Part shown: one piece after another, positions 1-64,000 of the stretch | How the letters are laid out: each line of letters starts with the position of its first letter | Numbering within the stretch: position 1 is the first letter of the stretch | Origin: Aspergillus flavus | Lineage: Eukaryota > Ascomycota > Eurotiomycetes > Eurotiales > Aspergillaceae | Direction of reading: 5' to 3' | Assembly: GCF_009017415.1 (NCBI RefSeq) | Contig: NC_092405.1 | Location: forward strand, 3,472,001 to 3,536,000 | DNA length: 64,000 nucleotides | Translations under genes and position numbers: made by a program | The notes under the pieces: generated by a model | Seen by the model: the letters and a program-made list of their open reading frames with translations, nothing else | Databases searched by the model: none | Told to the model about the DNA's origin: nothing

Positions 1-1
1 G

Positions 2-232
2 ATGGGTACGGGTCCCCAAACCATCAGATCGCTCTTTCGTATTTCGGAAACTGCAGTTCCCTCCCGTCCATATACTTTGTGTGCGTATGTGCTAACGTAT
101 TCTATGATGTCTAGACCGTTCCCATACCATCCCTTCGGCGCTGCCGCTAGCTACTCCAATGTTGCTGATAGTGAATGCCGTCGCCTTCAGACCCTTTGGG
201 AGACGTTTGCCCAGGAGGCAAGCTCCTCGTAA
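2..232 (+). CDS. possible last exon of a gene entering from the left edge
   Basis: An open frame runs from the window edge to a TAA at 230-232. A plausible intron end lies inside it: a GCTAAC branch-point-like element at 91-96 and the acceptor TAG at 112-114, after which the frame reads PFPYHPFGAAASYSNVADSE and ends in ETFAQEASSS. This fits the 3' exon of a plus-strand gene whose body lies outside the window. The donor and phase cannot be fixed and no family is recognised. Confidence 0.25.
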   Translation: MGTGPQTIRSLFRISETAVPSRPYTLCAYVLTYSMMSRPFPYHPFGAAASYSNVADSECRRLQTLWETFAQEASSS

Positions 233-1087
233 GCGGCAGTGGGATTAAGTTTAACGTTTACAATATTTTATAGATTATAGATCAGATACGATCAGAAGAA
301 ATAAATATGACTATGAAATTTAAACTTATGATAATTGTTAAGTTCCTATGATTCCTATGTTTGGAACCAACAATCCTAACAAAGTAAGTACATTCATTCG
401 CCTTATTTATTCTCCGGGGTTTAGTTTGGTTACTACTTCATCGTAATCGTCCATGAACTCTTCCAACATGCAGAGTAGTCTATCAGATAATACAAAATCA
501 TATATAGCTTGCCATAAGTACCGTAAGCAATTACTCATAAGTATGAAAGTGGGTTGAGAATGTATGACCGGGAGAAAGAAATTTGAAGAGGTTGGAAGAA
601 ATGGAAAAAGAGGGCTGAGTACTACTACTAGTAGTAGGTTATATGCCCATTTCTCGGACTTCACCGCAGTCAGTGGATCGAGAAGGACGCTCGGGGTAGT
701 GAAACGTGAGACAAGGATTACTATACCAGTAAAGCCTATTTAAATTCGTTAATTAATCTCAGTTTCTCCCTGCTAACGTATGATTAGTGCAATAAGCGCC
801 AGGTGTGCTAGTCTTTTCAATATGGAGCTAAAGCTGCATGAACCTATGAAACCACTTTCCCAATAAACCAATGATGTAGAACCAGTAGCGCTCACAAGGC
901 TGTAACCAGCAACGAGGCTGAGCAAAACCAGCCTTACCTGACCAGCGTTAACACCAAGCCTTGAATAAGAAGCAAGGCCAGTCCGTTATCTGTATGTTTG
1001 GGTCATGCGAGAAATCCAACCCAAAAACTAATGGAACCCTTCTTGACCTCCCGTCTCTCAGAGTCCGTACGTCTGAATAACACGAGC
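233..1087. other. intergenic, no gene seen
   Basis: This stretch is AT-rich. The only sizeable frame (407-664, minus) has no ATG start and resembles no family I know, although its last ~40 codons look protein-like (acidic, ending KLNPGE). It may be a relic exon. Confidence 0.4.
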
Positions 1088-1732
1088 TCACTTTTCCAAA
1101 TCAACTTTGATAAACTCCCAGACAGTGCCACCCTCTCGTTTCGCATCCACCATTAACTCCCGGTTATCTTTCCCCCCGATTCTCATCGGCAGAAACTCAC
1201 CCCAGTGCTTCACCAGCAAGACGTGACCACCATCTGGGTGCTGCCGCGCACAAAACCACTCCCACTCATCATGCCGCTCTGCCTTAGCCTGGAACCGCCA
1301 GTTGCTCTTCCGATTATCATGACCAATATATGTACCCGAGACTGCGTTATAGAAGCCGAGCCACATACTGTCGTTCTCCACACAGTGCCAGTGACTGCCA
1401 CGACCGAACTGGTATATGCTCTCCACTACGCTTGCTTCGGGGTACAAGCCCAAGATACCCTTCTCTAGGGCTATGACGAGCTTGGTCTCAGGGTCGCGGA
1501 TGATGTACGTGCCTCCTTTCCAGGGACACACTCCCACTCGACTGTCGCTTATGCTCGAGTAGCTCGGCAGGTCAAAGTCTGTATTGATGTATTCTGGTAT
1601 GTTGCCAGTATTATGCGGTGCGCTGTACTCATCGTTGGAGATGTGAGATAAGGTATCGTGCGTGGGTGTGTTGTAGCCATCTTCATCTGAGGCGACGGAC
1701 GATGACTCGAAGCTCCTTGTGGGAGTGTCCAT
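1088..1732 (-). CDS. hypothetical protein with a beta-trefoil-like C-terminal domain
   Basis: A single-exon frame of 214 aa with an ATG at 1732 and a stop at 1088. Residues 1-60 are Ser/Thr/Asp-rich and probably disordered. Residues 70-212 form a compact domain with regularly spaced aromatic and Gly motifs (GGTYIIRDPETKLVIALEKG, HWHCVENDSMWLGFYN, EWEWFCARQHPDGG, LLVKHWGEFLPMRIGG). The alternation of short beta strands and W/F-rich turns resembles fungal beta-trefoil (ricin/fascin-like) small proteins. The family is not identified and the function is unknown. There is no signal peptide or membrane segment, so it is probably cytosolic. The fold assignment is inference from pattern only. Confidence 0.6.
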   Translation of the reverse strand: MDTPTRSFESSSVASDEDGYNTPTHDTLSHISNDEYSAPHNTGNIPEYINTDFDLPSYSSISDSRVGVCPWKGGTYIIRDPETKLVIALEKGILGLYPEASVVESIYQFGRGSHWHCVENDSMWLGFYNAVSGTYIGHDNRKSNWRFQAKAERHDEWEWFCARQHPDGGHVLLVKHWGEFLPMRIGGKDNRELMVDAKREGGTVWEFIKVDLEK

Positions 1733-2708
1733 TTCGAACTTGTCCTGTGTATCTGTAACTATTCCAGAAGAAGTTAGAGCTCAGGATGCTCGGCTTATAT
1801 TGATGTTACTTGAATATCTGAATATAATTGTTTTCCTTGCGTTGGACAAGAAACAAAGCATAGAAGAGGGTGGGGTATGTGGGGACTACCCGACTGGCGC
1901 GCTAAGCCTTTTTAGGTCACGGTCTTTACCTCTTGACTAACCGAACAGCTATCATCATAGCCAGAGTGTGCTGTGTAAAAAGCGGCCAAGCATACATGGT
2001 CTTTTTATAGTCTTGTTTTTTCGTGTACCCTCGAGTGCTACATTGATATAACTAACAAACCAACGGTCAACCAGACAGAATAGCAATCAACGCACCTCCG
2101 GGGCGAATACTTGGCGTCAAATGAAATATATATTCTCGCTATATCCAAAAGCTATTATATACTCCTTCTTCTTTGATGCAAAGATTTGTCGCGCCCATTA
2201 GCTGTGAGGTGATTCATTGTGAGCCATGTTCGGATTATATTTAGACATTTCTGGTCGTCTAGGATGGCCTATGCTTCAATGTTTTAGAGCTACGCCATAG
2301 GACAATGTAGATATGTAAACTCTTTGCTACTCTCGACTAGTTCTACCGGTAGAACTCACAGCTCAGTCATCAGAGCGTGAGAAAGGCTCAAGTTGAGCAA
2401 CTAAACCGGTGTGAAACATATCGCAATGTGTGTGAACGCTCGGCTATCCGATATGGGGCTTTTTAGGAGGGCTGCGTTCATAATCAAGACTATTTGGTCT
2501 CTCCATATCTGGAGGAATAGTATAATGCTTGCAGTCTGTGTTACACTTCCAAAGCAAGAGAGCCGACTACTTCTAAAACAAATTGAGACAAGCATCATAA
2601 TCTCGAACGTCTGAGAATATACCCTGACATTCATGAATACATCATCGGAGCTAACTAAATCTTGACACCATAAACAATCCCAATGACACTTTTTAAAAGT
2701 CCAGCAGA
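1733..2708. other. intergenic, no gene seen
   Basis: Promoter side of the 1088-1732 gene and terminator side of the PhzF gene. Overlapping short frames at 2401-2712 lie on both strands and none looks coding. Confidence 0.5.
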
Positions 2709-3689
2709 TCAAACCCTAATCTCACCCGACTTAACCTGCACAGCAGTCCCCCTCAGCTCCACACTCTCCACCTTCCCCCTGTCCTCCGCATTCAAAGTAA
2801 CAGCAACACCAATATCACTCCTCCTCCCCATTTCCACCCCCTGCACAATATGATAATCAAACACAGCCTCGCTCTCCTCCCCAGCCCTCGTCAAAGTCAA
2901 ATACGCAGCCAACCCACTCGCCGCACTCCCCGTAGCCGGATCCTCAAAATTCCTCAAAAACATCCTCGACCGAATCACCGTCTTCCCAGTCTTCTCATCA
3001 TGCACCCCCGGAACAAAGAAATAGATCACAATCAAGCCGTCCCCCTCCCACCCAGCATCCAGATACCCACCCTGAGCCACAGAGTGACAAGGAACAACCT
3101 CCCCACTCACAGGCCCCTCAGCCGCAGCCAAAGCCTCCAAACTGGGTAACTGAACATGCACCTGACTCATGCCCTTTACGATCGAGAAAACCGGGAACCC
3201 CTTGTTCCCAGTATCATCACTAAGATAAGGTCTCAGCGAAGGATGAAGCCGCAGCAATTCCGACAGCGGAAACCTGCTCGAATGAATATGCACATTATGT
3301 GCAATTTTCGCCGCCACGGTACCCGAATCCGGGACACGGGTCATGGCAAACGGACCCGCTTTAGTGATGAGGGTTTGCACGTTCGTGCGATCGTCATTGT
3401 CGGGTGAGAGTTCCAGGAACCATGTTACTGCGCCGATGGTGGGATGTCCTGCGAAAGGGAGTTCTTCGGCGGTGGTGAAGATGTCAATTTTTCTTGTGGA
3501 GTCTGATTTCTCGTGGGGGTGCACGAAGATGGTTTCTGGGTAGTTGAATTCCCGGGCTATGAGTTGCTTTTGGTCTTGTGTGATGGCCTCTTCTGGGTTG
3601 TTGGGGAGAAAGACTACGCCTAGGGGGTTGCCTAGGTAGGGTTGGGTGGTGAAGACGTCGAGGGTGACGAAGCGTAGGGTTTGGGGCAT
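2709..3689 (-). CDS. PhzF-family isomerase/epimerase-like protein
   Basis: A single-exon gene of 326 aa, normal for the PhzF superfamily (two diaminopimelate-epimerase-like lobes). Visible family hallmarks are FVTLDVFTTQPYLGNPLGVV at the N-terminus, FNYPETIFV with the expected catalytic Glu52, FAGHPTIGAVTW, the C-lobe motif DPATGSAASGLAAYLT, and a late VEMGRRS. PhzF proteins catalyse cofactor-free proton shifts (trans-2,3-dihydro-3-hydroxyanthranilate isomerisation in phenazine producers). Fungal homologues mostly have unknown substrates, so phenazine synthesis should not be inferred. The gene is on the same strand as the downstream-numbered regulator, 316 bp away, and could belong to the amino-sugar cluster. 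That link is only positional. Confidence 0.88.
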   Translation of the reverse strand: MPQTLRFVTLDVFTTQPYLGNPLGVVFLPNNPEEAITQDQKQLIAREFNYPETIFVHPHEKSDSTRKIDIFTTAEELPFAGHPTIGAVTWFLELSPDNDDRTNVQTLITKAGPFAMTRVPDSGTVAAKIAHNVHIHSSRFPLSELLRLHPSLRPYLSDDTGNKGFPVFSIVKGMSQVHVQLPSLEALAAAEGPVSGEVVPCHSVAQGGYLDAGWEGDGLIVIYFFVPGVHDEKTGKTVIRSRMFLRNFEDPATGSAASGLAAYLTLTRAGEESEAVFDYHIVQGVEMGRRSDIGVAVTLNAEDRGKVESVELRGTAVQVKSGEIRV

Positions 3690-4005
3690 GATGGCGGGGT
3701 GTGTGTTGGGATTGTGGTTTGAAGTGAAGATTGATGCATGGTTCGCGGGGGAAGTGATGATTTAATGGACTCGGAATTCTATTCCTAACGGTTTGACTCA
3801 TTGACACGGCCCGGAACCCTGGAGAACTTTCGGCATTTCCGGGGCCCCACTCGGTACCGCTCGGCGGGATTCTGCTCGGTTTAGAACCGAAGAGCTTGCG
3901 TAATAGAATCATAGAGGTATTCTAATAGAAATTCGATCGAGGTTTGATATATGTACATGGTCTACATGAGCCCAATTAGAGTTCCCTCCACTGACAAGTC
4001 TAATA
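3690..4005. other. intergenic between PhzF gene and Zn-cluster regulator
   Basis: This 316 bp serves as the PhzF promoter and the regulator's 3' end. No separate gene is visible; the frame across 3484-3912 is a shadow of the PhzF gene. Confidence 0.5.
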
Positions 4006-6244
4006 CTAGATCACTAAGCCCCCATCAGCAATACTGACAGGGTACTGATCCAAGAACGTAGGGTATCCCATGTCACTGATGATTGGAATGTCGGGTGCCC
4101 AGTCTGGAAATTGACTGAAGAACGATTGGTCCTGGAAACCCAAGAATCCATCCATATTCGCGGGGTTATCGGCGGTAGATGGGCAGAAGGCCGCAATATC
4201 TGATTGCGGGACTGAGGGCTTGTCTGATGTCCCATCACGCGCATGTTGCTGATCATAATGTTGCACCTGCTTGCGAGCCATGGGATATGTGCCCAATGGA
4301 TTCAATATATGCTCCAAGGAAGACTGCGACGGTCTATTATGATCGTTACTTTCTATCGGACTGGTTTCTCTTATGGAACTAGTTGCTCTGCGTTCGGGAG
4401 TTTCGTTTGAGAATCGTGTGTTGAAGTGCTTTAGAGCTTGTGTCGCCGACTCATAGTATAAGTCTGCCTTGATATACCTTTGCAGGTACTTTAAGATTGT
4501 GACGTTGGTCTGTAATATATCCTTGTAATCACTATGCGATATGTGAGGCAGCGGAGGTTCGGGCTCTCTCCATGACGAAAGGCTGGTGACCAGGACGCTG
4601 CTACATATCTGTGTGTGGACCGCATAGGGAAGGTCGACGATGCTCAACTTATGGCAATTCCAGAGATCTTGTAATAAGGATCCGATATAGGCGGCCTTGC
4701 TGATACAGGTGCGATGGCAGAGCTTGATGAATTCAGCTGGTGCGTTTTCCCGTATCCATTTAGTCGCTGTATTCGGGAATACCAGTCGTGATACACCAAC
4801 ACGATACAAGTCATTGAATGTCTGGGCAATGAGTATATGCACGCCGAAAAACAGGTTCAAGCGACCAGACGCCTTGAAGATGTATATATTCTCCGCGGAC
4901 ATCTTGAGACTGTCCGGAATGGAAGCATCGAGCTCCCTGATTTCGTTGTCGAGTTTATGAAACTGAGAAGTTTCAGTGACCTCCCAGGGGATTTCACCCT
5001 CCAAGTGCTTGACATATTTCAAGATCTTGGAGCGGATAGCCATTGCTCTAATATAGTATGCACGGATATCAAGATTCTCAGCCGCACTCACCACCGCAGC
5101 GTCAGCGAAGGGAAGTAGTTTGCCTCTGGTCAGCATTTCTGTATTGCATGGGATGTTACGCACAAACAGGTCTTCGGAGCAGGGGAGCTGCACGTAAATA
5201 TCGCTGGAGGATATTAAGCAAAGCTGGTTAATACCACATTCTATAGAAGCATCGAGGAGATAGCAAGCCCATAGAACGCGTCTCCTAGTCTCCTTCGCAG
5301 CCCATGACATCTTACTCTTCCGACACAGGATGTCGTCATCGTACTCCATATTCAGCTGTAGGAGTTGAACATGTCGCGCGATGAAGCCTGAGATCAGGAA
5401 TCCCTTAGCATAATCGCCGACCCTCAGGTAATATTCATGGAGAAGAACCGCTGTAATGATACACTCGATTCGCGGACTCCCAAAGCTCGAAAACAAACAT
5501 TGCATCGCGGCCTCTGCCCAGCCCCTACCAGCATCAAAGTATAACACGGCGGAGCTAGGTCCATCCTCCTTGGAGGCGATCACCCTTGCACAGTAAAATG
5601 GAGCAGCCAATGCACACATGACATATATCAAGCCAGACATCTCGGTCAAGATCGTCTTTTTGTCTTTGAAGCGCTCCATGAAGGTCGGGATATGCAAGAA
5701 CCCCATACAGCGGACTGTATGAATTTGAGCGAAATAAATGTCAATGAGCTCTCGCACCCGATCGATTGGTGGCAAGTTTCTCATGACCAGCCATGTCGGG
5801 ATTGCCTGAGATGACCCCTGAACGTAAGTCTCCTCTCGGGGGTTTGGTTCCTCCTCGTGGAACGAACAATGCAAGCCCTTCTTAGTGCATCGGGTACATG
5901 CAGAACCACCCGAGCACTTGGACTTTGTTCGCTTGCATTCTAAACAAGACCGGAGGACACGTCGCCGTTTAAGCCCCGCCTGCGTCACAGAGTCACTGGA
6001 AGTAGGTCCCTCATCTGTCACGTTGGTATCCGTTCCAGCTTCCGTTGAGTATACACACTGCTCGCCAAGATTGCGACAGTTATTGCAAAATCCCTCACTG
6101 CGGTCACATTTGATCTAGTCATGTTGAAGTTAGCTGCGGTGGATCAGCAGACACGGGTGTGATATATCGGTTGAAGCTAGTCGGGACACGTACCTTCCGC
6201 CGGCGGCAGATCAGGCAGCTAGCAGACTTTCTCGACCCGCCCAT
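4006..6244 (-). CDS. transcription factor with two tandem Zn2Cys6 clusters
   Basis: Model: complement(join(4006..6114,6194..6244)), 719 aa. Exon 1 starts at the ATG at 6244 and encodes 17 residues. The intron 6115-6193 (79 nt) has donor GTACGT and acceptor TAG and is phase 0. Splicing completes a first cluster with Cys10, 13, 20, 27, 30 and 37 (spacing C-x2-C-x6-C-x6-C-x2-C-x6-C). A second perfect cluster follows at Cys74, 77, 84, 90, 93 and 100 (C-x2-C-x6-C-x5-C-x2-C-x6-C), flanked by basic KRRR. The first half-cluster sits in exon 1, so single-exon models starting near 6021 lose it. The rest (from about residue 115) is a fungal-specific TF middle-homology region ending in a disordered tail. 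A nuclear DNA-binding regulator is expected. Its position beside the transporter and etherase-kinase genes suggests it is the pathway regulator, which is inference. Confidence 0.88.
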
Positions 6245-6926
6245 GGCCCAGCACTATGAGGTGGGTCGTTAGGACGAAGTTCTGGGTCCGAAGCAAGAGA
6301 TCCGTGTCCAGAACACTTTCTTATACGGGGTTGATTTTCTCCGAGCGCCTGAGGCATCCATGTTGGCAGAAATCGTGATCCCGAAGCAAATCCCGACTTC
6401 CGCTATCGGCGGATCTCGGCTGCAGAAACCCCGCATCTCGGCTGGGCCGTTCGAAGCCCTAACCTGCCGGACCAGTTTGATCATCTATACTCATTTCCTA
6501 ACGCGTTGTAACCTAAAAGTCGTCATCCGTAGGGATTCTGACGCGAGACATTGTCGCAGGTAGTAACGTTAAGAAAATGCTAGTAAAAGCTCCGTAACAT
6601 GTAACATAATAGACACTCAACTAGTGCAATCTTACAAAATTATAACGTTATTCCTCTTACTAACATCAATACTCTCCATCGTTAGAGCGACTGGTGGGTC
6701 TAGACCCTGGTAGAGGGTTGCAGTTTCATATATTAAATAACACAACTATATTAGTCTACTATCTTTGTTATGAAGACACGAGCAATCACTGAGTCCCTAC
6801 ATGCATACTGTCGTCCAATAGGACAAAAGGATTTGTCAATATTACCCCCAGGAAACCAATCTCGATAATGAAAGCGTGCTCCCGTTAGAAATGCATTGTG
6901 AACGATAGCCATTAGTTGCCACCCGT
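6245..6926. other. intergenic upstream of the regulator
   Basis: Promoter of the tandem-cluster regulator and 3' flank of the transporter. It carries the 22-bp-spaced direct repeat listed separately. No gene is seen. Confidence 0.5.
6413..6444. promoter_or_regulatory. direct repeat ATCTCGGCTG in the regulator's promoter
   Basis: ATCTCGGCTG occurs at 6413-6422 and again at 6435-6444, exactly 22 bp apart (about two helical turns). It lies about 170-200 bp upstream of the regulator's ATG. The first copy is part of CGGATCTCG (6410-6418), one base off the CGGATRTCG repeat in the transporter/etherase promoter. It is a possible autoregulatory site for a CGG-binding zinc-cluster protein; this is inference. 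Confidence 0.3.
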
Positions 6927-8336
6927 TCAACAGTGGTCTGTTTCCACATTGTCTTTCCCCTTCCTAAGCGTCAACACAGAAGGAAGTGCTACCAAAAGGC
7001 TACCAATGCAAAGTCCCCAGTTCATAGCAAACTCAGACATGGCGTTAAGTTTGTTCGCATTGATTCGCCAGGCCATGGCACCACCCGCAGGTTTAAGAGC
7101 AGAATAGGTACCGACAATCACAGCATTGACCACAGGATTCTGGGACTGCGCCCCAATAATCCAATAGCAATACGACTGCCAAAACGAGTCGTAGGCGCCG
7201 TAGAAAAAGTACAAGAACATCGGACCGAGGTACTGACTACCAGCCTTGTAGTCAATGTCCTGTTTGAACCCGAGCTGCATACGTTGGTCATTCCAGAGCT
7301 GGAACTTGTATCCTCCTCCCCAGATAACCATGCCTGTGACAAATAATACCGCCCAGCCAATCCATGCTCGGGCTCGGCGGTTGATCCCCTTGAGATCTAG
7401 GACAGAGCCCATCAGAAGTCCTCCCACCATTTGAGCGATCCAGTACAATGCGCCATTGAGCGAGCGTGTGCGCAGGTTGAATGTCATGCCGTTCACGGTA
7501 TTTTGCTGATATGAATAGAACACGTTGGCATTGTAGAACATGGGATACAGGCACATGACCCTCCAGTCGATAACAATTTTGACTGTTTCCATAATCGTGC
7601 GCTTGAGGTTGGACCAATTGACGGCCTTCGAATCCTGCGAGATCCTACTGCCGTGGTATTTGCGAGACAGGGACTCAGTCGAGCACACAAACACCGACAG
7701 AACCCACCCAAACAGCATAACAACTATATAAGCAATGTACGTGGAGTCGGTCACAGTGCCAGATTTGGAATGGAAGTTCAGCCCGAAACTGGCAAGAGAG
7801 CCTATAGCTCCCCCGAGGTTAAACACGACCCAGAAGAGAGCGATGGCTCGTCCACGAGTGTTATCGTTGGTATAGGTAACCATGATCGTACCTTGGGCCA
7901 CCCAAAAGAAAGCGGCACCAAGACCTAGAATCGCGCCCGCCGCAATCACGAATGCGCCGTTTGCCGTTCTGTTGAAGTGCAGTAATGACCCTGCGTATAG
8001 AGCATAGGTCCATCCTCCGATAAGGAGAGACAATCGAGGGCCGAGGTATTTGTAGAATGCGCCCACTAGAACCAGGGCCGCGCCAGCAGTGCATGCATGA
8101 GTCGCGACATTCGAATTTGCAGCAACAGTGCCGTCTACCTGGCCAGAGCCTCCCATTCCAGTGAGAGCATTGTACATACCCGGATTGCAGAAAGAAATAA
8201 ACGAAATCAAGGACACTTGAAACCACGGATCGTGGTATATTCTGGCCCAGATATTTTTGGCTGGCCTTGGGGGAATCGATTCTTCATCGCGAGAGGATGA
8301 AATTACATCCGGCTCAGCGGACTTTGTTTCCGACAT
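6927..8336 (-). CDS. UNC93-like MFS transporter
   Basis: A single exon of 469 aa. I place the start at the ATG at 8336 because the longer in-frame extension to 8444 runs through promoter sequence, including a TATA-like element. The N-terminal ~35 residues are polar and cytosolic. The membrane region then opens with ISFCNPGMYNALTGMGGSGQ, the signature of fungal UNC93-like major facilitators. About 11-12 hydrophobic segments follow, with GRAIALFWVVFNLGGAIGSL in the central part. Fungal members are usually plasma-membrane permeases of unknown substrate. It is divergent from the MurQ-kinase fusion across a 438-bp shared promoter. This makes import of MurNAc or a muropeptide-derived sugar the natural hypothesis, but sequence alone cannot show the substrate. 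Confidence 0.88.
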   Translation of the reverse strand: MSETKSAEPDVISSSRDEESIPPRPAKNIWARIYHDPWFQVSLISFISFCNPGMYNALTGMGGSGQVDGTVAANSNVATHACTAGAALVLVGAFYKYLGPRLSLLIGGWTYALYAGSLLHFNRTANGAFVIAAGAILGLGAAFFWVAQGTIMVTYTNDNTRGRAIALFWVVFNLGGAIGSLASFGLNFHSKSGTVTDSTYIAYIVVMLFGWVLSVFVCSTESLSRKYHGSRISQDSKAVNWSNLKRTIMETVKIVIDWRVMCLYPMFYNANVFYSYQQNTVNGMTFNLRTRSLNGALYWIAQMVGGLLMGSVLDLKGINRRARAWIGWAVLFVTGMVIWGGGYKFQLWNDQRMQLGFKQDIDYKAGSQYLGPMFLYFFYGAYDSFWQSYCYWIIGAQSQNPVVNAVIVGTYSALKPAGGAMAWRINANKLNAMSEFAMNWGLCIGSLLVALPSVLTLRKGKDNVETDHC

Positions 8337-8396
8337 TGTGCTGGTAGACGGGGAACCACTGCAGATAACTTCAGTCGAGGAAAGAAGGCATGCGTG

Positions 8397-8404
8397 TATA
8401 TATA
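8397..8404 (-). promoter_or_regulatory. TATA-like element for the transporter gene
   Basis: TATATATA lies about 60 bp upstream of the chosen ATG of the UNC93-like gene. This is consistent with the start at 8336 rather than at an upstream in-frame codon. Confidence 0.35.
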
Positions 8405-8605
8405 GCCAAATGTGCAGCCAAATTCTGGTTTCCCATTGCGCCAAGTAAAAATCAGACGAGGTAGGGGTGATAAATTAATCCAGAACAGAACAGGATTAGC
8501 GGTTTATGAAGTTACATTTGCTAAAGAGACCTAAGTGTTGAATGCCGAACAAGAGTGCAAGACTAAAGTGAGCTACTGCACGTTATTTTGGCACGAGGTG
8601 CAATA

Positions 8606-8632
8606 CGGATATCGCGCGGATGTCGGCCACCG
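8606..8632. promoter_or_regulatory. candidate zinc-cluster operator in the divergent promoter
   Basis: CGGATATCG (8606-8614) and CGGATGTCG (8617-8625) form a direct repeat of period 11 bp with 8/9 identity. The second copy runs into CGG-N3-CCG (8624-8632). Zn2Cys6 proteins bind CGG triplets, usually in pairs. The cluster sits between the divergently transcribed transporter and etherase-kinase genes, about 145-170 bp from the latter's ATG. Binding by the neighbouring tandem-cluster regulator is a hypothesis. Confidence 0.4.
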
Positions 8633-8774
8633 AGTTCCACTTCTCGTCATATCTCGACGATTTCTAGTATATGGCGACCCTGGTTAAAAGCACGTTAAAT
8701 CTTTCCAAAAATAACAATATACAAACCCATGTCAGTCTCTAGCGGCATCGCGTGCAGTCACTAAACTCCAGACC

Positions 8775-10805
8775 ATGGCGCCATCGACAGATGTTGAACG
8801 TCTGGACCTGCTGCAGACAGAGGCCCGAACCTCAACTGCGGACAAGATCGATCTGCTTGACACACTGGGACTCTGTGAAGAATTCAATAAAGAAGAGAGG
8901 CGAGTTGGAGGAGCTGTCGCGTGCTGTCTACCAACTATTGCATCATTGATTGACGACTTAGCTCCGAGACTCGAAGCTGGAGGCAGGCTCATCTATGTTG
9001 GAGCCGGGAATAGCGGCCGGGTCGGGTTCATGGATTGCAGTGAACTGCCGGTGACCTTCTCGGTCGACCCCCAACAGTTTCTAACTGTCGTTGCAGGGGG
9101 TACTGAAGCCATAATTCAAGCCCAGGAAGGTGCTGAGGATGTGGAAAGTGACGGAGCTCTGAGAATGGAGGCTCTCCAGCTGAATGAGAAGGACACAGTA
9201 ATTGGAATTTCAGCATCGGGAAGAACCCCATTTGTTCTAGGAGCACTTCGAGTAGCTCTTAAGCATGATGCACTTACGGCTGGAATTACGAACACGTATC
9301 CCTCTAGAATTGACAAGCTCGGAGTCAAACACAGCATATGTCCTTTGGTTGGACCCGAATTTCTCACGGGAAGCACTAGACTCAAAGCAGGCAGCGCTGC
9401 TAAACAGATCCTCAACATGATCAGCACCTGCTCGATGGTAAAACTTGGCAAAACATATAAGGGCCTCATGATTGATGTACGAGTGAATAATTGGAAACTG
9501 AAGGCGCGTGGGAGAAGAATTGTGCGTCAGGTTTGCAATGGAGCCCCGATACACATCATAGAGAAGAACGGGCTACCGTCGTCACAGGCGGTTGACGTCC
9601 CTGAAACAGCTGATGGCGATGCGATCATTGACTCTTTGATCCGGGAGTGTCAGGGCAGTGTCAAGCTAGCCTGTGCAGTGGCTATCTCCGGCTTTCCTCC
9701 TGATGTTTCCAAGCAGATGCTTGATTCTGCAGGTGGTAACTTCCACGTTTTCGTTCAAGGAATTAGAATGAAGGCTCCGCCAAGCCCCGTGTCTCTTGGT
9801 GAGTCCGATTACTGTCTTTGCGTGGACGGCGGTGGAACGAACTGCACTGTGTCGATTGCAACAGAGTCCATGGTTGTTGGTCAAGGGGTCGCTGGTCCCT
9901 GTAATTTCAACGCGGTTACTCTAGACGAACTTATGGATCAAATAAAGCTGGCCACAAAACGGGCGTCCTCAACGATCCTTGCAAGGCAGGGATTTGGCTA
10001 TCCCAACCTACCAAGGTTCTCGAAGGTCTGGGTAGGATTGGCTGGGCTATACCATGCGGACCAGGTTGCAACATTGACCCGTCGCCTGGAGGAGCTCTTT
10101 GACGTTTCTGTAAAGAATGGAACACTGCGACTGACCAGTGACGGTATACTCCTCGGCTCCTGTATTGCAATGGATGACTCGGTCGAATGTGCGATTTCCG
10201 TGATTGCCGGGACAGGATCGGTAGCAACTGCCTTCAAAAAGGCCCCTTCAAACGAGATTGTCCAAGTTGGTCGGACAGGAGGTTGGGGCTACCTTATTGG
10301 GGATCAAGGGAGCGCTTTTGATATCGGCAAGAGGGCACTTCAGCTTGTTTTGTCCAGTGTCGAGCAAAGACAATTCCAAGCTACTCACGAGCTCACAGAG
10401 TTCGAGAGGGTGATCTTGGAAGAACTCAACTCTAACGAAGCAGGTGTCCTTACGCAAATATACCACTCGGATGCTAAGCCTAAAGAGAAAATAAGTGACA
10501 TGGCGAAGGTTGTCACAAAGTTAGGGTTTCGAGAACGGGACCCCGATCCTCAAGCGCTAGGAATTCTAACATCTGCAGCCGGTACTTTGCTTCAGCAGAT
10601 CAAACCACTTACTGAGATCTGTGACCCTCGTAAATGTGCACTCATTCTGTCTGGTGCCTTAATGAACCTTCCTGACTATCAGAATTTGATCCTACAGGAG
10701 TGGGACAAGCAACAGCAGTCACCATTCAAGAAAGTTTTGGTGGTCAATGATGCATCAGGCTATGCTGCTCAGTTTCTAGCTAGACAGAATATGACAATAT
10801 ACTAG
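8775..10805 (+). CDS. bifunctional MurNAc-6-phosphate etherase / amino-sugar kinase fusion
   Basis: A single exon of 676 aa with ATG in good context (ACCATGG). Residues 10-328 are MurQ: YVGAGNSGRVGFMDCSELPV, AGGTEAIIQAQEGAEDVE, DTVIGISASGRTPFVLGAL, GPEFLTGSTRLKAGSAAKQI and LMIDVRVNNWKLKARGRRIV, plus the small helical tail. The two catalytic Glu of bacterial MurQ correspond to Glu90 and Glu121, with the same 31-residue spacing. Residues 345-676 are a BadF/BadG/BcrA/BcrD-type kinase like NAGK and clostridial MurK, with DGGGT at 351-355, GTGS at 479-482, GGWGYLIGDQGSAFDIGKRA from 502 and LSGAL at 625-629. Predicted chemistry: MurNAc + ATP to MurNAc-6-P, then to GlcNAc-6-P + D-lactate. Fungal MurQ homologues may be labelled glucokinase regulator (GKRP)-like. 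The intact etherase residues and the single SIS domain argue for an enzyme. The origin is probably bacterial. Confidence 0.92.
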   Translation: MAPSTDVERLDLLQTEARTSTADKIDLLDTLGLCEEFNKEERRVGGAVACCLPTIASLIDDLAPRLEAGGRLIYVGAGNSGRVGFMDCSELPVTFSVDPQQFLTVVAGGTEAIIQAQEGAEDVESDGALRMEALQLNEKDTVIGISASGRTPFVLGALRVALKHDALTAGITNTYPSRIDKLGVKHSICPLVGPEFLTGSTRLKAGSAAKQILNMISTCSMVKLGKTYKGLMIDVRVNNWKLKARGRRIVRQVCNGAPIHIIEKNGLPSSQAVDVPETADGDAIIDSLIRECQGSVKLACAVAISGFPPDVSKQMLDSAGGNFHVFVQGIRMKAPPSPVSLGESDYCLCVDGGGTNCTVSIATESMVVGQGVAGPCNFNAVTLDELMDQIKLATKRASSTILARQGFGYPNLPRFSKVWVGLAGLYHADQVATLTRRLEELFDVSVKNGTLRLTSDGILLGSCIAMDDSVECAISVIAGTGSVATAFKKAPSNEIVQVGRTGGWGYLIGDQGSAFDIGKRALQLVLSSVEQRQFQATHELTEFERVILEELNSNEAGVLTQIYHSDAKPKEKISDMAKVVTKLGFRERDPDPQALGILTSAAGTLLQQIKPLTEICDPRKCALILSGALMNLPDYQNLILQEWDKQQQSPFKKVLVVNDASGYAAQFLARQNMTIY

Positions 10806-11994
10806 CTATAAAATCCCGTTTACGCATCTTTCCACCTGTAGCTCTATTGTTGACAACCAGGCTTATAACTATCAAAGCTATTATCGAAACAGGCAGTTTA
10901 TTCATCGAGGTCATGTATAGTGCTAACCTCCTTAGTTCAAGCGAGTCTTGGTAAGGACATGCTACGAAATGTGTGGTAACCTTACATCCAGATACTCTGT
11001 ACTTTTCCTCCATCTGTTTCGCCATTTTTAACATATGAAGGGCTTCATCAAATCCATCCAGAGGGCACAGAACATTTTAATTCCACCATACAGTCACAAG
11101 TCGTCCCCACCGATAGAAACAACATACGTGAAAAATCTTTTGCTCGTCGTCCAAAGGTCGTATGGGTACTTGTCGACGTCAAGTCTTTCAATAAATTGAA
11201 TCAGCTCACCAAGCGTTAGATACCAGTCAATTAGGTATTCAAGGCTACCCATCTCGGAATTGCAGCCTTGCAACGACTCGCCAGGGTATCTATTATTCAA
11301 ATAAGGATGCAGCCGTACGATTTATTGACCATAACAGGGTAATATCCCTTTGAAGTAATAACACGGCGCTTTTCTCTGTATATTGCGACCACTGGTAGAC
11401 TCAGCTCTGGAGTTAGGTCTGTCAATACATGATTCTCGTTTAATTCAAAGAGGGTTGACTGTTGCTTCTTGTATCAAAATCGGAAGGCCAATTATCAGCT
11501 GTTAACTGCACTGGCGCTGCTAACGGAGCTCCTGTGCGCCATGCATCAGACCATCTTGTGTGTTTCGAGGGGCATACTTTCTGTAGAGGATTCCGTATCT
11601 ATAGTGCGACTAGCCATTGCTCGTCAGTGTAGTGTTTTCCCAATTCATTGCATTATGATCATATTCTGAAAGATCAAAACCACCGTGGGTTCAAACGCCT
11701 TTCTGATCCTGCGCATTCAAATCCTGATCCCTTTCCAAAATCACGTTGATTTGCCGGTAAATCACGGTGCGGACTCTTTTCTGCTGGACTCAGACTTCTT
11801 CACGATTTGGGGGTACTGCAGCTCCCTCCCGTATTTAAGTAAGTTCAAGCCCAAAGTATACTCGAAAGCGACGACTTAGCTTGCGCTTTCCGCGGGTCGG
11901 GGTCGCCACGGCACTGCGTCGCAGTGGGGATATGTACCATACTAAGCAGCCAGGTGTTCATCAACCGCACTGGAAAATGGTAACTCGCTTGTAA
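10806..11994. other. no intact gene; possible relic exon
   Basis: The only coding-looking stretch is on the minus strand at 11094-11325. It is an ATG-less frame ending YVVSIGGDDL before a stop and may be the C-terminal exon of a lost gene. No family is recognised. Confidence 0.35.
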
Positions 11995-12621
11995 CTACCA
12001 ACCAGAAGAGTCGAGCGAAGCCGCTGCTTTTTTAGAGGGACTTTTGAGAAGACTTTGCAAAAGCACATGGAGTCCCTCCTGGTAGAGGCGCGCGAAATCG
12101 GCCTTCAATGTTTGCGCGAAGTATATTGACCAGCATCTTGTGGAAGGCTTATGGGCTCTTTGCATAGCTCTATGACTACTGCCACGGAAAAGAGGATCCC
12201 CGCGCAAAGAGAAAGAATCCTATTGACACCATCCCAAAAGAATTCCAGCGCTTTGCCCACACGGTCTTCTCCGATGCGTCCGCCGCCCAGCATTGATGCC
12301 AAAATCGAACTTCTCTTTCTTTTCGCGGCTTGTAGAACATTCAAAGGACGTGATCCAATAACCAATGTGTAAGCAATAATAAGCAAGCAATATTCTGTGA
12401 ACAGTCATATAGAACCGGTCAAAGCCGGAGACCACATATGAAGAGTAGATGTCAAGTCTGAGATCATAGAATGATGCTTGCTGGTAAAAGATCGACAGTA
12501 CTGCAGGACCACGCAGTCGAGATTCAAGAGATCGCCCTTCGACCACTGCTGGTTGCACGGGAGGGTTGAAGGCAGAGAAGGGCCAACAACGTGGATCGAG
12601 TATGATCATGTGTGTTAGCAT
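11995..12621 (-). pseudogene. decayed or multi-exon membrane-protein frame, unidentified
   Basis: An ATG at 12621 opens a frame (12220-12621). Its reading seems to pass near 12390 into another frame, either through a splice at TTCACAG or through a frameshift. The second frame encodes two hydrophobic segments (CLLIIAYTLVIGSR; LSLCAGILFSVAVVIEL) separated by a basic loop. A third frame (11995-12207) carries the tail. The segments read as one membrane protein, but no set of introns of normal size joins all of them, so I call it decayed. The function is unknown. Confidence 0.25.
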
Positions 12622-13248
12622 CTTATTGACTAGGGTTCTATCATTCTAATGTTTCCTTCAGAGTCGAAATCGTGGGTCCAATGTTGCGCTCTCTTCGGTG
12701 CCTCTTGCATCATATACGTATAAGCCCACATCGAAATCCGTGTCATGGCCGATCGCCAGATCTAGGATACTTTGCTGGTACTCATCTTTCGGTTTGAGCA
12801 TGTCAAGCCCGGTCCGCGTTTGCCACATAATCCACTGTCATCTAGTATAGGACTTTAGGCCTATGGTCAGCGAAACCTCCATTCAAGGTCAACGTTATCA
12901 GAGACAACTGGGGTTACCCCTTCCACCCATCCTTGGTGCCCCGTGACTAGTGTGCGTTCTCCATGATTGTATCCTCCTTCGTGGGTCTTTCGATGTTATT
13001 GGTAACACTAGAATCGTTAGTCTATATATTCAACGTAATGTGATACCGGTAATAATCAAGGAGATCTTCTACCCATGGGCCTAATCCAACTCTTACAGCT
13101 ACCCCATTTCTATGTAGGCTCATATACGATACAGCCTTGGAATGTACTTACCCTTTGTAAACGCTGGTTGTGGTGGTGATGGTGGTAGTGGTGGTTGTGG
13201 TTGTGGTTGTGGCTGGCAACTGTAATGGTGCAAACACAATTATGTTCA
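12622..13248. other. no gene seen
   Basis: Apart from the GGT/GTT simple repeat near its right end, no open frame or recognisable motif is visible. Confidence 0.45.
13163..13213. repeat. GGT/TGG microsatellite-like tract
   Basis: An imperfect trinucleotide run, GGTGGTGATGGTGG followed by repeated TTGTGG units. Confidence 0.7.
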
Positions 13249-13858
13249 TCAAATGTCCTTGTTGAAATCAAGCGCCAGCGATGGTCTGGTCTCAATACCA
13301 CATACCACTAGTAGTATGCTGGGTCCATGCGAATCAATTGCTGTGCGACCGAGTGATACATGTTTCTGATCCAACCATAGTTTGATCCCCCGACTGGTGT
13401 TCGCTGGTGGTGCAGATACATATCGAATTCCCCTTAAAACCTGTCTGGCAGCGAATCTCGGTTTAGGGAATCGTTCTTCCACCAATACATTAGTTTTGGG
13501 ATAAGAACAGACCCTTCCTTCTCCCACGCGTTCATTTCCTGGGCAAGAGACTTAGTGATTCCTCGGTCGTCTGATTGCCGAAACACCCATCGTTTGACCT
13601 GTTAGGTTCCGCCTTGGAGTACTCCTTGGAAGTAGTCAACGTCTGACGGCTTAACCGATGCCCCCTCAGTTGTTTTCGCCCTGTCCCCTTTGTAGGAACG
13701 AGTTCTCCTGTCACAGACTTCTCGAGTACATTCATGATCGAGTTCTCCAACTTATTGAATCCTTGGGTAACGACTCGACACTCGAAGGCACTGGGTGAAT
13801 CCGCTTTATACACACCAACTGGATATTGGAGGTTATTTTCGGTGTATGCTCCTCGCAA
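13249..13858 (-). pseudogene. unassigned broken frames downstream of the SNF2 relic
   Basis: Two minus-strand frames (13249-13527 and 13532-13858) follow the SNF2-like fragment. The 13532-13858 frame is in the same phase as the helicase fragment, separated from it by two stops within about 54 nt. They may be the remainder of the same decayed gene. No motif is recognised. Confidence 0.25.
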
Positions 13859-13912
13859 GCGTGTTCGATTTTGCTTTGTAGATTAGAGCAACAAGACTGC
13901 TGACCTCAGTAC

Positions 13913-14296
13913 TTAGCTTATATCTGCGGTATGTACCATGCTCTTCTGTCCTGCCTCTCTACTGCGTAGTTTCGTTAAGATGTCCAAAACTTCATCTCCT
14001 ATATATCGCAACTCATTGGCTATGTAGTTGTAACGGGGTAGCCAACAACCAGTACGGCGCTTAGGGCCCGCCTTTAGACTACCCTTAAGCAAGTGTCTTG
14101 ACTCCTTCAAGAATGCGATTCCCCACCGAAAGGACCGCCCAATAGCTTGGTTGCGAATCTCTTTGGGAGTTGTAGGGGGAAAGAGGTGAGCATTTCGACA
14201 CTGGTTCTGTAAATTGAGACCCGCGCTGTTGACAGAAAATGGGTCGATTTGTACCATGCGTCCGAATAGACTGTGGTTGAACTTTTCAATCAGCAT
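13913..14296 (-). pseudogene. SNF2-family helicase fragment (C-terminal motor lobe)
   Basis: A 127-codon frame containing NSAGLNLQNQC followed by PPTTPKEIRNQAIGRSFRWG. This matches SNF2/RAD54-type helicase motifs V and VI (AG.NLQ, then QAIGR..R.GQ), with the motif VI Gln changed to Ile. No upstream ATPase lobe with Walker A/DEAH is visible, so it is a truncated relic. It directly abuts the gypsy reverse-transcriptase fragment. Helicase activity is excluded by the missing half. Confidence 0.55.
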
Positions 14297-14378
14297 AACG
14301 CTCGACCTAATGTCGGAAGTACCCTGTCAAACCAAGGTATGTTTGAAGCTCCTTGAGGTAGGTCGGGAAGTCCAAAAC
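14286..14378 (-). mobile_element. Ty3/gypsy reverse-transcriptase fragment
   Basis: The reverse strand reads FPTYLKELQTYLGLTGYFRH, a stop, then VERYAD. This is the conserved RT thumb signature of fungal gypsy Pol (P-T-x-LK-LQTYLGLTGYFR-YVERYA). A TAG replaces the expected Tyr codon and the next stop follows within seven codons, so the element is dead. Only about 30 codons are recognisable. Confidence 0.6.
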
Positions 14379-14681
14379 TTGGATTGCGACCGGCGGCATA
14401 ATCTGTTCGCACGCTCACAACAATCACAATCAGCAACTCTAAGACTCGCCTTACTGTAATATTGAATTTGTACACAGTCTGCAGCATCTGAATCCTCGAC
14501 GGATAAGACACTGTCTAAAGTATCAGCAGCAGCTAGGCCATCAACCGAAAAAGGACGGTATGACTACTATGCATTTCACAGAAGCTTGTTAAGATTTGGT
14601 GCCAGCTCAAACACCGCTATTCCATGAAAGCAGTCCGCAGGCCCTTTAATGCTAGCAGTACCAGTTTTGCGATAGCCATGG

Positions 14682-14987
14682 TCATCGATATCCTCTAGCG
14701 AGTTTCCACCTCGGCGTTATCCTTAGCAAACGCTTAACTGCCTGAGTTCTTTTTTGGCATCTTTCGTTTCTCGGCGCGGGGGCTGCTGGGGGCAGTTTTG
14801 TAGCGTCGCTTGCTTTGACTGAGATAATATCGTTCCGGTTATCTTGACTACCGGGGTCTTTTTCTTCAAGCAGTCTATATGGGAGAGTTTGAGGCCAAGG
14901 AAATATCTTTAGGTGGCATCTTGAAATCTCTAGATGTGATTCTTTTGAATGAGGCGAAAGTAATCGGGACAATGCGTCTAATACCAT
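14682..14987 (-). mobile_element. possible gypsy RNase H-end debris
   Basis: The frame begins MVLDALSRL, resembling the V.DALSRL end of gypsy RNase H. HKPSE lies just upstream in the neighbouring frame, as expected for the usual H.PG lead-in after a one-base shift. The rest of the 101 codons is basic and unrecognised. The order relative to the RT fragment is reversed, so the two pieces would be from different or rearranged copies. Confidence 0.3.
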
Positions 14988-15088
14988 GTTTCACTGGGTT
15001 TATGAAAAAAAATTGTGGATTTCTGGATTGCTGTATATATTGACTTGCACAGATGAGCCGTATATTATCTTATCAGTTGCTCTTGTTA

Positions 15089-15687
15089 TCAATGATGACT
15101 GCGTGTCTGTGTCGATCGTCGAGGCGTGATCCGTATAGATGATGTAACGTGGCAGAAGTATTTTCTAATATATTTGCCTGTTGTCTTTTGGCAGCATACA
15201 GACCAATCTTTCTCGAATATATGATCGATACAGCCGATAAATGACTGAGTAATCTCGCCTCGCTTTCTGGAACGTATCCAACAAATCTTCACTGTCAAGG
15301 ATATCATCACTAGAAGGTGTATAGCGAATATCCCATAGAACTCTGTTCCTAAAGAGATAATTGAGAGGCAAGTTATCGTAAGTATACTCAGTAGAATCGT
15401 ACTACACAGTGAAAGGCCCAAACCCGCGGCTATATCGGAATGTATAGAAGAGCAGTGGTATCTCTGCAATGCTTTCTCATAATGCTGTTTTCTTACCAAC
15501 ACGCGGTTTAATGCTGCTGCAACCCTTTTTAGTTTATTAGTAGCCAGTTCCAATATATTACAGAACTAGCTTCCGTACTCTGTATTTGATTCTTCCAATT
15601 CTTTCAAATCATCCGAGTTATTCAAGTCTTTATTTTGAGCATGGCATCGTTCCATAACGGATAATTGTCGCCTGAGCTAGACTCCAT
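15089..15687 (-). pseudogene. broken small membrane-protein gene
   Basis: A long minus-strand frame (stop at 15089) reads upstream through one TAG codon and, after a phase change, to an ATG at 15687 (MESSSGDNYPLWND). It encodes an acidic start, a helical basic segment (LATNKLKRVAAALNRVL) and two strongly hydrophobic stretches (LGLSLCSTILLSILTITCLS; GIFAIHLLVMISLTVKICWI). It could be an intron-containing gene, but the in-frame TAG and the shift suggest decay. No family is recognised. Confidence 0.3.
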
Positions 15688-16831
15688 GTTATTTAACCAA
15701 TATTGAAGCCAGCCCTGCAGCTCCAGATGACTGAAGCCATATTAACAGATTCTGCCCCATCAACTGGACTGCAAATTTCCAAGCTGCAATGGAAGCACCA
15801 AAGGACTGCATTAGAGGTGATGCTCAGCAGTCTTACTCCAGCCGAATGTGCCCAGACCATGCCATACATCGCCATTTGTTGTGCATTACTGCAGTCTAAC
15901 ACGCCGATGGACCCGCATGCCAAATGCATGTTGCACAAGCGCTACTCTGAACACTCTCTGCCGACACTCAAATCCTGAAATGGGGTTCTCCTGGCATTTG
16001 CTTCAATTTTGGGGAGGACGGTAAACAATCTCGCCTGTTTGATAAACAAGAACACTGACGCGATGTCATTAGCAGCGGCCATTGCGTCTCAGATATAGCC
16101 CAGAGTAACGCCGTCTATATCCATGTATTCACAGATTCCATAGAAGAGCCGAAGCCAGATCTTCAAACTAACGATATTGACAGCCAAGTGAAACTGATAT
16201 ATGCCAGTTCACACGAGCAAGCACGGTGCCCTGATTTTTAGATAATCCGCCCTAATATCCGGAGCCTCGGTGTGTAGGTTCTTTGTAAGGCAACCGGCAG
16301 GGGACATTGAGCTAGGCACTCGGCTTTCTCGCAAGTGTGAAAGTATAAGTAGCGCGTTGAGCTCCTCGCCATACATCCGACCATAGAAGGTCTGCCTGTG
16401 TTGCGGGCTAGCGAATGATAATGAGAGTTGCAAGGTGATTTTCCTTAGCAAATTCGCAGTGGTAGGTGAAACATATCCTGGAGTCCCTAGTGTAAGTCCG
16501 GCCTGTGTGTTCAGAATAAGGTACAAGTCGGACTAGATAGCCTTGTTTACGTCTTTGACATAAATGACTATACGGTCTTTTTGATGCTTGCTAGAAGTCC
16601 GTAAGCTCTCCACATGCTGTCGAGTCACCTCTATGCTACAGGCGACTGGATGTAATATTCTCCTTCTTGGGCACGAGGACATAGGAATCCCCGGACACCC
16701 TTTGGATTAGTCCCCGAAAGACTCTCAATCCCGAACTGCTGCTAGATACAGATGAAGCTGTCCACTAGCTGTCTTGATCGTCCGACCCTTCAACAGGTGC
16801 AATTTGGGCTACTGCAGGGTTGAGCAGTAAG
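15688..16831. other. no intact gene; unassigned fragments
   Basis: Frames at 15703-15978 (+) and 16209-16526 (-) lack ATG starts and known motifs. This is probably more relic sequence. Confidence 0.4.
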
Positions 16832-17151
16832 TCATCTTTCCCTCCACTCAATATAAGTTGTGTCCCCAATCAAGTCCCTCATATTCGTGCCCGAGCTCTT
16901 CTTCCACAAATGCCCGAGCATATTTTTGGCGATGCGATGGCAGGCATAAAAGATTTCTTTGAGCTCATTAAAAACATGCTGAGCTGATGTGTGGTGTCCA
17001 AGAGAGTACTCTGACCGAAATTCTCCCACAGGTGACCCACAGCTAATGCTTCTTCCAGGTCTTCGATGTTCCTAAAGTGAAGAACGATATAACGGCGTCG
17101 TATGTACACTGAAGGCATATTGTAGGTTATGTAGGCATCAAAGTTATCCAA
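16832..17151 (-). pseudogene. unidentified frame with a shift near 17029
   Basis: A frame starting near 17151 (MDNFDAYITYNMPSVYIRRR) loses protein-like character where a second frame (ending 16832) takes it up: SLGHHTSAQHVFNELKEIFY to a stop after YIEWRER. Read together they look like one alpha-helical protein of about 105 aa with one frameshift. No homologue is recognised. Confidence 0.25.
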
Positions 17152-18323
17152 ACACGGTGTTCCGACTCCGGTCCCAAGTGAGTTCGGAGTTATTAATAGC
17201 CAAGAACAGACATAGACCTGCTAGCGACCCGGCTAATTTTTCTCTTGTTCCATTTGAGTAAAACAACATCTTTCATATGGGGTGCTCCCCTCTGCAGTGA
17301 GGGATCTCTGTCGTCAAAAGGGCTGGGCCATGACTTGCTTATGACGGAGTTGCATGGCAGCAACTGAAACTGGCCAAGTCTACTGCCATGTGCTTCGCAT
17401 ATACAAGAAATGAGCCTGTCACTGCCACACCGATGATGCCTACTATCATTTCCTGATAGTCAAGTAAGAATGGCTTGATGAACGCAAAGCAGGTCCCCAT
17501 CTCATGCTTTCGACAACATGGCGTGAAGGAACTCCCGCATATCAATGAATGGCGCGGCAAAAGACTTTTCAAACCAGTCAAGGACGCAATAGCGGGGCCA
17601 AGAGCCAAAGATGCAGACCGTGTCTCAGTGCTAGTGAAACTCGGTAAATTATGCGAAGATACGTCCTCTGCGAGTGACATCTGATACATGTGCGAAACTC
17701 AGCATTGTCTGGCTTGCCAGCGGCAGTTCGATAACCTGAATTTGTTTGCCGAGTGGAGGATATCTTCCGGCCGTGTATTCTAAACTCCCCATTTCCTCGT
17801 TTCGGTTGAGAGGTTCGACGGTCGATCAACAGCAGTGTTCCTGACGGACTGATGGCTCTGGGACATCATGCGCAAGATTCATTGATTGTATACAGTTCTG
17901 ACCTCAAACAAAGTTGTGTGCTTGGAAAAGAAAAGTGTTTGTATCTTTTTTGATTACACGGTGAAGCTATTGGGGATATAGTAGCATAGCAAGACTTTCA
18001 AATATGATGTTTTGACTTGATAGCATCCATGTGAGACATATGATGAAGGCAAAGACAATACTCTCTTTATGTAGATCTAGGGAGCAATGGGTATGATAGT
18101 CGATAGATTCTGGAGAGGGGGAAGGTGGGATTTCGACCTAGATAATAGCTATCCTATAGTGAAAGCTGGCTACCTTGTAAGAATAATTCTACCCTGTGAA
18201 TCATGGATTGAATGCCATTTCAAAGGTCAATATTTTAGAGGAATAGAACATATCATATTCACCCAAAAAGTCAGCGACATAGCTGGATTCGTCTTTCACC
18301 CTCGACTGGAATGCTGCAATTAG
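17152..18323. other. low-support small ORFs only
   Basis: A minus-strand ATG frame at 17339-17689 (116 aa, one hydrophobic stretch IVGIIGVAVTGSFLVYA) and a plus-strand ATG frame at 18087-18323 (78 aa) are open. Neither has recognisable motifs or splice support. Confidence 0.3.
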
Positions 18324-20601
18324 GGCTAATGCATTCCTAAGTCGTATTCCGTTCTATACGAGTATCCCACCCAATATACTTAACTTTCCGTCAATACGAG
18401 CAAGAATTTTCCAGAATACAAATGATCCATAGCGCATTACCCACCTTAGCATCTAATCCTAAATAAGCAAGGCCATGATCCATCCCCAAATTGAACCACC
18501 ACGAACCGACCTTCAAAACAGGTTACAAGAGCAACCAAGTCCACAAGACCCAACACTAAGCCACCCAAACAGCACAAAGAAAAGACACAAAAACCAGCAA
18601 AAAAAAAAATAAAATAAAATAAAATAAAAGACAGAAATAAAAAACAAAGAGAACAAACACCACACGTGTCCCTCCCAAACCCCACACCCCAACCACCAAC
18701 ACAATCCCGAACCCTCGGAAACAAGCAAGTACCGAACCTCACAGGACCAAGGTGGGCCCTAACCCAAGATGCGGTACCGAACACCAGGGCAACTTTAAAA
18801 CCTCACTCGCCATTATCAATCAATTGACCCAATGGAACCCGGATTTTACTTACTATTCGTGAGCCAGAAAAAAACACAATCTCTGGTACCGATCTCCATC
18901 CCAATCTCATCTCTCATCGGAAGGACCTGCCCACCGATCAGATCCGTGAACTGGTACGATCTTCCGGGTTTCCCGCACGAGAGTCAAGATTCGCTTCGAG
19001 TGGACTTTGGATTTTTATTGTCCCTTGTCGGATGTCCCGTGTATTGTGTGCTAAGAGAGAAAATTTTTGCTTCGGGGTTTGATAAAGCTTGACTCCGTGG
19101 AGAAGGATCTGAAACGAGGGTGTTTGTTCAATTATTTTTTTCTTTTTTTTTTCTTTTTTCTTTAATTTGTTTGTTTCCTTCTTTCAGCCTCAGCCTCAGC
19201 CTCATTGAGAATGTTTGCCTGGTTGCCTGTTTGCCCGTTTGCTACTGTTTCATTGAGTCTTTTTTTAGATATACCTTTCTTTGTTCGAGGTTATGCAGGG
19301 CACAGGGCACTCCGCGCGCCTATCTCTTTTCGTAGAAATCTACTACCTACATCATACATAGATTAAGATAAACTACATGCATACAAGGCGAGGCGCAGAT
19401 CTCAAGGAGGTACAGTAAGTAAATCGTAAAGCTTAAGCCAGTACGGAGTACCATACACACAATTCCCATTATTCAGCGGAGCTAACTTCACGATCAAAGT
19501 GGACTGAATCAAGGATCTGCATCAGATTAAATTTCAGGATCGAGGCTACGTCAACCTCCCCGTTTCTTAATATCCAGATCCGATAAAGTGAAATATCTTG
19601 CGAGAAAGGGGCGGGAAAAAAGAAATTAGGTATCAAGATACTAGTATGATAGACTAGGGCAAATCCCAACACCCGAAGCCCCAAACGGAAACCCCATCGC
19701 GAACACGCTGACAGTGCCGATCATCGAATCCAAATCGTGAATCCCGCACAGACGAAACAATCCCTAGACCAAACTCAGCGATGAAAGCCGAAGAGCCGCT
19801 CGTTTGGGGCAGGTGCAGGAGAGACAAGGCGACTCGCTTCGACGTGGAATACGAGATTGTGTACAAATCATGAAGTCATGGACGGGATTTGGGATCTATA
19901 CTGGGATTTCTTCCCGCTGCTGGACCCTGGACACGAGTGCAGTGGGGGGAATCTTTCTTGGGCTGGTGATTGATAATGGATACAGCGTAGATGAAGAGGG
20001 AGGGCTGAAGGATCCTGGAGATTCAGAATTCCCACTTTCAATCTCCCCAGCCGTCCGATTTTACTCATGGCAATGTAACGTGACCGTATCTTTTATGTGA
20101 TAGGCTTCGCTTACAAGTGAAAAGAATGTGGGTCGTTCGGCTCGGGATTCAATTTGATATCATTTATTTTACTTTGAAGAACGGGATCAGATTTCAACTT
20201 CTTCCAATTGGGTATTGAGGTTAACCGGTCCGGTTCGGCCCACTCCAGGAGGTACCGTGTGAATGAACTCTTCGGCATTATGATACAGGAAATGAAAGGT
20301 CTTCAACCAAAGGTGGATTCGGTCCATGTCAAACGGAGGGAAAATAAAGTTCAACAATTAAGCCAGAAAACCCGCCGCCGTAAAAATCAGAAACCCCAAC
20401 GCCTTGAACGCTCAACAAGAACACCGCTAGACAATCCGTGTATAGTATAATAAGAAACAAGATAATGACAGGAAAATAAGTGTAGGTATCAAACGAACAG
20501 ATTCGTCCATGGGAAGGTAAAATTAGGAAAGAAAGAAGCATTGATCGAAAGATTGAGAACAGGCAAACTGTAGCCAGACGTGTCGTTACAGCTTGCTGAA
20601 A
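18324..20601. other. intergenic, low-complexity, no gene seen
   Basis: A/T-rich homopolymer stretches and short pyrimidine runs occur around 18.6 and 19.13-19.18 kb. Frames here are short and unconvincing. The right part is the 3' flank of the 20602-22074 gene. Confidence 0.5.
18599..18629. repeat. (AAAAT)n simple repeat
   Basis: An A9 run is followed by five AAAAT/AAAAG units. Confidence 0.8.
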
Positions 20602-22074
20602 TTAAGCATTAAGGCTTTTGATGGTGGACTTTCGCTTGGATCCGAACATAAACCCCATGAAGCTCTTTTTCCCAGACAGGTCGGAAGTTTCCATAGTGGA
20701 CTGCCGGATGCGCCGCAGACTTTTCTTTCGCTTAACTTTTTGCTGGAAGTCAGGCTCGGCCACATCCCGTGGGTCCAAACTGCGGACGCTCTCTACCTCA
20801 GACCGGAGACTGCTGGACGAGTAGATGCTAGAGGAAGTGGAAGTTTTCTTCAGTGGCTGTCGAAGCGGGGTGGGGGCGCGAGTAAAACTGGAAATGCTAT
20901 ATGTGGAACCGGATCGTTCACGAGTGAAAGAGGGTGAGGAATAATATGGAGAAGGGCTTGCTGTACGAGATGGCGGGCAACTGGACTGCAATGGCAATCC
21001 ATGCACAGATCTGGCACTCGAATGAGTGTAAGACATTGACCTCGTCCGAGAGTCGGGGCCAGCGCTGGTAGGGGCTTGACGGCTATGAAAGAACGGGAGA
21101 CTAGCACTGCTCAAACTCTTGATCGATGGCGGACGGCGCAGAATATCTGTAGGGCGACGAGAGTGCATCTCGGAAGAGACCTTTTCAGACACCGCAGTTG
21201 CAGGGCGTGGGAAGGTCATCGAGTGATTAGGCAGTGTCATCGGAGAGGGCAGTTCAGACACCTCGACTGGTGAGCTGACGATAGGGCCCGATGCCACCAT
21301 AGGTAGCCGCTCAAGATCGTGAGTGGTCAGATGCATGCTACCTCGTTTTAATGCTTCAGTCTTCGCGGAGTTTTGGTCACACTTGTTCCATAGTAAGGGC
21401 TGAGAGGCTGCTGCCCGGCGATGCGAGTACAATCCCTGAGCGCCACTCTCATTTGAATTATCCTTGGTAGTATTAGGTGTAGGAGTAGAGTCCTTAAAAG
21501 GGGAGGGTGAGTGTTCAGAGACTGGGCTGATTAGGATTAGATTAGGCTTTGCGATTGGTTCAACGATCTTGACCTGCTCTGCTACGAGCAGACCCGATTC
21601 CTCATCATCAGAATACATTGATGACGACGATATAGAGGTGAGAGACTGAGGTCTCGTCGACACCGGTGATTCCGACGGAACATATACACTTGGAGGCAAG
21701 AAGATTGGCGATTGCAGGGGAGATGTAGCGTCAGGGGACGGAAGCTCAATAATGACATCGTCATCATGTTCAAAAATGTACGAGTCTGCTACAAATGTCG
21801 TAGCACTGCTTCGTTTGATAGTGTCCATGGATACGGGGCGCGACGTTTTCCCAGAGGATGAATATGTAGGCAGTAACCGAGGAAAGCCGGGCCTCTCGAT
21901 CTCCGACTCGTTGGTAGCAGGATTTGACGGTTCATAGTTCTCCACGGGAGAGAAAGCATTGTCATGTCCACCCATTTCGGACTCCGAGATATCCTCCTCG
22001 TCCGACTCGTACCGCCGTGGTAGATGCTGCTGGTTGATATAATCCAAACGAATGGGCCCTGCGGTGTCGTACAT
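20602..22074 (-). CDS. Ser/Pro-rich, largely disordered fungal protein
   Basis: A 490-aa coding exon from the ATG at 22074 (MYDTAGPIRLDYINQQHLPR). The open frame continues upstream to 22155 only across an intron end. Acceptor CTTTCAG at 22117-22119 pairs with donor GTGAGT at 22256 to give a 140-nt intron, and the upstream exon in that phase has no ATG, so it is most likely 5'UTR. The protein is dominated by Ser, Pro and Thr, with an acidic patch (SDEEDISESE), poly-Ser blocks (TSTSSSIYSSSSLRSEVESV) and a basic C-terminus (KVKRKKSLRRIR; KSFMGFMFGSKRKSTIK) that could bind membranes or act as a nuclear localisation signal. There is no enzymatic domain. Family and role are unknown. Many SP and RRxS sites suggest phosphorylation. 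Confidence 0.75.
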   Translation of the reverse strand: MYDTAGPIRLDYINQQHLPRRYESDEEDISESEMGGHDNAFSPVENYEPSNPATNESEIERPGFPRLLPTYSSSGKTSRPVSMDTIKRSSATTFVADSYIFEHDDDVIIELPSPDATSPLQSPIFLPPSVYVPSESPVSTRPQSLTSISSSSMYSDDEESGLLVAEQVKIVEPIAKPNLILISPVSEHSPSPFKDSTPTPNTTKDNSNESGAQGLYSHRRAAASQPLLWNKCDQNSAKTEALKRGSMHLTTHDLERLPMVASGPIVSSPVEVSELPSPMTLPNHSMTFPRPATAVSEKVSSEMHSRRPTDILRRPPSIKSLSSASLPFFHSRQAPTSAGPDSRTRSMSYTHSSARSVHGLPLQSSCPPSRTASPSPYYSSPSFTRERSGSTYSISSFTRAPTPLRQPLKKTSTSSSIYSSSSLRSEVESVRSLDPRDVAEPDFQQKVKRKKSLRRIRQSTMETSDLSGKKSFMGFMFGSKRKSTIKSLNA

Positions 22075-22116
22075 AGTTTCTTCGGCTGACGGTGTCTGGG
22101 ATTCAGCAGGACCAAG

Positions 22117-22256
22117 CTGAAAGGAGATCAAGTTGATTATAAGAAAGAATGGCAAGTAGAAAGACAGTTAATGATCAAGTACGCGACAATGAGGCAGTAA
22201 GGACGGCGACGATGATAATGATAAATGTCACCGGATAAGAAGGATGATACACTCAC
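22117..22256 (-). other. probable 5'UTR intron of the disordered-protein gene
   Basis: Donor GTGAGT and pyrimidine-rich acceptor TCCTTTCAG. Splicing would preserve an open frame into the preceding exon, but no ATG is available there. Confidence 0.5.
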
Positions 22257-25200
22257 GGTATCATCAACGATAACAAATGAGTGTGCGAACAAAAGCAGTA
22301 AAAAATCAACATAGAAGGACCATAGACGAAAGTAGGGGGAGGGTCGCAGGTGAGGAAAGACAAGAACGTCAAAGAGTGAGACGGATATAGGTGAGATATA
22401 ACCAAGAGCAGACAATCATCCTTTTCTTTTCCCTTTTTCCTCCTTCTCCTGTCCCACACGGGTTGGTATGCTCTAAAAAGAAGTGGATCCCCTTGTCTCT
22501 GAAGGTTTGCCCAGGGAGGAGTGGAAAAATAGCCACCCTCGATGCCATGAGATCACACAACCTTCGGAGGACGGACCACGCACTCCATTGATCTCCACCG
22601 GGCGGACTATCCGTTGGTATTGAGTGTAAACGGAAGAAGTGGAGAGGGAGAGCGAGTGAGAGAAGTGCCTCTGGTACAAGGAAAAAGCCGTGCACACGTG
22701 GAGTCACCTGCGAAAAAGGGATTTTTTGGGTATTTTTTTATTTTCTATTTTTTTGGTATTTTTATTTCTTTTGCTCTTCCCAATACTTGTTCTACTAAAT
22801 GATTTATTTTATTCTCTATAGAGCATAGATTAGAAGAAGAAAAAAAAAATCTATACAGTATTTTACAGTAATGCATTTTATTTGATTTGATTTGATTTTA
22901 TTTTCTTAATTTCCCTTACCGGTTCTCTCCTGCAAGCCGACAAGTGGACCGGTGCCTCAGGATATCACCTCAGGTTTAACCCTTGCATTTGCAGAGTTCT
23001 TGACTAACACCCGGACCAACCCTCCATTGGTGACAAGAACAAAATACCAGAAATAGCTGGAACTCAACACGAGAGTACTGCCGCGGGAATAAACTCGGTT
23101 ATCTCCTGCCGGCGTAGCGCGTTACAATTCAACGCCATCCGGGCACAAATGAATAATGAAGGGGAAACTGACCGGGGGAACTGGTGTAATTTTAGCTTTC
23201 TGTCCTGCTTTACACGACACCCTGGTTCGTACCTTGGGAAGCGGAGGTAATCTTAACAAAAAAAAATGAAAAGAAAAAAATAAATAAAAGGAAAAGGAAA
23301 AGGAAAAGGACAAAACCCAATGACAAGAGGTTCGAGTCGGGGAAGAATTGACGTATCAACGTGAGCTGTCGACAGGTGAGGTCAATGCAGTGACCATGGA
23401 TGGACGGAGCTTCTTTTTAGGGCCAACAAGTTTGGCGGCAACATCTAGATTACCTGAGTATTACTTAGTGGAGATCATGTGCGTCTTCCCCTTTCGACGG
23501 TTTAAACCGTTTTGCAGCCAAATTTTCTAGTCGTCCTCTTGCCGATCGACGATTGAGATATGGTATGACTGTTCATTGGATGCGCCAGGGGGGAAGTTCT
23601 CTGCCGAAAGATTACTGAGGGACCATGTGGAATACGACCTCCTCCCATGGAACGGGCAGAATTTTCTATTTAATCTATCGTCATGGTCTGATACTCTATG
23701 GATATGGTTTAATATACTTCTTCTCCATAGAATATGTTGTTGTCGGTACTATATCATGGACTATCGAGAATGCTTCAGGGCAAACGTCTGTGCTGGGGTG
23801 GTTTCGTCTCCTGTCCTAAGCCACATGGGGTAGCATTCCGTGAGAAACTAAGTAACTTAGATTGCCTTAGATTCTTGTTTGGCCGTTTGTTATTGATAGA
23901 GACCGGAAATGTGAATCAAGTGATGACGCCCCACTAACACAAGTGGGGAAATGTTGCAGCAAATAAAAGAGAGAAAAAAAGAGAAAAAGAAAGCAGGCAG
24001 GCAACTCTTCGATTACTCAGATCGAAGCCAAAAAGAACAAGAAATGGAATTTTCTCAAACAATAGTCAACAACCTTCGCCATGACCACCCTCCGATCACC
24101 CACAATTCTCATGTATCAAAAAGTCAAAGGACTCCTCCTGAATGGGGACAGAACCAGAGAAAATCACCTCCAAGGACCACCCACTAAGGGAAAGCTGCCA
24201 AGATCTCCGTTGCTGCACCACGGTGGAGCATCTCTAACTCAAACACACCATTTCGAGCATTAACCCCAAAGGATGCACACTAGTTTGCTCTTCCCGCCTT
24301 GGAGTTCATTCACCTTAACAATCCATGGAAATTGTTAGTCAGGTAATACAACCAAGGCCTGTTTTCCTCCCCATGGTGTGTGTACGAGGATCGAAGAGCG
24401 AGAGAGAAAATTCTCCGATTAGCCCAACAAATAGGAGATTTTATCCATCACGCCCACAGCAATAGACCAGAACCTCCCTACTGTTTTACTCGAACCCTTG
24501 CAGTCGCTCACGGACGGTGTGTCGGTCTGTAACCAGAGGGAGAATTTCCCCCACAACCTGCTCTTCGGATATGGGATCCGAAGGGAACCGGGCTCAATGG
24601 TTCGTGAAGTTAAAAAGGAATCAATATTCCTATATATATCACCATGATACATCGTGGGTGGTTGACAGCTTCACCGACTTTCGAAACTCTATACAACATC
24701 TTGACATGCAATAATTCCTTAGGGCACGGAGACGAGAATTACCCGATTCGGCAATCTAAGACAGTAGGAGGCTGGTCCCCATGATCGTCGTCACCACTGC
24801 ATAACCAATCCTCTGATCTTCATAAAATTAGACAAGCATAAACCACGGGACAATAATCAGTAAATAAATAAAGAAATAAAAAAAATAAAAGCAAGTGCGG
24901 CAGGTTCAACGCCCCCCGTTGAACTGCAGGAACACGATTTTGTTGCAAGGTGAAACAACCCCGAAGGCGCATGGACCAAGGCAGACATACACCATGGTTT
25001 CGTTTCTTTTTTTCGCGTTCTTATCGGCTGAACGGGAGATATTTCGGAGCTACAAACTTTATGTCCGGATCGAGGAACAGCCCCCGGATTGAGATCGTAG
25101 TATACATACATGTGGCTGGATTATTGAGCATGGAGCGACATCCATGATGCGAGCTCTTTCTCGGAACCCTGTACGGAGGGGAAGCTGCAAGTATGACTGC

Positions 25201-27539
25201 GTGGTTACACGTATGTAGGTGTGTAGCACCACGTACGTGCCGTCCAGCATCGACCGGGCAGACTCGACTTTCACTAGAGTCGTACAGACATGCTTCTCCC
25301 TTGCGTTGGACTTTATCGAGTCTCTCGAGTCCAGCCCGCCAGATTGTCCTACTCTACAGCAATTACAGCCTGATGCGGCAAAGATCGCCAGCAGAACTGC
25401 CTAACCATCAGCAAGATGCCTAAGCAAGATGTAGTTTAGACTTTCCCAAATCACTTGAATCAGTAAATAGTGACGGTGATATACGTATCATCTGCATAAT
25501 GATATCGTGGCGTTGTCCCCAGCCATCACCAACCTGCCAGCTTCCCCAGACGCTCAGATGGAGGCGAAACTCAGATACAAATTGATAGGCATCTCAGCAA
25601 CCAGGTAGGATACGAAAGAAGGAGGTAGAGAGCCAACGCGGTAGGTACAAGATACCGTCTTTTCGGCACCAGGATGAGAAATAAAACTCATCGGTAAACT
25701 TTCTTCCCCTCCACGGCTTACGATTCTCCATGCCAACCCCACTTCTCGTCAGGCCTTGTAATATCCTGGCCAAAAGCCTCAACTTCCGTTGACTCACGGC
25801 AACTCTTTTCTTCAACGTCAGCTTCTCCACTATCCCTACCCTTCGTTGTCTGGTGACAACTCTGGAACTCAACACTTGCTACCGTTCGGACTTGGCTGGA
25901 GTAGATACGTCGTCGTAGGGATTCATCGAGCATCCATCTACCAATTATCAGACGGCCGAGAGATTAGCGTAATAACTCAGCATCAAGGCTGCAACCTCGG
26001 GATGGCCTACTCAAGTTGAGCTCTTATTTTACAAAAGTATGCTTACATTTACATAGCGATCATCACAAGTCATTTGCATACCCTGTCCTATAGACTCAAG
26101 CTATTAATGAGGTAATCAAAGGAAATAAGGCCAGAGACAAGCCAGTAAAACCCGCAATAATCGCCACATCTCACCCTACAAATCGCATACATAACTCACG
26201 GCACATAGTAAACGCTAATGCGATAAGCCCTGTACCCCAGTTGATAACCGAACCACATTATGGGCAATGCAAATGTACGCGCTCCTCGATATGCAGGACT
26301 AGACGGAAGCCAAGTCTAGAGTCAGGCAGAAGGCACCGAAGGTGGCGGCATGACAGGTACCCGAGGGCACAAATCCCGAGAGGCGCTACGGGTTCTTCCA
26401 CCGTTTTTTTCGTTCATGATTAGTAGATAGATATCAAGGATGGAGAAAGGGCAAGGCAGAGAATGCATCTATGGTATGATGGTGCAGAATAGTGACAAGG
26501 GGGTAAAAGCCGAGTCAATGCCGAGATTACCCTAGACAGGGAGCGGGAAACGCGTACCCTTCATACTGACGGCGACGAGGGAGGGAATTCTTTGTAGGCA
26601 TTGTTCGCGGACCCTACATTTCTGTTAAGGATAGGGATTGTAGGGTATAGAATGCAGGCATGGATGGGGGAAGTAAAGATTCCTTTGCTCCGGTTCCATT
26701 GCCTGGTGTCAATATTAGTCTGTGTGTGATGTGATGGGATATGTAGGGCCAAGAGTCAGGAAATTATCCTGACAGCGATGATCCTACCGCATACAGCATG
26801 ATATGAGGAGATCATCTTCTCTGGAGGATCCGTCCCGTCTTCTTTTCTTCATCGAGCTAAGACGGTCTTGCCCTAATCCCGGACAGCCGAAAAGCAGCGC
26901 CATGGCCATGGAAGATAAACTCCGACGAGGCAACTACTTACAAATTTGCCTTGTTTTGGCTGACCGACTTTCTTGCAAGGTGACTCTGCAATTAATAATA
27001 GAAAACTTCTCATGCTAGTTATCTTACCAGCAGCACTAAAACGGCGACTTGTCCGAATAGGAAATGGACGGACCTAAGTTAACGAAAAGCCATATGATCT
27101 GATCTTCACCGCGGTGGGGACATAATAACGGTGTTTACCCAGGCAATAGGAATCGCACCATTGGGGGAGTGGCAACTGTCATATCCACTGTCGTTTCTCT
27201 CTTAGTGCACTCGCTGAGCAAAACTCTGACAATTTGTTCTCGGAGCGGGTTGGAGCGACTCCAAAATTCCATGAGAAAGAACTTCACGTGATTGATTATT
27301 AGGGGTACGTCCTTTTCCGCTCCGGGACACGCACCCAGCGTTCCAAAGTGCTCCTCCGTAGGGACCAGAGCATCACTTTTCCACGCTTCCTACAAGCGCC
27401 ATAATACACGCATTATGGCCAGTTTGCATTACGCTTTGCTTTTTCTAGATCACACTGCTTCTGTATTAGCCATCGCGCTCTTTCATGCTTATCATCGCAT
27501 ATACTATCACAGTACTCCTACTGTTATCCATCAGTGAAG
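22257..27539. other. gene-poor stretch, no intact gene seen
   Basis: Over 5 kb with only short, overlapping, motif-less frames. It contains the long promoter/5' region of the 20602-22074 gene and several simple repeats: T-runs at 22.72-22.76 kb, TTGAT units near 22.88 kb, and (GGAAAA)n at 23.29-23.31 kb. Long untranslated or non-coding transcripts are possible but cannot be seen from sequence. Confidence 0.45.
23256..23312. repeat. A-rich tract with GGAAAA units
   Basis: A run of A's followed by AAAGAAAAAAATAAATAAAA and three GGAAAA units. Confidence 0.75.
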
Positions 27540-28366
27540 TTACTTGGTTGTCTTGAGAGACTTGACGATCTCTTTAAATCCCTCAAGAGTCACCCTACGT
27601 AACTCTGTCAGTCCCGTTCAACACTCGAGTCAATTTTCATGCGTCCCGTGCAAAACAGGAAATCAGCCGCCTCAGGGTATGCATATTGTACAGGTATCAG
27701 GGCATCAAGTCCCTGGTTCTCTTTCCATCCAAGGTCCACTGCGACTATAACAAGAAGCAGCCTCCGTATGTCGATGTGCCCAAACTTCGTGGTGAGACGA
27801 ATGTTTGCAGTATCCTTGACATCTCTTACATCTAGATCGATGTCTTCAACAATGAGCAGCTGCTATACAATCTCTGTACGCCCATCGCGAGCGGCTAACA
27901 AAAGAGCATGCATCCACGGTTGTCTTTCGAAACCAAATACACGCCCTTGACCGCAAGAAGGCACCCGTCTCTGAAGCTGTCGTGGTTAATAAAAGGCGTC
28001 TGTGTGTTTGTATCACTATCATCTGGTGACCGTCCGGAGTCGTCGCGGTTAAGCTCCACCCCGTTCGTCGCGAGGAGAGCCATGACGACGGACTCATGTC
28101 TGTTTTTGAGTCTACCCATAGTAGGGGCGATCGTTAGTACTCGTCATCTTGAGCATTGGGGTCGACATAATCGTGGCTGAAGTTAATTTCATCTGCTCCC
28201 CATCAGACGGTCCGTACACGCACCAGGGCGCTCAGTGCACGATCACCCAATTCAGCGTCACATCCGGCCTCATTCGGAAAGGGAAAAGTCGCCAAGATGT
28301 CATATCATATCCAGGTACCGGATCCACCAAATGGAAAAGACGGGGGATTTCTTGCGCGAAGTCCAT
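27540..28366 (-). pseudogene. ankyrin-repeat protein pseudogene
   Basis: Several minus-strand frames carry successive ankyrin-repeat pieces: HESVVMALLATNGVELNRDD (from ~28100), then LLAARDGRTEIV followed by TAG and QLLIVEDIDLDVRD (~27910-27840), then FGHIDIRRLLL, and a degenerate repeat around QYAYPEAADFLF. A C-terminal frame ends LEGFKEIVKSLKTTK and stops at 27540. At least two frameshifts and several in-frame stops separate them. The TAG in the second repeat sits where Gln is expected (CAG to TAG, the kind of C-to-T change RIP produces). An ATG near 28366 may be the old start. This was formerly an ankyrin protein of a family common in Aspergillus; it is no longer translatable. Confidence 0.7.
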
Positions 28367-29692
28367 AAACAAACTTTGACTGCAAGACATCTTGGAAGGA
28401 GAGTTTCAAGTGCCAATAGTATCCAAAATTATTGACTTCAACCATGGTCCGCTGGAATGATTAGACTAGACAGTCCGTTACTCCGTGTACTCCGTTTGTG
28501 GAAGATTCAAGACAGATAGTGTTCTCCGAGACTTCGGAAGCAATTTAAAAATCAATAGTCCTTCGAGGCTCTCCACTACATATCCACCTCGCAGAAAATG
28601 GGACTTGCTATAAATAAACTCTGGGAAAATGGGAGAAAGAGCCCTAAAGTGCGAGATGTCACATATATGATCTGATCTGTATAAATCAAACCTTGGTTCT
28701 CATGGCATTGAACCATTGACTTATAAGTGTGTGTGATAATTAACCACTCATTTTACGTGGCAGCTGCCCTTACATAACGTATTGAAGTGTGTTCTTGGTA
28801 TAAGTTCAAGTTGTTCAAGCTTACACGTAGTTGTGGATGGTTCTCTTGTAGATTCGTTCGTCGGTGGACTCTGGGCTCTAGCATTGTGGAATGAAACTAT
28901 AGCTTACTTGATAGGCGGCACCTCCTTATTCCCTTCATCTCCGGCCTTTCTGTGGAGAGTAAAAACCCACCTGAAAAGCATCTTGTCCGCCCCATCCCCG
29001 CGAGATATTCGGTGTCGCCAGCACAAACCCAAAAGGGAAACCATGGTATCAGAAGATGCCACCATATCAACTCTCCGAATCACCTTATACTTCCGATATT
29101 CTTCTATAAAAAAGACTGATAGACGGCAAATACCACATAACCCCTTGCATTTGATCTCGGGTAATCTTGTTATCAACCATCGTTTATACGGAAGCATGAT
29201 GAGGCGGCGTAACTCTACCATTACCCTGGATAAACATCACATTTCTGCACATTTTCACACCGAGCCCTCCTTTACCACTGATCACTGCACTTTGCATCCT
29301 TCAGTATACCTTGAAGGCCCCCCTAACTCTTTTAGAAACCAGTTGCGCATTCACCCTACGATGAGAATGGACTCGCTAGCTACACTATGCAGCTATTCCA
29401 ATACAGTTGCACATGTAAATCATCCCACATTCAAGCCCTTCAAGTTCTCTATCCTAACAAGTAACCTTTGACTCATTGATCTCCATATGCCCTATGCTAC
29501 TCTAGCTCATTCACATCATACACCATATCCTATCTTATCACTCTGACTTCCAAAGCTCTCCCCAACCTCACAAATTTCCTCATTCAACAAGCTCACCACG
29601 ACCCTACAGCAACTCTCAGACTCTTGAATTCAATTTCAATTCCAGAATAACCCTGTTACCCCTTAATAGACGTCCATACTAGAAGAAATACA
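28367..29692. other. intergenic, one unconvincing ORF
   Basis: A 229-codon plus-strand frame (28782-29471) begins at TTG, has no ATG near its start and reads as non-protein-like sequence. The segment 29480-29690 is pyrimidine-rich and resembles a fungal 5' leader. Confidence 0.4.
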
Positions 29693-29887
29693 ATGTCTCT
29701 CGGTACGTTGATATTCTAATCTGATACTCGGTCAAGCTTCTAGGCCATAGTCTTTCTACCTCCGTTTCTGCTTTTTTTTATATAGTTCTCCTCTTTCTCT
29801 TTTTTTAATGTTGTAGTATTCAATCTTTTTGGATATATTTTCAGAGTTAGCGTATATATACGGTCTGTTTGGAAGACTAGCGTATGA
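29693..29887 (+). CDS. possible spliced micro-ORF (24-26 aa)
   Basis: The ATG at 29693 lies in good context (AATACAATGTC) after a CT-rich leader. It is followed after ten bases by a strong donor, GTACGT, at 29703. A long polypyrimidine tract leads to acceptor GTTGTAG at 29816. Splicing there gives a 26-residue peptide with a hydrophobic middle (FNLFGYIFRVSVYIRSVW) and a stop at 29887. An alternative acceptor, TTTTCAG, near 29845 gives a 24-residue peptide in another frame. The splice signals are better than chance, but so small a product needs transcript evidence. It could also be the surviving 5' end of a deleted gene. Confidence 0.25.
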
Positions 29888-30978
29888 TCTAGCATCTGCC
29901 AATATTTAGAGAAATATATATCAGCAGGGTGCGACTGCGACCATTCACAGTATTGAAGTGTTTCTCTATCAAATGTGTTGTATATTAAAGAGGTCGGAAG
30001 AGGAAGTTAGTATTTGGTTCTGTTTTGTGATGACTATGAATATATCTACTATCCTGAGCTTGTGTACTTCGGAGGATCTTTTCTATGATGAATTTTGAGA
30101 AATATTGAATGTCTGACATGATTGCAATATGTACCTATAGTAGGACCCTGTCTCTCTCTTATGGTGAGGATCTACGACTATATAAGTTATTCCATACATC
30201 AGTGGGCTCTTACATGGACTTGCTTGGATGCATATCCTACAATACGGATAATAAATATTGGGGGATTCTTCAGCATGTAGACCTAACTACAAGTGCTTGG
30301 AAATGGAAATTTCAGCATATATTTCAGCAAGTATAGCAAATATATATACATTAGCAATAATATCGAAACATTTTTCTGTTCATCTGGTAAAAGAAAACAC
30401 ACATGACCATGATTACATTTAAGTTTAGCTGGCATCTATAAAACTTCACAATGGTGTAAAAAAGACATTGATGGAGGAAAAGAAAATGAAGAAGAAAGGA
30501 CGGGTGCAACCAGCAGCACCCGGCAGAAGACGTGATAATGAAGGTAGAATACAGACCGGAAACAATCGGGGCAACTTAGGTCATTGCGACGCGTTCCCAG
30601 GCAGAAGAGAACCCTTCACACATTAGCTGGAAGCTGGTAGTACACATTCGTATGCAGCAAAGCGACATTGACGTGCATCATGGTCGCGAAGTGAAGGCGA
30701 CCAATATCATAATGGTCATACATTAAACAGATAGAACATTGAGCACCAAATTAAACGGTTGAAGTATGCAAGTCGAGAAGTATCTCGTTCTTGGTGTCTT
30801 TCGCCATGACCTGGCAAAAGATCTAATCAGAACTAGAACGGGACCAAAGCGGATATAACTCTTGGAACGAGGTTCTGCTGGCCCTCCCGTGGATCCTCTC
30901 AAGGTATGATTATACCAAGCGGATCGCTCCATAGGTCGTGCCAATGTCATTCCAAAACGCCAAAGAGATATTATAAGC
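29888..30978. other. intergenic, no gene seen
   Basis: AT-rich stretch and 3' flank of the elongase gene. A 75-aa frame at 30109-30336 has no recognisable features. Confidence 0.5.
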
Positions 30979-32132
30979 TTAGGCCTTGCGGGAGCGGGTG
31001 ACGGGGCCGTTGGAGCGGCCAGAAGCGGTCGCTGCTCCGTTCGACTTAGCGCTACCATTGGCTGCGCTTCCGTTGGCAGAAGGAACGACCTCCATCTTGG
31101 CCATATCGATAACAGCCTGTCTGCCAGTGTTACGACGGGGACGGCCGGTCTTGGCAGCCTTGTTGTAGGTAGCGATGTAGAAGGAGATGAACAAAAACAG
31201 GTAGGAGCTAAGGATGGCCATTCCGGCGAAGGCAGCGAATTCCTCTCCAGCACACTTGCCCATGTTGGGTGCCCAGGGGAAGTAGGTGGACGAGAAGTAG
31301 GTGTAGGATGCGAAGTAGACGAAGCCTGATGTCTGATTAGCGGTGGTCCCTTCCGAACTTCAACAGCCATGTTACTTACCAAGATCGATAACGAACTGGA
31401 TGATCTGAAGACGGGTGATCCATTCCTTCCACCAGATACGGATGCCACGGGCGCTCTGGAAGTAGTACCAGTACATGACAACGTGGACCAAAAGGTTAAT
31501 GGTGATAGGAACCCATTGGACGGCAGTCAAACCAATAAGTTGGGTGTAGCAGAGGAGAGCGGTGGCACCGTGGTGATAGGTATGGAGGAAGGTCAAAGGC
31601 TTCTTCTTGAGGAACAGGAAGACGGTGTCGAGGAGTTCCAGGTACTTGGTCAGGTAGTTGAGCTATTTGCGCGTCAGCCTTCTCATCGCTGGTCTAATTT
31701 GATCATCATCGCAGCACTAACATAGTACAAAACAATCAGGGGCTGAGTCCATCCACCCTGGTGGTCGCAAATGGCGAAGAAGATTCCATTTCTCCAGATG
31801 GTGGGCAGAAGCTGCTCGATGAAAAGGGCCAGCAGAGTCGCGCTGATCGCGGTCAAGTAGAAGTTGTGGATCATGAACAAGGCGTTGAGCTTGAGGGCAG
31901 GGAAATTCTTCATGACCATACGACCTCCAAAGATCACGATGTAGTAGGTGACAAGCATCGCGGCGGTTTCCCGGAATCCGGACATGGGGGTCTGTCCCTC
32001 AACAAACTTGAACTCGCTGGCAGGATAGCCCACGACCTTCTCGAAAGCCTGGTCGAAGATGGGCCAGAGGTGGATGCCAAAGGGCCGATCAATTGTCGGA
32101 CGGGGCACATTCTGTAGGAATTCGAGCGCCAT
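30979..32132 (-). CDS. ELO/GNS1-SUR4 family fatty-acid elongase
   Basis: Model: complement(join(30979..31325,31380..31662,31722..32132)), 346 aa. Introns are 54 and 59 nt with donors GTAAGT and GTTAGT, and phases close exactly. ELO proteins are the condensing enzymes (3-ketoacyl-CoA synthases) of the ER very-long-chain fatty-acid cycle, feeding sphingolipids. Visible features are multiple membrane segments, [20 protein letters not shown] immediately before the diagnostic HxxHH box (His164, His167, His168 in [10 protein letters not shown]), the following [11 protein letters not shown], and a basic, Ser/Ala/Asn-rich C-terminal tail ending SRKA, possibly an ER-retention-type end. Length is normal for fungal Elo2/Elo3-like enzymes. 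Chain-length specificity cannot be read from the sequence. Confidence 0.95.
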
Positions 32133-33614
32133 TGTGAATGGGGAGGCCGAAACACGAAGATCGAGCGAATATAAGACCTAACAACAGCACTATGCTAGAA
32201 CAGTCGTTGACAAAAAGAAGAAAAAGAAAAGCCCTGACTACAGATGCTTTTCTCTCCTCCGGAATGCTGCAAGGCAACCTGTCAAAACAGTACAAGGAAT
32301 GACAAGAAGGGGAAAGGAAAAGGGAGCGCAAGAGAAGAAAGAGAAGAGAGAGGAGGATATTAAAGGGATAGAAACGAAAAGAAGAAGAAAATGTCGACTG
32401 GGGTTGGGATGCAGAGACGAGACAAGGAGGTGGAGAGGAAAAGCGAAGAAAGAGCAGGCGCAAGGAGATTCGATTCTTCTCCGCGTGTCGTTTTTTTCTG
32501 GTTGGGTCCCTTTTTGGTTTCGCCGGCACGTCCGCAGGGTTCAGCCAATCAGGGGACGGGCCTCGGTCTTGATAAAAAGGGGCGGCTGTTCATTAGGGCC
32601 TGCGGATCATGTGCCTTCCCGTGGTTCCGGAATCCGTTTTCAGGCATCGACTGCTTCCATGGTCTATCCGGGTAGATTGCCTTAATTTCCTAGAACTACC
32701 GATGATGATCATATTCTGATTGCACGGTGCTTGGGGTACAATATGGACAGAGCGTGACTTTATTTGTTCAGAACCATTGGCAATTCCAGATAGAACAGAC
32801 AGCGAACAGACCACATTGATTTTCACATGCACATACTTGAGTAGAATCCGTGGTTACTGCTAGTCCCAGGCAGTCCGATGGAGTCCAATTTCACCTCCCT
32901 CAGATCTACCAATTAGGGTCCGCCAAGTCATGGGAGCTCAATAATAGATGACCTACTATGTGGTACTAGTCCCACTGACATCCATCTCCTAATTACCCGC
33001 CGCAATTTCTTGACGTGCACATGGGAACTACTTTTCCTGGACCACATTGCTTAGATCTACGTTGGGTATTATTTTTTTGTGGCATTTTTATTGAATGTGA
33101 TTGAATATTTAATCTGACAGAAAGATTCATCCTGGTATAAACGTTGGTGAACAAGTTGGTAAATAAACAACTATATACATTTCATCATGACTATTTGATA
33201 TATAATTTCACGCCATAGTACAGGATGGTCCAGTGTATATTCATCTGACTTTTACAGTTCATCAAGACAACCTTTTATCTCACGGATCAAATTAGAATTT
33301 TTTCTTTTTATATATATATTGTACTAAAAATTAGACTGAAGTCGAGTTGTTGACATGGTATACGATAGACAAACAATATATAGTGCATGCGCGACATAGA
33401 CATCGTGCAGTAGACTGTTGGCATGGACAAAGAGTTAAAAGAACTCTATTTTAGGGGAACAACCCCGCACGGCATCTACATTCTAACGAGCTCGGTCTCT
33501 CCTGAGCTCTCAGAAATATATCGAGTTTGATGCTTATAGAGAAGATACTCAATAAAAATACGTCATATATAACGATATCATCAAACTATCTAAGAAAAGA
33601 CCAAAGCTCATATC
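32133..33614. other. intergenic, promoter of the elongase gene
   Basis: Pyrimidine/purine-rich leader at 32.2-32.5 kb, then AT-rich sequence. No gene is seen. Confidence 0.5.
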
Positions 33615-34124
33615 CTACACCCGGACAACCTGCGCAGATTCCTGGAGCAACTCACTGCCAACCTTGAGTTCCAAGGGTTTGCCTAACAGCTCCGGAGCCT
33701 TCTTGATGAGATCCTGGAAGTAAGGTGCTGCCCGGTGCTTGTCCAACGCAGCTTGGTTCACATATCTAATAATGTCGTTAGCAATAGGAATTGAAGAAAA
33801 GACAACTAACAGACAGCTGAAGGATGGACCAACCTCTCAACGACAATGATCTCTTCCTTCTTGGCATCGGCATAAGCATAGTATACCAGAGTCTCGGGCT
33901 CGTGTTCTTGCACGTTCCGGGTGATGTTGGCCAGTTCAGCGGCGAGCTATACGGCGAACAGGATCATTAGCCTTGATTTTCATGTTCCAACTGAAGTGCC
34001 GCTCATCTTGATCATAAGTGCTTTATGTTGGATCAGATGGCCACTGTTGATAGGTACCAACATCGTCAAACTTTCCCTCCTTGGGAGTAAGGATAGCAAT
34101 CTGGTTGATAACCGCGGACGCCAT
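33615..34124 (-). CDS. small ABM-domain (antibiotic biosynthesis monooxygenase-like) protein
   Basis: Model: complement(join(33615..33765,33834..33946,34062..34124)), 108 aa. It has the single-domain ABM/YgiN ferredoxin-like fold pattern: INQIAILTPKEGKFDD, then a helix LAAELANITRNVQEHEPETL, strand VYYAYADAKKEEIIVVERYV, and the helix DKHRAAPYFQDLIKKAPELL. Members are dimeric; some oxidise quinols or polyketide anthrones, while many fungal ones are uncharacterised. Each exon is too short to show as a gene alone. Both introns (115 and 68 nt) need the uncommon donor GTTGGT, which is why the model could be missed. No biosynthetic cluster surrounds it, so a housekeeping or stress role is as likely as secondary metabolism. 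Confidence 0.8.
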
Positions 34125-35405
34125 TTTATTGGTTAAAGCCGTGATGAGGAAGATGGGCCAGGAAAATAGACACACTTCTGAAGTAGTAAGGTAGGATAAG
34201 TTGATAAGAGAGACCTTGAGTCTATCCCTAGATCTTGACCTAAATACCTCGCTAGTACCTCGGTATGCCGAGAATGATGATGAAATCGTTGCTGATAAAT
34301 GGTTGGGTTCAAGGGCAGATTATTAATCGTAGATCCACTGCACTCAACAAAAGTCTCCGAAGGTTAAGGATAAGAACAAGCGGAGGACATAGTTGACTCA
34401 ACCAGTGTAGATATTTATGTAGTGATGTGCTTGCAACTGATGTCATTCTTGATTGTCAACGATCTTATCTCGAGTCACCCAGGTTGTCGCCTCAGGCATC
34501 ACGATATGTGCCGGGCCAGAACACTGTCGCTATCGTTGGTCTCCCAGTTTACAGGTAGGTTAACTGGGGAATTCGAACCTCTTCATGAGGAATATCTTAT
34601 CAGATCCTCGACATTTCAATTTGGCTAATTCGGGAGCCAAGTATAATATCCCACTGTCGTGAACTTTCGCCCTAGCATTATTACTATCGCACAAAGTACA
34701 ATTCGACCTTCGTTGCTATGTATATACTCGATAGCCTGGTCTCCCCCTCGGAACCATAGAGGAAAACTATAGTATATAGTTTTAAATTATACAAACGTAC
34801 GATAATCTGAATCATGGTCTGGAAGACTGTTCTTGACAGGGACAATGTAATGAGAATTGCATTACGCAATCCTTTATGGAAGAGTGACGAATGAAACTGC
34901 TTAAGTCGATTGGTAGAATACACCTACATACTTTCTCTTATCTCAACTTTAGTGGTAAGTGTCAATTCTTTGAGCATTTGAATCGATTGTTGTAAGCCCC
35001 AATGATAGAGGCTCTCAAGAATTGACCATGTTAGAATGTTGGGTGCTAATCCTGAGGCTGTTATCCAAGGATGGAAGAACCGGAATAGTCGAACCAATCA
35101 CCACCCGGAATTAACACGACTATGTTTTAACCAATCAAGACCAAGAAATACAAATCACGAGCCGGAACGAGCGAATGACAGCGATCGTAGCCTCAGGCCA
35201 CCATCGGGCGTGAACGGGAGCCGCCAAAGGAATCGATGACGGACGACCGCTTTCGCAACCTGAGGCACCCACCGCCTCACACCACCCGCAAAATCCTAGC
35301 GCAGCCGTCCTTGTCCTCTGACTTCAACCTCGTCCACACCTTGCCCATCCTCCTCTCCTCTCACCACGTCAATTCGCCCGCGTCTCCATTCCAACCCCCC
35401 TCACA
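34125..35405. other. divergent intergenic region between ABM gene and cox6
   Basis: Shared promoter space of about 1.3 kb. The cox6-proximal part carries two CCAAT boxes, listed separately. No gene is seen. Confidence 0.5.
35094..35135 (+). promoter_or_regulatory. pair of CCAAT boxes upstream of cox6
   Basis: AACCAATCA occurs at 35092-35100 and again at 35129-35137, 37 bp apart and about 270-310 bp upstream of the cox6 ATG. The fungal HAP (CCAAT-binding) complex is an established regulator of respiratory-chain genes, so these are good candidate sites. Use at this promoter is inferred. Confidence 0.45.
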
Positions 35406-36326
35406 ATGTCGCCCGTCTCTGTCTTCCGTGTCGCGACCCGCGCCGTCCGCCCTGCCAGCCTCTTCAGAGCTCCTCAATTGCCCCGGGCCCGCCTGCAGAC
35501 CCCGGTTGCTCTCGCTATCAACCGTCCTGCCTTCAGCACCTCTTCCAAGCGTCTCGGCGGTCACCACGAGGATGAGACATACGAGGAGTTCTCTGCCAGG
35601 TATGCCAGCCCAACCAGCCAGCCATTGAGCCTGCGACGAGCCGAGAGCGAGCCTCGAACAACGACAGCAGGGGCTCGATCCGGTTGGCCGTAATCTCCTG
35701 ATGCCTGCTGTCGGAATCTATGGCCGAGAGAAAAAGAAAAAGGAAAATAAAAAAAGGGCCTCCATTCCCACTAACGCTTGCAACGCAATAGATTCGAGAA
35801 GGAATTCGACGGTGTCCAGGATGTCTTCGAGCTCCAGGTAAGCCAGGCTTCTCTCGCACAGAGATCATTCCACATATGGCCCTTACCCACTTGGTTCTCG
35901 GTTTTATAATCATCCAGCCTGCCATTGGCAGATTGATCCACACCACCATACGTATCTATATTACATGTGAGATAAGTTAATGCTGATGTAATGTTTGCTA
36001 TGAATCCAGCGCAACCTGAACAACTGCTTTGCCTACGATCTCGTCCCTTCCGTTGAGGTCCTCTCCGCCGCTCTCAGGGCCGCTCGCCGCGTCAACGACT
36101 TCCCCACCGCTGTCCGTGTCTTCGAGGGTGCGCATCCCCATATCTTCCCCTGCATTTTGTCATGACTCTGTGAAACAGTCATAAACTCACACGGCTCGTC
36201 CGAATAGGTATCAAGGCCAAGGTCGAGACCCAGGACCAGTACAAGCAATACCTTGAGGCCCTCGAGGGTCTCCGCCAGGAACTCGGCGTTGCTCTCCGTG
36301 AAGAGCTCTACCCCGGCGAGCAGTAA
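35406..36326 (+). CDS. cox6: cytochrome c oxidase subunit VI (mammalian Va homologue)
   Basis: Model: join(35406..35599,35792..35837,36010..36127,36208..36326), 158 aa. All four exons close in phase (donors GTATGC, GTAAGC, GTGCGC; the last intron ends AATAG). The first ~45 residues are rich in Arg, Ala and Ser with no acids (MSPVSVFRVATRAVRPASLF), a typical mitochondrial targeting peptide. The mature part begins around HHEDETYEEFSARFEKEF and has the all-helical COX5A/Cox6 pattern: LQRNLNNCFAYDLVPSVEVL, ALRAARRVNDFPTAVRVFEG and a C-terminal ELYPGEQ. It is a nuclear-encoded subunit on the matrix face of complex IV with a structural and regulatory role. Exon 2 is only 46 nt. Confidence 0.95.
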
Positions 36327-37251
36327 ATAATCGACCATAGTCTCGTCATACCAAATCACTTTTTTTGTCCCACTGTGCCAGTCGATTAGATAGGAAAGCT
36401 GTATACATACTCTAGAATGCAGTTGGTGGAGGTGTCCCCCGTGTCTCTGTGATGGGTTTGATCTATCCCCATCTTCCGACCGGAGCCCTACTGTCCGGGG
36501 GTTTGAATGGAGGTGCACACGTGCTTTTCTATACCAGTGCTACTATTACTATAAATCTTGTGAGCATTTGATTGTACTCTGTATTATTGGAGATAGTGAA
36601 AATTCATGGGGTTGTTTTGATGTCCACTGGAAGTATAGCATATGTGCCTAATGGTCATGATGTACACACTTTTCGTGTCGTTCAAAACACATCTGTCAAT
36701 ATGCAGATGTTAACGACGAACTAGATGGTGGTATGGCAAACGAGATAACGAAAGAGAAAAGATGCGCCAGTTTAATGTTTCCTCGTCACAAGAAGACCAG
36801 TTTGAAATGTCGTGAAATATATAGGTACAACAAAGGCCGGCAGCAACTCGATCAAGATAGCACAACGCGGCTAGATATCAAATATGGAGTATTTTAGGGT
36901 AAATATGGGAATGAAAATCGAATAAAAAAGACCATGACCGATCCTTTCAACGCCGCCAGGATTTTAAGAGAAACAAGTCAAAGTGCTTAGGGTCGTCAAT
37001 GCTGAGTATGCGATGTACAATGGAAGAAACCAGTCGTGATAGTCGCGCACTGAGGTCGTTAGATGTCGGATAACGGGACGTTCTCGTGCCCGAGGCGAAC
37101 TCGCTGAGTCCCAAGTCTGATAATATACAGATCCATCAAGAGAAACCATGCCCGTTCGCTGCAGCTGACGCAGCCTATCCTGTGTAGAGACTGGATGGTT
37201 GCGGACTCGCTGCGAGCGCTTCCCGAAAATGTAAGAGGACGTTACAAAAGA
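36327..37251. other. convergent 3' intergenic region
   Basis: Tail-to-tail region of cox6 and the mannosyltransferase gene. No gene is seen. Confidence 0.55.
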
Positions 37252-38646
37252 TTAATGGGTTCCGACATGTTTGAAGTAGCTCGGCCGACAATCTTCCTTG
37301 GCCAGGAATGGCTCGCCAGCGTAGAACTTGCCTGGAGTGCAGCCAGAGCACTTGGGTGAGTTGGGGCAGTTGTAGTAAGGGATATGGTTGTATCCAATGT
37401 CGCGGAACCTGTCATGAGTAACCCAGTCAGCGTGGGCAGAAAGTGCAATATGGGGCTGATTTACGTACCAATGAACCTTCGCCGCATCTGCGAACAAACC
37501 TAGACCAATCGAGTGCACAGGAGCATCGCCCCATCGTTCATAGTAAAAGCCGCCCGCGCGATCCAAATGATTGAAGTAAGCAGAATACTTTTCTCCCCTG
37601 AAAAACTCCATATCACCGATCTCAAAGTTGGACCAGAAGTGGCAAGTAGAGTATCCATTTGCAGCATTAGTGTGCTCTGGTCGCAATTGGTCGTCCGTCA
37701 ACCAGTCCAGCATATTGTTGTCGGACAGATAAGTAGGGTTCGCGGCAAGGAACTTCTTCGTCTCTGGCCAGAGAGTGGGGATACTCTGGGGAGCGTCGAA
37801 AAGGTTGATGGTGAAACCGTATGTTATGTTGCGGTCCTCTACGAATCGGAAGACATCATAATCAACGTCACAGAAAAACTGAACCTTGGGCTCGACACGC
37901 CAGTAGTAACGGTAATTCTTAAGGGCCGGGTGCTGATAGAAGAGGCCGCTGTTCCAGCGGCACATTTGATGGTAGGATATCTTATCGCTATACTGAATGC
38001 CCTGCTCCTTCAGCACCTCGGCGGATTCGCGGAAGAGGTCCATGTTGATCCAATCGGGGACATCCCAGTGTTCCTTCGGTACTTGTTCTGAGTATAGTTA
38101 GACCGACCGTCCAATGTATATAATTTTGATTCTGCATACCATATTGGCACTTCGCCTTGGTTAGCGCTTGCGTGCGCTTCTTGAACTCCTCTGTGAACGG
38201 CTTGTCGTTGAAGAAAATCCAGGGGTAATTAAATTTGCTGTTCCACGTCCGTTCCAAATCGCGCATTGTCGGAATCAACTCCTCGAGCTCCTCGTTCCGG
38301 ACGAGAGAGATGAGCGCCGCGTTCGTCCGGGCGGAGTTGGCACTGTCGGGGGAATAATCGTTCTCGTCGGCTCGCCATAAATGTCCTTCGGGTTCACCGG
38401 TCGCTGTGAAGAAGAAGTTGTACTGTCAGCCTCGGATATGCACGGTACGCATAATATAAGACAACCAAGGAGAGGTGGAAGGGAAAACATACGCTCCTTG
38501 AGGGGGTCGTTTTGTATGCCGGTATACTCCCCTTTGGGCCCCTTACTAATGATGCTAGTAGGACCATTGTTCATTTTAAAGATCAGGAAGAGGATGAGAA
38601 TGATGCATGACGCACCCAGCATGCGAATGGGTCTTGCGACAGCCAT
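37252..38646 (-). CDS. KRE2/MNT1-family alpha-1,2-mannosyltransferase (GT15)
   Basis: Model: complement(join(37252..37408,37469..38087,38140..38403,38493..38646)), 397 aa, with introns of 60, 52 and 89 nt in phase. It is a type II Golgi membrane protein: a short cytosolic start, then a signal anchor (MLGASCIILILFLIF, about residues 9-23), a stem, then the GT15 catalytic domain. Conserved stretches include NAALISLVRNEELEELIPTM, RTWNSKFNYPWIFFNDKPFT, YHQMCRWNSGLFYQHP, the YWRVEP.V.FFCDVDYD.F core, NLFDAPQSIPTLWPET, the CHFWSNFEIGD stretch expected to hold the catalytic Glu, and a Cys-rich C-terminus. The family adds alpha-1,2-mannose from GDP-Man to O- and N-glycans or glycolipids for the cell wall. 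Which KTR paralogue it is was not resolved. Confidence 0.95.
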
Positions 38647-38958
38647 CTTGACTTTGACTGAGTGCGAAACGGCAGCAAGCAAGAGGCAGGAAGAAGGGAG
38701 AAAAGATAATGAATATAGAGTTGGTATAGGAGAGACTTCGCTGGAGGTCTCGATGCCGCCTTTCCCTCAAAAGGGTCTAGCGTGGCGACTCAAACAACAC
38801 GTCAACTGCCGCCGCCAATCAATACAAAAGCCGCGTAACCCTCCCTCTAAAGCTGTCGCAATTCTCCCGACTTGCCCCCTTTCCTTGTCTTGGGCAATGG
38901 GGAATCTGTGCGTTAGCTGCTGGCTTAGTTCTGCAGATAACCCCTCCCACCAAGCGGC
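38647..38958. promoter_or_regulatory. 312-bp divergent promoter, mannosyltransferase / gcpE
   Basis: The two start codons face away from each other across this stretch, so promoter elements must be shared or tightly packed. No specific site is identified. Confidence 0.5.
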
Positions 38959-41586
38959 ATGGCCATTCCCGCCAGCATTAGTGCGCTAACTGACGAGTTG
39001 GTTGCGACCGTCGCCAAAGTTGATAAAGGAACTCCCCGTTTCAAAATCCTGAAACGTCGTACCGAAGATACTCTTAGAGCAAATGCTCATGTCCGTACGG
39101 ACCAGTTTGCGGTTGCGAACCAGCTAGAGGGACTCCAAGAAAAGTTCCAGGTTCTCAATAAAGATGACTTAGCAGACGCTCTCCGCGTCCGTCTCACGGA
39201 GTTAAATGAACACAAGAACTCATGTTTCCCTGAGATCCTATCGTTATTGTTGCAGCTTGCTGATCGCCCTGCTCAGCTGTCAAAGGTAGATCGCCTTGAG
39301 AGTATAAAGAAGCCTCAAGAGCGTGTGGAATCCCTATCTTGGACGGAGTTAGATGTTTCTGGAACCGCGTATTGTGAGGAGGATATATGGGAATCTGTAG
39401 ACTTCGGCGCTGGATCCTCCGAGGATGACCTCTCGTCCGTATCAAGCGATAGCTATCAGGGACGATCTTTGCCTCAAACCTCCATAGCCCTAGAAGAGGA
39501 CTACGTGATTCCAGAAGACCTATTTTCTTCAGGAGAAGATGAAGACCTTGTGGTTTCGATCAAAAGCGCCCAATTCTGGCGAAATAAAACCAGTACCGAT
39601 ACTGAGCAGCATGGAGGCAAACCCTCGCAAGTTCTCACAGAGCTTCAGATTGTAAGAGAGACAATATTCATGCTACAAGGCCTACCTACCTCCTTATTCT
39701 GGCGTCATCATGAAAGCGTTGAGGTAGATCGAAAATACTCGCTGGCGCATTTATCAAGTGAAACGCTATCTTCATTACTACGTTCATTTTGCTCCATTGG
39801 GTCAAAAATAGACATTTTACGACGATACAATCAAGTCCCGCGGGTTATTCCTTACCTGCAGACTTTCCACCGGGGCATTGAAGATCGCCTGCGCGAGTTT
39901 GACAGGTTCTTATCTAATGTGCAGGCACAGTACCTATCGCAATCCAGAACTATTGCTGTCAGTCTTCTGCAGCTATACGAGAGCGTTCTCCGTGAATCAA
40001 AGCTGCTTCTTTTGTTAGCAGAAATTGTATCTAATCTCAGACATGATGCATCGGATAGCCCAGTACGTTGTCTTGATCTCCTCTACGACTCCGTCTGCAT
40101 GACGCAAGCTACCGGTGACGAGAATGAGTTCAAGTTCCTGGCTCAACTGTTTTTTTCGTGCTTCGAGACCTATGCACGCCCAATTCGCCTTTGGATGGAA
40201 AAGGGAGAGTTGGAGGAGACTGTGCAAGGCTCCTTTTTCATTCGCGATAACCGCAATAATGACCTAGACCTACGAACCTTATGGCATGGATGGTATACAT
40301 TGGATGAATCGGCATGGATTTCAAGTGCACCGAAATTCGTCCAACCTGTCGCTCGCAAGATTTTCGTCGCAGGCAAAAGCATGGTCTTTTTACGACATTT
40401 GGATGTATCAGGGGACGATGCACACGCAAGAAAGAGCTCATTAACGCTTGGAGATGTGTTCCCGGAAGACTCTGCTTCCGTTTACATGCCGTTCTCGGCA
40501 TTGCTCGACTCAGCCTTCGGGCGAATAGTGGACGAGAACCACTCCTTCACATCATCACTATTGCGAAGAGAGCTTGATCAGCAGTGTGGGCTATGGATCT
40601 CCCTTCAGGCGCTGGAACATATCTACCATTGCAAAGACATGAGCGTATACGGACCCATCGACCATAAAATCTTCGACCTTATCGACCGAGGCAGAGGAGC
40701 CTGGGACGACCGCTATCTGCTCACCGAACTCGCCCAGAGCGCATTCAGCACTTTACCATTCATTGACCCATCTAGAGTAATAGTTCGATCATCCAAAGAC
40801 CCCACCAACAAAGCACACACCCACAGTCGCTCTGTCAAACTCCTCCAAGCCATCTCATTCGACTACGTCCTCCCCTGGCCCGTAGCCAATATCATCACGA
40901 AAGACGCCATCCTAAGCTACCAACGCCTCTCGACATTCCTCATGCAAATCCGCAGAGCGAAACACACAATCGTAAAACAACGCCTACAATACTCACCCGA
41001 AATCTACGAAGCCAGAAAGAACGCCCAGGCCTACGCCCTGCGACATAACATGCTCTGGTTCCTCAACACACTATACAGCCACATGACCGACTTCGTCATC
41101 TCAACTACCACTAACTCACTCCGCAAAGACCTCTCGGCCTGCAATGACGTCGACACAATGGTGTCCGTCCACCAATCTTACATGTCCTCATTGGAAGACC
41201 AATGCCTTCTCTCCCAAAACCTAGTCCCCCTTTACGAAGCGATCATCTCCCTCCTCGACCTCTGTGTCTCCTTCTCCGATCTCCAATCTACTCGCTATAC
41301 CCAGACCAAGTCTGCCCAGAAAGAATACGGGCAGGACAAAGACCAGAGCGATGAAGAGGAAGACGAAGACGAAGACGATGAGCCTGAACACGACGAGAAA
41401 CAGACACCAGTTCACGAAACACAATACTTACAGCAAGTGAAAACAACCCAGGATCAGTTCAATCAACTTGTCGGTTTCCTGGCCGCTGGATTGAAGGGTG
41501 TGGGTCGTGCTAATGCGCAGGTTAGCTGGGAGATTTTAGCTGAGAGGTTGGAGTGGAGGAAGGAGCGGACGGCGGATCATGTATGA
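38959..41586 (+). CDS. gcpE: gamma-tubulin complex component 5 (GCP5-like, Spc97/Spc98 family)
   Basis: A single exon of 875 aa from the ATG at 38959. It has a GCP N-terminal (grip1-like) region from about residue 230, with LQIVRETIFMLQGLPTSLFW and LSSETLSSLLRSFCSIGSKI, and a C-terminal (grip2-like) region with FDYVLPWPVANIITKDAILS, YQRLSTFLMQIRRAKHTI and RHNMLWFLNTLYSHMTDFVI. An acidic low-complexity insert (SDEEEDEDEDDEPEHDE) lies near residue 795. The FDY..PWP..NII...A...Y...F..L motif is diagnostic of Spc97/98 proteins, which build the gamma-tubulin ring complex that nucleates microtubules at spindle pole bodies and septa. Assignment to GCP5, rather than GCP4 or 6, rests on size and the N-terminal type and is less certain than the family. 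Confidence 0.85.
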   Translation: MAIPASISALTDELVATVAKVDKGTPRFKILKRRTEDTLRANAHVRTDQFAVANQLEGLQEKFQVLNKDDLADALRVRLTELNEHKNSCFPEILSLLLQLADRPAQLSKVDRLESIKKPQERVESLSWTELDVSGTAYCEEDIWESVDFGAGSSEDDLSSVSSDSYQGRSLPQTSIALEEDYVIPEDLFSSGEDEDLVVSIKSAQFWRNKTSTDTEQHGGKPSQVLTELQIVRETIFMLQGLPTSLFWRHHESVEVDRKYSLAHLSSETLSSLLRSFCSIGSKIDILRRYNQVPRVIPYLQTFHRGIEDRLREFDRFLSNVQAQYLSQSRTIAVSLLQLYESVLRESKLLLLLAEIVSNLRHDASDSPVRCLDLLYDSVCMTQATGDENEFKFLAQLFFSCFETYARPIRLWMEKGELEETVQGSFFIRDNRNNDLDLRTLWHGWYTLDESAWISSAPKFVQPVARKIFVAGKSMVFLRHLDVSGDDAHARKSSLTLGDVFPEDSASVYMPFSALLDSAFGRIVDENHSFTSSLLRRELDQQCGLWISLQALEHIYHCKDMSVYGPIDHKIFDLIDRGRGAWDDRYLLTELAQSAFSTLPFIDPSRVIVRSSKDPTNKAHTHSRSVKLLQAISFDYVLPWPVANIITKDAILSYQRLSTFLMQIRRAKHTIVKQRLQYSPEIYEARKNAQAYALRHNMLWFLNTLYSHMTDFVISTTTNSLRKDLSACNDVDTMVSVHQSYMSSLEDQCLLSQNLVPLYEAIISLLDLCVSFSDLQSTRYTQTKSAQKEYGQDKDQSDEEEDEDEDDEPEHDEKQTPVHETQYLQQVKTTQDQFNQLVGFLAAGLKGVGRANAQVSWEILAERLEWRKERTADHV

Positions 41587-41953
41587 GTACTGTTTTCTGG
41601 ATTATGATAATGATTACCATGGCTGTGTTTTGCTTTTTATCGTAATATTCTCTTTGAGTGAGATTCTCGGCTTGATAAAAGTCACGGGAAAACAAAAGTC
41701 CTTCGAATAGGATGAAAGTGAGAACAATAAAAAATCTTTAATTCATTTATAATTTACCTAAGCATGGCATCGTATCAAAAATTCATCCTGGAACATCCCA
41801 AACCAGGGAAAATATAGAAAGACGTCGCAATGACAACCAATTTCGACGGGAATAGATTTTCTTTTAGGGATAACTTATCCCACATATACAGACGATATGA
41901 CCAAGCATATACAATCCAGTTTCAGCTACTAAAGTGAAGAAAACTTCAAACTT
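41587..41953. other. convergent 3' intergenic region
   Basis: A 367-bp tail-to-tail spacer between gcpE and ADE6. No gene is seen. Confidence 0.55.
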
Positions 41954-44900
41954 TTAACCGACCCATCTTCTGGCACTGTAGAAGACACGGCCCCAGGGAC
42001 CGATGTCACCCCATTCCTGGGCCTTGGCGGGCAGCCAGCTGGCGATACCGCCCATGACGGTACGCTCGGGGTGAGGCATGATGGCCAGGACACGGCCGTT
42101 GGCGTTGCGGATACCGGCGATACCCTCGGGACTGCCGTTCGGGTTGAATGGGTATTTCATGGTTGGCTTGAGACCGGCGTTGTCAACGTACTGGACGGGA
42201 GCGAGACCTTCCTGAACGAAGGATTGGGCGGTGACATTGGAAGAGGGGGAGAAGGAGGCACGACCCTCGCCGTGGGCGACGGCGATAGGCAGCGAGGTGC
42301 CGTCCATGCCGTGGAAGAAGACGCTGGGTCTGGAGGGATCAGGGTCCGACACACGAACCATACAGACACGGCCTTCATACTGCTCGCTGGCGTTGCGCTC
42401 GAAGCTGGGCCAGTTTTGGGCGCCGGGGATCAACTCCTTCAGACGAGACAGGAATTGACAACCGTTGCAGACACCCAAAGCGAAGGTGTCAGGGCGCTCG
42501 AAGAAGCTCTGGAATTCGGAACGAGTGTTCTCGTGCAGCAGGACAGACTTGGCCCAACCTTGACCGGCACCAAGCACGTCACCGTAAGAGAAACCACCGC
42601 AGGCAGCCATGCCAACAAAGCTGGCGAGAGACACACGTCCAGAGATGATGTCGGTCATGTGGACATCGACGGCGGAGAAGCCAGCCATGTTGAAAGCGAA
42701 AGCCATCTCAGCCTGGCTGTTCACACCCTGCTCACGCAAAATAGCTACGCGAGGCTTGTTGCTGAAAGGAGACATCGAGGTCAGGCTGGTGAGCATAGGG
42801 AGAGCCTTATCCTTGGGGTCGAAAGTTGGGTTCCATGACAGACCAGGGTCGGCATCATCAAGAATGTTGGCATATTCCTGATCAGCACAAGCAGCGTTGT
42901 CACGCATCTTCTGCATATGGTACGAAGTGCTGGACCAGGTCTGCTGAAGGTTGGCACGGTTGTTGCGATACACCAAAGTGTGTCCGTGGTAAATGGCAAG
43001 GTTCTGCTTGGTTCTCTCGGAAACTCGTCCAATCTTGTGGATCAGGCCAGCAGGGGGACCACATGTGGCAAAGCAGGAGCGGAACTGGATCTCGTGTTCT
43101 TTGCGGACCTGGAACACAGCTCCCAGCTCTTCAGTGAACAGAGTCTCCACGACATCCTTCGTGCCGGAGCTGGGGCAGATGTTATCGAGCATGACCTCGA
43201 CACCGCAACGACCGGCAAACATCATCTCTGCAAGGGTGGTGAACAGACCACCATCAGATCTATCATGGTAGGCCAGGACAATGCCCGCGTCCTGCAATTG
43301 TTGAGTAGCATCGAAGAAGTCCTTGAAGATTTCAACATCACGGACATCAGGACAGTCGTCACCCACCTGGTTGAAGACCTGAGCAAGGGCAGAGCCTCCC
43401 AAAGTCTTGCGGCCGAAGGAGAGATCGACGAACATAAGGACGGTCTCACCGACGTCCTCCAGACGACGAAGAGCCGGAGTCCAGGTCTTGCGGTAGTTGC
43501 CAACCGGTGCAAAAGCCGAGATGACAAGAGACATAGGCGCAGTAACCTCCTTCGCCTGCTTAGAGGCTTCATCAGTCCACTTCATCTTCATGGACATGGA
43601 ATCCTTTCCGACAGGAATGCTGATACCAAGCTTGGGGCAAAGATCCATTCCAATGGCTTCCGCAGCCTCGTAGATGGCGGCACCTTCACCTGGGTGGCTG
43701 CTAGCGGACATCCAGTTGGCAGAGAGCTTCACGTGGCTGAGACGGTCAACCAGATCGGCAGCGGCAATGTTCATGAGTGACTCCGCAACAGCCATACGTG
43801 CCGAAGCAGCAGGAGAGATCAAGGCAAGGCTTGGTCTCTCACCCATGGCCATGGCCTCACCAGTCTTAACTCCTTGAAGCAATGCTGTGGCAGTGACAGC
43901 GACATCAGACACAGGAGTCTGCCACCTACCAACCATCTGGTCGCGTGCAGTGAGACCACCAACTGTTCTGTCACCAATCGTGATGAGGAAAGATTTGGAG
44001 GCAACAGCAGGAAGAGAGAGTACTCTGTTGGCAGCCTCCCCGATGAGCTCAAGATGGTTGGGTGCAAGAGCAGGCAGGTACTTCGTAAGGGTTGCATCGA
44101 CGGCGGGAAGTTTCAATTTACGAGATTCAACGACGCGAGTCATCTTAGGAGGCTTTCCGAATAGGACGGACAGGGGCAAGTCAATAGGCTTGGGGTACTC
44201 GGTCGAGTCCCTGTCCATGAGAACGAGCCTCTTCTCCTCCTCGGACGTTCCACCTCCACGACCAACAACGGAGAAGCCACAACGCTCACGGTTGGCAATA
44301 GCCGTGAACTTGTTCATGGAGTCCTCCCCAACAGCCATGACGTATCTCTCCTGAGCTTCACAGCACCAGATCTGCATGGGGCTCATGCTCTTGTCGGCAC
44401 TGTCAATCTCACGAAGTTCAAAAGTGGCACCCAGGCCGGAATCATGGATCAGTTCGGGAAGGGCGTTGGAGAGACCTCCAGCACCAACGTCATGGATGAA
44501 CTTGATAGGGTTGTTATCACCCATAGCGGTACAAGCGTTAATCACTTCCTGTGCTCTCCGCTGGACTTCAGCGTTGCCTCTCTGCACACTAGCAAAGTCC
44601 AGCTCAGCAGAACCTTCACCCGAGGTAATACTGGAGGCGGCACCACCACCCAGACCGATCAGCATGGCAGGCCCACCAAGGACGACGAGGAAAGCACCAG
44701 GCTTTACAACTTCTGGCTTCTTGATGGCATGCTGGGGCCGGACAGTTCCGACACCACCGGCAAGCATGATGGGCTTATGGTAACCTCGAACTTCCTTCTG
44801 GCCATTGCCAATATCAATTTCTGTCAGCAAAGTACGGAAATAGCCAGAAATACAGGGCCGTCCGAATTCGTTGTTGAAAGCCGCGCTACCAATGGGAGCC

Positions 44901-46048
44901 TCCAACATGATATCCAAGCTGCTAGCGATGTGGTTCGGTTTGCCCACATCCAGTTCCCATGGCTGTTTCAAGCCAGGAATCTGCAGGTCGGAGACACAGT
45001 ATCCGGCAAGACCTGCCTTGGGCTTTGAGCCTCGTCCGACAGCACCTTCGTCACGGATCTCACCGCCGGAGCCGGTTGCGGCACCAGGGTATGGGGATAC
45101 CGCCGTAGGATGGTTGTGGGTTTCGACCTTAGCCAAGAAGTGAACAATCTCTTTCGTATGATTCCACTCCCCAGTGGTAGCGTCGGGAGCCCAGTGAGCG
45201 GCGACATCGCCCTCAAGAACAGCAGCATTGTCGCTGTAGGCACTGACTGTGTACTCTGGGTTTTTCTTGTGTGTATTCCGGATCATCGCGAACAAGCTGT
45301 TGGGCATTTGTTTTCCATCGATGACCCAGGAAGCATTGAATTGCTTATGACGGCAGTGTTCCGAGTTGACCTGTGCGAACATGAAGAGCTCGACATCGGT
45401 AGGGTCACGGGCAATAGGGCCATTGGGACCATAGGCTTCCGCAATGTACTCAATTTCAGATTCTTCCAGAGCCAACCCTAAATGTTTGTTTGCTTCCTGC
45501 AACACCTCCTTCGGAGATTTGTCGCTCCCGTGGAGGGGGATGGTCTCAAGGGGAAGAGGACTGTGCTCGGAAAACATCAGGTGTAGGTCAGGTTCTTCCT
45601 GGCCCAGAACCTGTGTCATGCGATCGTGCAAGACATCCTGGAAACCCGACTTATATTCTGCGGAGCTAGCGCGGAGACACGAGATCTTCAATCCGCGCTC
45701 AATACGGTCGACATACTTGCGCAAGCCACAGACGTGAGCGATACCGGTGGCCTGTGAACTCCATGGGGAAATGGTTCCCGTCCGAGGGAAGACGTAGAAG
45801 ACATCGAACTGGCCGTCCTCGGCACTGAAGGAGGGAGGGATGTCGGTGATATCACCATATTGCAGGAGCTGCTTCAGAACGTTCTGCTGCGGTTCATCCA
45901 AGGGTTGAGAAGCATGAACGTAGTGAATCCATTGGGCTCGAACATCTTGAGCTCCAATGCTGGCCGCAATTGCATGTCCCCGGGAGCGAGAGAAGGCAAC
46001 AGACCCGGGGAGGGCCAGAAAGGTGGAAGCGGAGGAAGCGGAGGTCAT
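41954..46048 (-). CDS. ADE6: phosphoribosylformylglycinamidine (FGAM) synthase
   Basis: An uninterrupted 1364-aa gene, the normal size of the large eukaryotic PurL. It converts FGAR + Gln + ATP to FGAM in de novo purine synthesis in the cytosol. Domain order is a PurS-like N-terminus (~1-150), a linker, two AIRS-type ATP-grasp-like halves (FAQVNSEHCRHKQFNASWVI, VETHNHPTAVSPYPGAATGS, VGGLTARDQMVGRWQTPVSD) and a C-terminal class I glutamine amidotransferase. The amidotransferase triad is visible: Cys1194 in GVCNGCQFLS, and His1326 and Glu1328 in PHPERTVMGG. The oxyanion/glycine strand CGGFSYGDVLGAGQGWAKS is intact. It is complete and apparently functional. Confidence 0.97.
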   Translation of the reverse strand: MTSASSASTFLALPGSVAFSRSRGHAIAASIGAQDVRAQWIHYVHASQPLDEPQQNVLKQLLQYGDITDIPPSFSAEDGQFDVFYVFPRTGTISPWSSQATGIAHVCGLRKYVDRIERGLKISCLRASSAEYKSGFQDVLHDRMTQVLGQEEPDLHLMFSEHSPLPLETIPLHGSDKSPKEVLQEANKHLGLALEESEIEYIAEAYGPNGPIARDPTDVELFMFAQVNSEHCRHKQFNASWVIDGKQMPNSLFAMIRNTHKKNPEYTVSAYSDNAAVLEGDVAAHWAPDATTGEWNHTKEIVHFLAKVETHNHPTAVSPYPGAATGSGGEIRDEGAVGRGSKPKAGLAGYCVSDLQIPGLKQPWELDVGKPNHIASSLDIMLEAPIGSAAFNNEFGRPCISGYFRTLLTEIDIGNGQKEVRGYHKPIMLAGGVGTVRPQHAIKKPEVVKPGAFLVVLGGPAMLIGLGGGAASSITSGEGSAELDFASVQRGNAEVQRRAQEVINACTAMGDNNPIKFIHDVGAGGLSNALPELIHDSGLGATFELREIDSADKSMSPMQIWCCEAQERYVMAVGEDSMNKFTAIANRERCGFSVVGRGGGTSEEEKRLVLMDRDSTEYPKPIDLPLSVLFGKPPKMTRVVESRKLKLPAVDATLTKYLPALAPNHLELIGEAANRVLSLPAVASKSFLITIGDRTVGGLTARDQMVGRWQTPVSDVAVTATALLQGVKTGEAMAMGERPSLALISPAASARMAVAESLMNIAAADLVDRLSHVKLSANWMSASSHPGEGAAIYEAAEAIGMDLCPKLGISIPVGKDSMSMKMKWTDEASKQAKEVTAPMSLVISAFAPVGNYRKTWTPALRRLEDVGETVLMFVDLSFGRKTLGGSALAQVFNQVGDDCPDVRDVEIFKDFFDATQQLQDAGIVLAYHDRSDGGLFTTLAEMMFAGRCGVEVMLDNICPSSGTKDVVETLFTEELGAVFQVRKEHEIQFRSCFATCGPPAGLIHKIGRVSERTKQNLAIYHGHTLVYRNNRANLQQTWSSTSYHMQKMRDNAACADQEYANILDDADPGLSWNPTFDPKDKALPMLTSLTSMSPFSNKPRVAILREQGVNSQAEMAFAFNMAGFSAVDVHMTDIISGRVSLASFVGMAACGGFSYGDVLGAGQGWAKSVLLHENTRSEFQSFFERPDTFALGVCNGCQFLSRLKELIPGAQNWPSFERNASEQYEGRVCMVRVSDPDPSRPSVFFHGMDGTSLPIAVAHGEGRASFSPSSNVTAQSFVQEGLAPVQYVDNAGLKPTMKYPFNPNGSPEGIAGIRNANGRVLAIMPHPERTVMGGIASWLPAKAQEWGDIGPWGRVFYSARRWVG

Positions 46049-46074
46049 TCTGAACCTGGAGGAGGGACCCGAAA

Positions 46075-46081
46075 TGACTCA
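46075..46081. promoter_or_regulatory. TGACTCA element upstream of ADE6
   Basis: TGACTCA, the Gcn4/CpcA consensus (also containing the Bas1 core TGACTC), lies 27 bp upstream of the ADE6 ATG. These factors control purine and amino-acid genes in fungi. The site is very close to the ATG and may lie in the leader, so its function is uncertain. Confidence 0.35.
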
Positions 46082-47984
46082 ACGGAGACGGAGGCGAACG
46101 AGAGAGGCGGGGGAGGAAGGAGAAGAAGAATAAGATAGGACACTCAGGAGGAGAGGTCCAAGTCGTTGGAAGAGATGTGTACAGGTACACACCTCGAACT
46201 AGTAGTTCGACTGGCGATGAGGAGCACAGCGACGGGCTTTGAGCTGCTCGTCCGTCTTGCTGTCTAAAAATTAATTCTTTCTTTTTGGGAGGCGTGGGAA
46301 AAAGGCCCCGCGCTAGGCCGATTTCGGCTTATCACCTCCCCTTATCAGTCACGTGGGGCCATTGCCCCGGAGAAATCCTCCCCCTGGAGGAATGTTCTGC
46401 CTCTGGTTGTGGTCATTATGCATTGCTCTTCGTACACACAAAGGGTCATGATGGGGGGTTTGGGATAGTCAGATACATTTCTGTTGTACGAAGATAGGTT
46501 CATACTACGGGGCAGACCCAGTGTTTCACTGAGCGCGTGTCCACCTTGTTGATGGGGATGACATTGCTTTAAAAGTCTGGAGTATGGGTCCATGGTGGCC
46601 GTGTCCAAGTTCTCGACCTTGGAAGAACGTTTTTCTAGACTAAAGCAAAGCACAGAGGTTGACTTTAAAGCACCAGTCAAGAGAAGAACCCATAGCGTGA
46701 GCAAAGTGGATGGGGTACTCTACGTCCACATTGCTTGGGATCGAATTCAAGTGAGACAATCTCCGTCTGACACTGTCCCCATGGATTGTCAAGTGGATAC
46801 TCCAATTAAAGCTCACGGGCAACAAGCAAAACCTGGAGCAAGAGAAGTCAAAGAGAGAGAGTAAAGAAAAAATTGAAACTGAAATTCATGACACACCCTG
46901 ATCGGGAGGGACCTTTCCTTATGCGGTAATACCCTCCGTGACCCGGGATTCCGATGACATAATGAAAATGGCGTGGTGCCAAGGGTCTTGGCAGCGGATC
47001 TAGACATTCAAACTTTTATATTCAACACTATAGTATGTACACGATAAAAGCAACCGGTGCTATCCACACGGATATCGCATCCGGACAGAAATCTTCGGTT
47101 AGCACTAGCCCAGGCACTGACAGTACGTTTGTCTTTCTTACGTCATAATAGGGAGTCTGTATTTTACACTATCGAGTATGATCCTCATGCACCGTGGTAG
47201 ATCCTACAACACTGATAAGGCTGTTAAAGTAACTCGTACACTGATATATATACATATATATACATATAGATCTACATAAGCGGCAGGTAATTGGAAAGAG
47301 TACAGTTTAGACTCAGTGATATCATATGGACTACCTCGTTAAGCCTAGTGTATACACAGACTTCACACTTATAACTAATGGCATGGCCGCGTAAGAGCTG
47401 ACTCGGATAATAAGTGACAACGCCGTGAAAGTACTAGGTAGGATAGATGTAAACCAATAGATGATACATTGGGTGTAGAATGTGGGGCAAAACTCTGTTC
47501 GGCAATGGATTCATACAACTATAGCCAATGCAAGTATGTATGTAAGTATGTATGTGTTGGTAGAATTAGAGTGGAAAAGAGAAGAAAAATAGAACACCGA
47601 ACGAGATATTCTTGGCAGAGAGAGAAAACGGGAAGGTGGTTATCAAGTCGCGATCAGACGTTGTGATAAGCAGTATCATCGTAGCATATCTCCCCATGCG
47701 GTTAGCGACCCACCTTCCAAATCGGGCAATTTGATAGGAAACTGGATGCAAGGCTGAGCTTGTGCGCTGCCATCTTGGGCATCTTTCCTACCTGGTATCT
47801 TTTGGAAAATTCGCGCCCCTTAATTTAGCTTCCAGGAATTGCGTTTGCGTATCCACGGGTTGCGCCTTAATCTTGCGCCATGCGTTTCTATATAAGAGGC
47901 ACGTATGCCCCATTCCAAGGCTTGATGATAGCCTTTCCATCGAATCAGTCAATTGCTTAACCTAGTGTTCTGTCCAGAACAAAC
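46082..47984. other. divergent intergenic region, no gene seen
   Basis: Promoters of ADE6 and the DHA1-type transporter. It contains dinucleotide/tetranucleotide tracts (TATATACATATA near 47.25 kb, GTAT units near 47.54 kb). Short frames lack motifs. Confidence 0.5.
47534..47556. repeat. GTAT tetranucleotide repeat
   Basis: About five TATG/GTAT units with one interruption. Confidence 0.7.
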
Positions 47985-49762
47985 ATGCAAGACAATCACT
48001 TACGACGCTCAAGCGATGCAGCTCGGACCCTCTCAGGGTCCGGGCAAGACACCGATTACTTGGATTTACCTGTACGCCAAGTCACCCGCGATGCCAATCT
48101 AGAAGAATACACAACAGAAACCGCTGCGGGTCAAATCATCAAGCCCGTTCGGTCTGCTGCTTCAGGGAAAATGGAGGATTGGAAGCTAGTAACATTTACT
48201 ATCGACGACCCGGAAAATCCGAAGAATTGGTCCAAGGCGTTCAAATGGTATTGTACTATGGTGGTTGCTTTTACTTGCTTCGTCGTCGCATTCGCAAGTA
48301 GTGTTATTACGGCCGATATAGAAGGACCAGCTGAAGAGTTTGGTGTCTCTCGAGAAGTCAGTCTGGTTGTCGTCACGGTCTTTGTCATTGGTTTTGGTGT
48401 TGGTACGTGTGTTGTGGTCATCGCTCGCTTGTTCAGGTACTGACTGGTCAGGTCCAATGGCGTTCGCACCCATGTCAGAGATGTTTGGCCGTAGACCGGT
48501 CTATGCCCTCACACTCCTCATAGCGGTTATCTTCATCATTCCTTGTGCGGTGTCGAAGAATATCGGGACTCTCATCGTGTGCAGAGCAATTGACGGCATT
48601 GCTTTTAGCGCCCCGATGACTCTGGTTGGTGGTACTTTAGCGGATCTGTGGAAAAATGAAGAGCGTGGTGTCCCTATGGCGGCCTTCTCTGCAAGCCCCT
48701 TCCTTGGTCCGGCCATTGGTCCGCTCGCGGGTGGCTACCTGGCTGATGCGGCCGGGTGGAGATGGCTCTACTGGCTGATGTTGATCCTTGCATTCGTCGC
48801 CTGGGTGCTGATCACCTTCACTGTGCCCGAAACCTATGCTCCAACGATCCTGAAACGGAGAGCCAAGAAACTCAGGAAGACGCAGAACGACTCCAAGTAC
48901 GTGACCGAAACGGAACTAGATTCTCGGCCGCTGGGTGAGAAACTGCGCATATTCTTCTTCCGCCCGTTCCAGCTCTTGTTTCTGGAACCCATCGTCTTGT
49001 TCATCTCGATCTACATGTCCGTGCTGTATGGCCTGCTGTACATGTTCTTCGTTGCGTAAGTTCACGTTCATATCAAACCGCTTGTACCACACTCTAACAT
49101 GATTCTTTAGGTACCCAATCGTGTATCAAGGTGGAAAAGGCTGGAGTGCCGGATCGACTGGTCTTATGTTCATTCCCCTGGCCATCGGTGTCATCATGAG
49201 CGCGGCTTGCTCTCCATTTATCAACAAGCACTATCTATCGCTGTACGCAAAGTATGGCGGAAAGCCCCCAGCAGAGGCACGCCTGATCCCTATGATGTTC
49301 TCGTGCTGGTTTATTCCTATTGGACTTTTTATCTTCGCATGGACATCGTACCCGCAGATCCACTGGTTCGGACCTGCCGTCGGTGGCTGGCCGGTAGGTT
49401 TCGGCTTTATTTTCCTGTACAACTCGGCGAACAACTACCTTGGTGAGCTTTCCCTGCCCTCTACCTCCTAAAGGCTAATTACTAACGGTATTGTAGTCGA
49501 TACGTACCAGCATCAAGCAGCATCTGCCCTTGCCGCAAAGACCTTTCTCCGGTCTATATGGGGAGCGTCCACAGTGCTCTTTACTGAGCAGATGTATGAC
49601 CGATTGGGTGACCAATGGGCTAGTACATTACTGGCTTTCATTGCGTTGGCCTGCTGCGCCATTCCTTATGTTTTCTATTTCAAGGGCGAGTCTATTCGCC
49701 GCTTCTCGCGATATGCCTACAACGAAGATGAAGAGAATACCGGGAAGGTCGAGAAGAGCTAA
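47985..49762 (+). CDS. MFS transporter, DHA1 (drug/polyamine:H+ antiporter) type
   Basis: Model: join(47985..48402,48452..49055,49111..49442,49497..49762), 539 aa. The introns are 49, 55 and 54 nt, with donors GTACGT, GTAAGT and GTGAGC, all in phase. The first acceptor was chosen at 48451 because it restores [20 protein letters not shown], the DHA1 version of MFS motif A. There are twelve hydrophobic segments, preceded by a ~85-residue cytosolic start with [11 protein letters not shown], a hallmark of this fungal group. [20 protein letters not shown] and [20 protein letters not shown] are typical of segments 5-6 and the central loop. It is probably a plasma-membrane exporter of drugs or small metabolites; the substrate is unknown. 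The Zn2Cys6 gene just downstream may regulate it. Confidence 0.92.
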
Positions 49763-50461
49763 AAGCTTTCCTCTGTGAACCCGGCACTTAATTTCCATGC
49801 CACAAAAGGTCTTGCTACATTGAACTAGACATAGATTTCCTGTGTCCTAGATTTCGGTATTTCGAAAGAATTGGCACCTGGGTCGATGGTTGGGGTTTAC
49901 GAGTGACATGTATTGAATGCTTGGATTATATATACCATGACTAATATAGACGATACACATCTGGAGATGTTTAATAAAGTTTTTATTGAGAAAACTGATC
50001 TAGTACAAGACTCGGAAGAAACTGAATTGTTTAACCTAGGTACAACTAAAAAGCTAAACGTCATTGCCCAATCGTTTGGTTAGGGTTTTGTCGGCTGCTG
50101 GAGTTCCCCGCTCCTCGTCACGTGGTGATTTCCCTTGCGGCCTTAGTCATTCGCCGCCGATAGTTGGGCCAAGTTAGTGCGACCGACCGTAGCATTTGTC
50201 TCCTCGACCTCCTCTTACGAATTCTCGATAAGCTTGCCAAGTGTTGAAGTTACCGAAATTAATTTATTTAATTATTTAGAACTATGGATCTCCCGTCGAT
50301 TTAATTTCGAAAGTGACCACCTCAATTTGAACCGCCCTGTATCCAGTCTATCCGCCTCCTATGTGATCCGTTCTTTGCATGAATTGAAACACCGAAAAAG
50401 TTGAATCGCAGCACTGCACTATAGCAATCCAAGTAATTTCAGTTTAACCTTCAAGACCTCA
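49763..50461. other. intergenic, promoter of the Zn2Cys6 gene
   Basis: 699 bp between two plus-strand genes. No extra gene is seen. Confidence 0.55.
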
Positions 50462-53113
50462 ATGACGTCCCCATATCAGCCGTCCATGTCGTTCTCGCCG
50501 TCGGTGAACGGCCCCGACATGACGGCTGCGCCCTCGAGACCCGTCTCCGACCTCCCGCAATCCCAAGTCGATGCGATTATCCGAACGAAACGGAAAGCGC
50601 GTGAGCCGAAGGCGTGCTATCCCTGCCATGCGCGAAAAGTTAAATGCGATCGCAATCTCCCGTGTGATGGATGTGTCAAGCGCGACCATGCCGACCTCTG
50701 CTCGTACGAACGGCCCTCGAAAAAACGCATCATGGGCGCCGCGGGCCCTTCCCAATATCGCGACAGTCCCGCAGCGACGCCGGGTGGATCGGAAAGCGTC
50801 GGGCTCCCTGGATCTGCTGAGACACCTATCCGGTTAAAACAGGAACCTGGCGTGGCGAGATCGAACCCGTTGACGTCTGCCGGACGAGTCTCAATTCCGC
50901 GGGAGGAGTGGGATAATGTGCGCACTAGGCTGAAGGAGATGGAGCAAACCATTAACAATCTCCGTGTCGGGCTTGAGAAGGCAGAAGAAGGACAAGCCTC
51001 CTCATTAGAGACGGGTAGCGTGCAGAGCGGTGATGCCAGTATCCGGTCCAAAGCCGCTTCTCCGGAGCGAGAGGGTATCCATGCGGCGAACACGTTGGGC
51101 GAGGGCACTGTCCACCTGGGATCTCGATCGGTACTTGCTTACATATTGAACAACAAGTCCGGGTCAGATCAGCTGCAAGCCCTGCTGGAAGGTGGCATAT
51201 TGCCGAAACTGGGGCTTGATAATGAATCTGCGACGTATCCATTTGTCGACCTGTGGTCGTCTGATATGTCCACATTTGATGTCAGCGCTGTTTGCAGCGC
51301 ACTCCCAAGTGATCAGCAGTGCAAGGAGTATGTTTCTAGAATCTGTTCCGTCTTTTTGGTTGGCTCTTATGCTGAACTATGGCTAGGTTTTTTTACTACT
51401 ACCGGGACATAGCAGGTGCTATCTATCCTGTTCTCGAGGACATACCCAATTTTGAGATGCACCTTGATCTTCTGTTGCGGACTAGGACGGCCACCGGTGG
51501 GATATACCGCTCAGATAACGATCAAGCTCAAAAACCATTCGGTGTTTCCATAGCATTTCTCGGCTTGTTGTTTGCTGTGTTGGCCTCCGGCTGCCAGTCC
51601 TCCGATTTGCCCGGGAAGGAGAGAGAGTTAACGTCTCAAGTTTATGGTGAGTGTCGTGTTCCACTTCCATCTGCGAACAGCTTTACTTACTGGACCCAGT
51701 ATGTTGCTCGTACCAGTGTCTTCGAATGACCAACTTCTTGTCACAGCCGACAATAGACGCGATTCAGACCCTCCTTGTGATTGGCAATGTTTTGTCCTAT
51801 AATATGAACCCCGGCATTTCCTACGTTCTTCTTGGTACGTAAATATTATCATGCCCAATCCTGCGCCAGTCTAGCTAATCAATGCCAGGCATGACCCTTC
51901 GAATGGGGCTTGCGCTTGGGTTGCATGTTGAATCAAGCCGCTTTTCCGCAGCGGAGAGATACCGTAGGCGACATGTTTGGTGAGTAGGCCTGCGCCTGCC
52001 GTTATGATCTATGATTTGCGATTTATGATGATTCTAACACTGCATAGGTGGTCCATGGCTTGGCAGGACAGCCATTTCTCGCTTTCTTACGATCGACCAT
52101 CAACCACGGCCGTCTGCCAACCAGAGATAGCCTACAAAGAGGACTCAACGCCTGGCGAATGTTCGTACTTTGAAACACTCTGCCGGGTTATACAACTGGC
52201 ATTGGAGGTAGTGCGCAGCCGAATGCTCAATCCTCACGCACAGCTGAGCCAGAAGACCATCCATGCATACAAAGAAAGGATTCAACACATCATGATTGAG
52301 GCGAAGCCTTACTTGCGTGACCGGAAGTACTGCTTCTCTACATCCGAACACCTTGAAAGAGTCGTGCTGAAGCTACACTCCTCTTACTTCGCCTCTGAGC
52401 TCCTCCGGCCGGCTCTCAAAATGACGGCCGACCCCAGCGACCCGCTCACCACCAGCATGCGTTCCGACTGCGTTAGCAACTTGATGACCACGGTCGAGGC
52501 CTATGTTGAAATGCACACCGTTAGCTCCCATGCGTCCCGGTCTTGGATTGCCTTGCAGCGAGCGATCAGCTCGGTTTTCTTACTCGCAGTCACAGAAGAA
52601 TCGAAGACGAACCCCCGTTTCTGGACTCTTTTACGTGAGATGAAGATGATCATTGCAGAACGGGCCAACGAGGAAGGTTTATTTGGTCAGGGAGATGCGT
52701 CTGGCCTTCCCCAGACAGATCGCAACGGAAGCTTCAATGCGGCCATTCCCACCACCACCAACACAACAGCTACTAGCCCCGCTGCCCTAAGCACTGCCTC
52801 CCCTGCGTCGGCTGCCGTCGGAATGGATACGCAGACTCAGTGGGCTAAGCCCTTAACTAAGACACTCCGCGCGCTGGACAAGCTTGAAGCCGCCTTCAGC
52901 TCCCATGGCCAATTGCCAACTGGCCATGGCACATATCTGAACCCAGCTACGGCATCCATGCAAAACCTGGTACCGCCTGTTTCTGCCGCCATGACGCCCA
53001 GTGTCGGATCTCTTCCGCCTCCGACGCCCGAGAGTTCCACCAGCGGGGAGTGGACCATGCCCAATATTCTTGACCGAGCTGCGGAGTATATTCATCCACC
53101 TCTGTGGAGCTAA
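50462..53113 (+). CDS. Zn2Cys6 fungal-specific transcription factor
   Basis: Model: join(50462..51327,51387..51646,51700..51834,51889..51979,52048..53113), 805 aa. Four introns of 53-68 nt (donors GTATGT, GTGAGT, GTACGT, GTGAGT) are all in phase. The N-terminal zinc cluster has Cys52, 55, 62, 68, 71 and 80 (C-x2-C-x6-C-x5-C-x2-C-x8-C), followed by basic PSKKR. A short coiled-coil-like helix spans about 146-176 (EEWDNVRTRLKEMEQTINNL), suggesting dimerisation. The middle-homology region includes YYYRDIAGAIYPVLEDI, QCLRMTNFLSQPTIDAIQTL, GMTLRMGLALGLHVESSRF and WWSMAWQDSHFSLSYDRPS, the fungal-TF core. The C-terminus is Ser/Thr/Pro/Ala-rich and probably an activation region. The target pathway cannot be deduced. 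It is codirectional with the MFS gene 699 bp upstream. Confidence 0.92.
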
Positions 53114-54546
53114 TCATATGCCGTGTGGGATTTAGTACTGGGCGTTAGGAAGTGTTCGTTATGATTGCATGGACTTGCTTTACCAGGGGAGTATATATGC
53201 GTTCGGTTGTAAAACTTGGGTGTCCTGGTGTCTCTCTTGATTGGTGCTGTCTTTCCTGTAACATTTAAGTCTTTATTTACATGACCTACTTCTAGGATAT
53301 TTTCATGAAGCATAATTGATAGAAATAAGAAATAATCTGATTCTATCCTGCAGACAGCGTCCGCATATATATCAAATCTCCTCCAATTGAACATGTGGGT
53401 CCAAATCAATACCCATTACCCAGCTATAGTAAACAAGACTTCCCTTCCCCAAGCAGGTAATAGAACCTACTTCCATTAACGAAAAGAAACAGATTCCGCA
53501 CTACACGGTGAAAGAAAACAGCCCTTCTCAATCTCCACCTCAAACCCCAACGATTCCAAAAACGGCAAAGACCAGAATTGGAAAAACACACCCAGTATCA
53601 TACTTCCAACATAACATTCTTCTCAACAAGGCTGGTATCGTAAAAGAGAGGATTGTTACGGAGCATTACATTGAGGAGTCTGTAAGGGGCTTAATGGAGT
53701 GGTGGTTGTGCGGGGACTGATAAATCTTGTAGACTCTTGAGCTGGAGGTATACCCTATCAGTTGCAAAGGATCGGATCACATAGATGGGCGATTTGTCAC
53801 ATCGCTCTATCACGGACCTATAGTTGGACGAAGTATTAGTACCGAATTACTAGGTAACTGTTAGGAAAGAAAAGAAGCAGGAGGAATAGAAGAAGCAGGG
53901 TATAAAGGAATTTAAATCGTCTTTAGTATTTTTCTTTAGTTTAAAATATTAATAATCTTTATGAGTTTTATTTTATCCCTTTTTCCCCACATACACAGAC
54001 ATATAGAACGAAGCGATCATTTACTCACAGTAAGACCCCGATCTAGATTATATTGACTTGAAATCACCAGAATCCCACAGCTGACCACATCCAGAAAAGA
54101 AAAAAAAAGACTCGATGGCAAACCAAAGCAGGCATTATATACATGCGGGACTTGAGAGATGTGATATCGACAGTCAGTTGTGGTATGGGCTGCATGAGGT
54201 GGAGAAGATCCATCTTGGCGTTTCTCTCAAGTGCTTAAATGGGGTAATGCGAAGGTGTTCCTATTCGTTGAGACAGGTGGGCGGGAGGCTTCCCCGGTTG
54301 GAGATTGTAGGTTTGGTGGCTGGGCTTAATATTGAAGATAGCGTGTTTTCTTGGGACGGGCTGTTGGGCTGAGAGGATGAGCAATTCTACTTTCTACTTG
54401 TATTGAGGGAGGATACTTTGTATGTAGAAATAAATTTGGATTAGGAAAGATAACTAGAATTTGAATAACACCCATGTACCATTAACACCTTATCTATGCC
54501 GATTATTTGAACATCCCCGGTTTCTGACAAAGGACAGAATTGTGCT
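53114..54546. other. intergenic with two doubtful small ORFs
   Basis: A plus-strand frame ending at 53720 (YFQHNILLNKAGIVKERIVT, no ATG at its start; an acceptor CAG at 53454-53456 could open it) and an 85-aa ATG frame at 54115-54372 are open but unrecognised. Either could be a relic exon. The rest is AT-rich. Confidence 0.35.
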
Positions 54547-55601
54547 TCATTGCAGCTTCTGTTGATAGCTATCCAGTATTGACGAAGAATGTAAAGGACA
54601 AATACTTGTGGAGGCAGTCGGATGTATCCAGTTGACGGGAGACTCAGATAGGAAGTTTCGATTCTGACAATGACATGTCAGGCCTTGCATGGTGAACGAG
54701 CTGGTGGCTGGTACTTGCTCCACTGGCGAGGGAGGTTGAGATGTAGGCGGCGGTGGAACTCCTGCTAGAGGGGAACTTGGTTGAAGCAGAATAACTGCCT
54801 TTGGCTTCATATTTCCATTGTCTAGCATCTGCAAGATCTGTGGCAGTGATGCCTCTATTAAGTGTCAGAATTGATTCATAATACTTATGTGATGTAGGGA
54901 CGGAACGGGAACACACCAGTGGTCAAATAATAGAAGCTCGATTGAGAGTTCTGAGTATAGATATTCCACGGATCAGTCTGGAGTTGGCCATTCATGTCCG
55001 GTGGGACGTAGTTATTCGAGGCATTCGTTGCCATGTCCAGATTTAAGGAGCCAGCGTCTGGAGAACATACACTACTGTTTGTGAGGACAGACGGCGATAA
55101 TGAGCTCGATGGATCGGCTTCTTTCGCAGTGGCCTCGTACTGCGGAAAGGTTGGTGAGGGCTGCGGTGGTAGGGTAGATGCTGGACTCAGAGTGCTGTAA
55201 GGATAGTAGGTACCCGTCGAACCAGGCAGATAAGGACCACTCATCGCAGGCATAATCTCGGCAGCAGGCGATAAAACCTTTCTGTCGACATCATACGCTG
55301 ATGTCGGGACTCCTCCCAACGGTGCCGTAGGATGGTGATAACCCCAACCGTTTAGGCTCGCCGCTGCTCTGAGTTCACTCGCGATAACCCGTTCCTGTAG
55401 TTTGGCAATTCGATCTCGGATTTTGCGACCTTTGAAAGGTGGTGTTAGAGCCATGCTCTCTATTCAAGTGGAAGAGATATACTCACGGTGATTCCTCTGG
55501 GACAGCCTGTTCTGTAACCTTCTTCTTTCGATAGGGTCTTGTTCCAGTTTTGGGTTTGTCGCGGCGCTGGCACGATCGTCCTTTGCATGCTGTGCTCGCA
55601 T
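54547..55601 (-). CDS. bZIP-like regulator with a degenerate zipper
   Basis: Model: complement(join(54547..54837,54915..55429,55487..55601)), 306 aa. Intron 1 (57 nt, GTGAGT...AAAG) joins ERRRLQNRLSQRNH to RRKIRDRIAKLQERV, creating a basic region with Asn31 and Arg39 at the bZIP N-x7-R spacing. The AP-1-type Ala-Gln of the basic region is Ser-Gln here. The expected zipper Leu is present at 49, but positions 56 and 63 are Ser, so the coiled coil is very short. The middle is Ser/Pro/Tyr-rich. The last exon (ILQMLDNGNMKPKAVILLQP) resembles the C-terminal tail of Aspergillus Yap-like proteins. Intron 2 (77 nt) uses donor GTGTTC; the nearby GTGTGT donor would give another tail frame, so the C-terminus is less sure than the rest. 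Confidence 0.78.
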
Positions 55602-58600
55602 GTTGATGTGAAATATTTGTTGACAATCACCTTACTCCGCTCGCTTGAACTGTGTATGTGTATGAACCCCAACTCTTGTGATTCGGCCTCTGACTTCTTG
55701 CAGAGTCACCGTTTAACCTAGAGAAATGTGACACTTGGTTTGACGATTATTTTGATGGCAATGGAGATGCAGTCCTGGATTAAAGTATGACGAGGATGAA
55801 TGAGGAACAGGCGGTGACCGAGCTATATATAAGTATTATGAGATCAGACCAACCTGAACCAGACCAACTTAGGGACAGCTAGGCTTGCTCGGTGTTCTCA
55901 TGAAAAGTCTGACGTGTTCTCAGCTTTTCTGGTTATGGTATATCAAAGTATAAGAGTCCGAGAGACGACCTTTGATTTGCTCGTCGGTTCAACGCGCCTT
56001 TCACTTTACGAGCGCCTGTAATAGATTGAGACAATGTTCCGGGTATATATAAAAAGGGCCCGGGGGAGAAAAGGGTAGTTTATCTTTGGAAGAAAGTGTT
56101 TAAATATCCACTGAATTGACTTCTTCGAAATGCTACATCGTTCCTGACTTTACGGGCACTAGTGAATAGAATGTCTCGCACCCATGGTACTGGATACTTG
56201 ACCTGTGGCCTCCGATGGCCACGAGGGACTGAGCCCTGTTCCATTCCGATTCGCGGGGTTTGCTGTGCAGAGACCCAAGTAAGCAGCCATGCGGGACGTA
56301 TGAGGCTTGGAGCAGCGCCAGCTGGGTGCATCAGTTAGTTCCAATAAGTCCTGACAAATGGCGTTATGGATCCTGCGATGATAGGACAGAGTAGGGATAT
56401 TGGTGCGGATATTTCATGCACGGCTCAGCTGATTTGCTAGCCACCAGTGCTATGGATCCCCAGCGTGACATTTTCTTCAGCTGTGTGAACCGTAACACAT
56501 GGAATACGTACTTTTGATTTGATTGCGGTCTCTATTCCGTGTCGGCGTTTATGCTCGAGTATCGCGTAACCTACAGGGTTTACTGCAAACCCTTGCAGGT
56601 CTTCCGCCGATGTTCCTTTCAGGAAAACAAAGAAGCCGGCGTCATCGGAGAGGCGCAATCAAGTAGATGACGTGCCCGGAAAATGACCGGACTCTCAGTA
56701 CAAATCTCAACCCAAAATTGAAATGCTAGACCAAGGTGATACCCCCAGATTGGGTGGATCCAGCGATGGTATGGTAGATTGTCCCTGTGGGTCAATCTGG
56801 CTTGGGGTACATGCGAACTTCCCTAGACAGCCATGAGCAAGACATTGACGGCGACCTTTCTTATTTTGAAAAGCTCGTCTTAGTTCGCTAAAAGGAATCG
56901 CAGGCGAGTGGCGTGGCGAGCTTTTTCATGGAAGAACGGGGCATGAAACGGAAAGGCAAAATGAAAGATGGAACTTGGAAAACGGACACAGAGATAAATG
57001 ATGAAAGTCTCTAAATCAAGAATACTATCTCCTCGAAATTGTAACACTATTGCTTGCTTGGTTCCATTAACAGTGCATCATCACTGGCATGGCGCAGGAT
57101 AAGCCCAACTAAATGCTGATCGGCCGTCAACATTTCAATGTGGTTCCCGTTGGATTTGCAACTGGCCAGTCAATCATTGCTTGGTTGGAAAAGCTGGAAA
57201 ATATTTATCCATCTGAAAATGCATTAAGGCGATTGGCGGAGTTTCGCCAGTCTTACCGTGGAAGACGCTGGCATCGATTTCATTTGGTGGAGAGTCAGGG
57301 GTTCGTATTCGAAAGGGGAAGAATCTGTAGGCTCTGATGGTCTTGGATGGACTGAAGACGGACTCTTGTGTCACCCGGCAGAGTGGATCGAAAATATTGA
57401 TGTGATGATGTTGAAGAACCATTGAAGTCCTCCGTTTTGCTTTTTTTGGGCAGACAAGATCCCGTGACTGAACCAGCACCAAACCGATCACACGTTATTC
57501 CAGACGTTGTACAGGTCATGTAGTGTCTGCTTCTAGGGCTAAACCGGGCTTTTGTTCAATCATAGTTTGAGATCCTTGATGGTTAATAGATGATAGGCAG
57601 TCAAATAGCGTCCTATTCCAACCGCCTGCTAACTAAATTCTCTTATCTAAACTTTCTCTCGGTCCCTTTATCTAACCTCTCCCTTCGTGTCTGTCGACTT
57701 TTTTGGAGCTAGCAAGTGGTCTATATTAACCTCAGAATTGGAATAACAAGAGACAGAGCCATATTCGAACATTATTTACCATGAAATTGAGCAGCGATAT
57801 AATGACATGTACAATATTATATCGACGTCCTACTTCGCACCGAAAGCTTCCAAGAAACAAACGTTGCATCTTTGGCCAACACATGGTCCGTCATATCTAT
57901 CTCCGCCAAAGCTTCAAAAACACCAAGATACGCTACCGAGCACTCCAATGCGCAAGTTTAGCACACCTTAACTCGCAATTCCCCAACCTACTCTAGACGG
58001 AAAATGGGTTCAGTCATCCTGACAATCGCAACTCATCCTCAATACACTATTATCTCTTTCACAAAACAAGTACGGGACACCGTTCCGTTAGTGATCGTCG
58101 GCGTCACGGGCGCCTTAAAAGTGAGGACGTTCGGCCCGCGAACGATGACCGCGGCGGTTGTCCGGCGAACACTACAAGATAAGCCGGCCATTTCAAACGA
58201 GTCTGGTATTCCTCGCCGTTTCAACGGTTGCGGTGCGCAAGCTTTGTCGTCTCGGATATGATCTCATTGGTACTGACCTTGTCGTACAAGAACAGGCGCT
58301 GGCCGAGGAGGATACTAATATATTAATCCTACGGATCCGGCCACAACTAGTATCCATTAGGCAAATCGGAAGTTCTCGGCGAATGATCGTATGTCGATCT
58401 ATTTGGATGCGGTGGCTTTGGTCGCGATGGATTTTCGCTGGTGTTGAGCATTTTGTCAGGGTTGTAGATTGGGGTCTTGCATTGGGTTTCGAGTGTGTAA
58501 AGACTATTCTGGACTTGGTCGGGCTTATTTATCTGTACATAACTGAGTATACGGTTGTACGTATGTACAGTAATCTGTTTAGATTAGATTTTGCTCAGGC

Positions 58601-59291
58601 ATAGCACTTCTTTATCAGAAGTACCCTTTAGGAATACGATATATCTTCGTTTTCCTAGCATTGCGATATGTCTATGATATCGCTCGTCTAGATCCGTCTA
58701 TCGGATATTTTGCCACTAATAGTAACATCCTTAATTGACATCTGCTGGTTGAATAATAAATGTCTTATTATAGGAAACTCTCAAATGTGATAGATCATCT
58801 TAGGTCTTGAGTAGTCATATGATTTGGTGGTGGACACTGAACTGTGGAGCAGACATCTTCCGACGCGCAAATAAGATAATGTATCACTATGTTACCACCG
58901 TTTAATTAGAGAGTCTCTGCATATTAAGTTGTTGATGCTCACCAGGGAGCCGAGGTATCATTCCGCATTTCAATAGTAGTTATCACATTGCAAGATCTGA
59001 GATTGTGTGGGATAGATATCGAGAAGTGCGACGAGATAGTGGAAACGTGTCAGCATAATAAATAAAAGTCTCATGCTAGATCAAAATCACAACACAGGCC
59101 TTACTTATAACAGACAAGAAAGAGAAAGATAGTAAACAAGAAAGACATGTCTAACAAGCGCCGTGAACCTTGACGTATTCAAGACAGTGGACATGGATGC
59201 TCCCAAACACGGCAAGCAAAGCAACCAGAAATTAATGAACAGTAAGAAGTCATATCCAAACACAAAGGAAATTTGAAACCATCAGTGGAAG
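55602..59291. other. gene-poor stretch, unassigned frames
   Basis: No complete gene is recognised in 3.7 kb. Minus-strand 56437-56658 reads as protein-like (FFVFLKGTSAEDLQGFAVNP, then a possible donor GTACGT) without an ATG and may be an orphan exon. Plus-strand frames at 58004-58261 and 58158-58604 overlap in different phases and have no motif. No mobile element is seen. Confidence 0.4.
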
Positions 59292-60655
59292 CTAGACAGC
59301 CAAACTTGAACTTGAAGGCCACATGGTCTGCCTCCGATTATGTGAGTCTGATAGCTCTAGGCTTTCAGCATCATGATTTCCATGGCCAAGAAAGGCTGCG
59401 GGTGGAGCTGCAACTAAGTGTCTTTCATCTTCTGTATGTCGTGTGCTATTCTTTCCAGAGATTGTAGTTCTTGTGTTATTGGCACACGAAACAAATGCAT
59501 TCGCAACCCGCTCGAAGACCGGACGGAGAAAAGGACTGCTGCTGACAATAATAGCAACGCCGTTCTCGAGAATGGTCCATACATGGCCCATTAATCCGCT
59601 ATAGAGAATATCTGTCGGGTTTAGATTCGCTATCACAACAGGGCGTAGAATTCCGAACACCATCGGTCTATTCATGCCGGAGGAGAATTGTCAGAAACGG
59701 GGGGAGAGAAACTGATAATCCAGATAGCTTACAATATCCCCGTGCTGAACACAAAGGTCAAGGCCACCCTGGTTGCTTTCGGCATCTGCAGACTCCAGAG
59801 CGTGGGAAATGGGAGTACCAGGATGAATAAGTCAACGAGGACGTCGAACGCGGACAGGAGACCATAGGCGACTGAGAGATTCAAGCAGTGCCCTTCCTTG
59901 GTGACTAATGACCAATTTAGGCCGACCGAGTGGCAGAAGATCATCGCTATGAATATTGTTGCTATTGTCCATAAGGCAGACATCACCATCAACGTGCGGG
60001 CACTGAAAACTAGAAGCGGCGTGGAAAATATGCGCGCGAGGGACCAGCAGATGCTAATTTTTACCAATCCGAGAGATATGGCGTAAAGAATCATTAAAGC
60101 GTAATATATCTGAGGCAGATGAAGAACAATAATATGAGCAGGAGGACGATTTTATGGAGCTAATCGATGTATGCTTGTGATCAGAGCACCTGATTGAGGA
60201 ACACTAACCTCGATCAACGTGGTTATATGGTAAATCTGCAGTTGCCATATGGGATGCCCAAAGCCTCTCGCAAACACTAAAGCTACGATTAGATCAGATA
60301 AAACACCTTTGCGCTTCACTTGACTCACTTGCAATACTAAGGCAGCCGACGCCTTGGAAGCAGATCTATTGATGCAATTACGGTCAGAAAAACCGTGCTT
60401 AGATAGGATGGACCATGTACGACCTACCAGGGACACAATATGTAAATAATCTTCTGGGAAAAGCTTCTGTCCCCTCAGTTGTCTCGAAATAATTCGTAAC
60501 ACAGTGAAGACAATGGCCAGGAGCATAAGGAAGACATCCATTATAATTATTCTAACTCCCTTAGAGGATGGAGGGATGATATCACCTGTAAAGGCGAAGG
60601 GATTGCTCCCGATGCCTGTCATTAGACCTGTAGCTGACCCCGAAGATGAGTCCAT
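59292..60655 (-). CDS. PTH11/rhodopsin-like fungal integral membrane protein
   Basis: Model: complement(join(59292..59667,59733..60109,60209..60282,60329..60365,60428..60655)), 363 aa. Introns of 65, 99, 46 and 62 nt close in phase, with donors GTAAGC, GTTAGT, GTGAGT and GTAGGT. Only this splicing, including the 37-nt exon 60329-60365, restores a continuous seven-helix rhodopsin-like domain: VRIIIMDVFLMLLAIVFTVL, RGQKLFPEDYLHIVSL, ARGFGHPIWQL, YYALMILYAISLGLVKISIC with ARIF, and the late LYSGLMGHVWTILENGVAII with SSSPFLRPVF. The ~60-residue polar tail is cytosolic. The family includes PTH11-type GPCR-like surface sensors, but most members are uncharacterised and no CFEM domain is present here. 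Confidence 0.85.
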
Positions 60656-62726
60656 CCCGCATGAGTTGATACACAAAGATACAACACATAGGACTGAAGA
60701 AGTGTCCGTATATAAGTTTATGTACCAGCTTCCATTGCTTTCTTGTCAAGCGTGGGGGGTGTTCAAACACACAAAACTTGCCAGTCTGAGGCGTCAGCAC
60801 TTTAGCTCGATGTTGTGGATTCGTGCGAAGTTGCGCACCGTCGAAACAGGGCCATAGCTCAGCTCAAACTCCACTAGAATTAAGTTACCTCGCCCAGCGG
60901 CGAGCTACTATCTACTAGAGATGCGCTGCCAGGTATTGGCTGGAAAAGGAAATGACAGAAAGAGAATCATGCTACTAGAAGCAGGTGGAGACATTGTCGT
61001 TTCCGATTCTGTTTAACGGCATGGTTAGCGGCCTTATTTTTTAGCAGTTAATCAATCATTTCAACTTATGACAGCCGGAGAGCACTTCCGGTTTCAACAT
61101 TTATAACTGGTATTACAGGATATTATAGTAGCCGGGTTTATAGTTAAGAGGCCTAGACTACATCACTAACTTGGAAATTCCGAACCACAGCGGTTTGGAA
61201 AAGACTCTTGAACAAGCGAACATTTTATTTGTCCATGCTGTATTGCGTTAGATAGTTCGCAAGATACCCACGACTTGCAACAACTCCTCTCATTTTTCTC
61301 TCTTTTCAGTTCCTGGAGAGTTTTCAGGGTGCTTACTCCGAGTATAGGATTGCTCCACACTTAACGGGCCCCACTTTCCATTTCACAGATCCAGTTGATA
61401 ATGAGATAGATCACTTCATTCTCCGGCCGAAATCGTCGTGTTTTAAGGTTCAGATTTGTGGCAATCAGGCATACACGTGCCCCAATCACCCTCACAATGA
61501 ATACCACATGTTGGAAGGTGGTGAAAACCATGTGCCTAGTCTAAGCGAAGAACGACGGATAGGACACGGATTGCGCAGCAGTTGGGAAGCTTCGAAGCTT
61601 ATTTGGTACTTTTGCGCTGCATTACTCGTGCGAGCAAAGGAACTACACTACGGGTATTGTAGAGAACAAGCTGGGAAAACTGACCTACTAACATACTGCA
61701 TGCATCCGAGGAGTATGGAGAGCATGAACGTTTGAGGAGTCAAGCTATCATCCCAATTCTCCAGCCGTTTGAGCTCTATGAAGAAGGCTCCCTATGTTAG
61801 TCATTGAAATAGTTACCGGAGTGCTCCTGTATTTCCTTGCGTACGACCTAGTCCCGTTTCCTATAAAAGATGATGTCAAATACTTGGTCATTAGAATAAA
61901 ACAACTGACATGAGCCAAACCGTTGAACCTTTGGTAACCCCACAGCATTACCATCTGACTGGAAGCGTGTGCACAGCTCCTTAAGGCGATCATCAGCCTC
62001 ACAGGAAAATGGCCAGCAAGAGAATAGACCCATAACTAACAGTCGGTAGCCCTGATCCGGCTATAAACAACTTATGCGGGACGGGTCCTAGTGTAGGGAT
62101 GGTTTCCCAAAGGTTAAGCGCCCTCGGCATGCCTGAATCAACTTGCCTTTAGCTCTTTTGTGCAGGGTTTGACATCGACTCCATAGTGAACGATCCCTCT
62201 CTGAGCACAGCAACTAGAAGGAGCTTGTAAGTACCGTTCCACCTAGCAGCGGTGTCAGAGTCGCAAGTTCTAAGTGGGTTTTTTTTTTTTCGCCGCAAGT
62301 CGAAGAAACAGAAGACCAGGGGTATCTCGTATCAGTGGGGGCACTGTTGCACTAATGAAACGTGGTTGAACGTATTGCGATGTGCGCGTCGGTGGGGATA
62401 GAGTGAGCTACAGCCACTGCGAGTCAGTATGCCGAATAACAGGGAAAGTGGAGACAAATAGCTTAACTCTGTTTTCGGGAAAACCTCTTCATGTCGGCAA
62501 ATAAGTTGCACCTAAGCGTAGCACGATGGGTCGCCATTAGAAAAAGCCGTTTGGTAGACTGAACAGTGAATTTCTTTGCCCGGTGAATGTACTGCACTAT
62601 TCTATTGGGTTATTTCCCTAGAAAGTACCTGCCTTTCGGCTACTCTTCTTAAAAACGCATCTAACCCTATTCAACTTAATTTCCCTATCTTTTGTCTTTC
62701 TATTGAGTAAATAAAAGATAACGCGT
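60656..62726. other. intergenic, no recognised gene
   Basis: Short frames only. A plus-strand stretch from about 61395 is open through a Cys-containing segment and the ATG at 61508 to 61735 without recognisable motifs. Confidence 0.4.
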
Positions 62727-63136
62727 TCAACTAGTAAGCCCAGCACAGGTTTCTATTCCCTCCGCACTGTGAATCCTAATCACGTTATACTCATAAGTGT
62801 GGGTTGGATATTCCTCGTATATTCGCTTGTTGATCGTAGCCGTGGTTAAGGGATTTACATCTTTCCATTCTAGATGCTTCGGTAGTTTAGAATCCTGAAA
62901 CAAAGGGAAACACAGCCATCCCCTACCATGATCTACGAGATAACGCTCGGACTCTCTTACATTTCTATCCGCGAATTCTCCATAACTCACTTTGGAGTCG
63001 GTGCTAAGTCAAGGCCCTTTAGCCACGCTAACGTTAACATTACAAAAATGGAGCGTAATAACAGTAGTTTAGTTACTATAATAGCAATGAACCCGTGCGG
63101 AGCCTTCTTCCAGTCACTCGAAGACTGACTCGTCTG
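62727..63136 (-). CDS. possible 3' exons of a small membrane-protein gene
   Basis: Two minus-strand pieces join in phase: 62991-63136 (after a CAG acceptor) and 62727-62922, across a 68-nt interval with donor GTGAGT at 62990 and acceptor TAG at 62923. The first encodes a hydrophobic helix (FIAIIVTKLLLLRSIFVMLT). The second encodes WLCFPLFQDSKLPKHLEWKD and ends at ETCAGLTS. The interval itself is open in another frame, so retention or decay is also possible. No start exon and no family were found. Confidence 0.3.
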
Positions 63137-63406
63137 CTGGAGTCTCCGGTTTTATGAACTGACCCTGACTTTAGCGCGGTCGTTGAAACTAACCACTGAT
63201 CCATCATAATGACAAGGGTCTATTACCAGGGACTGTTAAAATACCCTTTCCGCACAGGTGCAGCTTCTGGCCCAGTTCTGCTCTCCCTAGGAGCTCAGGT
63301 ATCGGAGTAGTGAACCTCACTATCCTCGGAACCTCTTGCCATTCAGACCTATCCCGATCTAGCTAAAACAAATACCGAGTCAGGCATGATCCAAATTAGC
63401 CGACCT

Positions 63407-63454
<48 letters not shown>

Positions 63455-64000
63455 CCTACCGTAGTGGAGTTCGTGTGTGCCGATGGTGAAGTCAGGAAGC
63501 TGAGTAGTATCTCCTCATCCAAATGACTTCACTGTAGAAGGGTCACGTACACTGGTATGTGCATCACCGATGAAGACAATCAATTATTGCGTCATTGTAC
63601 CTAGATAGAATTATTACCCGGTTGCACTGCTACTAGTAGGGCGTGCCACTTCTACTGCTGGCAGGAGTAGGTCTGCAAGGCCAGCTACAAACGATAAGAG
63701 ACCAGGGTTTCCAAGCTTCTATCTTTATTCACGATTGCGTGATTGTTAATTTATCTTACTTTCGATCGCGTATACCTACCGTAACTATGATTATATTGAA
63801 TCATTCTAAAACAGGAAGATGTTGGCTCTTTTAATCCCAAGACATAAGAAGGGATATATATGTACAACCCAACTAATCAAGGCATGATCTCTTTATCATC
63901 ACTCGGGCAAAATCTTCCGCAGGGAACCCAACTTCTTATCAGCTGAGAGAGAAAATGAGTTAGCATATGACCGAAATCAGGCTCTTCAGCCCTAGCTATA
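63137..64000. other. no gene seen; contains the poly(T) tract
   Basis: No frame with motifs to the window edge. Confidence 0.45.
63411..63454. repeat. 44-nt poly(T) homopolymer
   Basis: An uninterrupted run of T from 63411 to 63454. On the minus strand it is a poly(A) tract, as left by retroposed (LINE-type or processed-transcript) insertions, but no target-site duplication or element body is evident. It may also be an assembly-sensitive simple repeat. Confidence 0.9.

What the first reader, a model, noticed from the sequence alone, without database searches (positions are those of the whole stretch)
8775..10805. Fused MurNAc-6-P etherase and amino-sugar kinase in a fungus
One uninterrupted 676-aa gene contains a full MurQ etherase (both catalytic Glu retained at 90 and 121) and a full BadF/BadG-type kinase related to NAGK and clostridial MurK (DGGGT, GTGS and LSGAL motifs present). 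In bacteria these are two consecutive steps of peptidoglycan-sugar recycling on separate proteins. A fungus has no peptidoglycan, so the fusion suggests a catabolic enzyme for bacterial-wall MurNAc. It may make GlcNAc-6-P and D-lactate from MurNAc in one polypeptide. Fungal MurQ homologues are easily mislabelled glucokinase regulators.
Basis: partly seen in the sequence, partly recalled or inferred. Interest (0 to 1): 0.88.

Follow-up and report, generated by a model that had tools for sequence, protein, structure and literature searches.

The report
Fungal two-in-one bacterial-wall-sugar enzyme
This mould gene joins, in one protein, two enzymes that bacteria use to recycle N-acetylmuramic acid, a sugar typical of bacterial walls; relatives in many moulds keep both active sites, which suggests that these fungi can feed on dead bacteria by a route not yet tested in the laboratory.

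Summary
Window 8775-10805 (+) is one intronless 676-aa gene (99% to Aspergillus oryzae). Residues 1-330 are a MurQ-type MurNAc-6-P etherase; 345-676 a BadF-type amino-sugar kinase whose nearest solved relative is Clostridium MurK. Of 88 fungal-type fusions compared, E90 is kept in 83, E121 in 86, the kinase Asp in 88; the etherase core is the better conserved part in 84 of 87. Best reading: a bifunctional MurNAc kinase and MurNAc-6-P etherase making GlcNAc-6-P and D-lactate. A glucokinase-regulator role is unlikely. The genome also has a GH25 muramidase, NagA- and NagB-family genes and, beside this gene, an UNC-93-type transporter. Not shown: activity, substrate, transport, source of peptide-free MurNAc. 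My searches listed no paper on it; a 2026 paper calls murQ transfer potentially unique to Camponotini ants.

The parts
8775..10805 (+). bifunctional MurNAc-6-P etherase / amino-sugar kinase gene (function inferred), 676 aa, one open frame
8775..9764 (+). MurQ-type etherase domain, residues 1-330 (SIS core plus C-terminal helical part)
9042..9044 (+). codon of catalytic-type Glu90
   Evidence: alignment to solved MurQ; kept in 83 of 88 fungal-type fusions
9135..9137 (+). codon of catalytic-type Glu121
   Evidence: 86 of 88
9765..9806 (+). linker, residues 331-344; low-confidence stretch 334-341 in the model
9807..10802 (+). BadF/NAGK/MurK-type kinase domain, residues 345-676
10140..10142 (+). 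codon of kinase catalytic-type Asp456 (aligned with human NAGK D107)
   Evidence: alignment; 88 of 88
10209..10220 (+). GTGS phosphate-binding motif, residues 479-482
10278..10289 (+). GGWG sugar-pocket loop, residues 502-505, no bulky Glu/His
8337..8774 (.). 438-bp divergent intergenic region shared with the transporter gene (if its ATG is the one at 8336); no motif tried is enriched above shuffles
6927..8336 (-). UNC-93/MFS-type transporter, 469 aa from the chosen ATG, divergent neighbour; candidate importer (inference)
4006..6114 (-). open frame (stop to stop, start not determined) of a Zn2Cys6 fungal transcription factor, candidate regulator (inference)
2709..3761 (-). open frame (stop to stop) of a PhzC/PhzF-like protein; link to the pathway unknown

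Best explanation
A bifunctional enzyme of MurNAc catabolism. The C-terminal BadF-type kinase phosphorylates O6 of MurNAc with ATP (Asp456 as the sugar-binding base); the N-terminal MurQ domain then cleaves the lactyl ether (Glu90 and Glu121), giving GlcNAc-6-P and D-lactate. GlcNAc-6-P would go on through the fungus's own NagA- and NagB-type enzymes to fructose-6-P. MurNAc would come from bacterial walls cut outside the cell, e.g. with the GH25 muramidase, and enter perhaps through the divergent UNC-93-type transporter. Shown here: domain identities, conserved active-site residues, the fungal family, and the pairing of the two genes in bacteria. Inferred: substrate, activity, cellular place, uptake and regulation.
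Confidence: 0.74

Rival explanations
1. Primarily a GlcNAc (or other hexosamine) kinase to which an etherase is attached but matters little.
For: Fold as near NAGK and a broad archaeal hexokinase as MurK; in 5 of 88 relatives E90 of the etherase is lost while the kinase Asp is kept; the 8zo3 MurK itself is named a MurNAc/GlcNAc kinase.
Against: The etherase core is the better conserved part in 84 of 87 relatives; repeated pairing of this kinase family with MurQ in bacteria. The genome has hexokinase-family matches at six places, which could serve GlcNAc.
Confidence: 0.13
2. An enzyme pair for some other lactyl- or ether-bearing sugar, e.g. repair of an internal by-product, not bacterial MurNAc.
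For: Fungi make no peptidoglycan; no Amidase_2 gene was found; the fungal etherase has its own change, N79 in 80 of 88.
Against: The rest of the etherase motifs keep bacterial residues in most relatives, and a secreted-looking GH25 muramidase is present.
Confidence: 0.09
3. A glucokinase-regulator (GKRP) homologue acting by protein binding, as the database names suggest.
For: Best Pfam hit is GKRP_SIS_N; public names 'glucokinase regulator family protein'.
Confidence: 0.03
4. Bacterial contamination, mis-assembly or a false join of two genes.
For: No eukaryotic peptidoglycan; bacterial-looking domains.
Against: Lies on one of eight contigs of a 37.7-Mb assembly among fungal genes; the same fused length in the deposited A. 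oryzae cluster and fusions in many named fungi; similar GC3 in both halves, 0.476 and 0.488 (the three neighbours have 0.55-0.61).
Confidence: 0.01

Closest known systems
MurQ, MurNAc-6-phosphate etherase (H. influenzae 4lzj, Yersinia 4s12)
   Different: fused to a kinase; Asn for Thr at 79; 34-42% identity in the structure alignments; separate fungal group
MurK, MurNAc/GlcNAc kinase of Clostridium acetobutylicum (8zo3)
   Same: closest solved sequence (E 9.7e-17), DGGGx, GPxN, GTGS, GGWG and GD motifs
   Different: no etherase in the 306-aa chain; 24-25% identity; Ser here where MurK has Asn before the catalytic Asp
MurQ-BadF fusions of bacteria in the same order (e.g. P0100, Limnoglobus roseus) and planctomycete murQ-kinase gene pairs
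   Same: same domain order, same families
   Different: different groups for both halves; one shared fusion origin disfavoured, p 0.0249 and 0.0258
Reverse-order kinase-MurQ fusions (P0111, P0112, P0117)
   Same: same two domains in one chain
   Different: kinase first; own group in both trees
Human NAGK
   Different: 18% identity; no etherase
Glucokinase regulatory protein (GKRP)
   Same: SIS/MurQ ancestry
   Different: two SIS domains, incomplete catalytic pairs, no kinase domain
murQ transferred to Camponotini ants (PMC13320244)
   Same: MurQ in a eukaryote
   Different: from Spiroplasma/Mollicutes; the passages read mention no kinase partner

Membership tests
MurQ (MurNAc-6-P etherase) | profile match over the whole domain | tested here: met
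   PRK05441 301.9 bits, cut-off 168
MurQ (MurNAc-6-P etherase) | equivalog model TIGR00274 above its cut-off | tested here: not met
   258.7 bits, cut-off 302
MurQ (MurNAc-6-P etherase) | two catalytic glutamates | tested here: met
   E90 and E121 aligned with solved MurQ; 83 and 86 of 88 fungal-type fusions
MurQ (MurNAc-6-P etherase) | MurQ fold including the C-terminal part | tested here: met
MurQ (MurNAc-6-P etherase) | releases D-lactate from MurNAc-6-P | not testable with these tools
   needs an assay
BadF/BadG/NAGK kinase (PF01869) | family match above the gathering score | tested here: met
   45.8 bits, cut-off 31.5
MurK (MurNAc kinase) | catalytic Asp and ATP loops | tested here: met
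   D456, D351-T355, GTGS
MurK (MurNAc kinase) | room for the lactyl group: no bulky Glu/His at the S133-L135 loop, no Asn at T94 (T. forsythia numbering) | tested here: met
   GGW and Ser455 by sequence alignment; permissive, not diagnostic, since Clostridium MurK has Asn
MurK (MurNAc kinase) | Asn that contacts O4 (T. forsythia N119, human NAGK N130) | tested here: not met
   Val483 here, 88 of 88 fungal-type; Clostridium MurK has Ile, so not required of all MurK
MurK (MurNAc kinase) | phosphorylates MurNAc | not testable with these tools
   needs an assay
NAGK (NagK_SO3507 equivalog) | score above cut-off | tested here: not met
   65.1 bits, cut-off 370
GKRP | two SIS domains in tandem | tested here: not met
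   one SIS/MurQ domain followed by a kinase
GKRP | fructose-phosphate-dependent glucokinase binding | not testable with these tools
   needs an assay

The most novel reading that the evidence does not exclude
Filamentous ascomycetes carry a dedicated MurNAc-eating pathway: a fused MurK-MurQ enzyme of old, fungal-specific descent whose fusion arose independently of the bacterial ones, with its own UNC-93-type importer and Zn2Cys6 regulator beside it. They would use it to live on bacterial necromass, sending the bacterial-wall sugar into their chitin/GlcNAc metabolism.
Probability: 0.4. Interest if true: 0.78.

Novelty: new variant of a known kind. Interest (0 to 1): 0.64.

Why it matters
MurNAc is a marker of bacterial walls and of bacterial necromass in soil. 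A widespread fungal enzyme that turns MurNAc into GlcNAc-6-P would mean that common moulds can eat a wall sugar whose use is known mainly from bacteria, would change how muramic-acid budgets of soils are read, and would correct a mislabel (glucokinase regulator) found on several of the fungal relatives listed. [quoted passage not shown] this fungal family speaks against the uniqueness, if its origin is a transfer. The repeated joining of the same two enzymes in separate lineages makes a two-step channel directly testable in one protein.

Tried and rejected
One shared origin of the fungal and the planctomycete-type same-order fusion: disfavoured only moderately (AU p 0.0249 for MurQ, 0.0258 for kinase). 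The group was named after the trees were seen, and two further bacterial fusions (L085, L090) were left out of it, so the p values are approximate; an unsampled fused donor remains possible and the trees are unrooted. One origin of the two fungal fusion groups without the two single-domain rows is not rejected (p 0.359). In the kinase tree the second fungal group is not supported as one clade (41/17) and seven rows have long branches. Recent transfer by composition: no sign. Regulatory motifs in the 438-bp intergenic region (Zn2Cys6, GATA, CreA): none above shuffles. GH25 found, Amidase_2 not found (six-frame search without introns, so a split gene could be missed). Hexokinase near the NagA-like gene: none of the nine matches lies on C8. 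The adjacency counts and 42/66 came from loci ranked by a fusion query and are biased towards pairs; the ranking by a Streptomyces MurQ is fairer but covers the 30 best of 209 matching genomes among 392. Papers on a fungal MurQ or a MurQ-kinase fusion: none seen in the listings; most listed papers were not opened (for instance PMC7052976 on Euglenozoa, which names the etherase, and PMC6448482), and the library misses most subscription journals, so this is not proof of absence. The review by Jaeger and Mayer 2008 is not held.

Full report
WHAT IS THERE. The ORF 8775-10805 (+) is uninterrupted and encodes 676 aa. The genome is 37.7 Mb in eight contigs; a search of it with the whole protein gives one match, this gene, and the kinase family PF01869 gives one further, weak match under its cut-off (27.9 bits, C1). 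The nearest protein cluster (99% identity, 25 members, same length) is named Aspergillus oryzae. Neighbouring frames are an UNC-93/MFS transporter (divergent), a Zn2Cys6 regulator and a PhzF-like protein. GC3 is similar in both halves (0.476, 0.488).

ACTIVE SITES. The search with the whole protein found 396 proteins and listed 120. Of these and the window protein (121), 116 have both domains and at least 560 aa: 88 of the window's type (P0001 to P0090; the named ones are Pezizomycotina fungi, taxonomy recalled; the rest come from unnamed contigs), 4 of a second fungal type, 21 of bacterial type in the same order and 3 in reverse order, the last not counted below. E90 is kept in 83 of 88, E121 in 86 of 88, kinase D456 in 88 of 88; 4 of 4 and 21 of 21 in the other two same-order sets. 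The five without E90 are P0053 (gap), P0056, P0085, P0086 and P0088 (Lys); P0085 and P0088 have Asp at 121. Place 79 is Asn in 80 of 88 but Thr in the other two sets. Over 87 relatives the etherase core (13-255) is more like the window's than the kinase (345-672) in 84 (medians 66.7% and 47.6%), which speaks against a vestigial etherase.

KINASE POCKET. In T. forsythia MurK (PMC10465942; outline, passages and part 1 of section 8 read) the lactyl group fits because S133-P134-L135 and T94 leave room. By the alignment, with human G145 matching P134 as the paper says, these places are G502-G503-W504 and Ser455 here; human NAGK has GGW and Thr, and phosphorylates MurNAc to a level like GlcNAc (PMC9477735; passages read). 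Val483 replaces an Asn that touches O4; Clostridium MurK has Ile there and Asn where Ser455 stands. So the pocket permits MurNAc but does not prove it.

ASSOCIATION IN BACTERIA. In 80 named loci found with a bacterial fusion alignment, a kinase of this family lies within 500 bp on the same strand in 20 (13 after murQ, 7 before), not so in 60, and is fused in none; the loci were ranked by a fusion query, so the share is inflated. In 392 planctomycete genomes ranked by a fusion (164 with a match), of the 29 loci counted (the 30 best less L082, the same place as L002) 18 are adjacent, 2 fused and 9 neither. Ranked instead by a Streptomyces MurQ (209 of 392 with a match), of the 30 best 19 are adjacent, 1 fused and 10 neither. 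Fusions in reverse order and three MurQ-type proteins carrying PF03702 (AnmK, recalled) point the same way: a usual partner of MurQ is a MurNAc-type kinase.

DESCENT. In the MurQ tree (82 rows) the two fungal fusion groups, a Mycena single-domain protein and an unnamed close relative of it form one group (100/99); the Limnoglobus-type fusions sit among planctomycete single genes. In the kinase tree (93 rows) the two fungal groups together form one group (100/100), though the second alone is not supported (41/17). Holding fungal and Limnoglobus-type fusions together is disfavoured at p 0.0249 and 0.0258 (named after seeing the trees, L085 and L090 left out). The likely reading is an old fungal gain and a fungal fusion of its own; donor and direction are not resolved, and the trees are unrooted. 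The two single-domain rows have Asp at place 90.

PATHWAY CONTEXT. The genome has one GH25 muramidase match with a signal-peptide-like start (judged by eye), a NagA-like gene at C8:1974685-1975937 in two exon matches (191.2 and 37.3 bits, under the cut-off of 225.65; a third weak match lies on C6), PF01182 matches at C1:2221590 (241.5 bits) and C8:1967928 (51.9 bits; the family also holds 6-phosphogluconolactonases, recalled), and no Amidase_2 match. Six UNC-93-type matches exist; the window's transporter is nearest one at C4:386308 (57% over 354 aa) and then one at C8:1979245 (36% over 431 aa), about 3.3 kb from the NagA-like gene. A relative beside a likely GlcNAc-6-P deacetylase makes amino-sugar uptake by the window's transporter a fair guess, no more. 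No hexokinase match lies on C8. In C. albicans, DAC1 and NAG1 take GlcNAc-6-P to fructose-6-P and NGT1 imports GlcNAc (PMC3551598, passages read; see also PMC4376941, passages); that NGT1 is of the UNC-93 type was not tested.

NOVELTY. The listings of my searches show no paper on a fungal MurQ or a MurQ-kinase fusion; most listed papers were not opened and the library lacks most subscription journals. A ciliate transcriptome paper proposes MurNAc use from MurNAc-6-P etherase and kinase transcripts (PMC6925433, passages read), and an ant paper reports murQ transfer as potentially unique to Camponotini ants (PMC13320244, passages read). Database names already include 'N-acetylmuramic acid 6-phosphate etherase' for fungal members, so what is new is the reading of the fusion, its spread, its probably independent origin and the mislabel, not the existence of the sequences.

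Noticed in passing
window 10284-10286 (residue W504): The deposited A. oryzae cluster representative P0002 has Cys where the window protein and the other 86 fungal-type fusions compared have Trp in the GGWG sugar loop; a possible weak kinase allele in some A. oryzae.
   Followed up: partly
P0056, P0085, P0086, P0088 (relatives): Fusions with Lys in place of the first etherase Glu but the kinase Asp kept: possible kinase-only paralogues or bad gene models (P0085 and P0086 also).
   Followed up: partly
P0150 (Mycena rosella), P0165 (unnamed relative): Single-domain MurQ with Asp in place of the first Glu and an altered EGAED motif; function may differ.
   Followed up: partly
P0133, P0167, P0230: MurQ-type proteins listed with PF03702 (AnmK, recalled) as well, i.e. 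another kinase/etherase joining.
   Followed up: no
L085, L090: Two planctomycete-search genomes with single-ORF MurQ-kinase fusions outside the Limnoglobus-type group, suggesting repeated fusion.
   Followed up: partly
window 2709-3761: PhzF-like frame three genes from the fusion; unknown role, could be a further enzyme of the same cluster.
   Followed up: no
window 41954-46078 (-), 38941-41586 (+): FGAR amidotransferase (purine synthesis) and gamma-tubulin-complex GCP5/Mod21-like frames, ordinary genes.
   Followed up: no
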